Below, piece by piece: positions 1-42,421 of a stretch of DNA of 42,421 nt. The notes beneath the pieces were generated by a model. The model worked only from the letters and a program-made list of their open reading frames with translations. It was not told the origin of the DNA and made no database searches. The stretch is from a virus. The stretch is taken from the IMG/VR virus record IMGVR_UViG_3300025543_000062, positions 1-42,421 of that record. One strand, 5' to 3'. The position numbers were made by a program, and so were the translations under genes. The first letter of the stretch is position 1. Every line of letters starts with the position of its first letter.

Positions 1-1553
1 ACTTTGAGAATCAGATTATCAGTGAGCAAATGCGACATGATTCCAAGGTGACCCTTGGTAAAGTATTTGATGTCGAGGATTCTCAGAAGAAGCCAAAGAT
101 TGAAGAGTCAACCAATCCCAAATCCGAGATTTTTGAGGAGGGATTTAGGTATCTGTATTTCGATAAGAATGGTATCAATGCTCGAATTGGAGGACCGTCA
201 GAAATTAAATTAATTCAGAATGATAGGCAGTTGCATTCTTGGTATGTTTACGATGAGTCATGGGGTGATACTCGATTTATTGATGTCCTACCATGGAATA
301 AAACTGACAAATATAACACACCCAATAGCAGATCGCTTTACAATGGTATTATCAACAGTATGGTGAGAACACTACACTACACATCTTTGAGAGAAGTCCA
401 TGATTTGCTAGACCTTCATTTTGATAATGGGTTCATCAATGCCGATTTGCGTGATGATATCAAATCTAATTACTCTGTCATATTCGATGAGTCGATTAAC
501 GAATCCAAGAAGATCAAATCTGATCATCATAGTTCTCCAATTCTAGGTCGCATTCAAAGAAGTGAGGCTAAGGGCATTTTGAAGACTGAAGGTGGCTGGC
601 GTGGGATATACAAGGGCGGTCAAATTTATATAGCTCGTGCCTTTGACTATTACCATGATGACATTGAGGGTAACATATATGAATCTGGTGATTCGGCAGA
701 GTTTGTTCTGGGTTCAACAATTGGCGAGTTGTTCAATGCTAGCTGGTCTGATGAGGATTATCTATATGAGACTGAACAGCATATGGGATACGTTGGATTT
801 AGATCAAAGTGGGGTGTTCCAGAGTCTCTAATCCATGAAGCGGTCGAGGCCCTGACTAGAATATTTGGACCACTGAATCGCATTGTTCCTGATGACGATG
901 AAGAGATTAACGAAGCTACGTCCAATCAGGAGATGCCAGACTATAATCAATTCATTGACATCGATGTTGTTAATGGTAAGGTTCCGAGAATACCAAGGCC
1001 TCCATATGCTGAAGTTTATTACACTAAAAGAGGTGATATCCATAGATCGCTCAAGGACGGTCCTGCTGAAATTGACCAAAGCTCTTATACCGGATTGATT
1101 CATATCAGATGGAAAGAAGGCCATGAGTCTAGGGCCGATGGTGGTCCTCGCTCCATCACGCTTAAGGCCGATGGTGAATTTTTAGGAGCATCATGGACCG
1201 GGGGTGATTACTATCAATCTCGGCTTGACGGACCTGCCGGAATACAAAAAAATGCATACGGGGCTTCTGGCGAATATGACAAGAGATTTGTGTTGCATGG
1301 TGTCGAGTTCCATAAGTCAAACTTGAGGGATTTCGTTTATACCATGGTGTCGATCTATCCTGAGAATGTGTATAAACCAGCACTTGACAGTCTCCGTAAG
1401 AAGCGGTACATTGATCAGGCATTGTACGACGCTGCAATCGATCCAAGATTTACAGCAAGGCGACGTGATCATGCAGTATTTGAGATATCTCAAATGGCCA
1501 AGAATGACGCGGCTGCCAAACGACTGCTAACCACGCTCTTACACGCCAAATAG
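1..1553 (+). CDS. Repeat-containing phage protein, 5' partial
   Basis: The frame is open to the left edge, and the first ATG (30) lacks a convincing Shine-Dalgarno (SD) sequence, so the true start probably lies outside the window. From that ATG the product has 507 residues. Four short repeats share a G-P core followed by I: GGPSEI (54-59), DGPAEI (343-348), GGPRSI (371-376) and DGPAGI (400-405), usually preceded by R and followed 10-25 residues later by an aromatic W-x-x-G element. This looks like a beta-rich MORN-like repeat of a kind seen in phage proteins. The last 80 residues are charged and helical in character. No catalytic motif is visible. The function is unknown; a virion or host-interaction protein is a guess. 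Confidence 0.75.
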   Translation, partial: FENQIISEQMRHDSKVTLGKVFDVEDSQKKPKIEESTNPKSEIFEEGFRYLYFDKNGINARIGGPSEIKLIQNDRQLHSWYVYDESWGDTRFIDVLPWNKTDKYNTPNSRSLYNGIINSMVRTLHYTSLREVHDLLDLHFDNGFINADLRDDIKSNYSVIFDESINESKKIKSDHHSSPILGRIQRSEAKGILKTEGGWRGIYKGGQIYIARAFDYYHDDIEGNIYESGDSAEFVLGSTIGELFNASWSDEDYLYETEQHMGYVGFRSKWGVPESLIHEAVEALTRIFGPLNRIVPDDDEEINEATSNQEMPDYNQFIDIDVVNGKVPRIPRPPYAEVYYTKRGDIHRSLKDGPAEIDQSSYTGLIHIRWKEGHESRADGGPRSITLKADGEFLGASWTGGDYYQSRLDGPAGIQKNAYGASGEYDKRFVLHGVEFHKSNLRDFVYTMVSIYPENVYKPALDSLRKKRYIDQALYDAAIDPRFTARRRDHAVFEISQMAKNDAAAKRLLTTLLHAK

Positions 1554-1556
1554 CAT

Positions 1557-1585
1557 TTGACAAACCCAATATGATGTGGTAGGAT
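1557..1585 (+). promoter_or_regulatory. Sigma-70-like promoter, ATG at predicted +1
   Basis: TTGACA (1557-1562), a 17-bp spacer and TAGGAT (1580-1585). The next gene's ATG begins 7 nt after the -10 box, so transcripts from this promoter would be leaderless or nearly so. AGGA inside the -10 box could serve as SD only on longer read-through transcripts. Confidence 0.6.
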
Positions 1586-1591
1586 ACTATT

Positions 1592-1822
1592 ATGAAAAAT
1601 TGGTTGCTTGAACTTTTCGATCTACATAAAGATCAAAGCGGGAATGTGATCTATCGAGATCATGTGATCGTGAAGGTCATCAAGGCATATGATACATTTG
1701 ATGATGATATTGACATTTGGTGCTTTGCGGACATGAATCATCCCATTGCTCATTTCGGATATGCATACAGCATGAAAGATGCAAAGTCCAAAATCAGAAA
1801 GTTGATTAGCGAAGATAAGTAA
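1592..1822 (+). CDS. Small hypothetical protein (76 aa)
   Basis: The protein is acidic and basic in patches (MKNWLLELFDLHKDQSGN at the start) with several aromatic residues and a lysine-rich helical C-terminus. It resembles the small accessory proteins common in early phage regions. I recognise no family. Its promoter overlaps its start codon region. It precedes the NAD module but has no evident link to it. Confidence 0.6.
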   Translation: MKNWLLELFDLHKDQSGNVIYRDHVIVKVIKAYDTFDDDIDIWCFADMNHPIAHFGYAYSMKDAKSKIRKLISEDK

Positions 1823-1825
1823 TAC

Positions 1826-1864
1826 GCCAGTAAGGCACAACCCTAACTTAGATGGAGTTCTAAG
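1826..1864 (+). repeat. 39-nt NAD-gene leader element, copy 1
   Basis: Identical over 39 nt to 3346-3384. It contains GCC-AGTAA-GGC, a small potential hairpin, a pyrimidine-rich linker, and then CTTAGA-TGGAGT-TCTAAG, a 6-bp hairpin whose loop carries the GGAG ribosome binding site (1854-1857) of the gene at 1867. In this copy the flanking A and T extend the stem to 7 bp. An alternative AACT/AGTT pairing overlaps the same region, so two mutually exclusive folds can be drawn. Confidence 0.85.
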
Positions 1865-1866
1865 TC

Positions 1867-2928
1867 ATGACTACTCATAAGAATTACCCTAACGACTATG
1901 CTGTTTATATTGGGCGGTTTCAGCCAGTACATAAAGGCCATGTTAATATTGTCAAGTACGCCCTGATGCATGCAGAGCATGTCATTATTGGGATTGGTTC
2001 GGCCAATTCGAGTCGGCGTCCCAAAAATCCCTTTACATATCGCGAACGAGAAGAAATGTGGCGGCGTCAGTTCGCCCTTGCAGGCATTGATGAATCTCGG
2101 GTGTCGATGACCCCTATCAATGACTCACTCTATTCGGATACTGAATGGGTATCACATGTACGTCATAAAATCGGTCAAGCCATATGGATCGATCAGGTCA
2201 GTGGTCCGGACGATGGTGATGAACCAGTCGTTGCAATGACCGGATACAACAAGGACGACTCGTCATACTATCTCAAATATTTTCCTGAATGGTCAGGCTG
2301 CTATGCTCGGAATGTTAGCGTAATGCACGCTTCTGATATCCGTGAAGCCTACTATGATAAATGGGCAAATAATGCAAAGCTCGATCAAGCATATATTGAC
2401 TCGATGATCGATCCGAGTATTTTGACACCAGACAACGAGAAGGTCTTGATCGATCTTGCCGGTGAGTGGGATTTCAACGAAAAGTATGATCCTTCAAAGT
2501 TCCCTATCATTGTATCTACGGTCGATACGGTCGTGACGATGAATGGCCATGTTCTGGTGGTCAAGCGTAAGCACAAGCCCGGTCAGGGATTGAATGCTCT
2601 TCCGGGTGGTCACATCGAAGGTGATGAGACATTGGAGCGAGCTGCACTGCGAGAACTTCGGGAAGAGACGAAAATTGACTTGTCTGATCGAATTCTCCGT
2701 GCTAATATCAGAACCAAGGAGATTTTTGATCATCCTAAGCGTTCAGATCGAGGGCGAGTTATCACTACAGCCTTCCACATCAATCTGTCTGCCGAAGATA
2801 GCCTGCCTAGAGTGAAAGGTTCTGATGATGCCGCCTTGGCATTCTGGATGCCGCTCTCTGATATCAAGGAGGATGAATTCTTTGAAGATCATGGGCATAT
2901 CATTAACAAGTTAACCGCAGGTATGTGA
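1867..2928 (+). CDS. nadM: Bifunctional NMN adenylyltransferase / Nudix hydrolase
   Basis: The N-terminal half is a nucleotidyltransferase of the NadM type. GRFQPVHKGH (near residue 17) is the signature ATP-binding loop and the later ASDIREAYYD matches the ISSTxxR-like motif. The C-terminal third carries a Nudix box, GGHIEGDETLERAALRELRE followed by ET, which matches Gx5Ex7REUxEE. The 353-residue length is normal for fused NadM-Nudix proteins such as cyanobacterial slr0787 and the phage KVP40 protein. It joins NMN and ATP to make NAD+; the Nudix half probably hydrolyses ADP-ribose or a related dinucleotide. The nadV gene lies one gene downstream behind the same leader element, so the two probably act in one pathway and are co-regulated. 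Confidence 0.93.
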   Translation: MTTHKNYPNDYAVYIGRFQPVHKGHVNIVKYALMHAEHVIIGIGSANSSRRPKNPFTYREREEMWRRQFALAGIDESRVSMTPINDSLYSDTEWVSHVRHKIGQAIWIDQVSGPDDGDEPVVAMTGYNKDDSSYYLKYFPEWSGCYARNVSVMHASDIREAYYDKWANNAKLDQAYIDSMIDPSILTPDNEKVLIDLAGEWDFNEKYDPSKFPIIVSTVDTVVTMNGHVLVVKRKHKPGQGLNALPGGHIEGDETLERAALRELREETKIDLSDRILRANIRTKEIFDHPKRSDRGRVITTAFHINLSAEDSLPRVKGSDDAALAFWMPLSDIKEDEFFEDHGHIINKLTAGM

Positions 2929-2929
2929 T

Positions 2930-3346
2930 ATGAATATCAATCAAATCGCTTCGTATCTGTTCGTTACGGAGTATGTAGATACAAACTTCGGACAAGACCC
3001 TGATTGGGATGGTAGCTGGGACACTTATGACCCAGACTATGATGTTGGATATCCTGACACTCAATCAGTATTGGATCGTGCTGGTCATTTCGTAAGTGCG
3101 ATGCGAAAGGTTATGCCTAGATTGGAATCGGGCATGACACAGGAAGAGCTTCAGAAGGAATTTTATGACGTGGGAAATGAGTTCTACGGCAATAGCAACC
3201 TTCGGCAGTTTTTCAAGGATATATATTTAGTTCTCACAGGCAGTCCAAACGGCGCTCGTATTGGTAAGCTTGTTGAGATTTGGGGCACTGATGAGTTCAT
3301 CGAACGAATGTTGTTTCGTATGGCCGCTCCTCATGTCCCACTTTAG
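2930..3346 (+). CDS. Hypothetical acidic protein between nadM and nadV
   Basis: 138 residues, starting 1 nt after the nadM stop, so it is probably translated with nadM. Residues 20-45 are rich in D, W and Y (repeated DPDW/DPDY-like pieces), and the C-terminal half is predicted helical. No catalytic motif is recognised. Its last base overlaps the first base of the second 39-nt element. Its place inside the NAD module suggests a role linked to NAD metabolism or defence evasion, but that is inference from position only. Confidence 0.65.
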   Translation: MNINQIASYLFVTEYVDTNFGQDPDWDGSWDTYDPDYDVGYPDTQSVLDRAGHFVSAMRKVMPRLESGMTQEELQKEFYDVGNEFYGNSNLRQFFKDIYLVLTGSPNGARIGKLVEIWGTDEFIERMLFRMAAPHVPL

Positions 3347-3384
3347 CCAGTAAGGCACAACCCTAACTTAGATGGAGTTCTAAG
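3346..3384 (+). repeat. 39-nt NAD-gene leader element, copy 2
   Basis: Exact second copy of 1826-1864, ending directly at the nadV ATG (3385). The GGAG (3374-3377) sits in the loop of the CTTAGA/TCTAAG hairpin, 7 nt before the ATG. The two copies differ only in the 2 nt that separate copy 1 from its ATG. Exact conservation of a noncoding stretch in front of two functionally paired genes points to a shared control element. Confidence 0.85.
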
Positions 3385-4791
3385 ATGTATAAACGTAATC
3401 TAATTCTCTCGACTGACTCGTATAAGCACAGCCATTTTGAACAATATCCTGACGGAGCCGAATACGTTAGCTCGTATATCGAAGCCCGAGGATGTGATGT
3501 TGACGGATGGGAAGACACTGTTCTTATGGGTGTGCAGGGATATATCAAGGAATATCTCCTTGATCCTGTGACCATGGATGATGTCGAGGAAGCCGCAGTT
3601 ATCTGTGCCGCCCATGGAGTTCCCTTCAATCGTGAGGGCTGGGAATATATCGTCACTGAACATGATGGCATGCTTCCTCTTGTCATCGAAGCCCTTCCTG
3701 AAGGGTCTGTGGTCAATCTCCACACATGTCTGGTCCAAGTCCAGAATACCGACCCTAAGGTTCCTTGGCTGACATCCTTTATCGAGACTGGTCTGCTTCG
3801 GGCTATTTGGTATCCGACCACGGTTGCCACCCAGTCCCGAGAAATCAAAAAGATCATCAAGAAATATATGATGGAAACTGCCGGTCACATTGAAGGCATT
3901 GATTTCAAGCTTCACGACTTCGGTTCTCGGGGTGTTTCCAGTGGTGAGTCTGCTGCAATTGGTGGCATGGCCCACATGGTAAACTTCATGGGGTCCGACA
4001 CCATGGATGCACTGGTATATGCTCGACGCTATTATCATGCTGATATGGTAGGCTTCTCGATCCCGGCCACTGAACACTCAACGGTTACCAGTTGGGGCAA
4101 GGACGGCGAAACTGAAATGTATCGTCGAGTGCTTGACAATGCTATCAAATCTCCTAGTCCTCTGACCGCATGTGTCTCTGACTCGTATAACATCTATAAT
4201 GCATGCCAGAACATCTGGGGCGGAACTCTCAAGCATGACGTTGAGGCCCTTGAAGATCATGGGAAGGTATTGGTTGTTCGACCAGACTCCGGTGATCCTC
4301 GTACAGTGCCTGTGAAATGTATTGAGATTTTGTCTGAACAGTTCGGATACACTGTCAATGAGCTTGGATATAAAGTCCTCCCTCCATACATTCGGGTAAT
4401 CCAAGGTGATGGTATCAATCATGAGTCGATTGGTGACATTCTTGAAAACCTGAAACAGGCTGGGTTCTCTGCCGAGAATATTGCTTTCGGTATGGGTGGT
4501 GCTTTGCTTCAGGGTATCAATCGAGATACCTTCAAGTTCGCTATGAAGGCTTCGGCCATTCGAGTTAATGGCGAATGGAGAGATGTGTTCAAAGACCCAA
4601 TCGAAGGCGGCAAATCGTCTAAGAGTGGTCGTCTCATGACAACTCGCAATCCGGACAACACATTCACCACATATCGGATGGATAGTGTCGCAGTTGATTG
4701 TACCAATAATGCCATGAATATGGTCTATCGAAATGGAGTATTTCGACAAGACGATCATTTCGATAATATCCGAGAACGTGCCAAGCTGTAA
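3385..4791 (+). CDS. nadV: Nicotinamide phosphoribosyltransferase
   Basis: 468 residues, near full length for the NAMPT/NadV family. Family motifs are present in order: HDFGSRGVSSGE (phosphate and ring binding), GSDTMDA, SIPATEHSTVTSWG with the catalytic His region, VVRPDSGDP for PRPP binding, IQGDGI and FGMGGALLQGINRDT. The enzyme condenses nicotinamide with PRPP to give NMN in the cytoplasm, which the product of nadM then converts to NAD+. It starts directly at the end of the second 39-nt element. The pair matches the phage NAD+ reconstitution route described as NARP2 and the KVP40 nadV/natV pair. Confidence 0.96.
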   Translation: MYKRNLILSTDSYKHSHFEQYPDGAEYVSSYIEARGCDVDGWEDTVLMGVQGYIKEYLLDPVTMDDVEEAAVICAAHGVPFNREGWEYIVTEHDGMLPLVIEALPEGSVVNLHTCLVQVQNTDPKVPWLTSFIETGLLRAIWYPTTVATQSREIKKIIKKYMMETAGHIEGIDFKLHDFGSRGVSSGESAAIGGMAHMVNFMGSDTMDALVYARRYYHADMVGFSIPATEHSTVTSWGKDGETEMYRRVLDNAIKSPSPLTACVSDSYNIYNACQNIWGGTLKHDVEALEDHGKVLVVRPDSGDPRTVPVKCIEILSEQFGYTVNELGYKVLPPYIRVIQGDGINHESIGDILENLKQAGFSAENIAFGMGGALLQGINRDTFKFAMKASAIRVNGEWRDVFKDPIEGGKSSKSGRLMTTRNPDNTFTTYRMDSVAVDCTNNAMNMVYRNGVFRQDDHFDNIRERAKL

Positions 4792-4799
4792 TTTTTAGC

Positions 4800-4828
4800 T
4801 TGACCTCCATCGCCCCATGGTCTATACC
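4800..4828 (+). promoter_or_regulatory. Sigma-70-like promoter
   Basis: TTGACC (4800-4805), 17-bp spacer, TATACC (4823-4828). It lies between nadV and the gene at 4857 and gives a leader of about 22 nt that contains ATGGAGAG as SD. Confidence 0.65.
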
Positions 4829-4856
4829 TTGATCATCGGAGCGATGGAGAGTTCTT

Positions 4857-5618
4857 ATGTCTAACCCACACATCACACTTTATATCGGCACTGGCATGAA
4901 GAATGGCTACTATACGCTTCGTCGTTGTATCCAAACTGATCGCAGATATACTGATAACTATGTGAAGAACCTTTCTACTGATCGTGACAAGGCTGTGGCC
5001 AAAGCATTGGAGTATTCCAACAGCGTTTATAAGGACCATCCTCAAGTCACTTGCATGACCGATGTGGACTTTGAATTATCCCCGCATGGCACCGCTATTA
5101 CCCATCCCGCAGACATCGAGCGCCTTCGTATGATTGATGCTGGTGTGATGCCTTTCGGTAAACATATTGGTACTGCGTTCACTGATCTTGAAGATGGATA
5201 TGTTCTGTGGTGGGCAGATCGCGAAGCTGAACTGACGGTTGGTGACCCTAAAAATATTGCTATCGCAGTATGTCATCGCTGTAAGGATGAATGTGTAGAT
5301 CGTGGCCTCTTCCTTGCCAGAGAATTGAAAGTTATTGCCGCAGAAATTAATCGAGCGAAATCTCGACATGTTGGCACTATCGGTGAGAGGAATTCGTATA
5401 ATGTGACAATCACCGCATCGAACCGTTATGAAGGCACGTATGGTTCATATTATATCACGGCTATGATTGACTCTGATTATAATTTGTACGTGTATCGTGG
5501 TTCGTCCAATTTAGGCCCAAAGGGTATTGATATTTCCATTCGAGCTACCATCAAGGAACACACTGAATACAAGGGTGCCTTGCAAACTCGGTTGCTTCGG
5601 CCAATGAGATTAGGATAG
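4857..5618 (+). CDS. DUF3820-like / phage accessory protein
   Basis: 253 residues with two visible parts. Near residues 98-115 the segment MPFGKHIGTAF...DGYVLWW matches the FGKHxG...YxxW pattern of DUF3820, a domain often found beside nucleases and helicases. The C-terminal part (about 180-250) is beta-rich and ends with KGIDISIRATIKEH followed by EYKGALQT, a pattern I associate with a recurrent phage domain. Enzymatic activity is not evident. It has its own promoter. The DUF3820 assignment rests on motif resemblance only. Confidence 0.65.
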   Translation: MSNPHITLYIGTGMKNGYYTLRRCIQTDRRYTDNYVKNLSTDRDKAVAKALEYSNSVYKDHPQVTCMTDVDFELSPHGTAITHPADIERLRMIDAGVMPFGKHIGTAFTDLEDGYVLWWADREAELTVGDPKNIAIAVCHRCKDECVDRGLFLARELKVIAAEINRAKSRHVGTIGERNSYNVTITASNRYEGTYGSYYITAMIDSDYNLYVYRGSSNLGPKGIDISIRATIKEHTEYKGALQTRLLRPMRLG

Positions 5619-5627
5619 GAATTTATT

Positions 5628-5795
5628 ATGGATGCCGAACTTCGAAGTATTCTTGAAGATTTGATTGCCAGTGATGGGCCATGTGATCATTGGGATCATC
5701 ACGGGTATTGTCAAACACATTGGCTTGATGAGAAAGATAATTGCCCGATAGCACGAGCTATCGCATACCTTGAAAACCATAAGGAGGAAGTGTGA
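5628..5795 (+). CDS. Small Cys/His-rich putative zinc-binding protein (55 aa)
   Basis: The ATG at 5628 follows TAGGATAGGA, a reasonable SD. The 55-residue product carries closely spaced potential metal ligands: CDHWDHHGYCQTH (19-31) and later CPIARA, giving a C-H-H-C-H-C pattern. The stop overlaps the start of the next gene, with AAGGAGG just upstream serving that next gene. Similar tiny Cys/His proteins occur in T4-like phages; the role is unknown. Metal binding is inferred from spacing only. Confidence 0.7.
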   Translation: MDAELRSILEDLIASDGPCDHWDHHGYCQTHWLDEKDNCPIARAIAYLENHKEEV

Positions 5796-6136
5796 TGAGA
5801 TTTATATTACCAGCATTGGTAATTATTGCATGCGTATTAGCATGGGTCGCTATTTTTATAGGATTGGTGAACCACTCCCACGTATCTCAGCCGGTCGAAC
5901 GAGATTATGTCATGACTCTATGGCGTATCGATGGTGAAGGTGTAGTTTCTCGCTGGGAGCTATTGTCAACAGAGAGTGTTTGTGCTACAATGTCCCAGAT
6001 GTTCGATAATGTGTGGGATGCCACTGCCGAGTCTGTCAGTGAAGGCCCTTGGACTACAGTCACTACATGTCGGCCATATGACGGGGAAACAGCATTGATC
6101 AATTTCGAAGCTCCTCGTTTATTCGATACACAATAG
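5795..6136 (+). CDS. Single-pass membrane protein, hypothetical
   Basis: I chose the ATG at 5795 over the GTG at 5792 because AAGGAGG (5781-5787) is then 7 nt away. Residues 3-25 form one hydrophobic helix (FILPALVIIACVLAWVAIFI), followed by about 85 polar residues that would face the periplasm or act as a cytoplasmic tail. There are two cysteines in the soluble part. It is translationally coupled to the 55-aa gene before it and followed by another membrane protein and the SPFH lipoprotein, suggesting an envelope-related cluster. Confidence 0.7.
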   Translation: MRFILPALVIIACVLAWVAIFIGLVNHSHVSQPVERDYVMTLWRIDGEGVVSRWELLSTESVCATMSQMFDNVWDATAESVSEGPWTTVTTCRPYDGETALINFEAPRLFDTQ

Positions 6137-6147
6137 GAGTAGTATAA

Positions 6148-6366
6148 ATGAAATATCTTCCGTGGCTGTATTTATCAGTCCTTGCCATGCTTGATGTATT
6201 GCTCTTCAACGGACTCTTAGGATTCCTGTTGAATACAAACTCAAGTCTACTAGTTGCTCTGTCAATTCCGGCAGTTGCAGCCACCGTCATTGGTAATATT
6301 ATTGCCATTGGCCATGTCTCTAACCTTCTCAAGATAGAAAGTATTCGCAATGAAAATGTTGATTAA
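6148..6366 (+). CDS. Small membrane protein with two helices
   Basis: 72 residues, preceded by AATAGGAGTAG. Two hydrophobic stretches (about residues 5-28 and 33-55) predict a hairpin membrane protein. It overlaps the start of the SPFH gene by 17 nt, so the two are likely translated together and the small protein may be a membrane partner of the SPFH protein. No family is recognised. Confidence 0.7.
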   Translation: MKYLPWLYLSVLAMLDVLLFNGLLGFLLNTNSSLLVALSIPAVAATVIGNIIAIGHVSNLLKIESIRNENVD

Positions 6367-7264
6367 AGCCGCTTTGCTCGGTATTGTAGGACTCGCCCTG
6401 ACCGGGTGTGGTCAAGTTCAGGCCGGTTATGTCGGCGTCAAAGTCCATAACCTTGGATCAGACTCCGGTGTTGTTGCCGAAGAAATTGGTGTCGGATATG
6501 AATGGCTCGGTATGGGTACTGATATGTATCTGTTCCCGACATTTGAACAGAATTATGTCTGGACCGCTGACCGTCAAGAAGGTTCGCCTAACAACGAATC
6601 ATTCAGCTTCCAAGACTCGGATGGTCTTGATATCAATGCCGACATTGGCATCTCATATCAAATCACTCCTGATCGAGCTTCTGACCTTTTCGAAACCTAT
6701 CGATTGGGTATCGAGGAAATTACGGATCAGCGAATTCGAAACATCGTCCGGGATGCCCTTAATAACGCTGCCTCCAATGTGAACGCTGCATATATCTATG
6801 GGTCTGGTCGAGTTGAGATTATGGATACGGTCGAAGCCGCTGTTCGAGATCGACTTGCACCTCAGGGTATTGTCGTTAATGACATCTATTGGATTGGATC
6901 ACTTCGACTTCCTCCACAGGTTCAGCGAGCTATCGAAATGAAGGTAGAAGCTGATCAGGAAGCTGCTCAACGAGAAAATCAGATTGCTACTGCCGAGGCT
7001 CAAGCTCAAATTGAGATTGCCGAAGCTAATGGTCGAGCGCAATCTGTATTGCTTGTTGCTCGGGCAGATGCCGAAGCTCGGGTATTGAGTGCCACTGCCG
7101 AAGCCGAAGCTCTTCGAATTCAGGGAGCGGCCATTGATGAGAATCCAGATATCCTGATGCTGAATGCAATCGAGAAATGGGATGGTGCGTTGTCTCAGTA
7201 CAATTCCAGTGGTGAAGGTGGTGGACTGCCATTCTTCATGCACATGACCAGAGAGTCTAACTAA
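6350..7264 (+). CDS. SPFH/Band-7 (prohibitin-like) lipoprotein
   Basis: 304 residues. A signal peptide with lipobox LTGC (Cys about residue 20) predicts a lipid-anchored protein outside the inner membrane. The following region (ADIGISYQITPDRA, then EEITDQRIRNIVRDAL) matches SPFH domains. Residues about 205-265 are an Ala/Glu-rich coiled coil (EADQEAAQRENQIATAEAQA) of the stomatin/prohibitin/HflK-HflC type that oligomerises into rings. Bacterial relatives scaffold proteases and lipid domains. A lipidated form is unusual because most SPFH proteins have an N-terminal transmembrane helix. A strong terminator follows. Family assignment is firm; role in infection is open. Confidence 0.9.
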   Translation: MKMLIKAALLGIVGLALTGCGQVQAGYVGVKVHNLGSDSGVVAEEIGVGYEWLGMGTDMYLFPTFEQNYVWTADRQEGSPNNESFSFQDSDGLDINADIGISYQITPDRASDLFETYRLGIEEITDQRIRNIVRDALNNAASNVNAAYIYGSGRVEIMDTVEAAVRDRLAPQGIVVNDIYWIGSLRLPPQVQRAIEMKVEADQEAAQRENQIATAEAQAQIEIAEANGRAQSVLLVARADAEARVLSATAEAEALRIQGAAIDENPDILMLNAIEKWDGALSQYNSSGEGGGLPFFMHMTRESN

Positions 7265-7273
7265 ACCATAAGG

Positions 7274-7301
7274 GATGGGGGCTTCGGCCCCCATCATTTT
7301 T
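7274..7301 (+). terminator. Rho-independent terminator with UUCG tetraloop
   Basis: GATGGGGGC (7274-7282), loop TTCG, GCCCCCATC (7287-7295), then ATTTTT. The 9-bp GC-rich stem with a c(UUCG)g loop and T-run is a textbook terminator closing the SPFH unit. The downstream gene's SD (AAGGAA) begins just after it. Confidence 0.95.
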
Positions 7302-7317
7302 CATAAGGAATGCCCCC

Positions 7318-7623
7318 ATGAAGATCATTATCTTTCTTGCAGCAATCACAGTGGCTCTATTTCTAATAGGATGTAGCGCTGCTCCGACCTCTGATCGATA
7401 CGAGCGTGAGTCGGAAGTAAGCCCCAGTGCATGTACCTTCGAAGTTGGCGATTTGGTTCAAATCAGAGGAACCAATCGATACGGCATTGTCCTGTACAGT
7501 TCTCGATATTTTCCCGAGATACGGGGATGTGGTTCCAAAGTTTTGGTGATGCGACCCAACAAGGATACTGTTATTGTATTGTCCCACAGTATTTTAATCC
7601 CTGCCACTGGTCCCATTGGTTGA
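7318..7623 (+). CDS. Small lipoprotein, hypothetical
   Basis: 101 residues with a signal peptide and lipobox LIGC (Cys about residue 19), so the mature protein is probably a lipoprotein. The rest is beta-rich: FEVGDLVQIRGTNRYGIVLY resembles an SH3-like fold with a GD-[LV]-x-x-x-x-G core. Two cysteines (SACTF and GCGSK) could form a disulfide in the periplasm. It lies just after the terminator, so some transcription must read through or start nearby. The function is unknown. Confidence 0.7.
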   Translation: MKIIIFLAAITVALFLIGCSAAPTSDRYERESEVSPSACTFEVGDLVQIRGTNRYGIVLYSSRYFPEIRGCGSKVLVMRPNKDTVIVLSHSILIPATGPIG

Positions 7624-7647
7624 CAATACCAAACCATCTGGTATATT
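7620..7647 (+). promoter_or_regulatory. Sigma-70-like promoter
   Basis: TTGACA (7620-7625), 16-bp spacer, TATATT (7642-7647). It drives the gene at 7682 and the tightly coupled genes after it. Confidence 0.75.
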
Positions 7648-7681
7648 CGTCATAAGATTTAGTTATCTGATGGAGAATATT

Positions 7682-7837
7682 ATGGCTAAGGTTAGAATAC
7701 CAAAACGCATGCAGAGCATACCAAAACCACCAGAGCCATGTATTGCATGTTCTGGCAGTGGATATTATGACGATAACGGAAGCCCTCCATGTGCCGCATG
7801 CAATGGAACTGGTCTTGATGATCCTGAAGGAGACTAA
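7682..7837 (+). CDS. DnaJ-type zinc-finger small protein (51 aa)
   Basis: The ATG at 7682 has SD TGGAGA and follows a clear promoter; an in-frame start further upstream is ignored because it would overlap that promoter. Two CxxCxGxG-like elements, CIACSGSG and CAACNGTG, separated by a short loop, match half of a DnaJ cysteine-rich zinc finger. The N-terminus is basic and proline-rich. Such stand-alone fingers are common in phages. The role is unknown; zinc binding is likely. Confidence 0.75.
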   Translation: MAKVRIPKRMQSIPKPPEPCIACSGSGYYDDNGSPPCAACNGTGLDDPEGD

Positions 7838-7838
7838 C

Positions 7839-8093
7839 ATGGTATCGTTCACCGAAGTATATCAACATGTCCATGGCAGCTATACGATCAACTATACGAT
7901 TGGTTATAAGAACCATATTTGTGTTGACCGAGAGGCTGTCTATAATATGTCAGCCTCAGACACGAGTGATGAATACAACAAGCTTGAGGATTTAATCAAG
8001 AATGATATCATGTTGGATATCGTCCACAAATCAACTCGAATTAATGATCCCCTTCGGGCGGTCCTAACAGAACTAATCGAAAGAACATCATGA
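7839..8093 (+). CDS. Hypothetical protein (84 aa)
   Basis: Starts at the ATG at 7839 behind AAGGAGACTAAC, only 1 nt after the previous stop. The in-frame extension upstream is a shadow of the zinc-finger gene. The product has a beta-like N-terminal half and a helical C-terminus (NKLEDLIKNDIMLDIV). The stop overlaps the next ATG (ATGA). No family is recognised. Confidence 0.65.
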   Translation: MVSFTEVYQHVHGSYTINYTIGYKNHICVDREAVYNMSASDTSDEYNKLEDLIKNDIMLDIVHKSTRINDPLRAVLTELIERTS

Positions 8094-8440
8094 GCCAACC
8101 TTACTCTTCTGAATGGATACTGGGAGCATGGATGCTCGAACAGTTGAAGGATGAGCCTAACTTCGATGCTGAAGCCCTTCAAGACACAGAGATGTATGAA
8201 GGCCTCGCAGCTATGGCAGAGTTCATGGAAAACACCATGCTCGAACGAGAGATTCAGCTACACTACCGTCAAGCACAGGCGGATATTATGGCAGTCACCA
8301 TCAGGGATATTATGAATTCCTTTGCTGATGATCCAGCCGCGATTGAAATTGTTCAAGTTCATCTTGATAATCTCCATGTGGCTATTGCATCACTAGAGAG
8401 TCAACTGTCAGAAAGCGATGAAGACCATGGCGAATATTAG
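8090..8440 (+). CDS. Hypothetical helical protein (116 aa)
   Basis: Acidic and Met-rich, mostly helical (EGLAAMAEFMENTMLEREIQ), ending in an acidic tail with SESDEDHG. It is coupled at both ends by overlaps (ATGA upstream, 14 nt with the SLOG gene downstream). No recognised domain. Confidence 0.65.
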   Translation: MSQPYSSEWILGAWMLEQLKDEPNFDAEALQDTEMYEGLAAMAEFMENTMLEREIQLHYRQAQADIMAVTIRDIMNSFADDPAAIEIVQVHLDNLHVAIASLESQLSESDEDHGEY

Positions 8441-8921
8441 CCTCTGGCGATATCCGGATATGTTGAAGTTAGAGCCTCCACGGCCTTTGCTGGTGACTGG
8501 TGGTCGATTATATACAAAGTCGAAATTTGTCTCCGATACAATGGATGCAGTGATGTCTCTTCATGAACTCAATTGTGTCATTGTTGGTGATGCTCGTGGT
8601 GCTGATGACCTTGCCCGGCAATATTGTGTGATGAATAATGTTCCATTCGTTACGTTTATTGCACAATGGAAGCTGTATGGTAAAGGCGCTGGACATGCTC
8701 GAAATGTGGAGATGTGTGAGGCTGATATTCATATCAGAAAATATCTAAATTCTATAGGTATGGACATGTCCAAATATCCATACCTATATTCTCCAATTGT
8801 GGGAATATCATTTCCGGGAGGAGCTGGTACTGCCAATTGTGTGTCGAATATGGATAGCCGGAACATTCCCAATTACCATTTTGATGATAAGGCATACAAT
8901 CTAATTCATTATGTAGAATAG
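8427..8921 (+). CDS. SLOG-superfamily (DUF2493/YspA-like) nucleotide-binding protein
   Basis: Motifs follow the DUF2493 pattern: LLVTGGRLYT (first strand and GGR loop), VIVGDARGADDLAR (GxARGAD), the W..YGKGAGHARN segment and GISFPGGAGTANCV (FPGGxGT, phosphate binding). The fold belongs to the SLOG superfamily of Rossmann-like nucleotide and ADP-ribose sensors. About 25 residues between the RN and FPGG elements are longer than usual. An ATG at 8418 is also possible; 8427 gives less overlap with the previous gene. The ligand is unknown, but with the NAD genes nearby an NAD- or ADP-ribose-derived molecule is a reasonable idea. Confidence 0.8.
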   Translation: MANISLWRYPDMLKLEPPRPLLVTGGRLYTKSKFVSDTMDAVMSLHELNCVIVGDARGADDLARQYCVMNNVPFVTFIAQWKLYGKGAGHARNVEMCEADIHIRKYLNSIGMDMSKYPYLYSPIVGISFPGGAGTANCVSNMDSRNIPNYHFDDKAYNLIHYVE

Positions 8922-8927
8922 TGGATG

Positions 8928-8935
8928 TATAAATA
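8928..8935 (+). promoter_or_regulatory. T4-type late promoter box
   Basis: TATAAATA, the exact T4 late -10 consensus recognised by gp55-type sigma. The predicted start, 6-7 nt after the box, falls at about 8941-8942, inside the 5' arm of the hairpin at 8932-8961. Confidence 0.75.
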
Positions 8936-8961
8936 CTTCTGAAGACCTTTTCAGGAGTATT
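8932..8961 (+). promoter_or_regulatory. RBS-sequestering hairpin before 8966 gene
   Basis: AATACTTCTGAA (8932-8943) pairs with TTCAGGAGTATT (8950-8961): 12 bp with a single G-T wobble and a 6-nt loop GACCTT. The SD AGGAG (8953-8957) lies in the 3' arm. Read-through RNA would hide the SD, while RNA begun at the late promoter lacks most of the 5' arm. Confidence 0.8.
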
Positions 8962-8965
8962 ATTT

Positions 8966-9301
8966 ATGTCAGATATCGATCCCCTAATCTCAGAGGCAGG
9001 ACTATCCTTTATGGGTAGGAAGTCTCTTAAGCGTGCTGCCAAACGCCGTAAGGGTCCATTGAAGGTAGCGGTAAGACGCGCCAAACGAAAAACCGCTAGT
9101 CTCAAAACTCTGGTGTCCAGAACCCAACGTAGAGCTAGACGTAGCGTCGAAAAGAAATTCCTTCATGGTGTATCAAAGTCCAAGCTTTCTGCTGCTGGTA
9201 AGTCCAGAGTTGAAAGACAGACTTCGGCCCGTGAAGGTCAGCTAAAACAGCTTCGGAAGAGGCTTCTCCCTGATGTTCGAAAAGCGGATCGTAAACACTA
9301 A
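8966..9301 (+). CDS. Highly basic putative late (virion) protein
   Basis: 111 residues, about one third Lys/Arg, for example KRAAKRRKGPLKVAVRRAKR (residues 19-38). The composition suggests a DNA- or RNA-binding or packaged internal protein. Expression is probably late because of the TATAAATA box and the SD-hiding hairpin just upstream, which would block translation from early read-through RNA. The gene opens the putative virion-gene block. No sequence family is recognised. Confidence 0.75.
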   Translation: MSDIDPLISEAGLSFMGRKSLKRAAKRRKGPLKVAVRRAKRKTASLKTLVSRTQRRARRSVEKKFLHGVSKSKLSAAGKSRVERQTSAREGQLKQLRKRLLPDVRKADRKH

Positions 9302-9303
9302 TC

Positions 9304-10080
9304 ATGATTAAATCATTCTCAAAATTTATGGGCAAATTACCGGCACTTGATGTGAAGCTGCCAGTCAAGTCTGCTGTTGTGATATTTGGTAACCTGTCAG
9401 TGCCAAGTAAAAAGCATAGTGAAATATTTGAAGACGCGGCCCTGATCGCCAAGGACAACAATTCCCAATTATTCATCTATGGTAAACCGGATTCAAATGG
9501 ACCGGATCGATTAAAGGAATTCAGACAAGCATTCCCAAGATATGCTAGATCAATTCGTATCGATGAAAATATCGAAACTCTTGAGTCAGTGCTGACCGAG
9601 TTATCGTCACATGGGTTTACCAACGTCTCAATATTTCCAACAACAGCACAATCAAATCCATTGAGTGAATCTCAAGAAAATGAAATGTTCCCGAACGGGG
9701 TTACGTTCCAAAACTGGTCCGCAGAAAATGCCGAAGCCAGACTTATCGAGGCCATTGAGGCCGAAGACTTTATCACTTTCATGAAAAACTCCCCGTTCAA
9801 CACTCGGGACAAAGCTAGAAGTGTCTTTAACGGGCACAGGAAGGCGCTGGGCTTGAAAGAAAGCACTCCGGCTACCTTCAGGCCTAAATTCGATAAAGAG
9901 CCGTCAGAGAAGCGTGAGCGATTCTTCGATGAAAACGTCCTGACCGAGGGCGACGACGCAATTATCAAAAAAACTAATGAGAAGGTGTCGGTCAAAACTA
10001 TTGGCTGTAATTATATCATTGTCGAAAACTCTAACGGGGCGTCCAAGAGACTTTGGCCTCATGATCTAAGGAAACCATAA
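9304..10080 (+). CDS. Degenerate nucleotidyltransferase-fold protein, probably virion-associated
   Basis: 258 residues. Residues 20-70 (AVVIFGNLSVPSKKHSEIFE) align by eye with the GRFxPxTxGH loop of phage cytidylyltransferase-like proteins, but the second histidine motif is reduced to K-K-H and the Arg is lost, so catalysis is doubtful. The C-terminal 45 residues (KKTNEKVSVKTIGCNYIIVE, then W) resemble the small beta domain that ends such proteins in T4-like marine phages. The gene sits within a late-type block and overlaps the next ATG (TAATG). Function inferred: structural use of an old enzyme fold. Confidence 0.6.
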   Translation: MIKSFSKFMGKLPALDVKLPVKSAVVIFGNLSVPSKKHSEIFEDAALIAKDNNSQLFIYGKPDSNGPDRLKEFRQAFPRYARSIRIDENIETLESVLTELSSHGFTNVSIFPTTAQSNPLSESQENEMFPNGVTFQNWSAENAEARLIEAIEAEDFITFMKNSPFNTRDKARSVFNGHRKALGLKESTPATFRPKFDKEPSEKRERFFDENVLTEGDDAIIKKTNEKVSVKTIGCNYIIVENSNGASKRLWPHDLRKP

Positions 10081-10361
10081 TGAGCGCAATTCTATCAGGA
10101 ACATTTGGAGCAACCGGGGAAAGCACTGACGTTCCATTATTCCGCAATTTCAATATTTCCATCCAAGGAACCTTTACGGCTACCGTTCATCTTCAACGAA
10201 CTTTCGATGATGGAGCCACATGGGAAACCACTGCCACATACACTGCCCCAGTGTCTACTGCTGGTGAGGAGATTGAAAAGGGTGTCAGCTATCGACTAAG
10301 CTGTTCGGCGTATACCTCAGGGACTGCCACATATCGACTTGGCCAAAGCGGCTTCTCTTAA
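10080..10361 (+). CDS. Small beta-sandwich virion protein (decoration or head-fibre type)
   Basis: 93 residues, almost entirely beta-strand and Thr/Ser/Gly-rich. LSGTFGATGES near the start and RTFDDGATWETT in the middle match a widespread small phage protein whose FDDGATW core is typical of capsid decoration or tail Ig-like modules. It starts on the last base of the previous stop (TAATG) with AAGGAA as SD. A structural role is inferred from the family resemblance and from the neighbouring late promoters. Confidence 0.7.
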   Translation: MSAILSGTFGATGESTDVPLFRNFNISIQGTFTATVHLQRTFDDGATWETTATYTAPVSTAGEEIEKGVSYRLSCSAYTSGTATYRLGQSGFS

Positions 10362-10382
10362 TAGACCCCGAAATCCAATTGA

Positions 10383-10390
10383 TATAAATA
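10383..10390 (+). promoter_or_regulatory. T4-type late promoter box
   Basis: TATAAATA in the intergenic gap, 28 nt before the ATG at 10418. Transcription would start at about 10396-10398, leaving a leader of about 20 nt with GAGGAA as SD. Confidence 0.75.
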
Positions 10391-10417
10391 GATTTGAAAC
10401 TTAAACGAGGAAACTCA

Positions 10418-11392
10418 ATGTACGAAATTAAAAACAAAGGCGTTATCGGGTTTCCGACCGGTGCCAACTATGTAAAGGTCATTAAGGAACACGGCGATGA
10501 TGTCGTATCTGTGACCTATTACCAAGACAAAGAGGGCATGGTTGAACTCGGTGGTCATATGGCAAACAAGGTTCTCTTCCGAGAACAGCTTGAGGTCATG
10601 ACGGAAGCTAAGACCAAGCCTGCCAAAGACCCAAGACGTGCCGATCAGGATGCTCGTATGGACGTTCCTCGTGGCCGTAATGTTCCCAAGCCGGAACAGG
10701 ACATGATCGACATGTGGATGGGTGCTGTTGAGGATGATCCTAGCGTTGAAGAGCAAGATCAACCCATCAAGAAGCAAGCCAAGATTCCTGTAGGACATTC
10801 CAAGGGAAGTCAGGTTAAAAATCGTGGACAGGTCAAGACCAAAATCCAAGAAGGTTCTGGTGAGGCATATCTGATTGATGACATCGCTGAAGTTCTAGCC
10901 ACCACGACTATTGCTACCGAAGATCAACGAGAGATTATTTCAAAGCTTCGATCTGATGCTCGACCAGTATCCAGAACAGTTCCAGACATCGATATTCCGG
11001 TGGGTATGGGTGAAGCAGTTGACGGAGATGAGCTGCCAGACGCAGATTCATTTGCATCAGGAAATTTTGAGCAAGAGGGCGAGTCTCCCTCAGTACAACC
11101 AGACTCCGTTCGTAAGGATATGACATGGGATGAATTCCGAGACAAGGTAAAGCCTGTCAGTGTCAGGAAACTTATGAGCGTATTGAAGCAGGGGATGGTC
11201 ATGACAAAGGTGACTACCCTAGGACTAAAAGTTGAATCTTTGACTGATAATGAAGTCAAAGGTGCAAAGTATGTCAAGAGCCAGCGTGCCCTTGATATTG
11301 AGTTTGCTGACGGTAAGGAACTGTTCCTCCAAGATATTGGTGATGGTAACGTATTCGTCAGTGATGATTATCACTTTTACTATATCGAATAG
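10418..11392 (+). CDS. Hypothetical late protein (324 aa)
   Basis: I start at the ATG at 10418 (SD CGAGGAAA) rather than the in-frame TTG at 10394, which lies at the predicted transcription start. A small folded N-terminal part (GVIGFPTGANYVKVIKEHG) is followed by a long polar linker rich in K, E, D, P and Q (about residues 65-220) and a folded C-terminal part (WDEFRDKVKPVSVRKLMSVL, then beta strands). Two T4-like prohead-protease-style sites cannot be judged by eye. A virion or assembly role is suggested by the late promoter only. Confidence 0.7.
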   Translation: MYEIKNKGVIGFPTGANYVKVIKEHGDDVVSVTYYQDKEGMVELGGHMANKVLFREQLEVMTEAKTKPAKDPRRADQDARMDVPRGRNVPKPEQDMIDMWMGAVEDDPSVEEQDQPIKKQAKIPVGHSKGSQVKNRGQVKTKIQEGSGEAYLIDDIAEVLATTTIATEDQREIISKLRSDARPVSRTVPDIDIPVGMGEAVDGDELPDADSFASGNFEQEGESPSVQPDSVRKDMTWDEFRDKVKPVSVRKLMSVLKQGMVMTKVTTLGLKVESLTDNEVKGAKYVKSQRALDIEFADGKELFLQDIGDGNVFVSDDYHFYYIE

Positions 11393-11403
11393 GAATACAA
11401 ATA

Positions 11404-11841
11404 ATGGATAAGAAAGTTTCACCACCAGCATGGGCAGCAAAAGCCGGAGTTATTATCAGTGAAAAGGGTTGGCATCATTCCGACACTTATGAGCTACTAA
11501 TCGCTCGACGGTTCACTAAAACACAGGTAGCACAATATCGATATGAAAATGAATCGAAGGACGCTCCTGTTGCTACTATTGAACCAAAGCCCGTAGATAT
11601 GAGTATTGACCCTGAGCGCCTTGAAGCATTGAAGGCCCTTGTAGAAGATTCAATACCATATGCCGCCCAAGAATTTACTATTGAAGCCGATGCTGGACCA
11701 GATTTCGACACGTTCGATATGAAGGCCTTCCGTAGATTTTCTGAAGACGAAGAACTCGGTGTTAAGGTCGATGGTCGTATGAAAATTGAGAATGTCCGTC
11801 ATCTGGTTGAAGCCGCATGGGCTGCAAAGAATGCTGAATAA
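11404..11841 (+). CDS. Hypothetical protein (145 aa), late block
   Basis: Preceded by TAGGAATACAAATA. The N-terminus (PPAWAAKAGVIISEKGWHHS, then ELLIARRFTKTQV) has the look of a short conserved phage element in which a residue pattern G-W-x-x-x-x-T-x-E-L-L is followed by RRFTK. The C-terminal half is acidic and helical. It is probably co-transcribed with the gene from the late promoter at 10383. The function is unknown. Confidence 0.65.
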   Translation: MDKKVSPPAWAAKAGVIISEKGWHHSDTYELLIARRFTKTQVAQYRYENESKDAPVATIEPKPVDMSIDPERLEALKALVEDSIPYAAQEFTIEADAGPDFDTFDMKAFRRFSEDEELGVKVDGRMKIENVRHLVEAAWAAKNAE

Positions 11842-11844
11842 GTA

Positions 11845-11863
11845 GTTGGTACAATGAACCAAC
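11845..11863 (+). other. Inverted repeat in leader of 11880 gene
   Basis: GTTGGT (11845-11850), 7-nt loop, ACCAAC (11858-11863), in the 38-nt gap before the ATG at 11880. There is no T-run, so it is not a normal terminator. It could be a weak RNA hairpin or a protein-binding site. Confidence 0.4.
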
Positions 11864-11879
11864 ACTATAGGGATTTTTC

Positions 11880-12251
11880 ATGCAGCATCTTACGGAGTTA
11901 AACTCTGAAACCTTTGTGCTTTATGCATACAGGAATTATAGAAATCCGCAGTGTGTCGGAGGCATCGCAGAATTCGAAAGCGATCTTCAGGCATTTAAAT
12001 ATGTGAAGAAGTTGATTAACAAATATCTGACTACCGATCAACTTTCGTATCGCCTCATTATGAATCATGTGATCTTGATCTACAATGTATTTGGGATTGA
12101 GGCTGCAAATAAAATGATGGAATTTAAAATGGGACATAAGCACTGGACTGTGTTGAAACCCATTTTATTATATTTGGATTACATTGGCCCGACCGATTAT
12201 ATTAACGTAACCCAAGATCAGGCTGTCATAGAAGAACTTAGATCGATCTAA
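11880..12251 (+). CDS. DUF7207-like conserved phage protein
   Basis: 123 residues. FVLYAYRNYRNPQCVGGIAE near the start, then KYVKKLINKYL, LIMNHVILIYNVFGIEAANK and a hydrophobic end (LKPILLYLDYI) match my memory of a conserved all-helical protein of T4-like marine phages (DUF7207). Its role is not known. It stands between structural-type genes, which suggests late expression or packaging. The family name is from memory and should be checked. Confidence 0.65.
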   Translation: MQHLTELNSETFVLYAYRNYRNPQCVGGIAEFESDLQAFKYVKKLINKYLTTDQLSYRLIMNHVILIYNVFGIEAANKMMEFKMGHKHWTVLKPILLYLDYIGPTDYINVTQDQAVIEELRSI

Positions 12252-12262
12252 CGAGGAAATAC

Positions 12263-14380
12263 ATGTCGTTCACCCAAGACCCACAAACAGCCAGCATCGC
12301 TGAAACATATAGCCGAATGCTGGAATCGAAGAATAACCTTGCCGGTAAATCATTGGTCAACAATCTGACCGATGTTTGTCTTAAGCTCTGGTATGAAATG
12401 TCTTCAAAATTCACTAGTCGGCCAGACGTGTTCGATATCCATGACGATCAGAACCATGACCAGTTCATGATTATGAAAATGTCTCCGGGTGCCGACATGA
12501 GGGACACTGCATACGAAGCTGTTCTATCGATGTCTCAAAACCTATCCAAGGCACTGAACAAGGCCTTCGATAAGGAAGTCTTCGAAACTAGAATTTCTCG
12601 TAAGGGCGGAAATCTTGAAGTGCTTGTTGGGTTCACCCAATCAAAGGGTGGAGTGTTCCAATGCCGGGCAGAGTCTTCTGCTGCCGGTTCGGTCATTCAT
12701 CTGACAATGCCAAACGAGAACGAACTTATCAGAGCATTCTCTGCTATGACCGATACTCCGCATCCAGACGATGTTCAGGACGGCCTAGAGGGCGATGAGA
12801 GTGATCTTGGTTCTGTTGCTGGGGAGCCTATTCCTTCTCCTTCGGCAGCACCTGCATCTGACGTCAAGGCTTTCGACGAACTACCTGATGAGGGTGGTCC
12901 TAATGTTGATCCTGAGTCCGGTCTGGGGAATGAGCCTGAAGAGGACGAAGAGTCTGAAATTCGTATGAGAGGTGAAGGCACTCTTCATGAAGGTATTTGG
13001 CACGTCTTTGATCGTCTAGGAAAATTTCTTGGTGAGGTTATCGGTAGTTCTAAATCTGCTTCCCGACAAGCCCGTGAAAAATACGGCGATGATGCTTTTG
13101 AAATCAAAGCTCCTAAGGGCAAGACTTTGGGTGGGAAGCAAAATGAATCCTTCAGTATTGCCGAAAGCATCGAATATACTGACGGTGATCGTAAGCGTAT
13201 CATGGAAGCACTCAAAGGTTTCTGGGAACAGCTTGAAGATTATATCAAGGACGTTGCACACGTCAACGAAACCTATTCCGAATCCGGAGATGCTCGGGTG
13301 TACATTCTTCAGTTCGAAGACTCCGAATATCGTCTTAAGACCGTCACTAAAATTGACAGTATGGCCAAGCAGCTTGATGATGAGCTTGATCAAATTTTTG
13401 ATGAGTTTGGTCGATCTGAATACGATAGTAATTTCTCGTCTTCGGCATCTCAGTTCGAGGGAACTCTAAGAGCTACTCTAGGCATCCTCGATAAGGATGG
13501 CCTATCAGATGCGTATTTCCTGATGAAGTCTATGTCAGCAAGAAAAATTAGACTTGCAATGCTGAAGCAAACCGCTCTTCAAAAACTGGTCAAGCTTCAA
13601 ACCGCTCCATTCGTGGCACCGACCGATGATGTCGCTGATGCCGAAGATGGTTCTGTTGTCAGTGAACCAATTCCATCCGATGGAGTTGCGTTGCCTGTTG
13701 GTGGAAATCCTCTCGGTAATACTGCGGCTGCATCTATCTCACGTCTCGGAGAATCCAAAAAGGTCAAGGTGAATAATATTCAGCCTAAGGACAAAGATGG
13801 TGACGGTGAGCCAGACGAAGATGAAGCCGAAGATGAAATTGATGAGTCTGTAGGTGGTGTTTCGGTAAGTGGTGGTGGTATCTCACTTCCGACCGATGCC
13901 AAGAAACCCGGTTCTGGTAAGAAGCTTCGTCATGGTCGCCGTAAGTTCAAGCTACGAGCTAAATCCAAAATCGCCAAGAAGACTGCCCCTAAAAAGGTTG
14001 TCTATCGCCACGCCGAGGACACAGTAAAGTCTGGCAACGCTATCGAGGAAGTCAAAGCTCCGAAGGTTCCTAAAAAAGATCAGCATATCAAAGATGCTGA
14101 TGATGTTGTGAACACTGGCCTACGTGGTGCAAATGCCAAGTTCCCTCACATTCCAAAGAACCCTATGAAGGTTGAAGGAAACATCTGGCAGGGCGATATC
14201 GAAGACAGTGTTATCGATGCGATTCGTCTAATGCAGAACGAAGCAGTTCAAAGATGGATTGTTCAATATCCTGATGAGCAAACAGGCAACACCAAACGCA
14301 AAGTATTCACCAACAAGGGACTATTCATGAACTTTATGGACAAAACCGATGGTGCTGTTGAGATGGATCAGGAAGATTAA
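12263..14380 (+). CDS. Large putative virion protein with acidic linkers
   Basis: 705 residues, the largest gene in the window. Folded N-terminal region (1-160) is followed by a D/E/P-rich linker (170-235), a middle domain (240-450), a second acidic linker, a Lys-rich patch (about 555-590) and a C-terminal helical piece. The linkers share the phrase GEPIPSPSA / SEPIPSDGVA. DKDGDGEPDEDE (near 512) fits an EF-hand loop pattern (DxDxDG, acid at position 12). A 24-nt stretch (14136-14159) coding for KFPHIPK is identical to one in the gp32 gene. The modular acidic-linker design fits an internal or scaffold-like protein, but no family is recognised. Confidence 0.7.
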   Translation: MSFTQDPQTASIAETYSRMLESKNNLAGKSLVNNLTDVCLKLWYEMSSKFTSRPDVFDIHDDQNHDQFMIMKMSPGADMRDTAYEAVLSMSQNLSKALNKAFDKEVFETRISRKGGNLEVLVGFTQSKGGVFQCRAESSAAGSVIHLTMPNENELIRAFSAMTDTPHPDDVQDGLEGDESDLGSVAGEPIPSPSAAPASDVKAFDELPDEGGPNVDPESGLGNEPEEDEESEIRMRGEGTLHEGIWHVFDRLGKFLGEVIGSSKSASRQAREKYGDDAFEIKAPKGKTLGGKQNESFSIAESIEYTDGDRKRIMEALKGFWEQLEDYIKDVAHVNETYSESGDARVYILQFEDSEYRLKTVTKIDSMAKQLDDELDQIFDEFGRSEYDSNFSSSASQFEGTLRATLGILDKDGLSDAYFLMKSMSARKIRLAMLKQTALQKLVKLQTAPFVAPTDDVADAEDGSVVSEPIPSDGVALPVGGNPLGNTAAASISRLGESKKVKVNNIQPKDKDGDGEPDEDEAEDEIDESVGGVSVSGGGISLPTDAKKPGSGKKLRHGRRKFKLRAKSKIAKKTAPKKVVYRHAEDTVKSGNAIEEVKAPKVPKKDQHIKDADDVVNTGLRGANAKFPHIPKNPMKVEGNIWQGDIEDSVIDAIRLMQNEAVQRWIVQYPDEQTGNTKRKVFTNKGLFMNFMDKTDGAVEMDQED
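14136..14159 (+). repeat. 24-nt sequence shared with gene 32
   Basis: Identical 24 nt occur at 39029-39052. In both genes it is read in the same frame and encodes the peptide KFPHIPK. Confidence 0.8.
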
Positions 14381-14381
14381 T

Positions 14382-14795
14382 ATGGTTGATGTAACAAACG
14401 AAGCTAGTCTTCTAGGTAAGGTTAGGAATTTCTTCAAGCCCGGTGTAGTGAAGAAGGTTAATGCAATCGTCGATAAGACAATCACCAAGCTTGGTGGTAA
14501 AATCCTAATGTCCCCTCAATCGGTTGGCAGTCCTGACGGTGAGATGTGGACAGATGGCGAGTATCAAGTCAAAGTCCCGGTTGGTCGTGATCCTTATGCA
14601 TTTCAACTAAGAGGCCTTAGAGCGCTGAAGCGTGCCCTTCGCGGTGGAGACATCATTAAGAACCCACATCGGTTTGCTGCTAACTTTGGTTCGACTCAGG
14701 TCAATGTTGACGCTGCTACTGGTTCTGACGAGGGTACTGTCCATTTTGGTGTTGCAATCTCGTCCAAGAACCCTGAAGATGATGAGCAATACTAA
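14382..14795 (+). CDS. Hypothetical protein (137 aa), late block
   Basis: I use the ATG at 14382 just after the preceding stop (SD CAGGAAG) instead of an in-frame start inside the 705-codon gene. The product mixes a basic helical N-terminus (RNFFKPGVVKKVNAIVDKTI) with a beta-rich centre (DGEMWTDGEYQVKVPVGRD). It precedes the spanin-like pair and may be part of the virion or the lysis group. No family is recognised. Confidence 0.65.
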   Translation: MVDVTNEASLLGKVRNFFKPGVVKKVNAIVDKTITKLGGKILMSPQSVGSPDGEMWTDGEYQVKVPVGRDPYAFQLRGLRALKRALRGGDIIKNPHRFAANFGSTQVNVDAATGSDEGTVHFGVAISSKNPEDDEQY

Positions 14796-14801
14796 TACGT
14801 C

Positions 14802-15209
14802 ATGGTGGTTCTAGGCGCGATTATTGGTTGGGTATTAAAAAACTGGCAAATCACTCTCGGGGTGATGGCAGTGGGACTGATTATACTCTTGACAAATCAG
14901 TTCGGAGATGCTATAAGGGACAGTGTTGTTAACGAATGTAATGCAACACAACTCCAAACTGAATTGGACGCTGCCAATGCGTCGTTGATTGTTGAACGAA
15001 ACCTTAATGGTGAAATTCAAAAGGAACTTGCATTGGCCCAATCAGAAGCTATTGAGCAAGCAACGTTCATAACAGCTCTCCAAGACACGGTTAGAACCGG
15101 ACAAGTCCCAGAGGCTGATGGTTCCCTATCCAATAGGACCAGAGTGTTTATGACATTGCTCAACCAGCGAGCCGCTACCCTACAAGAAGAGTTATCTGAC
15201 AATGAATAA
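14802..15209 (+). CDS. Putative inner-membrane spanin (Rz-like)
   Basis: 135 residues. One N-terminal transmembrane helix (about residues 15-32, ITLGVMAVGLIILLTNQFG) is followed by a periplasmic region predicted as a long coiled coil (QTELDAANASLIVERNLN and onwards) with few cysteines. This topology, with the next gene being an overlapping lipoprotein, is the Rz/Rz1 arrangement that fuses inner and outer membranes in the last step of lysis. Sequence homology to known spanins cannot be shown by eye because the families diverge widely. The start lacks a clear SD. Confidence 0.6.
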   Translation: MVVLGAIIGWVLKNWQITLGVMAVGLIILLTNQFGDAIRDSVVNECNATQLQTELDAANASLIVERNLNGEIQKELALAQSEAIEQATFITALQDTVRTGQVPEADGSLSNRTRVFMTLLNQRAATLQEELSDNE

Positions 15210-15540
15210 AGTGCTACTAGTATGCATCGCCTCGATTTTTATCACAGGGTGTGCATCATTATTCAATCGTGGACCTGACATTGATCGTGTGAAGATTGAA
15301 ACGGTATTCTCTACCATCCCTGATGACTATATGACATGTCCATTACCGCCAGTTGTTCCTGCTGAGATTCTATCGATGATTCTTCAGTCAGAGACGGGCG
15401 AGGATGATTATAATCGAATAATGGTTACAGAATATTTCAATAATAATGAGACGTGTGCCCGTAACATGGCACGCATTCGAAGACTAAATCAGAGATGGCA
15501 AGATCATAATGATCTATTGTCGTCCGAGGGAGATAATTAA
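15202..15540 (+). CDS. Putative outer-membrane spanin lipoprotein (Rz1-like)
   Basis: 112 residues with signal peptide and lipobox ITGC (Cys at 17). The mature part contains CPLPPVVP, a proline-rich segment typical of Rz1-type partners, and two further cysteines. It overlaps the putative inner spanin by 8 nt in another frame, as in two-component spanin pairs. It would sit in the outer membrane facing the periplasm. The call rests on topology and gene order; a lipoprotein of other function is possible. Confidence 0.6.
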   Translation: MNKVLLVCIASIFITGCASLFNRGPDIDRVKIETVFSTIPDDYMTCPLPPVVPAEILSMILQSETGEDDYNRIMVTEYFNNNETCARNMARIRRLNQRWQDHNDLLSSEGDN

Positions 15541-16025
15541 TGAAAGACGTAATGGACGCATATACCAAGATGGGCACCTGCCCATTCATTCGAGACGAGG
15601 ATGATCCTACCAAGACAATGCCCGTCCGAAATCCAAATAACAATTTCCATAAGGCCGCTTCTGGGCAACTCCGGGAAGCTGGTCAAGGTACGGCAGTATA
15701 TGATAAGACCGGAACCCCTATTGCAAGCGATCCCCATGAGGTGGAGGAATCTAGCCTTGATGCTCTTGAGTTCGACACATTCAGCCTACCATCAGTGACA
15801 TTTATGTTGGAACTAGCACCTGCCCATCACGGTAAGACACTGGCCGCACAAAACCATTTTGCATCTATCGCAGAAAGCTCTTATAGCCTAAGTATTACTA
15901 GTAAAGCTACCGACAAAGCTAAAAAGGTTCGGCTGGTTGTCGAGGGAGACGAGGCAGACCTTGCTCGTTTCGGTCGTGATCTAAAGAATCTGAAGTCTCT
16001 CACAAGTGTAAGGATAACGAAATAA
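15540..16025 (+). CDS. Hypothetical protein (161 aa)
   Basis: Starts on the last base of the previous stop. The first half is polar and probably extended; the C-terminal 80 residues (FMLELAPAHHGKTLAAQNHF, then VRLVVEGDEADLARFGRDLK) look like a compact alpha/beta domain. It lies between the spanin-like genes and an acidic small protein. The function is unknown. Confidence 0.65.
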   Translation: MKDVMDAYTKMGTCPFIRDEDDPTKTMPVRNPNNNFHKAASGQLREAGQGTAVYDKTGTPIASDPHEVEESSLDALEFDTFSLPSVTFMLELAPAHHGKTLAAQNHFASIAESSYSLSITSKATDKAKKVRLVVEGDEADLARFGRDLKNLKSLTSVRITK

Positions 16026-16333
16026 TGTCAGACCTAAATGCTGTAGAGGCATACAGAGAAATGATTGAAAGTTCAATTGCCGAAGATCATGCTATCATCG
16101 ATTCTTTCAATGAAGATTGTGGATGTGATGATCCCGATAAGATGCTCGATGAGGAAGAAGAAGAAGGCGATGAAGACAGTCCACTATGGCGGGCAATGCT
16201 GGTCAGAAAACTAGCTCAAACTTCAAAGCTCGTTGACTCCAATCAAGCTCCTTCTCCTGAGATGGTTCAAGACTTGATTCGTGAATTGGGTCGCTGGTCA
16301 CAAATGTCAGCGCCGTCAGTTCCGACTGCCTAA
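16025..16333 (+). CDS. Acidic hypothetical protein (102 aa)
   Basis: Overlaps the previous stop (TAATG). Strongly acidic centre (DEEEEEGDEDS, residues 42-52) and a CGCD motif at 32-35; the C-terminal half is helical. It ends the late-type block. A DNA-mimic role is possible from the charge but there is no direct support. Confidence 0.65.
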   Translation: MSDLNAVEAYREMIESSIAEDHAIIDSFNEDCGCDDPDKMLDEEEEEGDEDSPLWRAMLVRKLAQTSKLVDSNQAPSPEMVQDLIRELGRWSQMSAPSVPTA

Positions 16334-16363
16334 CTAAAATTCATTAACAATTAACATAATACT

Positions 16364-16383
16364 CTGAATGTCTCAACATTCGG
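16364..16383 (+). promoter_or_regulatory. Leader hairpin of nrdB
   Basis: CTGAATGT (16364-16371), loop CTCA, ACATTCGG (16376-16383), an 8-bp stem with one wobble, directly upstream of ACAGGAG. It leaves the SD free, so it may protect the RNA end or position the ribosome. The 63-nt gap (16334-16396) is otherwise AT-rich with no clear -35/-10 pair. Confidence 0.55.
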
Positions 16384-16396
16384 ACAGGAGTTCTGT

Positions 16397-17626
16397 ATGC
16401 GAATTATCAATATGTACACTAAGGATGGTTGCCCATTCTGCGTGAAGGCCAAGAGGTTTCTGGCTGATCGCGACATTCGATTTACAACCCATGACCTTAG
16501 TGATGATGAACTTCGCAAGGACTTCTATCGCGATACGGGAACTTCAAGTGTTCCCCAGATTTATGCAACATGTGATGGTGAGGAAGTTCATATTGGAGGC
16601 TATGATAATTTGATCGAGTCTCCGATTATTCTCGGACCTCAGATGTACATACCCAAAGAGGCGTATGTGTTCGACTATAAGGCCCCGGTCGAAATGGCCA
16701 AGTCTCAGAATGATGTGTTCTGGACCTCAGATGAAATTGAAGTCGAAAAAGATGTTCAGGACATCATGGTCAACTTTACCGATTCTGAGCGCCATGGGGT
16801 GATTACGGTCCTCAAGCTATTCACCCTATATGAGCTAGTTGCCGGTAATGAATATTGGGGCGGTCGAGTCAAGAACTCCTTCCCCAGACCAGACATCCAG
16901 AAAATGGCCAATTCTTTCTCATATTTTGAGATCAATGTCCATGCACCATTCTACAACAAAATCAACGAAGCCCTACACCTCAACAACGAAGAATTCTACA
17001 CAGATTATGTGAACGATCCTGACCTCAAGGCTAGGATGGAATTTGTTGATGAATATGTCAACAATGAGGATGATGATCTATTGTCTTTGGCAGTTTTCTC
17101 TATGGTTGAGGGAGCTGTCCTATATTCCTCGTTCGCATTCCTGAAGCACTTCCAATCCAAGGGTAAGAACAAGCTCCTCAATGTCGTACGAGGAATTAAT
17201 TTCAGCGTACGGGATGAGAACCTACACTGTCTGGGTGGCGCATGGCTTTACAAGCAACTGAAGGCCGAACTAGAGGCTTCCAGAGCATTGGGTGACCACG
17301 AGGCCCGAGAACAGAAAATCATTGATGCTGCCATGCAGGTTCGCGACCACGAGTTTAGAGTCGTTGACATGATTTTCGAGAAAGGTGATATCGAAGGCAT
17401 CACTAAGCGTCAAATGCAGCACTTTATCGAATCTCGGATCGACGAATGCCTTAAACAGCTCGACATGAAATCAATATTCAAAGTCACATACAATCCAATT
17501 GCCGAATGGTTCTATGATGGGATCAATGGATATCAGATGAATGATTTTTTCACTGGGATTGGAAATCAATACAATAGAAACTGGAACGAAGACAACTTTA
17601 CATGGGAACCCGAAGATGGTGAATGA
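16397..17626 (+). CDS. nrdB: Glutaredoxin-ribonucleotide reductase beta subunit fusion
   Basis: 409 residues. Residues 1-75 are a glutaredoxin with active site CPFC (12-15) and cis-Pro loop TSSVPQIY. From about residue 95 it is a class I NrdB: FWTSDEIEVEKD, candidate ligands E146, E178, H182, E238, E274 and H277 (RDENLH), and Y186 four residues after H182 in the place of the radical tyrosine. The spacing E178-x3-H182 differs from the usual E-x2-H. The fused glutaredoxin would supply electrons to NrdA. The gene is followed by nrdA with an 11-nt overlap, the cyanophage and T4-type grouping. A glutaredoxin-NrdB fusion is also known in Francisella. Confident in family, less in metal type. Confidence 0.93.
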   Translation: MRIINMYTKDGCPFCVKAKRFLADRDIRFTTHDLSDDELRKDFYRDTGTSSVPQIYATCDGEEVHIGGYDNLIESPIILGPQMYIPKEAYVFDYKAPVEMAKSQNDVFWTSDEIEVEKDVQDIMVNFTDSERHGVITVLKLFTLYELVAGNEYWGGRVKNSFPRPDIQKMANSFSYFEINVHAPFYNKINEALHLNNEEFYTDYVNDPDLKARMEFVDEYVNNEDDDLLSLAVFSMVEGAVLYSSFAFLKHFQSKGKNKLLNVVRGINFSVRDENLHCLGGAWLYKQLKAELEASRALGDHEAREQKIIDAAMQVRDHEFRVVDMIFEKGDIEGITKRQMQHFIESRIDECLKQLDMKSIFKVTYNPIAEWFYDGINGYQMNDFFTGIGNQYNRNWNEDNFTWEPEDGE

Positions 17627-19325
17627 CTCAGACCTGACAATTATCGACAAACTCAGGGAGGAGCGTAAACTAGCAGTAGAAGCCGGAACGGCCCCCGATT
17701 GGTTGACTACTAATGGCTATCAATTATTTCAAAGCAAATATGTGCTGCCGGGCGAAACCGTAAAGTCCACGTTCGAGAGAATTGCCAAGGCCGCAGCTAA
17801 ACACCTACCGGAAGACATCCAAGGACAGGCAGAATCAAAGTTCTTCCAGATGCTATGGAATGGCTGGCTGGCTCTGGCAACACCAGTACTCGCCAATATG
17901 GGAACAGCCAGAGGATGTCCTGTGTCCTGTTCCGGTGGATATGTCGAAGATTCGATCTATGGCTTCTACGATGCTCAATTAGAAACAGCGATCCTGACCA
18001 AAAATGGTTTCGGGACGTCTTCGTATCTGGGGAACATTAGACCGAGAGGCGCACCTATCGCTTCTGGTGGCCATGCGTCAGGCACATTGACAGTCTTGAA
18101 GGATTTCGTACAGTTATCTCGTGACGTCTCCCAAGGAAATACTCGTAGGGGCGCTTGGGCTGGATATATCGAGATCGATCACCCAGACTTCTTTGAAATT
18201 GTGGAACACATGTATTCAAATCCTGACGATTTAAATATCGGATGGATTGTATCCAAGGCTTTCATTGCCCGGCTAGAGGCTAATGATCCAGATGCAATTC
18301 GTCGATGGAAACGTGCGATGAAAACAAAATGCGTGACCGGTAAGGGATATCTATTCAAGGTCGATCATGTCAACGATCAAAACCCTCCAATGTATGCCGC
18401 CCATGACCTATCAGTCAAGGCATCAAATCTCTGCACAGAGATCACTCTTCATTCAGATGCTGATCACACATTCACATGTGTCCTATCGTCAATGAATGCA
18501 TCCAAGTATGATGAATGGAAGAATACCGATTCCGTTTTCTGGGCAACGATCTTTCTGGATTGTGTTGCCGAAGAATTTATCACATTGGGTCGCAACATCA
18601 GAGGGCTTGAGCGGGCTGTACGAGCTACCGAAAAGGGTAGGGCACTCGGGCTAGGACTTCTAGGTTATCACACCTACATCCAGTCACACATGATCCCCTT
18701 CGAACAGTCCGCTGATATCAATATTGAGATATTCAAACACCTTGACGATGAAAGTCTTCGGGCATCGAAATATATGGCCGAGGTTATGGGAGAACCTGAA
18801 TGGTGCCGAGGATTTGGAGTTCGCAATACTCATAGACTAGCTGTAGCTCCCAACACATCTTCGGCATTGATTTGTGGTGGCGTTTCTCAGGGCATCGAAC
18901 CAGTGGTGGAGAATGTTTACAATCAGGCAACTGCTGCCGGAGAGATGGAACGGGTCAATCCTGCATTCATAGCCTTTGCAAAAAGTAGAGGAAAGTGGAC
19001 CAAGGCCCTTGCAAAGAACATCATCGACACCAATGGATCAGTCCAACATGTTGACTGGATGACACCTCACGAGAAGGATGTTTTTAAAACCGCATTCGAG
19101 ATCGATCAATACTCAATCTTGAAACTGGCTAGTGCCAGACAAAAATATATCGATCAGGCACAATCAATCAATTTGTTCTTTGGTGCTGATGCCCACGAGG
19201 CACATATTTCCAGAGTCCATAGGTATGGTTTGATGGATGATAATATCAAGAGTCTGTATTACATGAGATCGAAGGCCGGTATCAGTGCCGCCCGAGAATC
19301 TACCTGTGAATCCTGTGAAGGATAA
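17616..19325 (+). CDS. nrdA: Ribonucleotide reductase alpha subunit (no ATP cone)
   Basis: 569 residues from the ATG at 17616, inside the nrdB end; an upstream in-frame start would overlap nrdB much more. Visible catalytic features: RGCPVSC with the first redox Cys (101), ASNLCTEI with the radical Cys (273) and Glu, FTCVLSSMN with the partner Cys, KSLYYMR with the tyrosine pair, and the C-terminal swinging arm CESC (564-567). The N-terminus starts at the catalytic core, so the ATP cone that gives dATP inhibition is missing, as in other phage and NrdE-type proteins. It makes deoxynucleotides for phage replication with NrdB. Confidence 0.96.
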   Translation: MVNDSDLTIIDKLREERKLAVEAGTAPDWLTTNGYQLFQSKYVLPGETVKSTFERIAKAAAKHLPEDIQGQAESKFFQMLWNGWLALATPVLANMGTARGCPVSCSGGYVEDSIYGFYDAQLETAILTKNGFGTSSYLGNIRPRGAPIASGGHASGTLTVLKDFVQLSRDVSQGNTRRGAWAGYIEIDHPDFFEIVEHMYSNPDDLNIGWIVSKAFIARLEANDPDAIRRWKRAMKTKCVTGKGYLFKVDHVNDQNPPMYAAHDLSVKASNLCTEITLHSDADHTFTCVLSSMNASKYDEWKNTDSVFWATIFLDCVAEEFITLGRNIRGLERAVRATEKGRALGLGLLGYHTYIQSHMIPFEQSADINIEIFKHLDDESLRASKYMAEVMGEPEWCRGFGVRNTHRLAVAPNTSSALICGGVSQGIEPVVENVYNQATAAGEMERVNPAFIAFAKSRGKWTKALAKNIIDTNGSVQHVDWMTPHEKDVFKTAFEIDQYSILKLASARQKYIDQAQSINLFFGADAHEAHISRVHRYGLMDDNIKSLYYMRSKAGISAARESTCESCEG

Positions 19326-19328
19326 ATA
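19321..19328 (+). promoter_or_regulatory. Possible late promoter variant
   Basis: GATAAATA, one base away from TATAAATA, overlaps the nrdA stop and lies 30 nt before the ATG at 19359. Spacing to the gene resembles that of the box at 10383. A weak call because one mismatch is common by chance in AT-rich DNA. Confidence 0.3.
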
Positions 19329-19358
19329 GTAGTATAACAATCAAAACTGGTACTTTAT

Positions 19359-19886
19359 ATGCTAACATTTACCCAATATCTTGCCGAAGCTAATGCCGAA
19401 AAATCAGCCCCAGAGAAAATCAGCAGATTTGAAGTTAAGCTTGGCACATCGAGGCTACACTCTCGATTATGGTATCATCCAAAAACCGAAAAAGTAATTC
19501 TTGTGCCTATTGGTAGTAACCATTCACAGTTGGTTGCCGAGTTCCCGGAAAGCTTTGACTTAACTGACGATGAAATTCCATCAGATAGACGAATTCGAGA
19601 TTATGATGATGAGCTATTACACACTGTAATGGAAAAGGGTTGGGTTCGAGTTATGGTGGACATTCGATTCCCAGAAGCCAATTCAAATCTAGAAGCAACC
19701 AGCCATTTTGGTTTGAGGAAAGCCGCCCAATGGTATTTGGACACATTTCCTAATTTCAGAATGCTTGTTATATCATTAAGAACCGGCCATACTGGCGATG
19801 TGCCTGATAGGGCTAAATTTAAAACTCTGGATCAGTCTGACATCGAAAGATTTATCAAATCCTCAACATGGACGACTAAATCCTAA
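19359..19886 (+). CDS. Hypothetical protein with FxxYLxE N-terminus (175 aa)
   Basis: Begins MLTFTQYLAEA, a short amphipathic N-terminal signature (F-x-x-Y/F-L-x-E) that also opens the kinase-like gene at 21660. The rest is a soluble alpha/beta protein (LWYHPKTEKVILVPIGSNHS). No catalytic motif is recognised. It heads a chain of overlapping genes running to 22403. The shared N-terminal peptide could be a targeting tag, for example for packaging, but this is inference. Confidence 0.65.
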   Translation: MLTFTQYLAEANAEKSAPEKISRFEVKLGTSRLHSRLWYHPKTEKVILVPIGSNHSQLVAEFPESFDLTDDEIPSDRRIRDYDDELLHTVMEKGWVRVMVDIRFPEANSNLEATSHFGLRKAAQWYLDTFPNFRMLVISLRTGHTGDVPDRAKFKTLDQSDIERFIKSSTWTTKS

Positions 19887-20305
19887 TGAGTTGGACATAT
19901 GATGGTGTCGAGTTCACTGAAGCAAACGAGGACCATATCGGTTTCGTATACTGTATCACCGAACTCTCGACCGGAAAGAAATATATCGGCAAGAAGCTGC
20001 TGTGGAAAACAGTTAGACTTAAACCTCTCAAGGGAACTAAGCGAATCAGAAAGGTCAAGCGATCTTCTGACTGGCAGAAATACTATGGATCAAGTAAGGC
20101 ACTAGAAGAAGCTATTGCCAAAAATGGTCATGAAAATTATCACCGAGAGATCATTAGGTTTTGTACCACCAAGGGCGAATTGTCGTATTATGAATTGAAG
20201 GAGCAGATTGACCGAAAGGTGCTGTTCCGGGAAGACTACTATAACGAATTCATTGGGGTTAAAATCCACTCCAAGCATTTAGGAGCTTGTGATGAAACGA
20301 TTTAA
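19886..20305 (+). CDS. GIY-YIG-like nuclease
   Basis: 139 residues. GFVYCITELSTGKKYIGKK (residues 18-36) matches the GIY...YIG signature, followed by YYGSSKALEEAI and a conserved late Glu candidate (ELKEQID). Related stand-alone proteins occur in T4-like phages as Seg-type homing nucleases and as non-mobile repair-like nucleases. There is no interrupted host gene beside it, so mobility is not shown. The conserved Arg of the family is likely in the RLKPLKGTKRIRK region. TAATG overlap with the gene before and 14-nt overlap with the next one. Confidence 0.75.
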   Translation: MSWTYDGVEFTEANEDHIGFVYCITELSTGKKYIGKKLLWKTVRLKPLKGTKRIRKVKRSSDWQKYYGSSKALEEAIAKNGHENYHREIIRFCTTKGELSYYELKEQIDRKVLFREDYYNEFIGVKIHSKHLGACDETI

Positions 20306-21005
20306 AAATATGATAGAAATGTCATCTGGTCCTGTTGGGTCTGGCTTTCCAAATAGAATGGATCGCTTTGACGAAGACATGGAACGCATCCTAACCAAGA
20401 TCGATGCATCTAATGTGCAGTTCAAGGACTTGGGTGTGAATGATCACATGCGGGTTATTGTCGGCGTATATAAGCAGGAGCCTAGAATTGTTCTTGGGAT
20501 CGACCCTAGCTTAGATTTCAAGCGACCAGACTTCAGCTTTGTTGATGAGATCGGTACTGATATCGAAACCACCAAATTATATTTCTACTCATCTGTGAAG
20601 AAGGATGATCATAATTTCGCCGGAGATTTGGTCAAGCTATCTGGGCAGGACGTTGCGTACGAGATGGACTTCCCTAAGGTCCATCCTAAAAAGGCAAGAC
20701 TTGGACTGGCCACGTTCGCATATTCAGCTATGGCCAAGAGATATTACATTATGGCCGACCATGTGCAATCTACCGGAAGTCAACACGTATGGGCCAAGGT
20801 CATTGGAAATCGATTGGCACCGTATGCATATTCGGTTCTTATCAATGGATATCTCGGGAAGATAGAATTTCTTAAAATGATCAATGGCAGTGCCAAAGAT
20901 TATCAACAACATGCTACTAATTACGATACCGGTCACCTTGAACCGGAACAGCGACACGATTTTATTATCGGCCCCAAGAAGATTAAGCCCCGGAGAATGG
21001 GATGA
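20292..21005 (+). CDS. GNAT-like protein A
   Basis: 237 residues; the ATG at 20292 (AGGAG 6 nt upstream) is preferred to the GTG at 20289. The region RLGLATFAYSAMAKRYYIMA, then DHVQS and W, follows the same pattern as the next gene (RxG[IL]AxxxYxx[LM]xxxYxI[MV]AxxxQSxxxxxxW). This is the phage GNAT style in which the acetyl-CoA loop (RxG-I/L-A) and a Q-S-x-W segment are kept. The substrate is unknown. It could equally be an inactive GNAT fold used structurally. Confidence 0.6.
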   Translation: MKRFKNMIEMSSGPVGSGFPNRMDRFDEDMERILTKIDASNVQFKDLGVNDHMRVIVGVYKQEPRIVLGIDPSLDFKRPDFSFVDEIGTDIETTKLYFYSSVKKDDHNFAGDLVKLSGQDVAYEMDFPKVHPKKARLGLATFAYSAMAKRYYIMADHVQSTGSQHVWAKVIGNRLAPYAYSVLINGYLGKIEFLKMINGSAKDYQQHATNYDTGHLEPEQRHDFIIGPKKIKPRRMG

Positions 21006-21667
21006 CCGTGTTCGATAGAAACATACCAGAATCATCTGGACATCCTGAATATGCCTCAGAATATCATCACGGGGACTACTTCGATGACGAAGCTGGTTCG
21101 TTTGCAACACAAATCGACCGACAAACTTCTGATGATATAGATTCAGAATTCATTGGACGAACAGACAAAGTTGTGGTATACCGTATATCTGCCAAGCGTT
21201 CTGATAATTATATTTTCGGCTTCGGTCCTGAATATGAGGGAGCCAATCCGCTTCATCTTCTTCACAAACAAGAGGCGATTATATTTGTAGGCCGGATTAC
21301 ACAATTCGAAGGCCAGCATCTAAGACATGTCGTGAAACCCAATGGACTTCCGTTCGCATCAGTATATTTACCCCTAGTCAGGAAAGAATTCCTCAGACAA
21401 GGGATTGCCGTTTCGATCTACAAGATGCTCACCCATCATTATAACATCGTGGCATCTAACGAGCAGTCGAAACAAGCCTCGTTTATGTGGAAAGAAAAGC
21501 TGAACCATGTCGTAAATCATATGTATTCTATTAGCGACAATCCTATCACGTTTGACGAGGTTACTGGTGACGACTCCAAATACCGTAGCCATATGATATC
21601 CCATAGTGATGCCGAACGGCATCATTTCGTGGCGACATCAAAACCATTAGAGCGAAAAAATGCATAG
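21002..21667 (+). CDS. GNAT-like protein B
   Basis: 221 residues, overlapping its neighbours by ATGA and by 8 nt. VYLPLVRKEFLRQGIAVSIY is close to the GNAT motif A (V-x-x-x-x-R-x-x-G-x-A/G), followed by YNIVASNEQSKQASFMW. It aligns by eye with the C-terminal half of the gene before it, so the two are probably an old tandem duplication. The N-terminal 55 residues are acidic and variable. The substrate is unknown; candidates are host proteins or small amines. Confidence 0.65.
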   Translation: MTVFDRNIPESSGHPEYASEYHHGDYFDDEAGSFATQIDRQTSDDIDSEFIGRTDKVVVYRISAKRSDNYIFGFGPEYEGANPLHLLHKQEAIIFVGRITQFEGQHLRHVVKPNGLPFASVYLPLVRKEFLRQGIAVSIYKMLTHHYNIVASNEQSKQASFMWKEKLNHVVNHMYSISDNPITFDEVTGDDSKYRSHMISHSDAERHHFVATSKPLERKNA

Positions 21668-22403
21668 TTTTATCGAGTTTTTAAAGGAAGACCTACCCAA
21701 GGCCATCAAAGCAGCCAAACGGCTCTCAGCGGCCCCTCCTGACGTCTCAGGGATAAGTATGAAATCTAATCTCGCAGGCAGACAGGTTAAGATGCAGAAG
21801 TTTATCACAGGCTTTGTTGAGGAAGCCTTCAAGGGTGCCAAGCTGGTCAGTGATACTAGTGGATTTGCTGTGGTCTATACTGCCAACAAATATGCGATAC
21901 GAGTGACACACAAACCCGATCCAGCATATGAGAGATGGATTAAGTTTGTCACAAACCCTGCCGAACGAAGTCAGTGGCCAGCTATCGTATCAACTCCGAA
22001 AATCTATATCTCATTTAGATATGGTGGTGGTCGAAACACCGTTACGATCATGGAGAAGTTGAAGCCACTTAATTCCGAACGAATTAACCTGATCAGACTT
22101 CTATGGAACAACGACACCATTTGGAATGACATACCGGATAAGTACAAGAAGAAGTATGGTAAATTTATTCGGGAATATGATAAGGTTGGCGAATGGGCTG
22201 GCATAACCAGAGGCGTTGAAGCAGACCTTCATTCGGGAAACATAATGATGAGATTTGGTGGGCAGATGATATTCACTGATCCTGTATATTCTAGGAATAA
22301 TGCCGAATCAATTCCAGAAGCCGCAGATATAGTAAATGATATCGATGATATCGAAATTATGTATATTGATCCTGAGCTAGCAAAGGCACTCAAGGACACA
22401 TAG
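21660..22403 (+). CDS. Protein-kinase-like fold protein
   Basis: 247 residues. It opens with MHSFIEFLKED, the F-x-x-F-L-x-E signature shared with the gene at 19359. FAVVYTANKYAIRVTH (about 69-84) resembles a kinase nucleotide-binding strand with a VxV..K-like element. TVTIMEKLKPL fits the hinge, EADLHSGNIMMR (about 204-215) the catalytic loop D-x-x-x-x-N, and MIFTDPV the metal-binding D of the DFG position. These are the elements of the protein kinase-like superfamily, with the final motif TDP as in phage and aminoglycoside-type members. The target is unknown. It is coupled to two GNAT-like genes. Confidence 0.7.
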   Translation: MHSFIEFLKEDLPKAIKAAKRLSAAPPDVSGISMKSNLAGRQVKMQKFITGFVEEAFKGAKLVSDTSGFAVVYTANKYAIRVTHKPDPAYERWIKFVTNPAERSQWPAIVSTPKIYISFRYGGGRNTVTIMEKLKPLNSERINLIRLLWNNDTIWNDIPDKYKKKYGKFIREYDKVGEWAGITRGVEADLHSGNIMMRFGGQMIFTDPVYSRNNAESIPEAADIVNDIDDIEIMYIDPELAKALKDT

Positions 22404-22416
22404 GAAAGCGAATATT

Positions 22417-23259
22417 ATGATTTTAGTTGATTTCAGTGGAGTGGTATTCAGTCGAATCGTCCACTCCGAAACTCCCCAACCAATGTCTCTGGACGAAACC
22501 AGACATGTTATTCTGGCTGCCCTACGGGAGATCAGGGTTAAGTTCCCGAATCATGGAACCATGGTAATATGCTGTGACAATGGCTCATGGCGGCGTGATG
22601 TGTTCCCGCAGTACAAGGCCAGACGTCGAGAGACTAGAGCCAATGATGGTATTGACTATGCGTCTATGTGGGAATCAGTCAATACCGTTCTGGACGAGAT
22701 CGATGCGCATATTCCATGGCTGGTGATCAGGCAACCTAATACTGAAGCTGATGACATCATTGGAACCTTGGTGCATCACAATCCAGCAGACCCTATCATG
22801 ATAGTGTCTAGGGATAAAGACTTCATCCAGCTCCATGGGCGACCGAATGTTTATCAGTACGATCCGATCACAAAGACTAGGGTCTATGCAGAAGATGCCC
22901 GTAGGTATGCATTCGAACATCTGATCCGAGGAGATGTCGGTGACGGCATTCCCAACATCCTGTCTGAGGATAACTGCTTGTCTGATCGCATCCGGCAGAA
23001 GTCTATTACCAAAAAGGTTCTGGCCGATTTCATATCGGAAGACAGTTCAACTTTACTCACCGGTAATATGGATGCCGACACAATCAGACGATTGAAAAGA
23101 AATCTCAAATTGATTTCACTTAGTCATATTCCCGATGAGATCGTTAATGGCATTCTTGACGGGTATGAGAAGAGCAATTCAATTACTATCGGAACCCCGT
23201 TGGAGTATTTCATCAATAAAAACGTGAACTTTAAAGATATGGTAGGAGATTTCCGATGA
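22417..23259 (+). CDS. rnh: T4-type RNase H (5'-3' exonuclease, FEN family)
   Basis: 280 residues (T4 Rnh 305). The acidic active-site motifs of the FEN/PIN fold appear in order: MILVDFSGV (first Asp), CCDNGSWRRDVFPQYKARR (second Asp and the arch start), NTEADDIIGTL (Glu and Asp pair), SRDKDFIQLH (two Asp), and RGDVGDGIPN (helix-hairpin-helix-like DNA clamp with Asp). It removes RNA primers from Okazaki fragments. Three small genes follow with ATGA overlaps. Confidence 0.93.
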   Translation: MILVDFSGVVFSRIVHSETPQPMSLDETRHVILAALREIRVKFPNHGTMVICCDNGSWRRDVFPQYKARRRETRANDGIDYASMWESVNTVLDEIDAHIPWLVIRQPNTEADDIIGTLVHHNPADPIMIVSRDKDFIQLHGRPNVYQYDPITKTRVYAEDARRYAFEHLIRGDVGDGIPNILSEDNCLSDRIRQKSITKKVLADFISEDSSTLLTGNMDADTIRRLKRNLKLISLSHIPDEIVNGILDGYEKSNSITIGTPLEYFINKNVNFKDMVGDFR

Positions 23260-23429
23260 CTGAACTTGAAAAGGATATGTTCGTAAAGGCTATGGAGACT
23301 TCCCCTAAAGACTTTATAGTGTCTTCGGAAATTATAGACGATAAATATGAGTTTGTTGTTGAACAAACTTCCACAGGAAATTCCATGACATATGATGAAT
23401 ATATGAAAATTCGGGACGAACTCGAATGA
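23256..23429 (+). CDS. Small protein (57 aa) after rnh
   Basis: ATGA overlaps with both rnh and the next gene give strong support for translation. The acidic product starts MTELEKDMFVKAMETSPKD and has a central beta hairpin (YEFVVEQTSTGNSMTYDEYM). No family is recognised. In T4 the small genes dsbA and 33 follow rnh at this place, but I see no clear resemblance to either. Confidence 0.65.
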   Translation: MTELEKDMFVKAMETSPKDFIVSSEIIDDKYEFVVEQTSTGNSMTYDEYMKIRDELE

Positions 23430-23620
23430 AATATATTCTTAACTCTCAATTCGTCAATGAGTTCACGCTCCAAGATTCGAAACAGGTGACTGACTTGGTT
23501 GAAATCGAGCGTCTTATGCTTGACGAGGACACTCTTATGACGGTTGAGCGAGACAACATCTCCGCAATAATTCTAGACCCTGAGACTGGCTCATGGGCAC
23601 AAATAGGTGAAAACATATGA
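23426..23620 (+). CDS. Hypothetical protein (64 aa)
   Basis: Overlaps both neighbours by ATGA. Acidic, helical centre (QVTDLVEIERLMLDEDTLM) flanked by beta-like ends. There is no known domain. It sits between rnh and the DUF6433-like gene, so it is probably an early gene in the replication cluster. Confidence 0.65.
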   Translation: MKYILNSQFVNEFTLQDSKQVTDLVEIERLMLDEDTLMTVERDNISAIILDPETGSWAQIGENI

Positions 23621-24039
23621 ATAAGATTCTACATACCGTACCGAAAGAGATTTTCGAAGTTCTTTCGCAATGTGCTGCCCTGCCCGACGACAACGCGAAG
23701 GTGCTATTTCTGCGCAACAACTATTCAAAGGGTCTTGAGGGCTATATCCGAGGCACATTTGACAATGATATCAATTGGGACTTGCCTGAGGATATGCAAT
23801 ATTCACCTTCGACAGATTGGTCATATCCTACGTCACTTCGCAAGGTCGATAACATGATCGCCATGTCTGCATCGGGGACCAATACACTCACCACCCGCAC
23901 CCGCATGATGAAAAACATCATGGAAGGTATTCATCCAACCGATGCTCTGCTGCTTATCAACATGATGAATAAGTCCTTCCCGTACGACATCTCTCACGAT
24001 GTGCTTAAAAGGGTGTTTCCGCAAGTCATCAAAGACTAA
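23617..24039 (+). CDS. DUF6433-like conserved phage protein
   Basis: 140 residues, starting inside the previous stop. The sequence (EIFEVLSQCAALPDDNAKVL, then LRNNYSKGLEGYIRGTFDN and INWDLPEDMQYSPS) matches my memory of DUF6433 proteins of T4-like marine phages: a helical protein with a WDLP motif. Its function is unknown. Placement after rnh is in line with those phages. Family name from memory. Confidence 0.7.
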   Translation: MNKILHTVPKEIFEVLSQCAALPDDNAKVLFLRNNYSKGLEGYIRGTFDNDINWDLPEDMQYSPSTDWSYPTSLRKVDNMIAMSASGTNTLTTRTRMMKNIMEGIHPTDALLLINMMNKSFPYDISHDVLKRVFPQVIKD

Positions 24040-24047
24040 ATAAACGT

Positions 24048-24062
24048 ATGGGAAACTTGTAC
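24048..24062 (+). repeat. 15-bp inverted repeat, left arm
   Basis: ATGGGAAACTTGTAC is the exact reverse complement of 24351-24365, which includes the -10 region and start codon of the metallophosphoesterase gene. The first 11 nt recur at 25162-25172. Confidence 0.8.
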
Positions 24063-24081
24063 GTAGCTACTCCAATTCTTG

Positions 24082-24116
24082 AACACCGTGAACCTTTTAA
24101 GGAGGTTTGCGGTGTT
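24082..24116 (+). promoter_or_regulatory. Strong RNA hairpin holding an SD sequence
   Basis: AACACCG TG AACCT (24082-24095) pairs with AGGTT TG CGGTGTT (24103-24116), 14 bp including two T-G wobbles, with loop TTTAAGG. TAAGGAGGT, a perfect SD, spans loop and 3' arm. GTG at 24112 would open a 7-codon reading frame ending at 24135. The structure could be an attenuator or a blocked ribosome binding site. It lies in the 101-nt stretch between the DUF6433-like gene and the 24141 start. Confidence 0.65.
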
Positions 24117-24140
24117 TCTATTTCAGAAGGTTTAACAAAC

Positions 24141-24332
24141 ATGTTACCACCAACACAAGAACAGCGCCTACGTCAAGATATCAATAAGCTTCGTTATAAA
24201 GAAATTCGATTAACCAAAAAGGGTCAAACCACAATGGCTGCAAAAACTCGACTGAAACGAGAGTATATGCAAACTGAACTCGAACAGTTTTATGATGATA
24301 TAAACCGGCTCACAGACATTAGGTGGGCTTGA
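24141..24332 (+). CDS. Small basic helical protein (63 aa)
   Basis: I place the start at the ATG at 24141, which has AAGG 10 nt upstream. The frame is open to an ATG at 24048, but that one lacks an SD, would begin in the inverted repeat and would read through the hairpin. The product (LPPTQEQRLRQDINKLRYKE) is charged and helical, likely coiled coil. No family is recognised. The gene lies between the arms of the 15-bp inverted repeat. Confidence 0.6.
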   Translation: MLPPTQEQRLRQDINKLRYKEIRLTKKGQTTMAAKTRLKREYMQTELEQFYDDINRLTDIRWA

Positions 24333-24357
24333 CTCCCTAACTAATATATGGTACAAG
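24329..24357 (+). promoter_or_regulatory. Sigma-70-like promoter, ATG at predicted +1
   Basis: TTGACT (24329-24334), 17-bp spacer, TACAAG (24352-24357). The ATG of the next gene begins 7 nt after the -10 box and no SD is present, so a leaderless transcript is predicted. The -35 overlaps the end of the previous gene. Confidence 0.6.
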
Positions 24358-24365
24358 TTTCCCAT
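24351..24365 (+). repeat. 15-bp inverted repeat, right arm
   Basis: GTACAAGTTTCCCAT, exact reverse complement of 24048-24062. It covers the -10 box and the first two bases of the start codon at 24364. Confidence 0.8.
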
Positions 24366-24909
24366 GGCTAATACATTTTTTATATCCGACACACATTTCC
24401 ACCATGCAAACATGCTGAAGTTTACCGACTATGACGGTAACAAGGTTCGGGATTTTGCATGTGTCGAAGACATGACCGAATATCAGGTTAAGCAATGGAA
24501 CTCTGTGGTTCGTCCACAAGACCATGTTTATCATCTGGGTGACATTGTTATCAACAAGACAGGTTTCGATGTCCTGCCCCGCCTGAATGGTCATAAGCGA
24601 CTTATTGGTGGTAATCATGATATCCATCATCATGAAATCAACAAGCACTTCGAAAAGGTCTATGGTGTTCGGGCAATGTACGGTGGAGTTCTCACTCACG
24701 TACCGGTACACCCTGATTGTCTTGAGCGTTGGAAGGTGAATGTCCATGGTCATCTTCATACCAACACCATACGGACAGTTGACAATGAACCAGACATGCG
24801 TTACATTAACATAAGTTGTGAACAGCTTGACCACGTTCCTATCTCACTGGACGAACTTAATGTCATAGTGAAGGGTCGTGGATTTGATGTCACTTTGAAA
24901 TTCAAATAG
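24364..24909 (+). CDS. Calcineurin-like metallophosphoesterase
   Basis: 181 residues. The five family motifs are intact: ISDTHFHH (D9, H11), HLGDIV, GGNHDIHH, THVPVH and HGHLHTN. They bind a dinuclear metal centre. Members hydrolyse phosphomonoesters, phosphodiesters or cyclic nucleotides, and phage relatives are known in T4-like genomes. The substrate here cannot be read from sequence; nucleotide repair, 2',3'-cyclic phosphate or signalling-nucleotide cleavage are all open. The start has no SD, and its ATG sits at the predicted transcription start. Confidence 0.9.
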   Translation: MANTFFISDTHFHHANMLKFTDYDGNKVRDFACVEDMTEYQVKQWNSVVRPQDHVYHLGDIVINKTGFDVLPRLNGHKRLIGGNHDIHHHEINKHFEKVYGVRAMYGGVLTHVPVHPDCLERWKVNVHGHLHTNTIRTVDNEPDMRYINISCEQLDHVPISLDELNVIVKGRGFDVTLKFK

Positions 24910-24919
24910 GATATTTGTC

Positions 24920-25177
24920 ATGAGATTATATCGTTGTATCAACAGGGCCAGAGATCGTGTGTACATTGTCGCAGAGCATGTTGACGATGCAAGACAGATG
25001 CATTTTGACCGAGGCTTTGTTCGTAAGATAGAAAACTCAACGATCATCGACTTCACCGAAAAATATACTCTGACCTATGGTAATGGCCATAGTGGGTTTG
25101 ATGTGAATACACTCACTCCCGGTGTCATGGTGAAAGTAATAGGGGAGCCAACCGGCCCCAGATGGGAAACTTACTAA
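24920..25177 (+). CDS. Hypothetical protein (85 aa)
   Basis: SD TAGGATAT precedes the ATG. The product opens with a beta strand and a helix (MRLYRCINRARDRVYIVAEH, then DDARQMHFDRGF), similar in outline to small phage proteins that begin with LYRC..RA...YIVAE. No assigned function. It overlaps the start of the next gene by one base. Confidence 0.65.
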   Translation: MRLYRCINRARDRVYIVAEHVDDARQMHFDRGFVRKIENSTIIDFTEKYTLTYGNGHSGFDVNTLTPGVMVKVIGEPTGPRWETY

Positions 25178-25416
25178 TGCCAATGTATCATTTTAAAAAT
25201 AAGACAACCGAAGAGATCATCGAACCTTTCGTACCATCTTCGGAATATGATGAGTTTGTGAAAGAGCTTGGGGATGACTGGGAACGGGTATGGATTAGTG
25301 CCCCTTCTCTGGTATCTCAACAAGGCTCGACCCTCTCCAAGACTTCGGACGGATGGAAAGAGGTTCTAAAGCGAATTAATAAAAGCGCTCCGGGGAACAA
25401 TACCGTCAACAACTAG
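25177..25416 (+). CDS. FmdB-like small protein without zinc cysteines
   Basis: Starts at the ATG at 25177 (TAATG with the previous stop); an in-frame ATG at 25162 lies inside the previous gene. MPMYHFKNKTTEEIIEPFV, the middle ISAPSLVS and the end DGWKEVLKRINKSAPG match the phage family related to FmdB regulatory proteins found beside phoH in T4-like marine phages. The zinc-binding CxxC pairs of bacterial FmdB are absent. The role is unknown. Confidence 0.7.
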   Translation: MPMYHFKNKTTEEIIEPFVPSSEYDEFVKELGDDWERVWISAPSLVSQQGSTLSKTSDGWKEVLKRINKSAPGNNTVNN

Positions 25417-25433
25417 ATAAGAAAAGATACTGA

Positions 25434-26150
25434 ATGTCCAGAAAAAGGCCTGTGACTTCTAAGAAGGTCAGACTTTTTGATATGGTAGATATTGAACCGA
25501 TGACTGATGCCCAAGATAAGGCATTAGGTGCTTATGACAATGGTGACCACTTGATCCTATCTGGATCAGCCGGTACCGGGAAGACCTTTCTGGCAATTGC
25601 CATGGGTATTGAAGATGTCCTCGATCCGGACTCAGATTATAAACGATTGATGATTGTTCGATCTGTGGTCCCTACCAGAGACATGGGGTTTCTGCCCGGT
25701 ACTGAACAAGAGAAGACCGAAGTTTATACCAGACCATATGAAGGCATTCTCCATGAACTATTCAAGGTTCCGGATGCTTGGAAGAAGTTAACCGAAGACG
25801 GCACCATTCAATTCGAATCTACATCATTCGTTAGAGGCGTATCATGGCATGATACTATTGTCATTGTGGATGAGATGCAAAATTTAACTGGACATGAGCT
25901 GGATTCTGTGATAACAAGGTTAGGTAAGAATTCCAAGATTGTTCTGTGTGGTGACTATACCCAGACAGACCTTGAACGATCCAAAGATAAGGCAGGCATT
26001 GCCCAATTCCTCAAGATCGCCAATGAAATGGAAGATTTTACAATCGTTGAGTTCGGTTGGAAAGATATTGTAAGAAGCGGAATCGTTCGTGATTACATTA
26101 TGACCAAAGAACGTCTCAAGAATAGCGGAATGCTACCACCAGACTTTTAA
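25434..26150 (+). CDS. phoH: PhoH-like ATPase
   Basis: 238 residues. Walker A GSAGTGKT (about 44-51) and Walker B IVIVDEMQNLT are intact, with the family phrase RSVVPTRDMGFLPGT between them and LCGDYTQTDL as the sensor region. PhoH is a P-loop ATPase and putative RNA helicase very common in marine and other large phages. Its role in infection is not settled. It is followed by a tiny basic gene. Confidence 0.95.
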   Translation: MSRKRPVTSKKVRLFDMVDIEPMTDAQDKALGAYDNGDHLILSGSAGTGKTFLAIAMGIEDVLDPDSDYKRLMIVRSVVPTRDMGFLPGTEQEKTEVYTRPYEGILHELFKVPDAWKKLTEDGTIQFESTSFVRGVSWHDTIVIVDEMQNLTGHELDSVITRLGKNSKIVLCGDYTQTDLERSKDKAGIAQFLKIANEMEDFTIVEFGWKDIVRSGIVRDYIMTKERLKNSGMLPPDF

Positions 26151-26161
26151 GGATTATCGTG

Positions 26162-26290
26162 ATGGCCAAATATGGCAAACGTGACCCCCGTAACCGGAAA
26201 GCTAATAAGCACAAACGAATCACTCTAGACGAGTGGAAGCCCCGGTCAGTAAGAAAACGAGTATTTAATGGTAAGAACGTTCACCCATGA
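26162..26290 (+). CDS. Tiny basic protein (42 aa) after phoH
   Basis: ATG at 26162, 11 nt after the phoH stop. The product, beginning MAKYGKRDPRNRKANKHKRI, is about 40 percent Lys/Arg, so nucleic-acid binding is likely. It overlaps the exonuclease start by 23 nt. Similar tiny KRDPRN-type proteins follow phoH in some T4-like phages, as I recall. Too short for routine gene calling. Confidence 0.6.
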   Translation: MAKYGKRDPRNRKANKHKRITLDEWKPRSVRKRVFNGKNVHP

Positions 26291-26924
26291 ACTTCTAGAG
26301 TTTGAAGAATTAGATTGTGACACACAAGAGGATGGGAGGACGTACGTAACGCCTAACGGTAACGTATACCCTTCCATCACCACTTGTCTTAATCATCTGT
26401 CTGCCGATATCATAGCCGAGTGGCGAGATCGCATCGGGCATGAAGAAGCTGATGCCATTGTATTCCAAGCTGCCAATCGAGGCACTGCCCTTCACTCATG
26501 CGTTGAACGATATCTGAACAACAAAGAGATTGCGGCAGCAACACCTTTAGTCAGAATGAATTTCAATGACATTAAACCATTTATCGATAAACACATCGGT
26601 ATCATCTACGCCCTAGAAGCCCCTCTGTACTGTGATGAGCTTGGGGTTGCAGGCCGAGTTGATATCATTGCAGAATGGGATGGCGAACCTGCTATCATCG
26701 ATATCAAAACATCAGGCAAGCCCAAGAGGGAAGAATGGTGTACCGGATATTTCATGCAGGAAGAGTTTTATGCAATGGCCGTCGAAGAACTTAAAGGCTT
26801 TCGGATTAAGAAGCTCGTCACTGTTATTGCGGTCGATAAAGGCCCTGCCCAAATCATAGTGCAAGATCGAGGTGTCTGGAACACACCAATGAGAGAAGCA
26901 ATCCTTATGCATAAAAACGGTTGA
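26268..26924 (+). CDS. PD-(D/E)XK exonuclease, MGME1/Cas4-like
   Basis: 218 residues. YPSITTCLNHL and AANRGTALHSCVERYL (the RGxxxH motif) precede GVAGRVDIIAEWDGEPAIID and IDIKTSGKPKREEW, which give the catalytic D...D/E-x-K (DIKTS). Then YFMQEEFYAMAVEEL supplies the QxxxY motif. This is the arrangement of MGME1/RecB-type single-strand exonucleases found in T4-like marine phages, used in DNA recombination and repair. The SD is weak because the start lies inside the tiny basic gene. Confidence 0.88.
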   Translation: MVRTFTHELLEFEELDCDTQEDGRTYVTPNGNVYPSITTCLNHLSADIIAEWRDRIGHEEADAIVFQAANRGTALHSCVERYLNNKEIAAATPLVRMNFNDIKPFIDKHIGIIYALEAPLYCDELGVAGRVDIIAEWDGEPAIIDIKTSGKPKREEWCTGYFMQEEFYAMAVEELKGFRIKKLVTVIAVDKGPAQIIVQDRGVWNTPMREAILMHKNG

Positions 26925-26949
26925 CATTGAAAACTCTATACGGTACCTT
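26921..26949 (+). promoter_or_regulatory. Sigma-70-like promoter
   Basis: TTGACA (26921-26926), 17-bp spacer, TACCTT (26944-26949). The leader of about 25 nt carries CCGGAG before the ATG at 26981. The -35 overlaps the exonuclease stop codon. Confidence 0.7.
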
Positions 26950-26980
26950 ACAGATAACGAATTTAACCCCGGAGATTTAA

Positions 26981-27331
26981 ATGCCATTGACCTTTACGCC
27001 TACCGAGAATGAAGACGTCCATGGTGCTGTTCTTGAAACGGTACATACCGAAGAAAAGAAAGTCGGTTGGATCATTCGATACAAGGCTGGCTATATGGGA
27101 ATTTTGGGGGGTGTCATCGGATACCCTCATCAATGGCCTTCCGAGAACCAGACTGATATTGAATCCGTGCGGACAGAGGTCACCGAGTTCTTCGATAATA
27201 ATGAAGAACTCCACCTGATGCCACGGACACCTATACAAACCGAAGCTGATGTCGTCGAGGAAGACGTAGCAGTGGAAGTTGCCAATGAAAATGAATCTGC
27301 CGAGGAGGCAGTTAGCAATGAACAAACATAA
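26981..27331 (+). CDS. Hypothetical acidic protein (116 aa)
   Basis: A folded N-terminal part (residues 1-85, with VGWIIRYKAGYMGILGGVIG) is followed by a Glu/Val/Ala-rich tail of about 30 residues. It has its own promoter and overlaps the HAD gene by 14 nt. No family is recognised. Confidence 0.65.
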   Translation: MPLTFTPTENEDVHGAVLETVHTEEKKVGWIIRYKAGYMGILGGVIGYPHQWPSENQTDIESVRTEVTEFFDNNEELHLMPRTPIQTEADVVEEDVAVEVANENESAEEAVSNEQT

Positions 27332-27938
27332 TACCATATTGATCGACTGTGATGGAGTTCTGATGAATTGGAACCAGTCCTTCGAAGAGTGGATGATCAC
27401 CCAAAAGGGTCACATTATCGCTGACAACACTCAATATCCTATCCACCATAGATACGATATTAGCCCAAGAGAAGCGATGGATTGTGTGGCTCATTTCAAT
27501 GACACTCAGTGGATTAAATATCTTGATCCACTTCCACGAGCTGTTCCTATCATCAAATCACTCTATCATGATCATGGAATTCGGTTTGTTGTGATTTCGT
27601 CTCTGGGAGGTGATCACTATTCTGCTGATCATCGGCGTCATAATCTGTATGAACACTTCGGACCAGCTATTAAAGACATTCACTGTCTCCCCACTAACGT
27701 TTCGAAAATGGGAGTCCTTAAATCTTTCGCGCCGGGCCATATCTGGATTGAAGATCATGTGAATAATGCAGTTATCGGTGCTGGTGTGGGCCATAAGACT
27801 ATCATCCATACACACCCATATAATCTGCATGAAGCAATCGTTGCCTTCAAAGATGACACTACTGACAATATGATGGGATGTGTTTCAAATTGGCGCGACA
27901 TGGAAGATAAGATTCTAGACACGCTTGGAGCAATGTGA
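27318..27938 (+). CDS. HAD-superfamily phosphatase (5'-nucleotidase type)
   Basis: 206 residues from the ATG at 27318, which has GAGGAGG 9 nt upstream; an in-frame start at 27279 lies within the previous gene. HAD motif I is ILIDCDGVLMNW (nucleophile Asp, then Asp), motif II VVISSLGGD, a Lys in the KMGVLKSF region, and motif IV IWIEDHVNNA. Such phage HADs are often deoxyribonucleotidases. The substrate is not shown by sequence; nucleotide-pool control fits the RNR genes in this window. Confidence 0.8.
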   Translation: MNKHNTILIDCDGVLMNWNQSFEEWMITQKGHIIADNTQYPIHHRYDISPREAMDCVAHFNDTQWIKYLDPLPRAVPIIKSLYHDHGIRFVVISSLGGDHYSADHRRHNLYEHFGPAIKDIHCLPTNVSKMGVLKSFAPGHIWIEDHVNNAVIGAGVGHKTIIHTHPYNLHEAIVAFKDDTTDNMMGCVSNWRDMEDKILDTLGAM

Positions 27939-28210
27939 TGGGTGTTTTGGGAAATGCAATATATTTTACCCTCAAGTTTACAGTATATTTCTGTCTCGGA
28001 TATATACTGGTTCATTTCTATGTTCTAGCGATTAACTGGTTGCTGGCAATTCATCTTGTTGCGGCGGTCGCTGGTGGAGCATTCATGATATTCCTACTGT
28101 TAGGATATCTTATGGAAAGCGCCAAGAAGGCAGCCGAAGATAAACGGGCACGAATGAAAGCATTTCTTAATCCTGATGAAGAGAAAGATGACGACAATGA
28201 AGACAAATGA
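27938..28210 (+). CDS. Small membrane protein (90 aa)
   Basis: ATG at 27938 with GGAG 8 nt upstream, overlapping the HAD stop; a GTG at 27935 is also possible. Two hydrophobic helices (about residues 7-30 and 33-58) are followed by a charged cytoplasmic tail (KKAAEDKRARMKAF, then DEEKDDDNEDK). No family is recognised. Confidence 0.7.
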   Translation: MGVLGNAIYFTLKFTVYFCLGYILVHFYVLAINWLLAIHLVAAVAGGAFMIFLLLGYLMESAKKAAEDKRARMKAFLNPDEEKDDDNEDK

Positions 28211-28430
28211 CGATGATGACTTTCGGATTATCAGCGAAATGTTACGACTGAAGGCCGAGTATGAACATCTCACCAATGGGAAGCCACTTAATGATGCGGC
28301 TCGCCTCAGGTGGATTAAGAACCGAGACTGTGGTGTCGATAAATCACACAAAAACCACAGACGGCTATTGACAGTCATGACCGAGTACTGTACATATTTG
28401 AAACAGTTTGGAATTAACAGCAAGAGGTAA
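28197..28430 (+). CDS. Hypothetical helical protein (77 aa)
   Basis: I chose the ATG at 28197 among three in-frame ATGs (28176, 28188, 28197) because it overlaps the previous gene least; none has a strong SD. The product is helical and basic at the end (RWIKNRDCGVDKSHKNHRRL). The function is unknown. Confidence 0.55.
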   Translation: MKTNDDDDFRIISEMLRLKAEYEHLTNGKPLNDAARLRWIKNRDCGVDKSHKNHRRLLTVMTEYCTYLKQFGINSKR

Positions 28431-28432
28431 TT

Positions 28433-28579
28433 ATGGCAAAGGCAGTCGGAGGCAACTCCAAAACTAAGCCCACTATCAAGAAGAAGACTTCTATTGGTGG
28501 GTCATTCCGATCTCGGGATATTTCCAAGGGCGCACAGACCAAGCGTCGATTCACTCGCGGCCAAGGTCGCCCTCAATAA
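28433..28579 (+). CDS. Tiny basic Gly/Lys protein (48 aa)
   Basis: ATG at 28433, 2 nt after the previous stop, with AAGAGG upstream. The product (MAKAVGGNSKTKPTIKKKTS, then FTRGQGRPQ) is Lys/Arg/Gly-rich and probably unstructured, like nucleic-acid-binding accessory proteins. The in-frame length and gap-free packing support it. Confidence 0.55.
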   Translation: MAKAVGGNSKTKPTIKKKTSIGGSFRSRDISKGAQTKRRFTRGQGRPQ

Positions 28580-28594
28580 CCGAAAGGGTTTGTT

Positions 28595-29023
28595 ATGACT
28601 AAAGAAGAGTACAGTGCAATGAGTGCCGAAGAGAAGGTGAATTTTCTTGAAGGTCACATTATCGGCATGGAAGAAATGATGATCATGTCATCAAAGCTTT
28701 CGTCTCGGGTTGCTAATCGTCAGTTCCGTGCAGGGTTTGAAGCAGCGAATTCACCGGGCGTCAAGGACATGGATGTTGACAGTGACGAGTTCGACCGCAT
28801 GGTTGAAACCAACACTGTCATGGCCCTCATGACCGAAACAATGGAAATTGTTCAGGCTCGTATGGCTGGTAATTCGGAAGAGGCCGATACCGCCGAAGCT
28901 ACCGACAATGAAGGCGCACGAGATGTCGATGATGGCGTTAACGAGTTTACCGATTCGAAGGCTGGTTCTTCACTTCGGGACTTTATGATGCGATCCGCTC
29001 CGGGTACGCCGACTAAGCAGTGA
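28595..29023 (+). CDS. Hypothetical acidic protein (142 aa)
   Basis: A helical, Met-rich N-terminal half (HIIGMEEMMIMSSKLSS) and an acidic Thr/Ala-rich linker (ARMAGNSEEADTAEATDN) precede a short C-terminal helix. GAAAGGG before the ATG serves as SD. No catalytic motif. A GC-rich hairpin follows. Confidence 0.65.
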   Translation: MTKEEYSAMSAEEKVNFLEGHIIGMEEMMIMSSKLSSRVANRQFRAGFEAANSPGVKDMDVDSDEFDRMVETNTVMALMTETMEIVQARMAGNSEEADTAEATDNEGARDVDDGVNEFTDSKAGSSLRDFMMRSAPGTPTKQ

Positions 29024-29032
29024 TAAGTAAAC

Positions 29033-29056
29033 GGGAGGGGTAATAATGCCCCTCCC
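29033..29056 (+). other. GC-rich hairpin between genes
   Basis: GGGAGGGG (29033-29040), 8-nt loop TAATAATG, CCCCTCCC (29049-29056). The 8-bp stem is perfect but has no T-run after it. It may slow or process the RNA, or act as a partial terminator. Confidence 0.65.
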
Positions 29057-29077
29057 AAACACTCTGAGGAATTCCTG

Positions 29078-29470
29078 ATGGTAACCTTTAAGGCTGAAGT
29101 GTCACGATCCACTAATCTGAAACTCCTTTTGGATGAATTGACCAATTCTCAATTGGTGGATACCGAAGATGAAGCTGTAGTTCGACACTACAGTAATGTT
29201 CTCGGATTGAATGATGCACTCTATGGCTCACTGAAGTCTGCCCTTGATGGGAATTATAGTGAAGCACTGTCTATCATCGATCTGACATATAACAATGTTA
29301 GTTGGGTGATCTCTGGTGGTTCCGATATGATTCCGGTATCAGTAACACTCATTCATGAGGATATTACCATCACCAAAGACGATAGCACACATCGATACAC
29401 AATGTCATATTTAATTCTGGCGTGTCTGGTCGAACTTATCCTTGCTATCAATGCGAAGAAAGGCAGTTAA
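29078..29470 (+). CDS. Hypothetical protein (130 aa)
   Basis: Mixed alpha/beta, with a hydrophobic C-terminal helix (MSYLILACLVELILAINAKK) that could anchor it to the membrane or pack internally. SD TGAGGAA precedes the ATG. A 24-aa membrane peptide gene follows within 5 nt. No family is recognised. Confidence 0.65.
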   Translation: MVTFKAEVSRSTNLKLLLDELTNSQLVDTEDEAVVRHYSNVLGLNDALYGSLKSALDGNYSEALSIIDLTYNNVSWVISGGSDMIPVSVTLIHEDITITKDDSTHRYTMSYLILACLVELILAINAKKGS

Positions 29471-29474
29471 TACC

Positions 29475-29549
29475 ATGGCAGCTTTAATCATTCTTGGATT
29501 ATTTGTAATCGGTGCAGGAATTTTCTGCCTTTTAGCATATATACTATGA
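29475..29549 (+). CDS. 24-residue single-helix membrane peptide
   Basis: The reading frame encodes 24 residues, almost all hydrophobic (MAALIILGLFVIGAGIFCLL, then AYIL). The ATG follows the previous stop by 4 nt and the stop overlaps the next ATG (ATGA), so translation by coupling is plausible although the SD (GGCAG) is weak. A peptide of this kind could regulate a membrane protein, dimerise, or affect lysis or superinfection. Assigned on layout and composition only. Confidence 0.5.
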   Translation: MAALIILGLFVIGAGIFCLLAYIL

Positions 29550-29887
29550 GCAAATCAACTATAACCGAAGCCACGGCTATGCTGGAAATGAGTCCAGATG
29601 ATTTTGGTGCGGGCAATGTAAACAGTGCCAGAGCAGCAAGAGAAGAAGAAGATGTGTGGACTGTCGGTGGGGCTGGTACTCGTTCTAGGGAGGATGCTCG
29701 TAAGCATATTACTAAAAAGCTTGCCAATCTTGAGAGCGTGGCTCTCGATCCAGAGAAAGACAATTCCTATATTAGCGAATTCATCAATCTTCTTGAATGG
29801 ACGAACGCGGTCTACGGCGATCTCCCTGAATTCAAATATCTAGAAACCACGATGACTCGTATCACTAAATCGCATGGGCACAAGTAA
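29546..29887 (+). CDS. Hypothetical protein (113 aa)
   Basis: Acidic N-terminal half and a helical C-terminal half (ISEFINLLEWTNAVYGDLPE). Starts in the stop of the 24-aa gene and ends in TAATG with the methyltransferase. Its second half resembles the preceding 130-aa protein slightly (LNDALYGSL versus TNAVYGDL), so the two could be distant relatives. Confidence 0.6.
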   Translation: MSKSTITEATAMLEMSPDDFGAGNVNSARAAREEEDVWTVGGAGTRSREDARKHITKKLANLESVALDPEKDNSYISEFINLLEWTNAVYGDLPEFKYLETTMTRITKSHGHK

Positions 29888-30426
29888 TGCTTCATAGACG
29901 GTATGTGATAGAGCGATTGATCAAGAAGCACGGGTATAAATCCGGAGTTGAACTTGGTGTGTGGAAGGGTGATACTTTCAAACATATTTGCAGGCAATGT
30001 CCCGACATCGCTTACGTTGGGATCGATCTCTATGCACCTCAAGAGGGCACCGAGGAGACTTATACTGAAGGTGAGAATGGCCACAAGTGGGATCATGCTG
30101 CATATGCCAAGGACATCGTGAATTTTCTTGGGGACTTGGAGCAGCATAGTCATAGATTGCTCATCGAAGATACTGTTGCCGCCTCGTGGCGTTTTGTTGA
30201 TGGCTCTATAGACTTCGTATTTGTTGACGCCGATCATTCATATGAGGGTGTGAAGAGAGACATTGAGGCATACTTGCCAAAGATTAAAAATGGTGGTATG
30301 ATGATCTTTCATGACTGGGGTGATCCGAGATTTCCGGGTGTCCAACAAGCAATTTTAGAATTTTTTGATATTGGAATGGTAACCGAATATGACGACCACA
30401 TTGCTACAGTCCGAATTCGAAGATGA
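29887..30426 (+). CDS. Class I SAM-dependent methyltransferase
   Basis: 179 residues. Motif I GVELGVWKGDTFKHI binds SAM; YVGIDLYAP is the acidic residue that binds the ribose; DFVFVDADHSYEGVKRDIEA and NGGMMIFHDW give later motifs of the Methyltransf_24 type. It is followed by a glycosyltransferase in another frame, so it probably modifies a sugar or another surface-linked group. The substrate is not readable from sequence. Confidence 0.85.
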   Translation: MLHRRYVIERLIKKHGYKSGVELGVWKGDTFKHICRQCPDIAYVGIDLYAPQEGTEETYTEGENGHKWDHAAYAKDIVNFLGDLEQHSHRLLIEDTVAASWRFVDGSIDFVFVDADHSYEGVKRDIEAYLPKIKNGGMMIFHDWGDPRFPGVQQAILEFFDIGMVTEYDDHIATVRIRR

Positions 30427-31165
30427 TTTCACTTACCTTCTAGGTAGTGATAATAATCAGGTCGATTATATGCTGGCGGTAATTCGTCAACTGATGTATC
30501 ATGAGCAACGGGCATATAAAGGCGAGGTTCTCAGCAATTTCCATATCGCAGACTTTGGTATGTCCGAAGATAATATTGAAATCGTCAAGGAGTTCGTTCT
30601 GAGATATAGTGGCAAACCAGCTACTATTATTCCGATCCCTGATGATGGTAAGCAGAAAGGCCCGGCATGGCTGAAGAAGCCAACCGCTCTCCTCAATTGC
30701 ACAAGTGATCGAGTCTTGTGGGTTGATAATGATGTTGAGGTTCGGGCTAATATGCGTGCTTCAGTTCAAAGATATACCGATAATTTGGAAAAATATCATA
30801 TTGGACACTGCATTGCCGTTACTAACGATTGGTATACCGGTGGTATCAATTCAGGAGTGATAGTTAAATATGGTCGCCCTATAGTTCTTGCCGAATGGGA
30901 AGCCGCACCGCGTCATCATCCTAAACAAAGAGGTGATCAAGAATATTTGGATTGCTTGATGAGAGGTAATGAAAAATACTTGAAAGGCATCCAATTTTTG
31001 GACTATTCTTGGAATTACCAACGACTAATGATAGTAGCGGGATATGAATACGATGAACCTAAAATACTTCATTGGACCGGACCAGCCGGAAAGCGACACA
31101 TCAAACGAAGAATCTTCCCTGTCCTTGAGCAAAGCTGGCCCCTCAAAGATTCAGTCCCCTTCTAA
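30389..31165 (+). CDS. Glycosyltransferase (GT-A fold, GT8-like)
   Basis: 258 residues. RVLWVDNDVEV has the DxD of GT-A enzymes, GGINSGVIV and RGDQEYLD match conserved acceptor-side loops, and KILHWTGPAGKRH near the end matches the HxxGxxKxW-type C-terminal motif of GT8-like enzymes. It overlaps the methyltransferase by 38 nt and the next gene by 122 nt. Likely transfers a sugar to a phage or host glycan or to DNA; the acceptor is unknown. Confidence 0.8.
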   Translation: MTTTLLQSEFEDDFTYLLGSDNNQVDYMLAVIRQLMYHEQRAYKGEVLSNFHIADFGMSEDNIEIVKEFVLRYSGKPATIIPIPDDGKQKGPAWLKKPTALLNCTSDRVLWVDNDVEVRANMRASVQRYTDNLEKYHIGHCIAVTNDWYTGGINSGVIVKYGRPIVLAEWEAAPRHHPKQRGDQEYLDCLMRGNEKYLKGIQFLDYSWNYQRLMIVAGYEYDEPKILHWTGPAGKRHIKRRIFPVLEQSWPLKDSVPF

Positions 31166-31841
31166 AAAGATCGCCATTGTTGGCAACGGTCCAAGTAGGG
31201 CTAATTTTATTGCCATACAGGACGAATTTGAATGGGATGATGTCATAGGCATCAATGTGTATGATGAGGCTCTGGTGGGCGTACAGACGGTTGTGTGTGC
31301 AGACTCGCTAGCAGTAATGATGTACCGAAACTATCCACTTAGAAATCGATTGGATGATATTCGATTTGTAATGTCGAGACGCGCCCATAATGGATGCTCG
31401 ACATTCAAGAACAGACCGGCCTCTCCCGATACGTTCAAAGATTTTCTGGATGCCAGTGATCTATTGGAAGCTGTTGTCGAATGTCCTGAAGAGTTTGCGC
31501 TCGACGACAAGCAACGATATCTCTCAAGTGGACATCTGGCATATCTGTATGCAAGTGATAAATATCCTGATAGTGAAATTCACATGTTTGGATTTGACAG
31601 TGTGTTTACCGGAGACTCTTCCGCTACATATTCCAATCGAGACATCAAGAATTACGACGATCCAAACATAACCAGATCAGAAGTTTCTGAGAAGACAGAC
31701 TTCACTAAGGTCTGGGAAGAGTATTGGATCATCTGTCTTAGTGACAGGTTCAACACGTTTAAGAGTGTGACATTCTACGGAATTGATGGAGATAGACGTC
31801 CAGAATTCAATTCCCCCAACATGAAGGTAGCTTACATATGA
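31044..31841 (+). CDS. MptE/DUF115-like Rossmann protein, possible glycosyltransferase
   Basis: 265 residues from the first ATG, with 122 nt coded in two frames; a later TTG start near 31125 would shorten the overlap. KKIAIVGNGPSRANF is a nucleotide- or sugar-binding strand-loop, and SSGHLAYLYASDKYPDSEIH with MFGFDSVFTGD resembles the second half of MptE/DUF115 and sialyltransferase-like folds. With the neighbouring methyltransferase and glycosyltransferase it forms a sugar-modification set. Confidence 0.65.
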   Translation: MNTMNLKYFIGPDQPESDTSNEESSLSLSKAGPSKIQSPSKKIAIVGNGPSRANFIAIQDEFEWDDVIGINVYDEALVGVQTVVCADSLAVMMYRNYPLRNRLDDIRFVMSRRAHNGCSTFKNRPASPDTFKDFLDASDLLEAVVECPEEFALDDKQRYLSSGHLAYLYASDKYPDSEIHMFGFDSVFTGDSSATYSNRDIKNYDDPNITRSEVSEKTDFTKVWEEYWIICLSDRFNTFKSVTFYGIDGDRRPEFNSPNMKVAYI

Positions 31842-32281
31842 GTTTGAAATATTATAAGGAAGCAGAGTTCCGGGGATATTATCACAGGATCGAAGTGATG
31901 ACACTGTTAGGTGCTGATGCGTTCAGACACTTGTGGGGTGCCCCTGTTGAAGTATCTCCGGCACCGGGTGCTATCCTTAGAAACCTAGGCCCTGACAATA
32001 CGTCAGGTCACAATGAAGATCGCTGGGGGAAGTCCCTTGCTCTTGATCTCATGCCTCACGGTATGGATACGGCAGAAGATCGACAACGAGCCGTTGAAAT
32101 CGCCACAACAGTTGGCTTCATTGGAATTGGGGTGTATCCTGATTGGAAGCCCCGCCCCGGACTTCATTTGGATATGAAGCGTCGGGAAGGTCGAGGTTTC
32201 GGCAATCCCGGCACTTGGTCAGCATTTCGGAATCCCGAAACTGGCGAACAAGAATATTTTGATCTAGCAAAGGCATTATGA
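31838..32281 (+). CDS. M15-family peptidoglycan peptidase (endolysin candidate)
   Basis: 147 residues. SGHNEDRWGKSLALDLMPHG supplies the His and Asp of the SxHxxGxAxD zinc site and GLHLDMK supplies the later HxD, as in M15 D-Ala-D-Ala carboxypeptidase and L-alanyl-D-glutamate peptidases. It starts in the stop of the previous gene. Phage M15 proteins are common endolysins. No signal peptide, so it needs a holin for access to the wall. Confidence 0.85.
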   Translation: MSLKYYKEAEFRGYYHRIEVMTLLGADAFRHLWGAPVEVSPAPGAILRNLGPDNTSGHNEDRWGKSLALDLMPHGMDTAEDRQRAVEIATTVGFIGIGVYPDWKPRPGLHLDMKRREGRGFGNPGTWSAFRNPETGEQEYFDLAKAL

Positions 32282-32282
32282 T

Positions 32283-32405
32283 ATGAATCAACCACCAGTA
32301 ACATACAAGCAGCTTCTTAAATTAACCACAACATATTATACATATAGAACGCCAGCGCTTTTCTTCGAACTAAATAAAGCACACGCCATTTGTAATGGCT
32401 ATTGA
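32283..32405 (+). CDS. Possible 40-aa protein
   Basis: ATG 1 nt after the M15 stop opens a 40-codon frame (MNQPPVTYKQLLKLTTTYYT, then basic and aromatic residues). No SD is visible. It ends in the -35 box of the next promoter. The short length makes it doubtful; it fills an otherwise empty 166-nt gap. Confidence 0.3.
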   Translation: MNQPPVTYKQLLKLTTTYYTYRTPALFFELNKAHAICNGY

Positions 32406-32430
32406 CACAAGTGCGCCTGCCGGTTATCAT
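32402..32430 (+). promoter_or_regulatory. Sigma-70-like promoter
   Basis: TTGACA (32402-32407), 17-bp spacer, TATCAT (32425-32430). The leader holds TTGGAGG as SD for the ATG at 32460. Confidence 0.75.
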
Positions 32431-32459
32431 GTAGTCAATGATAACACTTGGAGGCTATT

Positions 32460-32630
32460 ATGGTTGAAGAAGTCATCGTATTTGACATGACCGAACAGGA
32501 AATTTCTTCGGCCCGTTCCCTTGGTCTGATCGTCAAGACTAATATTGGCGAAGATGGTGCTGTGTCACTATCCGGACTTCAGTGGACCGTAGAAGCATTC
32601 CTTCTCGACAATAACCTCAAGGGTAATTAA
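32460..32630 (+). CDS. Small acidic protein (56 aa)
   Basis: ATG at 32460 with TTGGAGG nearby; in-frame upstream start at 32448 ignored because the SD would be inside it. Acidic alpha/beta product (MVEEVIVFDMTEQEISSARS). First of three short genes under one promoter. No family is recognised. Confidence 0.65.
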   Translation: MVEEVIVFDMTEQEISSARSLGLIVKTNIGEDGAVSLSGLQWTVEAFLLDNNLKGN

Positions 32631-32631
32631 T

Positions 32632-32913
32632 ATGCGTGAAGATGAGTATATCGTTGATTCGGACTGGGATAATCTCGATGGTGTTGACGGTACAGAATTC
32701 TGTATCAATACTGATGGGACTGTCATACTAGACACCACATTAACCGGCCCACATTCAATGGTCTTCACGGGAACAGATGGTGAGATGTTAATATCTATCG
32801 ATCTCAACACTCGTCACATCACCTTCAATGAAGAATTCGTTTCAGACATGGACGATCTAGCTCTCAAATTCGTTGAGGCTGTTGATCGACTCCAAGAAAA
32901 TATGAGGTACTAA
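32632..32913 (+). CDS. Hypothetical acidic protein (93 aa)
   Basis: Starts 1 nt after the previous stop. Mostly beta-strand with many Asp and Thr (FCINTDGTVILDTTLTGPHS), ending in a helix (LALKFVEAVDRLQENM). It may be an acidic protein inhibitor or DNA mimic, but no evidence beyond charge. Confidence 0.65.
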   Translation: MREDEYIVDSDWDNLDGVDGTEFCINTDGTVILDTTLTGPHSMVFTGTDGEMLISIDLNTRHITFNEEFVSDMDDLALKFVEAVDRLQENMRY

Positions 32914-32915
32914 CT

Positions 32916-33134
32916 ATGATTTGGATTATCGGATATATTGTTATTGGATTGATTGTTGGAAGTTTGGTGGGCATATCCCTTCGAAATGTTTCGAGACTGG
33001 GTTCTGATGTTATCATGGTGAGCATTATTCAATTTGCTGCTATGGTATTCTGGCCAATTGTTGCCATTGGATACCTTATGTGGAAATCGACCGATCTAGC
33101 ACAATTTCTATTGAAGTCGCTATTGACACGGTAA
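32916..33134 (+). CDS. Small two-helix membrane protein (72 aa)
   Basis: Two hydrophobic helices (residues 2-22 and about 34-54) flank a short polar loop; the C-terminus is short and polar. Placed two genes before a signal-anchored cell-wall hydrolase, so a holin-like role is possible, but small membrane proteins are frequent in this genome and the call is open. Confidence 0.65.
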   Translation: MIWIIGYIVIGLIVGSLVGISLRNVSRLGSDVIMVSIIQFAAMVFWPIVAIGYLMWKSTDLAQFLLKSLLTR

Positions 33135-33151
33135 TGCTCGACTGATATACA
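33123..33151 (+). promoter_or_regulatory. Sigma-70-like promoter
   Basis: TTGACA (33123-33128), 17-bp spacer, TATACA (33146-33151). The leader carries TTGGAGG before the ATG at 33178. The -35 overlaps the end of the small membrane protein gene. Confidence 0.75.
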
Positions 33152-33177
33152 CCTGCCAACAATTGGAGGTTCGTATT

Positions 33178-33771
33178 ATGAATAGCGAAGCAAAAATATC
33201 TATCATCATTGCGGTCGGAGGACTTGTTGCATTGTTTCTTGCTGGGATTTTAGTATCCTTCCAAGGTCCGAACGATGTACAACAAGCCCTTCGACCGAAT
33301 GTCGTTATGACACAGGCCGTACCTATCTCGCCATTCAGCCCCATAATGGTGGCTACAATCGACGTAGAGGCACCGCCAGCGGTCGCCATTGATCGAAACC
33401 GGCCAGACATCATGTGCATGGCTCTAAACATATATCACGAGGCCAGAGGCTCATCTCTTGAAGATAGGATTGCTACTGGTCTTGTGGTATTGAACCGGAT
33501 GGAATCTGAGAACTTTCCGGATACCGTATGTGATGTTGTGTGGGAACGCTCACAATTTTCATGGACAAACGATGGTCGATCTGATATACCTCATAATCTA
33601 GAAGCATACGAAGCAGCATTGCTTCTTGCCAGTTTTATTATATCAGGAGCATATCCGGACTTTACATATGGGGCGACTCACTACCATACTGCGGAAATTC
33701 GACCGTATTGGAGTGATGGAAGTCTCGCCAAGGTTCGTATCGGCGCTCATGTTTACATGGAGACTAATTGA
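33178..33771 (+). CDS. SleB-type cell-wall hydrolase with N-terminal anchor
   Basis: 197 residues from the ATG at 33178; the upstream in-frame start is in the leader. Residues 7-28 are a hydrophobic helix (signal anchor or SAR-type segment). From about residue 75, LNIYHEARGSSLEDRIATGL and VVLNRMESE match the Hydrolase_2/SleB family, with catalytic Glu in YHEARG and the later ATHYHT and PYWS blocks. It likely cleaves peptidoglycan from the periplasmic side. It is the second wall enzyme in the window. Confidence 0.88.
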   Translation: MNSEAKISIIIAVGGLVALFLAGILVSFQGPNDVQQALRPNVVMTQAVPISPFSPIMVATIDVEAPPAVAIDRNRPDIMCMALNIYHEARGSSLEDRIATGLVVLNRMESENFPDTVCDVVWERSQFSWTNDGRSDIPHNLEAYEAALLLASFIISGAYPDFTYGATHYHTAEIRPYWSDGSLAKVRIGAHVYMETN

Positions 33772-33773
33772 TC

Positions 33774-34196
33774 ATGAAAAAAGTTGACCCCAAAGCGCAA
33801 TCCAAAAAGGATATTAGGCTTACTAATGTAATTGCACAACTTACAGACAGTAAGACTGTGTATGAGCAAGGCAGGCTTGTTGTGGGGATCATGGATCATT
33901 ATGAAAAACTTGCTGGCAATGCTATAAAATTTGGAGATGAAGAACGCAAAAACAGGATTTCGGCTCAGGTCGAAGCAGATGCTCTTAATAGGAAGATCGA
34001 GAATTTGAAAAATATGATTAATACGCTGAATGGTCATATCAACAGATTAGTGACTGAACAGTCAAATACCGAAAGACAATCTCAGTATTTTGATGTTGTT
34101 AGGAAATTGGGATTCACCCAAGAATATTTCGAGGCTGGGAATGTAACCCATGCCGATATTATGGATATGATTGAAGGACAGTTCGATGAACAATAA
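33774..34196 (+). CDS. Coiled-coil protein with C-terminal GF...TH module, paralog 1
   Basis: 140 residues; the ATG at 33774 (GGAG upstream) is chosen over an in-frame TTG. A helical body with heptad-like repeats (NRKIENLKNMINTLNGHINR) ends in VVRKLGFTQEYFEAGNVTHA, a module shared with the genes at 34186, 34712 and 37001. No known domain. Overlaps the next gene by 11 nt. Confidence 0.7.
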   Translation: MKKVDPKAQSKKDIRLTNVIAQLTDSKTVYEQGRLVVGIMDHYEKLAGNAIKFGDEERKNRISAQVEADALNRKIENLKNMINTLNGHINRLVTEQSNTERQSQYFDVVRKLGFTQEYFEAGNVTHADIMDMIEGQFDEQ

Positions 34197-34710
34197 TATT
34201 AGATTAGATGACATTAATATTGCGATTGATCATCTCCAAGTCGATATGGTTGGTGCATTAGACACTATGTCTAATTTGCGAGACGATCTCAATTATATTA
34301 GCAGTCACGCTGACGGGAATACAGCAGCCGTAAAGGCTCGTCTCCTTGACCTTGAAACTGAGATTTATATCCTCAAAGAGACTCCGAACAAACACCAAGA
34401 GCTGTATGATGACATTCAGTATATGAATGGTCGCGACAAGGAACTGTCATGCATCCTCCACGAATATGATGGCAGGTTGGCTGATCTCAAAAAGCACAAT
34501 GAAGGACTTCAGGAAGCCATTGCCACTGCCGTCAAGAATGCCAATGCAGAACAAGTTGCTATGGCAGATGTTATTGCGAGGGGAGCAAAGTACGAAGCCC
34601 TCTACAATCAGGTTCTTGATGCGGTCGGATTTTCTTCTGAGGCAATCGTCAATAAGGTTATCACCCACGAGGAGCTACTTGATCTCCTGAAAGACTCGAT
34701 GGATTTTTAA
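34186..34710 (+). CDS. Coiled-coil protein with C-terminal GF...TH module, paralog 2
   Basis: 174 residues from the ATG at 34186 (AAGGA upstream). Long helical body (VKARLLDLETEIYILKETPN, then HNEGLQEAIATAVKNA) and the shared C-terminus DAVGFSSEAIVNKVITHEEL followed by LDLLKDSMD. The second of four members; function unknown. Confidence 0.7.
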   Translation: MNNNIRLDDINIAIDHLQVDMVGALDTMSNLRDDLNYISSHADGNTAAVKARLLDLETEIYILKETPNKHQELYDDIQYMNGRDKELSCILHEYDGRLADLKKHNEGLQEAIATAVKNANAEQVAMADVIARGAKYEALYNQVLDAVGFSSEAIVNKVITHEELLDLLKDSMDF

Positions 34711-34711
34711 T

Positions 34712-35311
34712 ATGGAATATGAAACAACATACGAAGACCTGTTCGAAACTATCACTAAAGCCCAATCGGAATTGGGTGAAGTTGATGGTCCGTATGAATT
34801 TGACATCGAGGGAGCAATTGCCGATCTGTACAAAGTGTACAATGAAAAGGCAAGCGCCGACATGGGCAATCAGACTCGATACATGCAAGACTTTATAACA
34901 GAAGTCCACAAATTGAGAAAATTCCACAATAGAATTGAGGCCAATATTGCCGAGGCTGCCAACCGGGCTGATCATGATACTCTGTTAGAGAAGCCCGTAG
35001 CTGACCTTATGGATATGATTTACGAATTGCGTGATGAAGTTAATCATCTTCAGCACAATATTGATATTAGTAGGGCCGAAGCGGCAGACTCCAAAGCAAC
35101 TGCCAAAGGGTATTGTGCTAAAATAGACAGATTGGAAAGTGACATAGCTGATCTCAAAATACTGCTTGAAGCATCTGTGAGCGAAGGTCTTAAATACAAG
35201 TCTCGCTATAATGATGCTGTGGTTGCTGCCGGGTTCACCGTTGGATTTTTTGAGAGTGGAGCAATCTCTCATGAAGAGCTTATTGATGCTATCACTGAAA
35301 TTGTCGATTGA
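34712..35311 (+). CDS. Coiled-coil protein with C-terminal GF...TH module, paralog 3
   Basis: 199 residues. An acidic N-terminal domain (TITKAQSELGEVDGPYEFDI) is followed by a coiled coil (VNHLQHNIDISRAEAADS) and the shared end VAAGFTVGFFESGAISHEEL, then IDAITEIVD. It starts 1 nt after paralog 2. No known domain. Confidence 0.7.
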   Translation: MEYETTYEDLFETITKAQSELGEVDGPYEFDIEGAIADLYKVYNEKASADMGNQTRYMQDFITEVHKLRKFHNRIEANIAEAANRADHDTLLEKPVADLMDMIYELRDEVNHLQHNIDISRAEAADSKATAKGYCAKIDRLESDIADLKILLEASVSEGLKYKSRYNDAVVAAGFTVGFFESGAISHEELIDAITEIVD

Positions 35312-35336
35312 CATCATGAGTTGGCATATGTATTAT
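35308..35336 (+). promoter_or_regulatory. Sigma-70-like promoter
   Basis: TTGACA (35308-35313), 17-bp spacer, TATTAT (35331-35336). It overlaps the stop of paralog 3. The leader carries GAGGAAA before the ATG at 35365. Confidence 0.75.
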
Positions 35337-35364
35337 AGCCGTAACGTTTGAAGAGGAAATTACG

Positions 35365-35661
35365 ATGACCAAATCTATTAATGATGTTCCAGTCATGCAG
35401 TCCGGAGAGTTTCTTCGGGAGTATGGTGATGTTATGGTGACCAGAGTTCCACATAATATCCCCGGTATGGCTGCATGGGCATGGCAGGCTTGTCTTGATG
35501 ATGGTCGAGCTATCAATATCATTTCACAGGTCCGTCACAAGCCGACACCCACCGAAGTTTCCATGACGAAGCTGTGCTATGAACTCGCTGCTATCGGCGG
35601 TGGACTGTTCTCATCTAGCGACGATGGTGCTGATATGCTGGTGGGTGTGGTATTCCAGTAA
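35365..35661 (+). CDS. Hypothetical protein (98 aa)
   Basis: A compact alpha/beta protein (EYGDVMVTRVPHNIPGMAAW, then WQACLDDGRAINIISQVRHK) with a Gly/Ser-rich end. Its own promoter. The following gene begins 1 nt after the stop. No family recognised. Confidence 0.65.
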   Translation: MTKSINDVPVMQSGEFLREYGDVMVTRVPHNIPGMAAWAWQACLDDGRAINIISQVRHKPTPTEVSMTKLCYELAAIGGGLFSSSDDGADMLVGVVFQ

Positions 35662-35662
35662 T

Positions 35663-36763
35663 ATGGCCAAAACCAAAACCCGAGCAACAATGGACCGGAA
35701 TCTGGAACGTAAGTATGCGTCAGAACCAGATTGGTCCGAATGTCCGTCCGATCCAAAGGAGCGACTGCTTGCCAAATATGACAGGGTTCAGTATCTAAAT
35801 TATTTCTACACCCAGAAAGAATACCGCCCTTATGTGGTGAAGTATCTTATCGCCTTGGGGTGGACTAATCCAAATCTTTCTCGATATCGTCAAAGCCCAA
35901 TGTGGGCATTGTCCCCTGCTGCCGAAAGACTTATTGTCATGGCAGATAAAGGATGGGAACTTGATGATGATGAGAAGGATTATATCGGTGGTGCCCTCGC
36001 TATATTTTTGAATTCACCACAATTCGATGTGGCGAAAAGGGTCGAACATTCCGAAGATGCAATTCCCAGATACATTCCATCACCTATCATTGATGCTATC
36101 GAAGATATGGTGGATGAATGGATGGCCGGTAACTATGAAGCCGGGATCGATATCAAGGGACTTCATGCCAAGCATGGAGAAACCCTAAAATCAATTCGTG
36201 AGAAAGTTCGTCCACTCATCCTTGCGATGCTAGATGACTTCAAGGATCGCGGTGAGCAGGCCAAGGAAGGCTATAATTATCTTTCTGATGCCGAGCGTAG
36301 GGCTTGTGCTAAAACGCTTCAGGCGGCTCTCAAGAGCGTTGACGGCATACTTGGTGATCATGCCAAGAAGCCTCGTGCCAAGAAGGTAATCACTGCCACC
36401 AAACAGACTGCCGGAATTAAATATCTGGCAGAGTCCAGCGAGTATGGCATCAAGTCTATCGATCCTCGAAAGATTGTTGGCGCTCAACGGCTGTTCATGT
36501 TCAATACCAATCTTCGGATTATCATTGAACTGGTTGCTGATGGTCCGAAAGGATTTACATGCAAAGGCACAACTATCTACGGATGGAACGCTGATCAATC
36601 TCGATCTACCAAACTCCGAAAGCCAGATGAGTTCCTTCCTCATGTTATGAAGAAAGCACCATCGACGATCAACAGGGAATGGAATAAGCTCACTACGAAG
36701 CCTTCCAAGACCACTGGTCGAATCAACGAACACATTGTACTATTGAGGGTACTTGACAAATGA
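35663..36763 (+). CDS. Conserved phage protein with C-terminal GTT domain (366 aa)
   Basis: The ATG at 35663 is preferred to an in-frame start inside the previous gene. N-terminal half is helical and holds a DPKERLLAKYDRVQYLNYFY segment. The C-terminal 90 residues (MFNTNLRIIIELVADGPKGF, then CKGTTIYGW) match my memory of a domain recurring in T4-like phage proteins with the phrase kGTTIxG...S...LRKP. No enzyme motif. Close to the gp59-gp32 cluster, so perhaps replication-linked. Confidence 0.65.
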   Translation: MAKTKTRATMDRNLERKYASEPDWSECPSDPKERLLAKYDRVQYLNYFYTQKEYRPYVVKYLIALGWTNPNLSRYRQSPMWALSPAAERLIVMADKGWELDDDEKDYIGGALAIFLNSPQFDVAKRVEHSEDAIPRYIPSPIIDAIEDMVDEWMAGNYEAGIDIKGLHAKHGETLKSIREKVRPLILAMLDDFKDRGEQAKEGYNYLSDAERRACAKTLQAALKSVDGILGDHAKKPRAKKVITATKQTAGIKYLAESSEYGIKSIDPRKIVGAQRLFMFNTNLRIIIELVADGPKGFTCKGTTIYGWNADQSRSTKLRKPDEFLPHVMKKAPSTINREWNKLTTKPSKTTGRINEHIVLLRVLDK

Positions 36764-37008
36764 CTAAGATTATGAAAAATTCTGAATTTGGTGAATTGGT
36801 CCAAGTTGTGGTCGATGATCATGAGATGACCTATATCAATGCAGTCCTTCAGGTATGTGAGGACAGTGGATTTGACCCTGCTGATGTAGGTGGATTAATC
36901 CCGAAATACATCCAAGATAAAATTGAGAAGGAAGCTATTGACCTTCGGATGTTAAAGGCGTATGATACGGTCAATATTATTGAAGAGTTTGGAGATACCG
37001 ATGGCTAA
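36760..37008 (+). CDS. Possible gp33-like late-transcription coactivator
   Basis: 82 residues, starting inside the previous stop (ATGA). Helical throughout: MTYINAVLQVCEDSGFDPAD, then IQDKIEKEAIDLRMLKAYDT. The pattern (Y-x-x-A-V-x-x-x-C-E-x-x-G-x-x-x-x-x-V ... K-I-x-x-E-A-x-x-x-x-x-L) resembles small T4-like marine-phage proteins annotated as gp33-type coactivators. T4 has the order 33-59-32; here one gene lies between this and 59. The T4-type late promoters in the window need such a coactivator. Tentative. Confidence 0.45.
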   Translation: MTKIMKNSEFGELVQVVVDDHEMTYINAVLQVCEDSGFDPADVGGLIPKYIQDKIEKEAIDLRMLKAYDTVNIIEEFGDTDG

Positions 37009-37894
37009 ATATGATCACGATGATTTAGTTGATAAGTCAACAAGCGAAGTTATCGTAAGCGATCCGTCACGATTTATTGCAAATAGGTTTCAGGCGTTTG
37101 CTGGTAATATTCATTCAAATATCACTGATAGTGACGACAAGCACACGGCCTTTACCACTTGGCATACCAGACTCATTGACACTTTCATTGAGTGTGTCCA
37201 AGATGTAAAATGTGATGAAGAAAACGCCTTGGCAACATTTTATGTCAAATTTGAACCCTATGCCAAGTGGTTCGTAGCCTTTGGTTATATGCTTCCATCT
37301 AAACATCCTATGGATACTGGTATTATCAACAGATATGCACTATGGCGGTCGGGACTGCCTACGCAACTGCCTGATGCTGCCCAAGTTGATAAGGCAACTT
37401 CGGGCGATTTCAAATTGTCAATGGGGGACTTGTGTGAAATTTCCCATGGTAAGGCTTTGTATGATGTTGCTCTCCATCAGCATATGGAGAGCGATCCCAT
37501 CGACTCATTTGAAGAAATATTACAACGATTCCCAAATCTTGAGTATAATGACCGGCATCATCTGATGATTATGGATACCCCCGATATGATCGATCTTGTC
37601 GAAGAGCTTAGGGCTATAACAGAAAAACAATCCAAGACAGTCCTGCATGCCAAAGATATTATCGAAGATCACAAGACACTTACCATTCAACGCAATAATT
37701 TAAAGGACCAATTGGTGATCGCCACCAACGCAGTTATTCCTCTCCAAGAAGAGAATGGGAACTTGATGACGTTTCAAAGACGAGTTCTTGGGGCGTGTGG
37801 GTTCTCACATGAGGGCTTGTCTAGTGGTGCCGTCACTATCGATGATCTTATCGATATCATCAACGACGCCATAGACGGTGATGATGATGGTTGA
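37001..37894 (+). CDS. GF...TH module protein, paralog 4
   Basis: 297 residues from the ATG at 37001 (TTTGGAG upstream), overlapping the previous gene by 8 nt. A long alpha-rich N-terminal domain is followed by a coiled coil (TIQRNNLKDQLVIATNAVIP) and the shared end LGACGFSHEGLSSGAVTIDD, then LIDIINDAIDG. It is separated from the other three members by three genes (35365, 35663 and 36760) and stands directly before gp59. Confidence 0.7.
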   Translation: MAKYDHDDLVDKSTSEVIVSDPSRFIANRFQAFAGNIHSNITDSDDKHTAFTTWHTRLIDTFIECVQDVKCDEENALATFYVKFEPYAKWFVAFGYMLPSKHPMDTGIINRYALWRSGLPTQLPDAAQVDKATSGDFKLSMGDLCEISHGKALYDVALHQHMESDPIDSFEEILQRFPNLEYNDRHHLMIMDTPDMIDLVEELRAITEKQSKTVLHAKDIIEDHKTLTIQRNNLKDQLVIATNAVIPLQEENGNLMTFQRRVLGACGFSHEGLSSGAVTIDDLIDIINDAIDGDDDG

Positions 37895-38474
37895 TGCGGT
37901 CGAAGTCTATCAGATGTATAATGCTATCCGATTGCACTTCACCAGTAAGAGCTATGACTGCATCAAATATAATATGAAGTCTCATGCGACTCCCGAATCA
38001 TATTGGAAGCGACGAGATAAGGGGTTCTTTGCGCGTCTTGCAAGAAAACTCCGTACGGCAGATAATGTCAAAGGATATCTCGTCGCCAACTTTCTGGCAG
38101 ACAACACATGGATTGGAGATATGGACGATGATGTTTTCCGAGAATGGGAAGCCCGTCAAGAATCTCTGACATACACATTCGAGAGCGACGTTCGACAATT
38201 GTCCGAACATCCTCTAAAAGAAATTCTTGTTTCGGTCGATGGTAATGTTCCATCAATCGTTCAAGATATGATAGCTATTGAAGTCTCTATCGAGACAGTA
38301 GTTATCATCGATGCGATCACAGATTTCATTCGTAAGAACGATGATCGTATCACCGATACATTGCTATGGCCAGAGGTGAAACTCAAGCTGCAAAAGTATA
38401 GATCGTTTATGGACCTTAGTCCAACCCGTCTCCAAAAATTTGCAGAAATTATGAGAAAACACTTTACATCATAG
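37887..38474 (+). CDS. 59: gp59-like loader of replicative helicase
   Basis: 195 residues (T4 gp59 217). EVYQMYNAIRLHFTSKSYDC, then IKYN and YWKRRDKGFFARL align well with the T4 gp59 N-terminus (SVYKLYLMIKQHMNGKYD, VIKYN, YQKRRDKYFF). AWIGD-like NTWIGDMDDD follows, and the C-terminal part has the same helical layout. Several ATGs (37881, 37884, 37887) and a GTG could start it. It loads the gp41 helicase onto gp32-covered forks. Directly upstream of gene 32, as in T4. Confidence 0.88.
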   Translation: MVDAVEVYQMYNAIRLHFTSKSYDCIKYNMKSHATPESYWKRRDKGFFARLARKLRTADNVKGYLVANFLADNTWIGDMDDDVFREWEARQESLTYTFESDVRQLSEHPLKEILVSVDGNVPSIVQDMIAIEVSIETVVIIDAITDFIRKNDDRITDTLLWPEVKLKLQKYRSFMDLSPTRLQKFAEIMRKHFTS

Positions 38475-38491
38475 TCAATGTATGGTATACT
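38463..38491 (+). promoter_or_regulatory. Sigma-70-like promoter of gene 32
   Basis: TTTACA (38463-38468), 17-bp spacer, TATACT (38486-38491), with a leader of about 60 nt. In the leader, ATCATG (38502-38507) and CGTGAT-like bases (38514-38519) form a short hairpin whose loop includes CCTC, complementary to the SD GGAG (38545-38548). Confidence 0.7.
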
Positions 38492-38559
38492 TCACCCTTA
38501 CATCATGAACCTCCGTGATAACAAAAATCAATAAAAGCTAATATGGAGCAATAATACAC

Positions 38560-39504
38560 ATGGGTTTTTCAGACTTTAAGAAATCTCGGCGTTCGGTCGA
38601 GGAAATGATCCAAGTTGCAAAGCAGATCGATCAGACTAAAACATCAGGCGATGATCGTATCTGGAAGCCAACTGCCGACAAGGCCGGTAACGGTACGGCA
38701 CTCATTCGATTTGTGGGACCAGCACATAACCATGGTGACACATTCGAATACGTCAAGTTCTTCAATCACTTTTTCCAAGGACCAACCGGAAAGTGGTATG
38801 TACAGAACTCACTATCAACTCTCAATCAAGACGATCCTGTAGGCGACTATAATCGTGCCCTGTGGAATGCAGGACGGGAAGACCTTGCCCGAAAGTATAA
38901 GCGCAAGCTTCACTACTATGCCAACATTGTGGTTCTGGAAGACGATAATAATCCAGACGCAGTAGGTAAGGTGTGGATTTATGATTTCGGTGCCACTGTC
39001 TACGATATGATCAAGGATGCAATGGAACCCAAGTTCCCTCACATTCCAAAGATCAATCCGTTCGACTTCGATGAGGGTGCCAATCTTCGACTGATGTATG
39101 AGATTGGTTCTAACAAGCAGCGGACATATGCCAAGTCATACTTTGAGCCTCAAAGCCCATTGTATGGTGGTGATGATAAGATGCAAGAGATGGTGTATAA
39201 CAGCATGCATCCCTTGGAAGCAGAGATTGCTCCGGATAAGTTCCGGACATATGCAGAGCTAGAGGCAGAACTCTATGCTGTGCTTGGGGAACTGTCCCCA
39301 TCTCAGAAGGCCGCTGCTGCCGGTGCTGCAACACTTCCTGTTGCTCCTGCACCAGTACGACCAACAGTGGATAGTCGATCACCTATGATTTCTGATACTG
39401 CCGAGACGATCCGGGAGATGAGAATGCCCATTGATGATGATGATGATGATGATGATCTCGATGCCAACATCGACTTCTTCAAGAATATGTCATTGGATGA
39501 TTAA
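38560..39504 (+). CDS. 32: gp32-like single-stranded DNA-binding protein
   Basis: 314 residues (T4 gp32 301). The N-terminus is basic (GFSDFKKSRRSVEEM), the core has FFQGPTGKWYVQNSLSTLNQ (T4-like IENCSSTHGDYDSC region), YANIVVLEDD, GKVWIYDFG and EGANLRLMYEIGS, and the C-terminus is an acidic tail ending LDANIDFFKNMSLDD. The three zinc cysteines of T4 gp32 are absent (residues 83-96 have none), so metal binding is not expected. It coats ssDNA and organises replication. The run of Asp is coded by eight GAT codons. Confidence 0.93.
   Translation: MGFSDFKKSRRSVEEMIQVAKQIDQTKTSGDDRIWKPTADKAGNGTALIRFVGPAHNHGDTFEYVKFFNHFFQGPTGKWYVQNSLSTLNQDDPVGDYNRALWNAGREDLARKYKRKLHYYANIVVLEDDNNPDAVGKVWIYDFGATVYDMIKDAMEPKFPHIPKINPFDFDEGANLRLMYEIGSNKQRTYAKSYFEPQSPLYGGDDKMQEMVYNSMHPLEAEIAPDKFRTYAELEAELYAVLGELSPSQKAAAAGAATLPVAPAPVRPTVDSRSPMISDTAETIREMRMPIDDDDDDDDLDANIDFFKNMSLDD
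39029..39052 (+). repeat. 24-nt sequence shared with 705-aa gene
   Basis: Identical to 14136-14159; codes for the same KFPHIPK peptide in both proteins. Confidence 0.8.
39433..39456 (+). repeat. (GAT)8 trinucleotide run
   Basis: Eight perfect GAT units encode the poly-Asp of the gp32 acidic tail. Runs like this can gain or lose units by slippage. Confidence 0.9.
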
Positions 39505-39524
39505 TATATACCAATGAATAAGAG

Positions 39525-39558
39525 AAGGGCACTAGGAGTAATCTTAGTGCCCTTTTTT
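39525..39558 (+). terminator. Rho-independent terminator after gene 32
   Basis: AAGGGCACTA (39525-39534) pairs with TAGTGCCCTT (39545-39554); GGA/TCT continue the stem to a GTAA tetraloop (39538-39541). A run of six T follows (39553-39558). Confidence 0.95.
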
Positions 39559-39559
39559 A

Positions 39560-39588
39560 TTGACACCTCCAAAGCTTTAATTTATGAT
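39560..39588 (+). promoter_or_regulatory. Sigma-70-like promoter
   Basis: TTGACA (39560-39565), 17-bp spacer, TATGAT (39583-39588), directly after the gene 32 terminator. The leader has AGGAG for the ATG at 39611. Confidence 0.8.
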
Positions 39589-39610
39589 ATTGGGAAATAG
39601 GAGACGTATA

Positions 39611-40162
39611 ATGATTAGGCTTGATAGTATGAATATGTTATCATGTAGGGTTGGAAAGTTCTCATTTTCAAGTGCCTTGAATGTGAAGCTCGATATTGAC
39701 CAATGTCTGGATGATATTGACAGTAATATTCCTGTAAGTGGTTCTATTATTTCCCGATTATCCTCGAATTTGGATAATATATGCCTGTGGGATCATTTGG
39801 GTGATCTGACAGCGGAACGTATGTCCAATGCGTATAGTGAGGTTACTAAATATTCAGTCCATGACTCTACTGACCAAGACACCGACAATTTGAGAATTGC
39901 GCTTGAGAAAGTTAAGCCAATTGTTGAGCAATTGATTACTGGGTATGTGTCGCTGATGCCAACCATGTATGTCCCCGGCTTCACTGATGTTATTCTCCAA
40001 GGCGGCAATAGATCGGCTACCCATGTAACTATTGAAGAGTATAATGCCAAGGTCGCTGAACTCACAGACGAAAGAGATTACTATGCATCTGAAATCGAAT
40101 TGATGTCGGATGACATTGCTAATCTGCAAGAGGCACTTGACAACTCTAATCCCATCGAGTAG
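39611..40162 (+). CDS. Hypothetical protein (183 aa)
   Basis: The ATG at 39611 with AGGAG is preferred to an in-frame ATG in the promoter. Helical protein with a coiled coil near the end (EYNAKVAELTDERDYYASEI). It contains T-H-V-T-I-E-E-Y, which recalls the THEEL ending of the 33774-37001 family, but the GF motif is missing, so membership is uncertain. Confidence 0.65.
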   Translation: MIRLDSMNMLSCRVGKFSFSSALNVKLDIDQCLDDIDSNIPVSGSIISRLSSNLDNICLWDHLGDLTAERMSNAYSEVTKYSVHDSTDQDTDNLRIALEKVKPIVEQLITGYVSLMPTMYVPGFTDVILQGGNRSATHVTIEEYNAKVAELTDERDYYASEIELMSDDIANLQEALDNSNPIE

Positions 40163-40200
40163 GTTGAATGCAAGTTAACTCCAACCAAAGGAATATTACA

Positions 40201-40407
40201 ATGGCTTTTGATGATAACTGGACTGCCGAACGTCGCGAAGCTTATGATCGCAAGGTTGCTATGAATGCCACGTATGGCCGACAGGCAGATGCCGAGCTTG
40301 AGGATTTCCAATATCGGAATGAAGTCGGCGCTGTTGTACTCGGTCGATTGCTTGCTGCCCCATTTGTGTGGGCATGGCGTAAGGTGCGTTCAATTGCAAA
40401 AATCTAA
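40201..40407 (+). CDS. Small protein (68 aa)
   Basis: ATG at 40201 with AAAGGAAT upstream; an in-frame start at 40168 is not used. Charged N-terminus (DDNWTAERREAYDRKVAMNA) and a hydrophobic, aromatic C-terminal helix (GRLLAAPFVWAWRKV) that could touch the membrane. The function is unknown. Confidence 0.6.
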   Translation: MAFDDNWTAERREAYDRKVAMNATYGRQADAELEDFQYRNEVGAVVLGRLLAAPFVWAWRKVRSIAKI

Positions 40408-40597
40408 TTCAGACAGATTTGTAAAAGTCATGTCCCGGAAGGGATACCCGATATGGATCAATACTGATCGTATCGGGTCTGTCTGGTATGAAGGTGAGTA
40501 TGCCGCTTTGTCCGTTGATGGTATCGTCCATTCGTTCGAAAGAGATAAAGGGTTTGATGATCTTCTCATGGTCCTCTATGGCAGTATCGAAAAATAA
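40394..40597 (+). CDS. Hypothetical protein (67 aa), TTG start likely
   Basis: The TTG at 40394, with AAGGTG upstream, gives MQKSNSDRFVKVMSRKGYPI at the start; the ATG at 40430 has no SD and would cut the first strand (RFVKV). Beta-rich product (WINTDRIGSVWYEGEYAALS). Similar small beta proteins with an IN-x-x-x-I core occur in phages. Overlaps the previous gene by 14 nt. Confidence 0.55.
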   Translation: MQKSNSDRFVKVMSRKGYPIWINTDRIGSVWYEGEYAALSVDGIVHSFERDKGFDDLLMVLYGSIEK

Positions 40598-40608
40598 AGG
40601 TTTGTGAC

Positions 40609-41376
40609 ATGAGTACGAAAATATATAATGGTTTGATTGTAAACTTGCGCGGTATGACGCAAATTGCTGCTATGAATGCGGTGACCGATCAAGTCAAGGA
40701 AGTAGCTGAACGTTCTGCTATCCGAGCATATGAAGCCGAGTTAGCGATTCGATATCGTTCTATCATGGATGCCTTGGATGTCGGCGTGTCTCTCTGGCCG
40801 GGCGAAGCCGAAGTTATGAAATGCTATGCGCATAAGACCGATCCGGCAGTTGCTGGGTTCTATACGGCCAAACATATGGTGGGTGATCGTTTTATGCCGG
40901 AAGGTATGGACCCAACCATTCACATCATATTCTTCCCGATATCAAGGGGAAGAATATTGGCCTTGCTCAATTGTCATAGCAGGCGCGTGGATGCGTATAT
41001 GGACATTGATGATGTCACATCGTTATCCGAATATGGTTACTGGGATAACGCCGATCAACCAGACGATATGCCTGATGCCAAGTGGGCTACCAGATGTCGT
41101 CATTGGGAAGAGGCCATACCGGGCTTTGCTTTGAATTCTGGGGCAGCATATGAGAGAGTTGTACTCTCTAGGATGGACATGCTTCAGATCACTCTAGATG
41201 AAAAGTATTTTGTAGAGCAACGTGATAAATTCAGATTAGACTGTGCGTCTATCGAAAAACGTATCAATAGCGTCTTTCCTAAATATAAGGATGAAGTCTG
41301 GCCACGAAGTGATTGTGATAATGATGAGATTATTAAAAGTCACATCAGATTAATTCTAGAGACGACAGGGAGCTAA
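40609..41376 (+). CDS. Hypothetical protein (255 aa)
   Basis: Soluble alpha/beta protein; starts MSTKIYNGLIVNLRGMTQIA. Contains FYTAKHMVGDRFMPEGMDPT and aromatic YGYWDNADQPDDMP. I recall similar 'MSTKIYNG' starts in large-phage proteins, without assigned role. No catalytic motif. Confidence 0.65.
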   Translation: MSTKIYNGLIVNLRGMTQIAAMNAVTDQVKEVAERSAIRAYEAELAIRYRSIMDALDVGVSLWPGEAEVMKCYAHKTDPAVAGFYTAKHMVGDRFMPEGMDPTIHIIFFPISRGRILALLNCHSRRVDAYMDIDDVTSLSEYGYWDNADQPDDMPDAKWATRCRHWEEAIPGFALNSGAAYERVVLSRMDMLQITLDEKYFVEQRDKFRLDCASIEKRINSVFPKYKDEVWPRSDCDNDEIIKSHIRLILETTGS

Positions 41377-41377
41377 C

Positions 41378-41593
41378 ATGCTTAATAATGGATTGGCTGA
41401 CTTTGCGGTGTTCGTAAACTATACGGGCACTGATCATAAGAATTGGAACACGCTGAAGGCATTCAATTGTCATTCTCTGGCAGAGGCTCTCGGGCTGGCA
41501 ATACTGAACATCAAGTCCAATGATAATGATGCTATAATCCATAAGTATATGGTGATCAATGTCACCGATGCTACTGCCCCTGTTGGAGTCTAG
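41378..41593 (+). CDS. Hypothetical protein (71 aa)
   Basis: Begins just after the previous stop with GGGAG as SD. Alpha/beta product with hydrophobic core (EALGLAILNIKSN) and a beta end (KYMVINVTDATAPVGV). No family recognised. Confidence 0.6.
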   Translation: MLNNGLADFAVFVNYTGTDHKNWNTLKAFNCHSLAEALGLAILNIKSNDNDAIIHKYMVINVTDATAPVGV

Positions 41594-41596
41594 TAA

Positions 41597-42025
41597 ATGG
41601 CCACGCTCGTATGTAATAATAGCTCTGGCGTATTCGTGTGTCAGTCATGTGGATATGTGGCCCCCAATTCTAACGATGCATCAAGACATTCCCTAGGTAA
41701 TTGTGAGGAAATAATGGATGCTCATAGAAAATCATACCCAAAGGAAGCTGATAAATATCTTGAGCGAAAGCGTGCCGTCGAAATACTCGTCCGGGACGCA
41801 CGCCATTATCATAAATCACATATCTTCTATCTCAGTAATGTGAGATATTTTCAGCACGCACTCGCCAAGGCTAAGACCAAGACTGGTATCGAAAGAATTA
41901 TATCCTCGATACAATCAGAAAACAATATGGCAATTCGAATGAAGTCTCGAACTGTTGGCCTTATGAATGCTGCATTCAAAGTGAAAGGAATCACTCGTGC
42001 CCGACAACGCCCCTCAAGGCCATAA
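41597..42025 (+). CDS. Zinc-finger-like hypothetical protein (142 aa)
   Basis: CQSCGY (15-20) and RHSLGNC make a C-C-H-C cluster that could bind zinc. The rest is basic and helical (KYLERKRAVEILVRDARHYH), so nucleic-acid binding is likely. Its SD lies at the end of the previous gene (GGAGTC). The function is unknown. Confidence 0.65.
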   Translation: MATLVCNNSSGVFVCQSCGYVAPNSNDASRHSLGNCEEIMDAHRKSYPKEADKYLERKRAVEILVRDARHYHKSHIFYLSNVRYFQHALAKAKTKTGIERIISSIQSENNMAIRMKSRTVGLMNAAFKVKGITRARQRPSRP

Positions 42026-42047
42026 CGAACCATCAAGAGGACTTCTA

Positions 42048-42296
42048 ATGTCCATGGCCATACGAGTAGATCATGGTCTGGGTGTCCCCGGTTACTATGA
42101 TCAGTTCTTTGGAGGTGGTGCCCACAAGAAACGTCTTGAGGCTACCATTCAGGATATGCGGCGAGCATGGGAGGAAATGTCTGGCAACGGGTTCTATCAT
42201 CCTGACTTGGAAGACATGTATGCTAACCAATACGAGGATTGCCAGCTAGTCACAGACATTCCTATGCTGGCCTCTGAAGCACCTGTAGGTGATTAA
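42048..42296 (+). CDS. Hypothetical protein (82 aa)
   Basis: The ATG at 42048 with AGAGGA is preferred to a GTG at 41997, which overlaps the previous gene. Product has a Gly-rich start (RVDHGLGVPGYYDQFFGGGA), a helix (RLEATIQDMRRAWEEMSG) and an acidic end. Last + strand gene in the window. No family recognised. Confidence 0.6.
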   Translation: MSMAIRVDHGLGVPGYYDQFFGGGAHKKRLEATIQDMRRAWEEMSGNGFYHPDLEDMYANQYEDCQLVTDIPMLASEAPVGD

Positions 42297-42421
42297 GTTA
42301 GTGAGAGTGCCTGAGAAACTGGTACCATACTAGGATATACATTCCTACTCGTATTATTGTTAGAGACTGTACTAGAATTGTTAACAGCATTCATAATCTG
42401 GATGCTGCTATTTTGATTCGT
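42293..42421 (-). CDS. Possible C-terminus of a minus-strand gene, partial
   Basis: The minus strand is open from the right edge for 42 codons and ends at TAA (42295-42293), overlapping the stop of the + strand gene. The encoded tail is rich in Asn, Ser and Thr and ends VPVSQALSLT, as structural proteins often do. This is the only stretch of the window not explained by a + strand gene. Chance alone would leave such a frame open about one time in eight, so the call is modest. Confidence 0.45.
   Translation of the reverse strand, partial: TNQNSSIQIMNAVNNSSTVSNNNTSRNVYPSMVPVSQALSLT

What the first reader, a model, noticed from the sequence alone, without database searches (positions are those of the whole stretch)
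1826..3384. Same 39-nt leader with RBS hairpin in front of both NAD-synthesis genes
Two identical 39-nt noncoding stretches sit immediately before nadM and nadV. Each forms CTTAGA-TGGAGT-TCTAAG with the GGAG ribosome binding site in the loop, after a small GCC/GGC hairpin; an alternative AACT/AGTT pairing competes with the stem. This looks like a cis-acting translational switch or protein operator specific to the NAD pair, perhaps responding to an NAD-related ligand. I know of no described element with this sequence.
Basis: partly seen in the sequence, partly recalled or inferred. Interest (0 to 1): 0.8.

Follow-up and report, generated by a model that had tools for sequence, protein, structure and literature searches.

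The report
Two-hairpin RNA operator for phage NAD genes
The repeated leader is a small two-hairpin RNA element that cages the ribosome-binding site of NAD-making genes; relatives of it sit in front of NAD genes in many unrelated phages and a few bacteria, probably so that a protein (likely the NAD enzyme NadM itself) can switch their translation off.

Summary
In detail: one 39-nt sequence occurs twice in the window (1826-1864, 3346-3384), directly before nadM (fused NMN adenylyltransferase/NUDIX) and nadV, with the GGAG ribosome-binding site in the loop of a 6-7 bp hairpin. It is not a local oddity. Comparative work shows a widespread cis-regulatory RNA: hairpin 1 with a short conserved loop (GATAGAC in most genomes, CAGTAAG in the window and its nearest relative), a variable linker, then the RBS hairpin. 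In 38 aligned leaders 12 of 13 pairs change on both sides. Of 108 model hits (E<=0.01) in 1 Mb of loci, 107 precede nadV, nadM, nadE or small ORFs upstream of nadM. Four cultured phages and two bacterial genomes carry exactly two copies each. Seven NadM-less phages lack it. No Rfam family matches. Loops differ between lineages but match between leaders of one genome, and the linker has no conserved core. This favours a translational operator read by a coevolving protein, most likely NadM as autogenous repressor, over a riboswitch. Existence and NAD-specificity are strongly supported; repression and NadM as binder are inferred. The window's own copies are a divergent subtype that the model misses (E 2.4), tied in through one relative, L002.

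The parts
1826..1836 (+). hairpin 1 (H1) of leader 1: GCC-AGTAA-GGC
   Evidence: sequence; fold; loop CCAGTAAGG only at the two nad leaders here and in the L002 contig; L002 nadM has ACC/GGT, a two-sided change
1837..1846 (+). single-stranded linker of leader 1 (its last A can extend H2 by one pair before nadM)
   Evidence: linker in relatives varies 6-17 nt (one 24) with no strongly conserved base
1847..1864 (+). hairpin 2 (H2) of leader 1: CTTAGA-TGGAGT-TCTAAG, RBS GGAG (1854-1857) in the loop
   Evidence: strongest RBS hairpin of 35 starts in the window
1867..2928 (+). nadM: NMN adenylyltransferase fused to NUDIX domain (353 aa)
   Evidence: Pfam, PHROG 395, PDB relatives 2qjo, 2qjt
3346..3356 (+). 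hairpin 1 of leader 2: GCC-AGTAA-GGC; the stop codon of the upstream ORF overlaps its first base
3367..3384 (+). hairpin 2 of leader 2: CTTAGA-TGGAGT-TCTAAG, RBS GGAG (3374-3377) in the loop, ATG directly after
3385..4791 (+). nadV: nicotinamide phosphoribosyltransferase (468 aa)
   Evidence: Pfam, PHROG 448
1557..1585 (+). promoter-like site TTGACA-17-TAGGAT upstream of the ORF76-nadM-ORF138-nadV block
   Evidence: consensus match only; such matches are no more frequent here than in shuffles
1592..1822 (+). ORF of 76 aa, first gene of the block, function unknown
   Evidence: no relative in the loci held
2930..3346 (+). ORF of 138 aa between nadM and nadV, function unknown
   Evidence: no relative in the loci held

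Best explanation
The leader is a two-hairpin translational operator shared by NAD-synthesis genes. H1 presents a short recognition loop; H2 holds the ribosome-binding site in its loop. Unbound, the A/U-rich H2 can be opened by the ribosome and the enzymes are made. When a trans-acting RNA-binding protein grips the H1 loop and H2, H2 is locked and translation of nadM and nadV stops together. The likeliest protein is NadM, as an autogenous repressor that could sense NAD+, NMN or ADP-ribose through its two nucleotide-binding domains. Shown: the conserved structure, its confinement to NAD operons, the RBS sequestration geometry, and loop matching within genomes. Inferred: protein rather than metabolite, NadM as that protein, the direction (repression), and any ligand response.
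For: Covariation: 12 of 13 pairs changed on both sides, 92.5% of cells paired, score 0.906 vs 0.200 shuffled and at most 0.175 when slid. RBS hairpin stem >=5: 78% of nadV and 55% of nadM starts vs 8% of other genes in the same loci. Position: of 108 hits with E<=0.01 in 1.0 Mb, 56 nadV, 47 nadM, 3 small ORF upstream of nadM, 1 nadE, 1 at a contig edge. Pattern scans of IMG/VR made without regard to the gene: 65 of 70 matches with an H1 stem >=4 precede nadV/nadM, and 3 of the other 5 precede small ORFs next to nadM. Whole records of 4 cultured phages and 2 bacterial genomes: exactly two hits each. Loop matching: 14 of 17 hand-read genomes/classes share the nadM and nadV loop to within one base vs 2.8 expected, including AGTAA, AAAGA, AAGA, GGGGT, GWTGTA, GGWGA, GTGGW, AGGTA, mostly with differing H1 stems; pnuC in L022 has the loop of nadM and nadV there. 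No conserved linker base, length 6-17 with one of 24. NadM tracks the element: three genomes have element and NadM with no NadV found; seven NadM-less phages lack it.
Against: No binding or expression data. NadM has no recognised RNA-binding domain. Several NadM+ phages lack the element (RHph_I1_18, X66, Bajun, Magneto) or show only H2 (RB16, Taquito, BUCT608), so NadM need not be regulated this way. Any gene linked to nadM could be the binder. Loop matching is not corrected for shared ancestry and the 17 loops were read by eye; the automatic reading gave a weaker effect (1.81 vs 2.33). NadM-less phages mostly carry a distant, NARP1-type NadV, so absence there may reflect gene lineage.
Confidence: 0.55

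Rival explanations
1. A new small riboswitch class: the RNA itself binds NAD+ or a precursor/breakdown product and closes or opens H2.
For: The genes under it (nadM, nadV, nadE, pnuC) share a pathway, not a protein fold. The GATAGAC loop is conserved from cyanophages to alphaproteobacterial genomes. Two NAD+ riboswitch classes exist, one on pnuC (PMC7749635).
Against: No conserved nucleotides outside a 5-7 nt hairpin loop and the RBS; linker of variable length without conserved bases. Loops as different as ATAGA, GGGGT, AGTAA and GWTGTA occur, matched within a genome, which is hard to reconcile with one universal ligand.
Confidence: 0.15
2. Operator for another trans-acting factor (a different phage RNA-binding protein, a host protein or an sRNA), not NadM.
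For: Loop matching within genomes points to some macromolecule; small ORFs next to nadM that carry the element themselves could encode it in some genomes.
Against: No other protein was seen shared by phages of cyanobacteria and proteobacteria and the G041/G279/G289 genomes (whole-proteome comparison not done); the small ORFs occur in few loci. Host factors fit poorly with lineage-specific loops.
Confidence: 0.22
3. Passive RBS hairpin that only tunes initiation, affects decay, or acts through coupling to the upstream gene.
For: In the window both leaders start at or within a few bases of the upstream stop codon.
Against: A tuning hairpin would not need H1 with a conserved loop, nor be confined to NAD operons.
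Confidence: 0.06
4. Duplicated DNA only: the 39-bp direct repeat is a recombination scar of gene insertion.
For: The two copies in the window are identical and flank the nadM-ORF138 block.
Against: In L002 and the many other genomes the two leaders are not identical yet keep pairing. Recent duplication may explain the identity here, not the element.
Confidence: 0.02

Closest known systems
Autogenous translational operators of phages (T4 gp43 and gp32, RNA-phage coat/replicase operator)
   Same: Small hairpin(s) at the RBS, short recognition loop, expected repression by a phage protein; recognition elements diverge with the protein
   Different: Two hairpins with the RBS inside the second loop; a regulon of NAD genes rather than one gene; binder not identified
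NAD+-II riboswitch (pnuC motif)
   Same: Control of an NAD-pathway gene; one relative here even precedes pnuC
   Different: That RNA has three helices with a triple helix and a long-range pseudoknot (PMC10085692); none of this is seen here and no Rfam match was obtained
NAD+-I riboswitch (nadA motif)
   Same: Two stem-loops in tandem before an NAD gene, RBS in the second domain (PMC7708056)
   Different: That RNA has bulged stems with an ACANCCCC bulge (PMC7297122); the element here has simple hairpins without conserved bulges
NadR and NrtR (protein regulators of NAD genes)
   Same: NMNAT-type (NadR) or NUDIX-type (NrtR) domains turned into feedback regulators; NadM contains both domain types (own knowledge; NrtR refs 163-164 of PMC9503650)
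   Different: They bind DNA; the element here acts, by anatomy, on RNA at the RBS
CsrA/RsmA sites
   Same: GGA of the RBS in a hairpin loop plus a second upstream hairpin, as in two-site bridging (own knowledge)
   Different: The H1 loop (ATAGA, AGTAA, AAAGA...) lacks GGA in most genomes; sites are confined to NAD operons

Membership tests
Any Rfam 15 family | score at or above a family's gathering threshold | tested here: not met
   No hit in the window; only chance-level hits in 1560-3500 at relaxed threshold; in 12 related loci only tRNAs and a group I intron
NAD+-II riboswitch (pnuC) | three helices with pseudoknot and triple helix | tested here: not met
   No Rfam hit; consensus is two simple hairpins
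NAD+-I riboswitch (nadA) | two bulged stem-loops with ACANCCCC bulge | tested here: not met
   No Rfam hit; stems have no conserved bulge
Riboswitch (any) | ligand binding by the RNA alone | not testable with these tools
   Indirect: no conserved core beyond the H1 loop and RBS
Phage translational operator | structured RNA overlapping the RBS, conserved by covariation | tested here: met
Phage translational operator | several targets in one genome share the recognition loop while stems vary | tested here: met
   (shared ancestry not controlled)
Phage translational operator | a specific protein binds and represses | not testable with these tools
   NadM inferred from co-occurrence only
Two-hairpin NAD element (this report) | the window's own leaders score with model R1 built from other genomes | tested here: not met
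   9.2 bits, E 2.4 for the nadV leader, nadM leader not listed; R1 is dominated by GATAGAC loops
Two-hairpin NAD element (this report) | H1 short-loop hairpin, linker, RBS hairpin, ATG of an NAD gene | tested here: met
   Both window leaders; bridged by L002, which has the same CAGTAAG loop, changed H1 and H2 stems, and the same two genes
CsrA site | GGA in the loop of both hairpins | tested here: not met
   H1 loops lack GGA except in a few genomes

The most novel reading that the evidence does not exclude
NadM, a bifunctional NMN adenylyltransferase/NUDIX enzyme, moonlights as an RNA-binding feedback repressor: it reads the NAD pool through its active sites and shuts translation of the whole NAD-salvage operon through a two-hairpin operator whose loop coevolves with the protein, in phages across many bacterial groups and in a few bacterial genomes.
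Probability: 0.42. Interest if true: 0.87.

Novelty: new variant of a known kind. Interest (0 to 1): 0.8.

Why it matters
Phage NadV/NadM rebuild NAD+ by salvage, and NAD+ depletion is a bacterial anti-phage defence (background in PMC9503650 and PMC12774641). If these genes share an RNA feedback operator, phages (and some bacteria with nadM beside a TIR-like immune gene) control when NAD rebuilding is made. It would add an RNA family missing from Rfam, make a direct link between an NAD enzyme and translation testable, and offer a natural series of coevolved RNA-protein pairs (at least eight loop types) for studying recognition.

Tried and rejected
Exact 18-mer in IMG/VR hit L001: inside an ORF of an unrelated phage, chance. 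AGTAA-subtype pattern in IMG/VR: 4 hits, none near NAD genes, so the subtype is known only from the window and L002. Close-relative search with the window NadM alone found none. Pattern AGATAGACT...TAAGGAGTTTA hit one conserved ORF (MKYAIK...) in many contigs without H1 pairing: chance within coding sequence. Bacterial hits of the class scan with E>0.001 (L199-L202) have no NAD gene and were discounted. Competing AACT/AGTT pairing: not conserved. CsrA-type bridging: H1 loops mostly lack GGA. Small ORFs as universal regulator: too rare. Structure prediction was not run: it would not show RNA binding by NadM.

Full report
What is there. The window (a 42,421-base IMG/VR virus record) carries a block ORF76-nadM-ORF138-nadV. 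The same 39 nt stand before nadM (1826-1864) and nadV (3346-3384). Each has a 3-bp hairpin with loop AGTAA (H1), a linker of about 10 nt, and a 6-bp hairpin (7 bp before nadM) with the GGAG ribosome-binding site in its loop (H2), ending 2 nt before or directly at the ATG. The 18-nt H2 sequence and CCAGTAAGG each occur only at these two places in the window, and these are the two strongest RBS hairpins of 35 gene starts tested.

Relatives. I fetched 80 viral loci coding for NadV relatives; most also code for NadM. Reading upstream of each start showed a recurring plan: a hairpin with loop GATAGAC (pentaloop ATAGA closed by G-C), a G-poor linker of variable length, and an RBS hairpin such as ATAA-GGAG-TTTAT next to the ATG, before both genes. 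The nearest relative, L002 (NadV 58%, NadM 52% identity), has the window's loop CAGTAAG before both genes, but GACC/GGTC in H1 of nadM and different arms in H2 (TCAG/CTGA, TGCAA/TTGCA); CCAGTAAGG occurs exactly twice in its 32-kb contig, at the two leaders. So the perfect identity of the two copies in the window is local, while structure and loop are what is kept.

Statistics. On 38 leaders without the window (A2), 12 of 13 pairs show changes on both sides, 92.5% of cells pair, and the covariation score is 0.906 against 0.200 for shuffles and at most 0.175 for slid pairings. H1 pairing was part of how sequences were picked; H2 pairing was not, and H2 has 96.9% of cells paired. An RBS hairpin of 5 or more pairs precedes 78% of nadV and 55% of nadM starts, against 8% of other genes in the same loci.

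Specificity. Model R1 on 100 loci (1.0 Mb, a set chosen for nad genes, window included) gave 108 hits with E<=0.01: 56 nadV, 47 nadM, 3 a 108-aa ORF just upstream of nadM, 1 nadE, 1 at a contig edge. In 40 whole viral contigs the hits lie at the nad genes as far as coordinates allow to tell; the one distant hit I read out precedes nadM. Whole records of DSS3_MAL1, RcXuper, Synechococcus phage B23 and Xanthomonas phage LucasX, a 4.9-Mb MAG and the 5.2-Mb Thalassospira xianhensis genome have exactly two hits each. Pattern scans of IMG/VR that do not look at the gene gave 70 distinct matches with H1 stem >=4, of which 65 precede nadV or nadM, and 3 of the rest precede small ORFs next to nadM. The window's own leaders score only 9.2 bits (E 2.4) or not at all with R1: they are a loop variant, tied to the family by anatomy, gene context and L002, not by the model.

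More genes. In a Thalassospira island (nadM-nadE, followed by genes resembling pncB and pncA, with methylases) the element precedes nadM and nadE. In two small alphaproteobacterial genomes it precedes nadM and a small LuxR-type HTH gene, next to a TIR-like/NB-ARC/TPR ORF. In L022 it precedes pnuC, nadM and nadV with one loop type.

Mechanism. H2 places the RBS in a loop, so translation initiation is the natural step controlled. Two findings speak for a protein reader. First, the only conserved unpaired positions are the H1 loop and the RBS; the linker varies from 6 to 17 nt (one of 24) without a strongly conserved base, unlike an aptamer. Second, loops change between lineages but agree within a genome: AGTAA (window, L002), AAAGA (BUCT-ZZ01), AAGA (BcepSauron), GGGGT (Ochrobactrum phage OC), GWTGTA (Erwinia phage SNUABM_19), GGWGA, GTGGW, AGGTA, mostly with different H1 stems. 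In a hand-read set of 17, 14 pairs agree to within one base against 2.8 in shuffles; an automatic reading gives the same direction with a smaller effect (1.81 vs 2.33). Shared ancestry is not corrected for.

Which protein. NadM is the common denominator: three genomes carry the element with NadM and no NadV was found in them, every large element-bearing contig examined has NadM, and seven phages with a NadV-type gene but no NadM (several with Prs beside it, NARP1-like) have neither H1 nor an RBS hairpin of note (one AT-only 5-bp stem with a 9-nt loop). Some NadM-bearing phages lack the element (RHph_I1_18, X66, Bajun, Magneto) or show H2 only, so control is not obligatory. NadM joins the domain types of two known DNA-binding NAD regulators, NadR and NrtR (own knowledge; NrtR cited in PMC9503650), which makes feedback sensing plausible but is not evidence of RNA binding. 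I put a protein operator at about 0.75, NadM as the protein at about 0.5, a riboswitch at 0.15.

Known or new. No Rfam family matches the window or related loci, and the open-access literature held gave no description; subscription papers could not be checked. The survey of viral NAD systems (PMC9503650) has no mention of riboswitches; it states that every NadM phage has NadV, which the Thalassospira island (nadM with nadE and a pncB-like gene, no NadV found) would not fit if it is a prophage.

Noticed in passing
window 4798-4857: Leader of ORF 4857-5618 has a 9-bp inverted repeat (CTCCATCGC/GCGATGGAG) with the RBS in the 3' arm, enclosing promoter-like hexamers TTGACC-17-TATACC; fold -28.9 kcal/mol, z -5.4. 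As in T4 e/soc, read-through RNA would hide the RBS while RNA from the internal promoter would lack the 5' arm.
   Followed up: partly
window 9304-10080: 258-aa ORF with weak similarity to the phage NadM-type cytidyltransferase family (phrog_395, E 1.3e-9), a possible second nucleotidyltransferase.
   Followed up: no
L022 221-4669: Contig with pnuC, nadR-like, nadM, nadV in one block; pnuC, nadM and nadV carry the two-hairpin element with the same GTGGW loop.
   Followed up: yes
L204 585-5305 and L205 2134-6800: In two small alphaproteobacterial genomes nadM lies back to back with a ~1100-aa TIR-like/NB-ARC/TPR ORF and is followed by a LuxR-type HTH gene that also carries the element; possible NAD-linked immune locus. 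Domain reading is by eye.
   Followed up: partly
L206 6600-18400: Thalassospira xianhensis island with methylases, nadM, nadE and genes that look like pncB, pncA and adenylosuccinate synthetase: a possible prophage with a full nicotinamide-to-NAD route.
   Followed up: partly
L226 6452-7374: Ochrobactrum phage OC carries nadM, nadV, pnuC and nadR within 7 kb; of these only nadM and nadV have the element.
   Followed up: partly
L049 593-919, L312, L345: Small conserved ORFs (108-125 aa) directly upstream of nadM that have their own copy of the element; no Pfam family for the one tested.
   Followed up: partly
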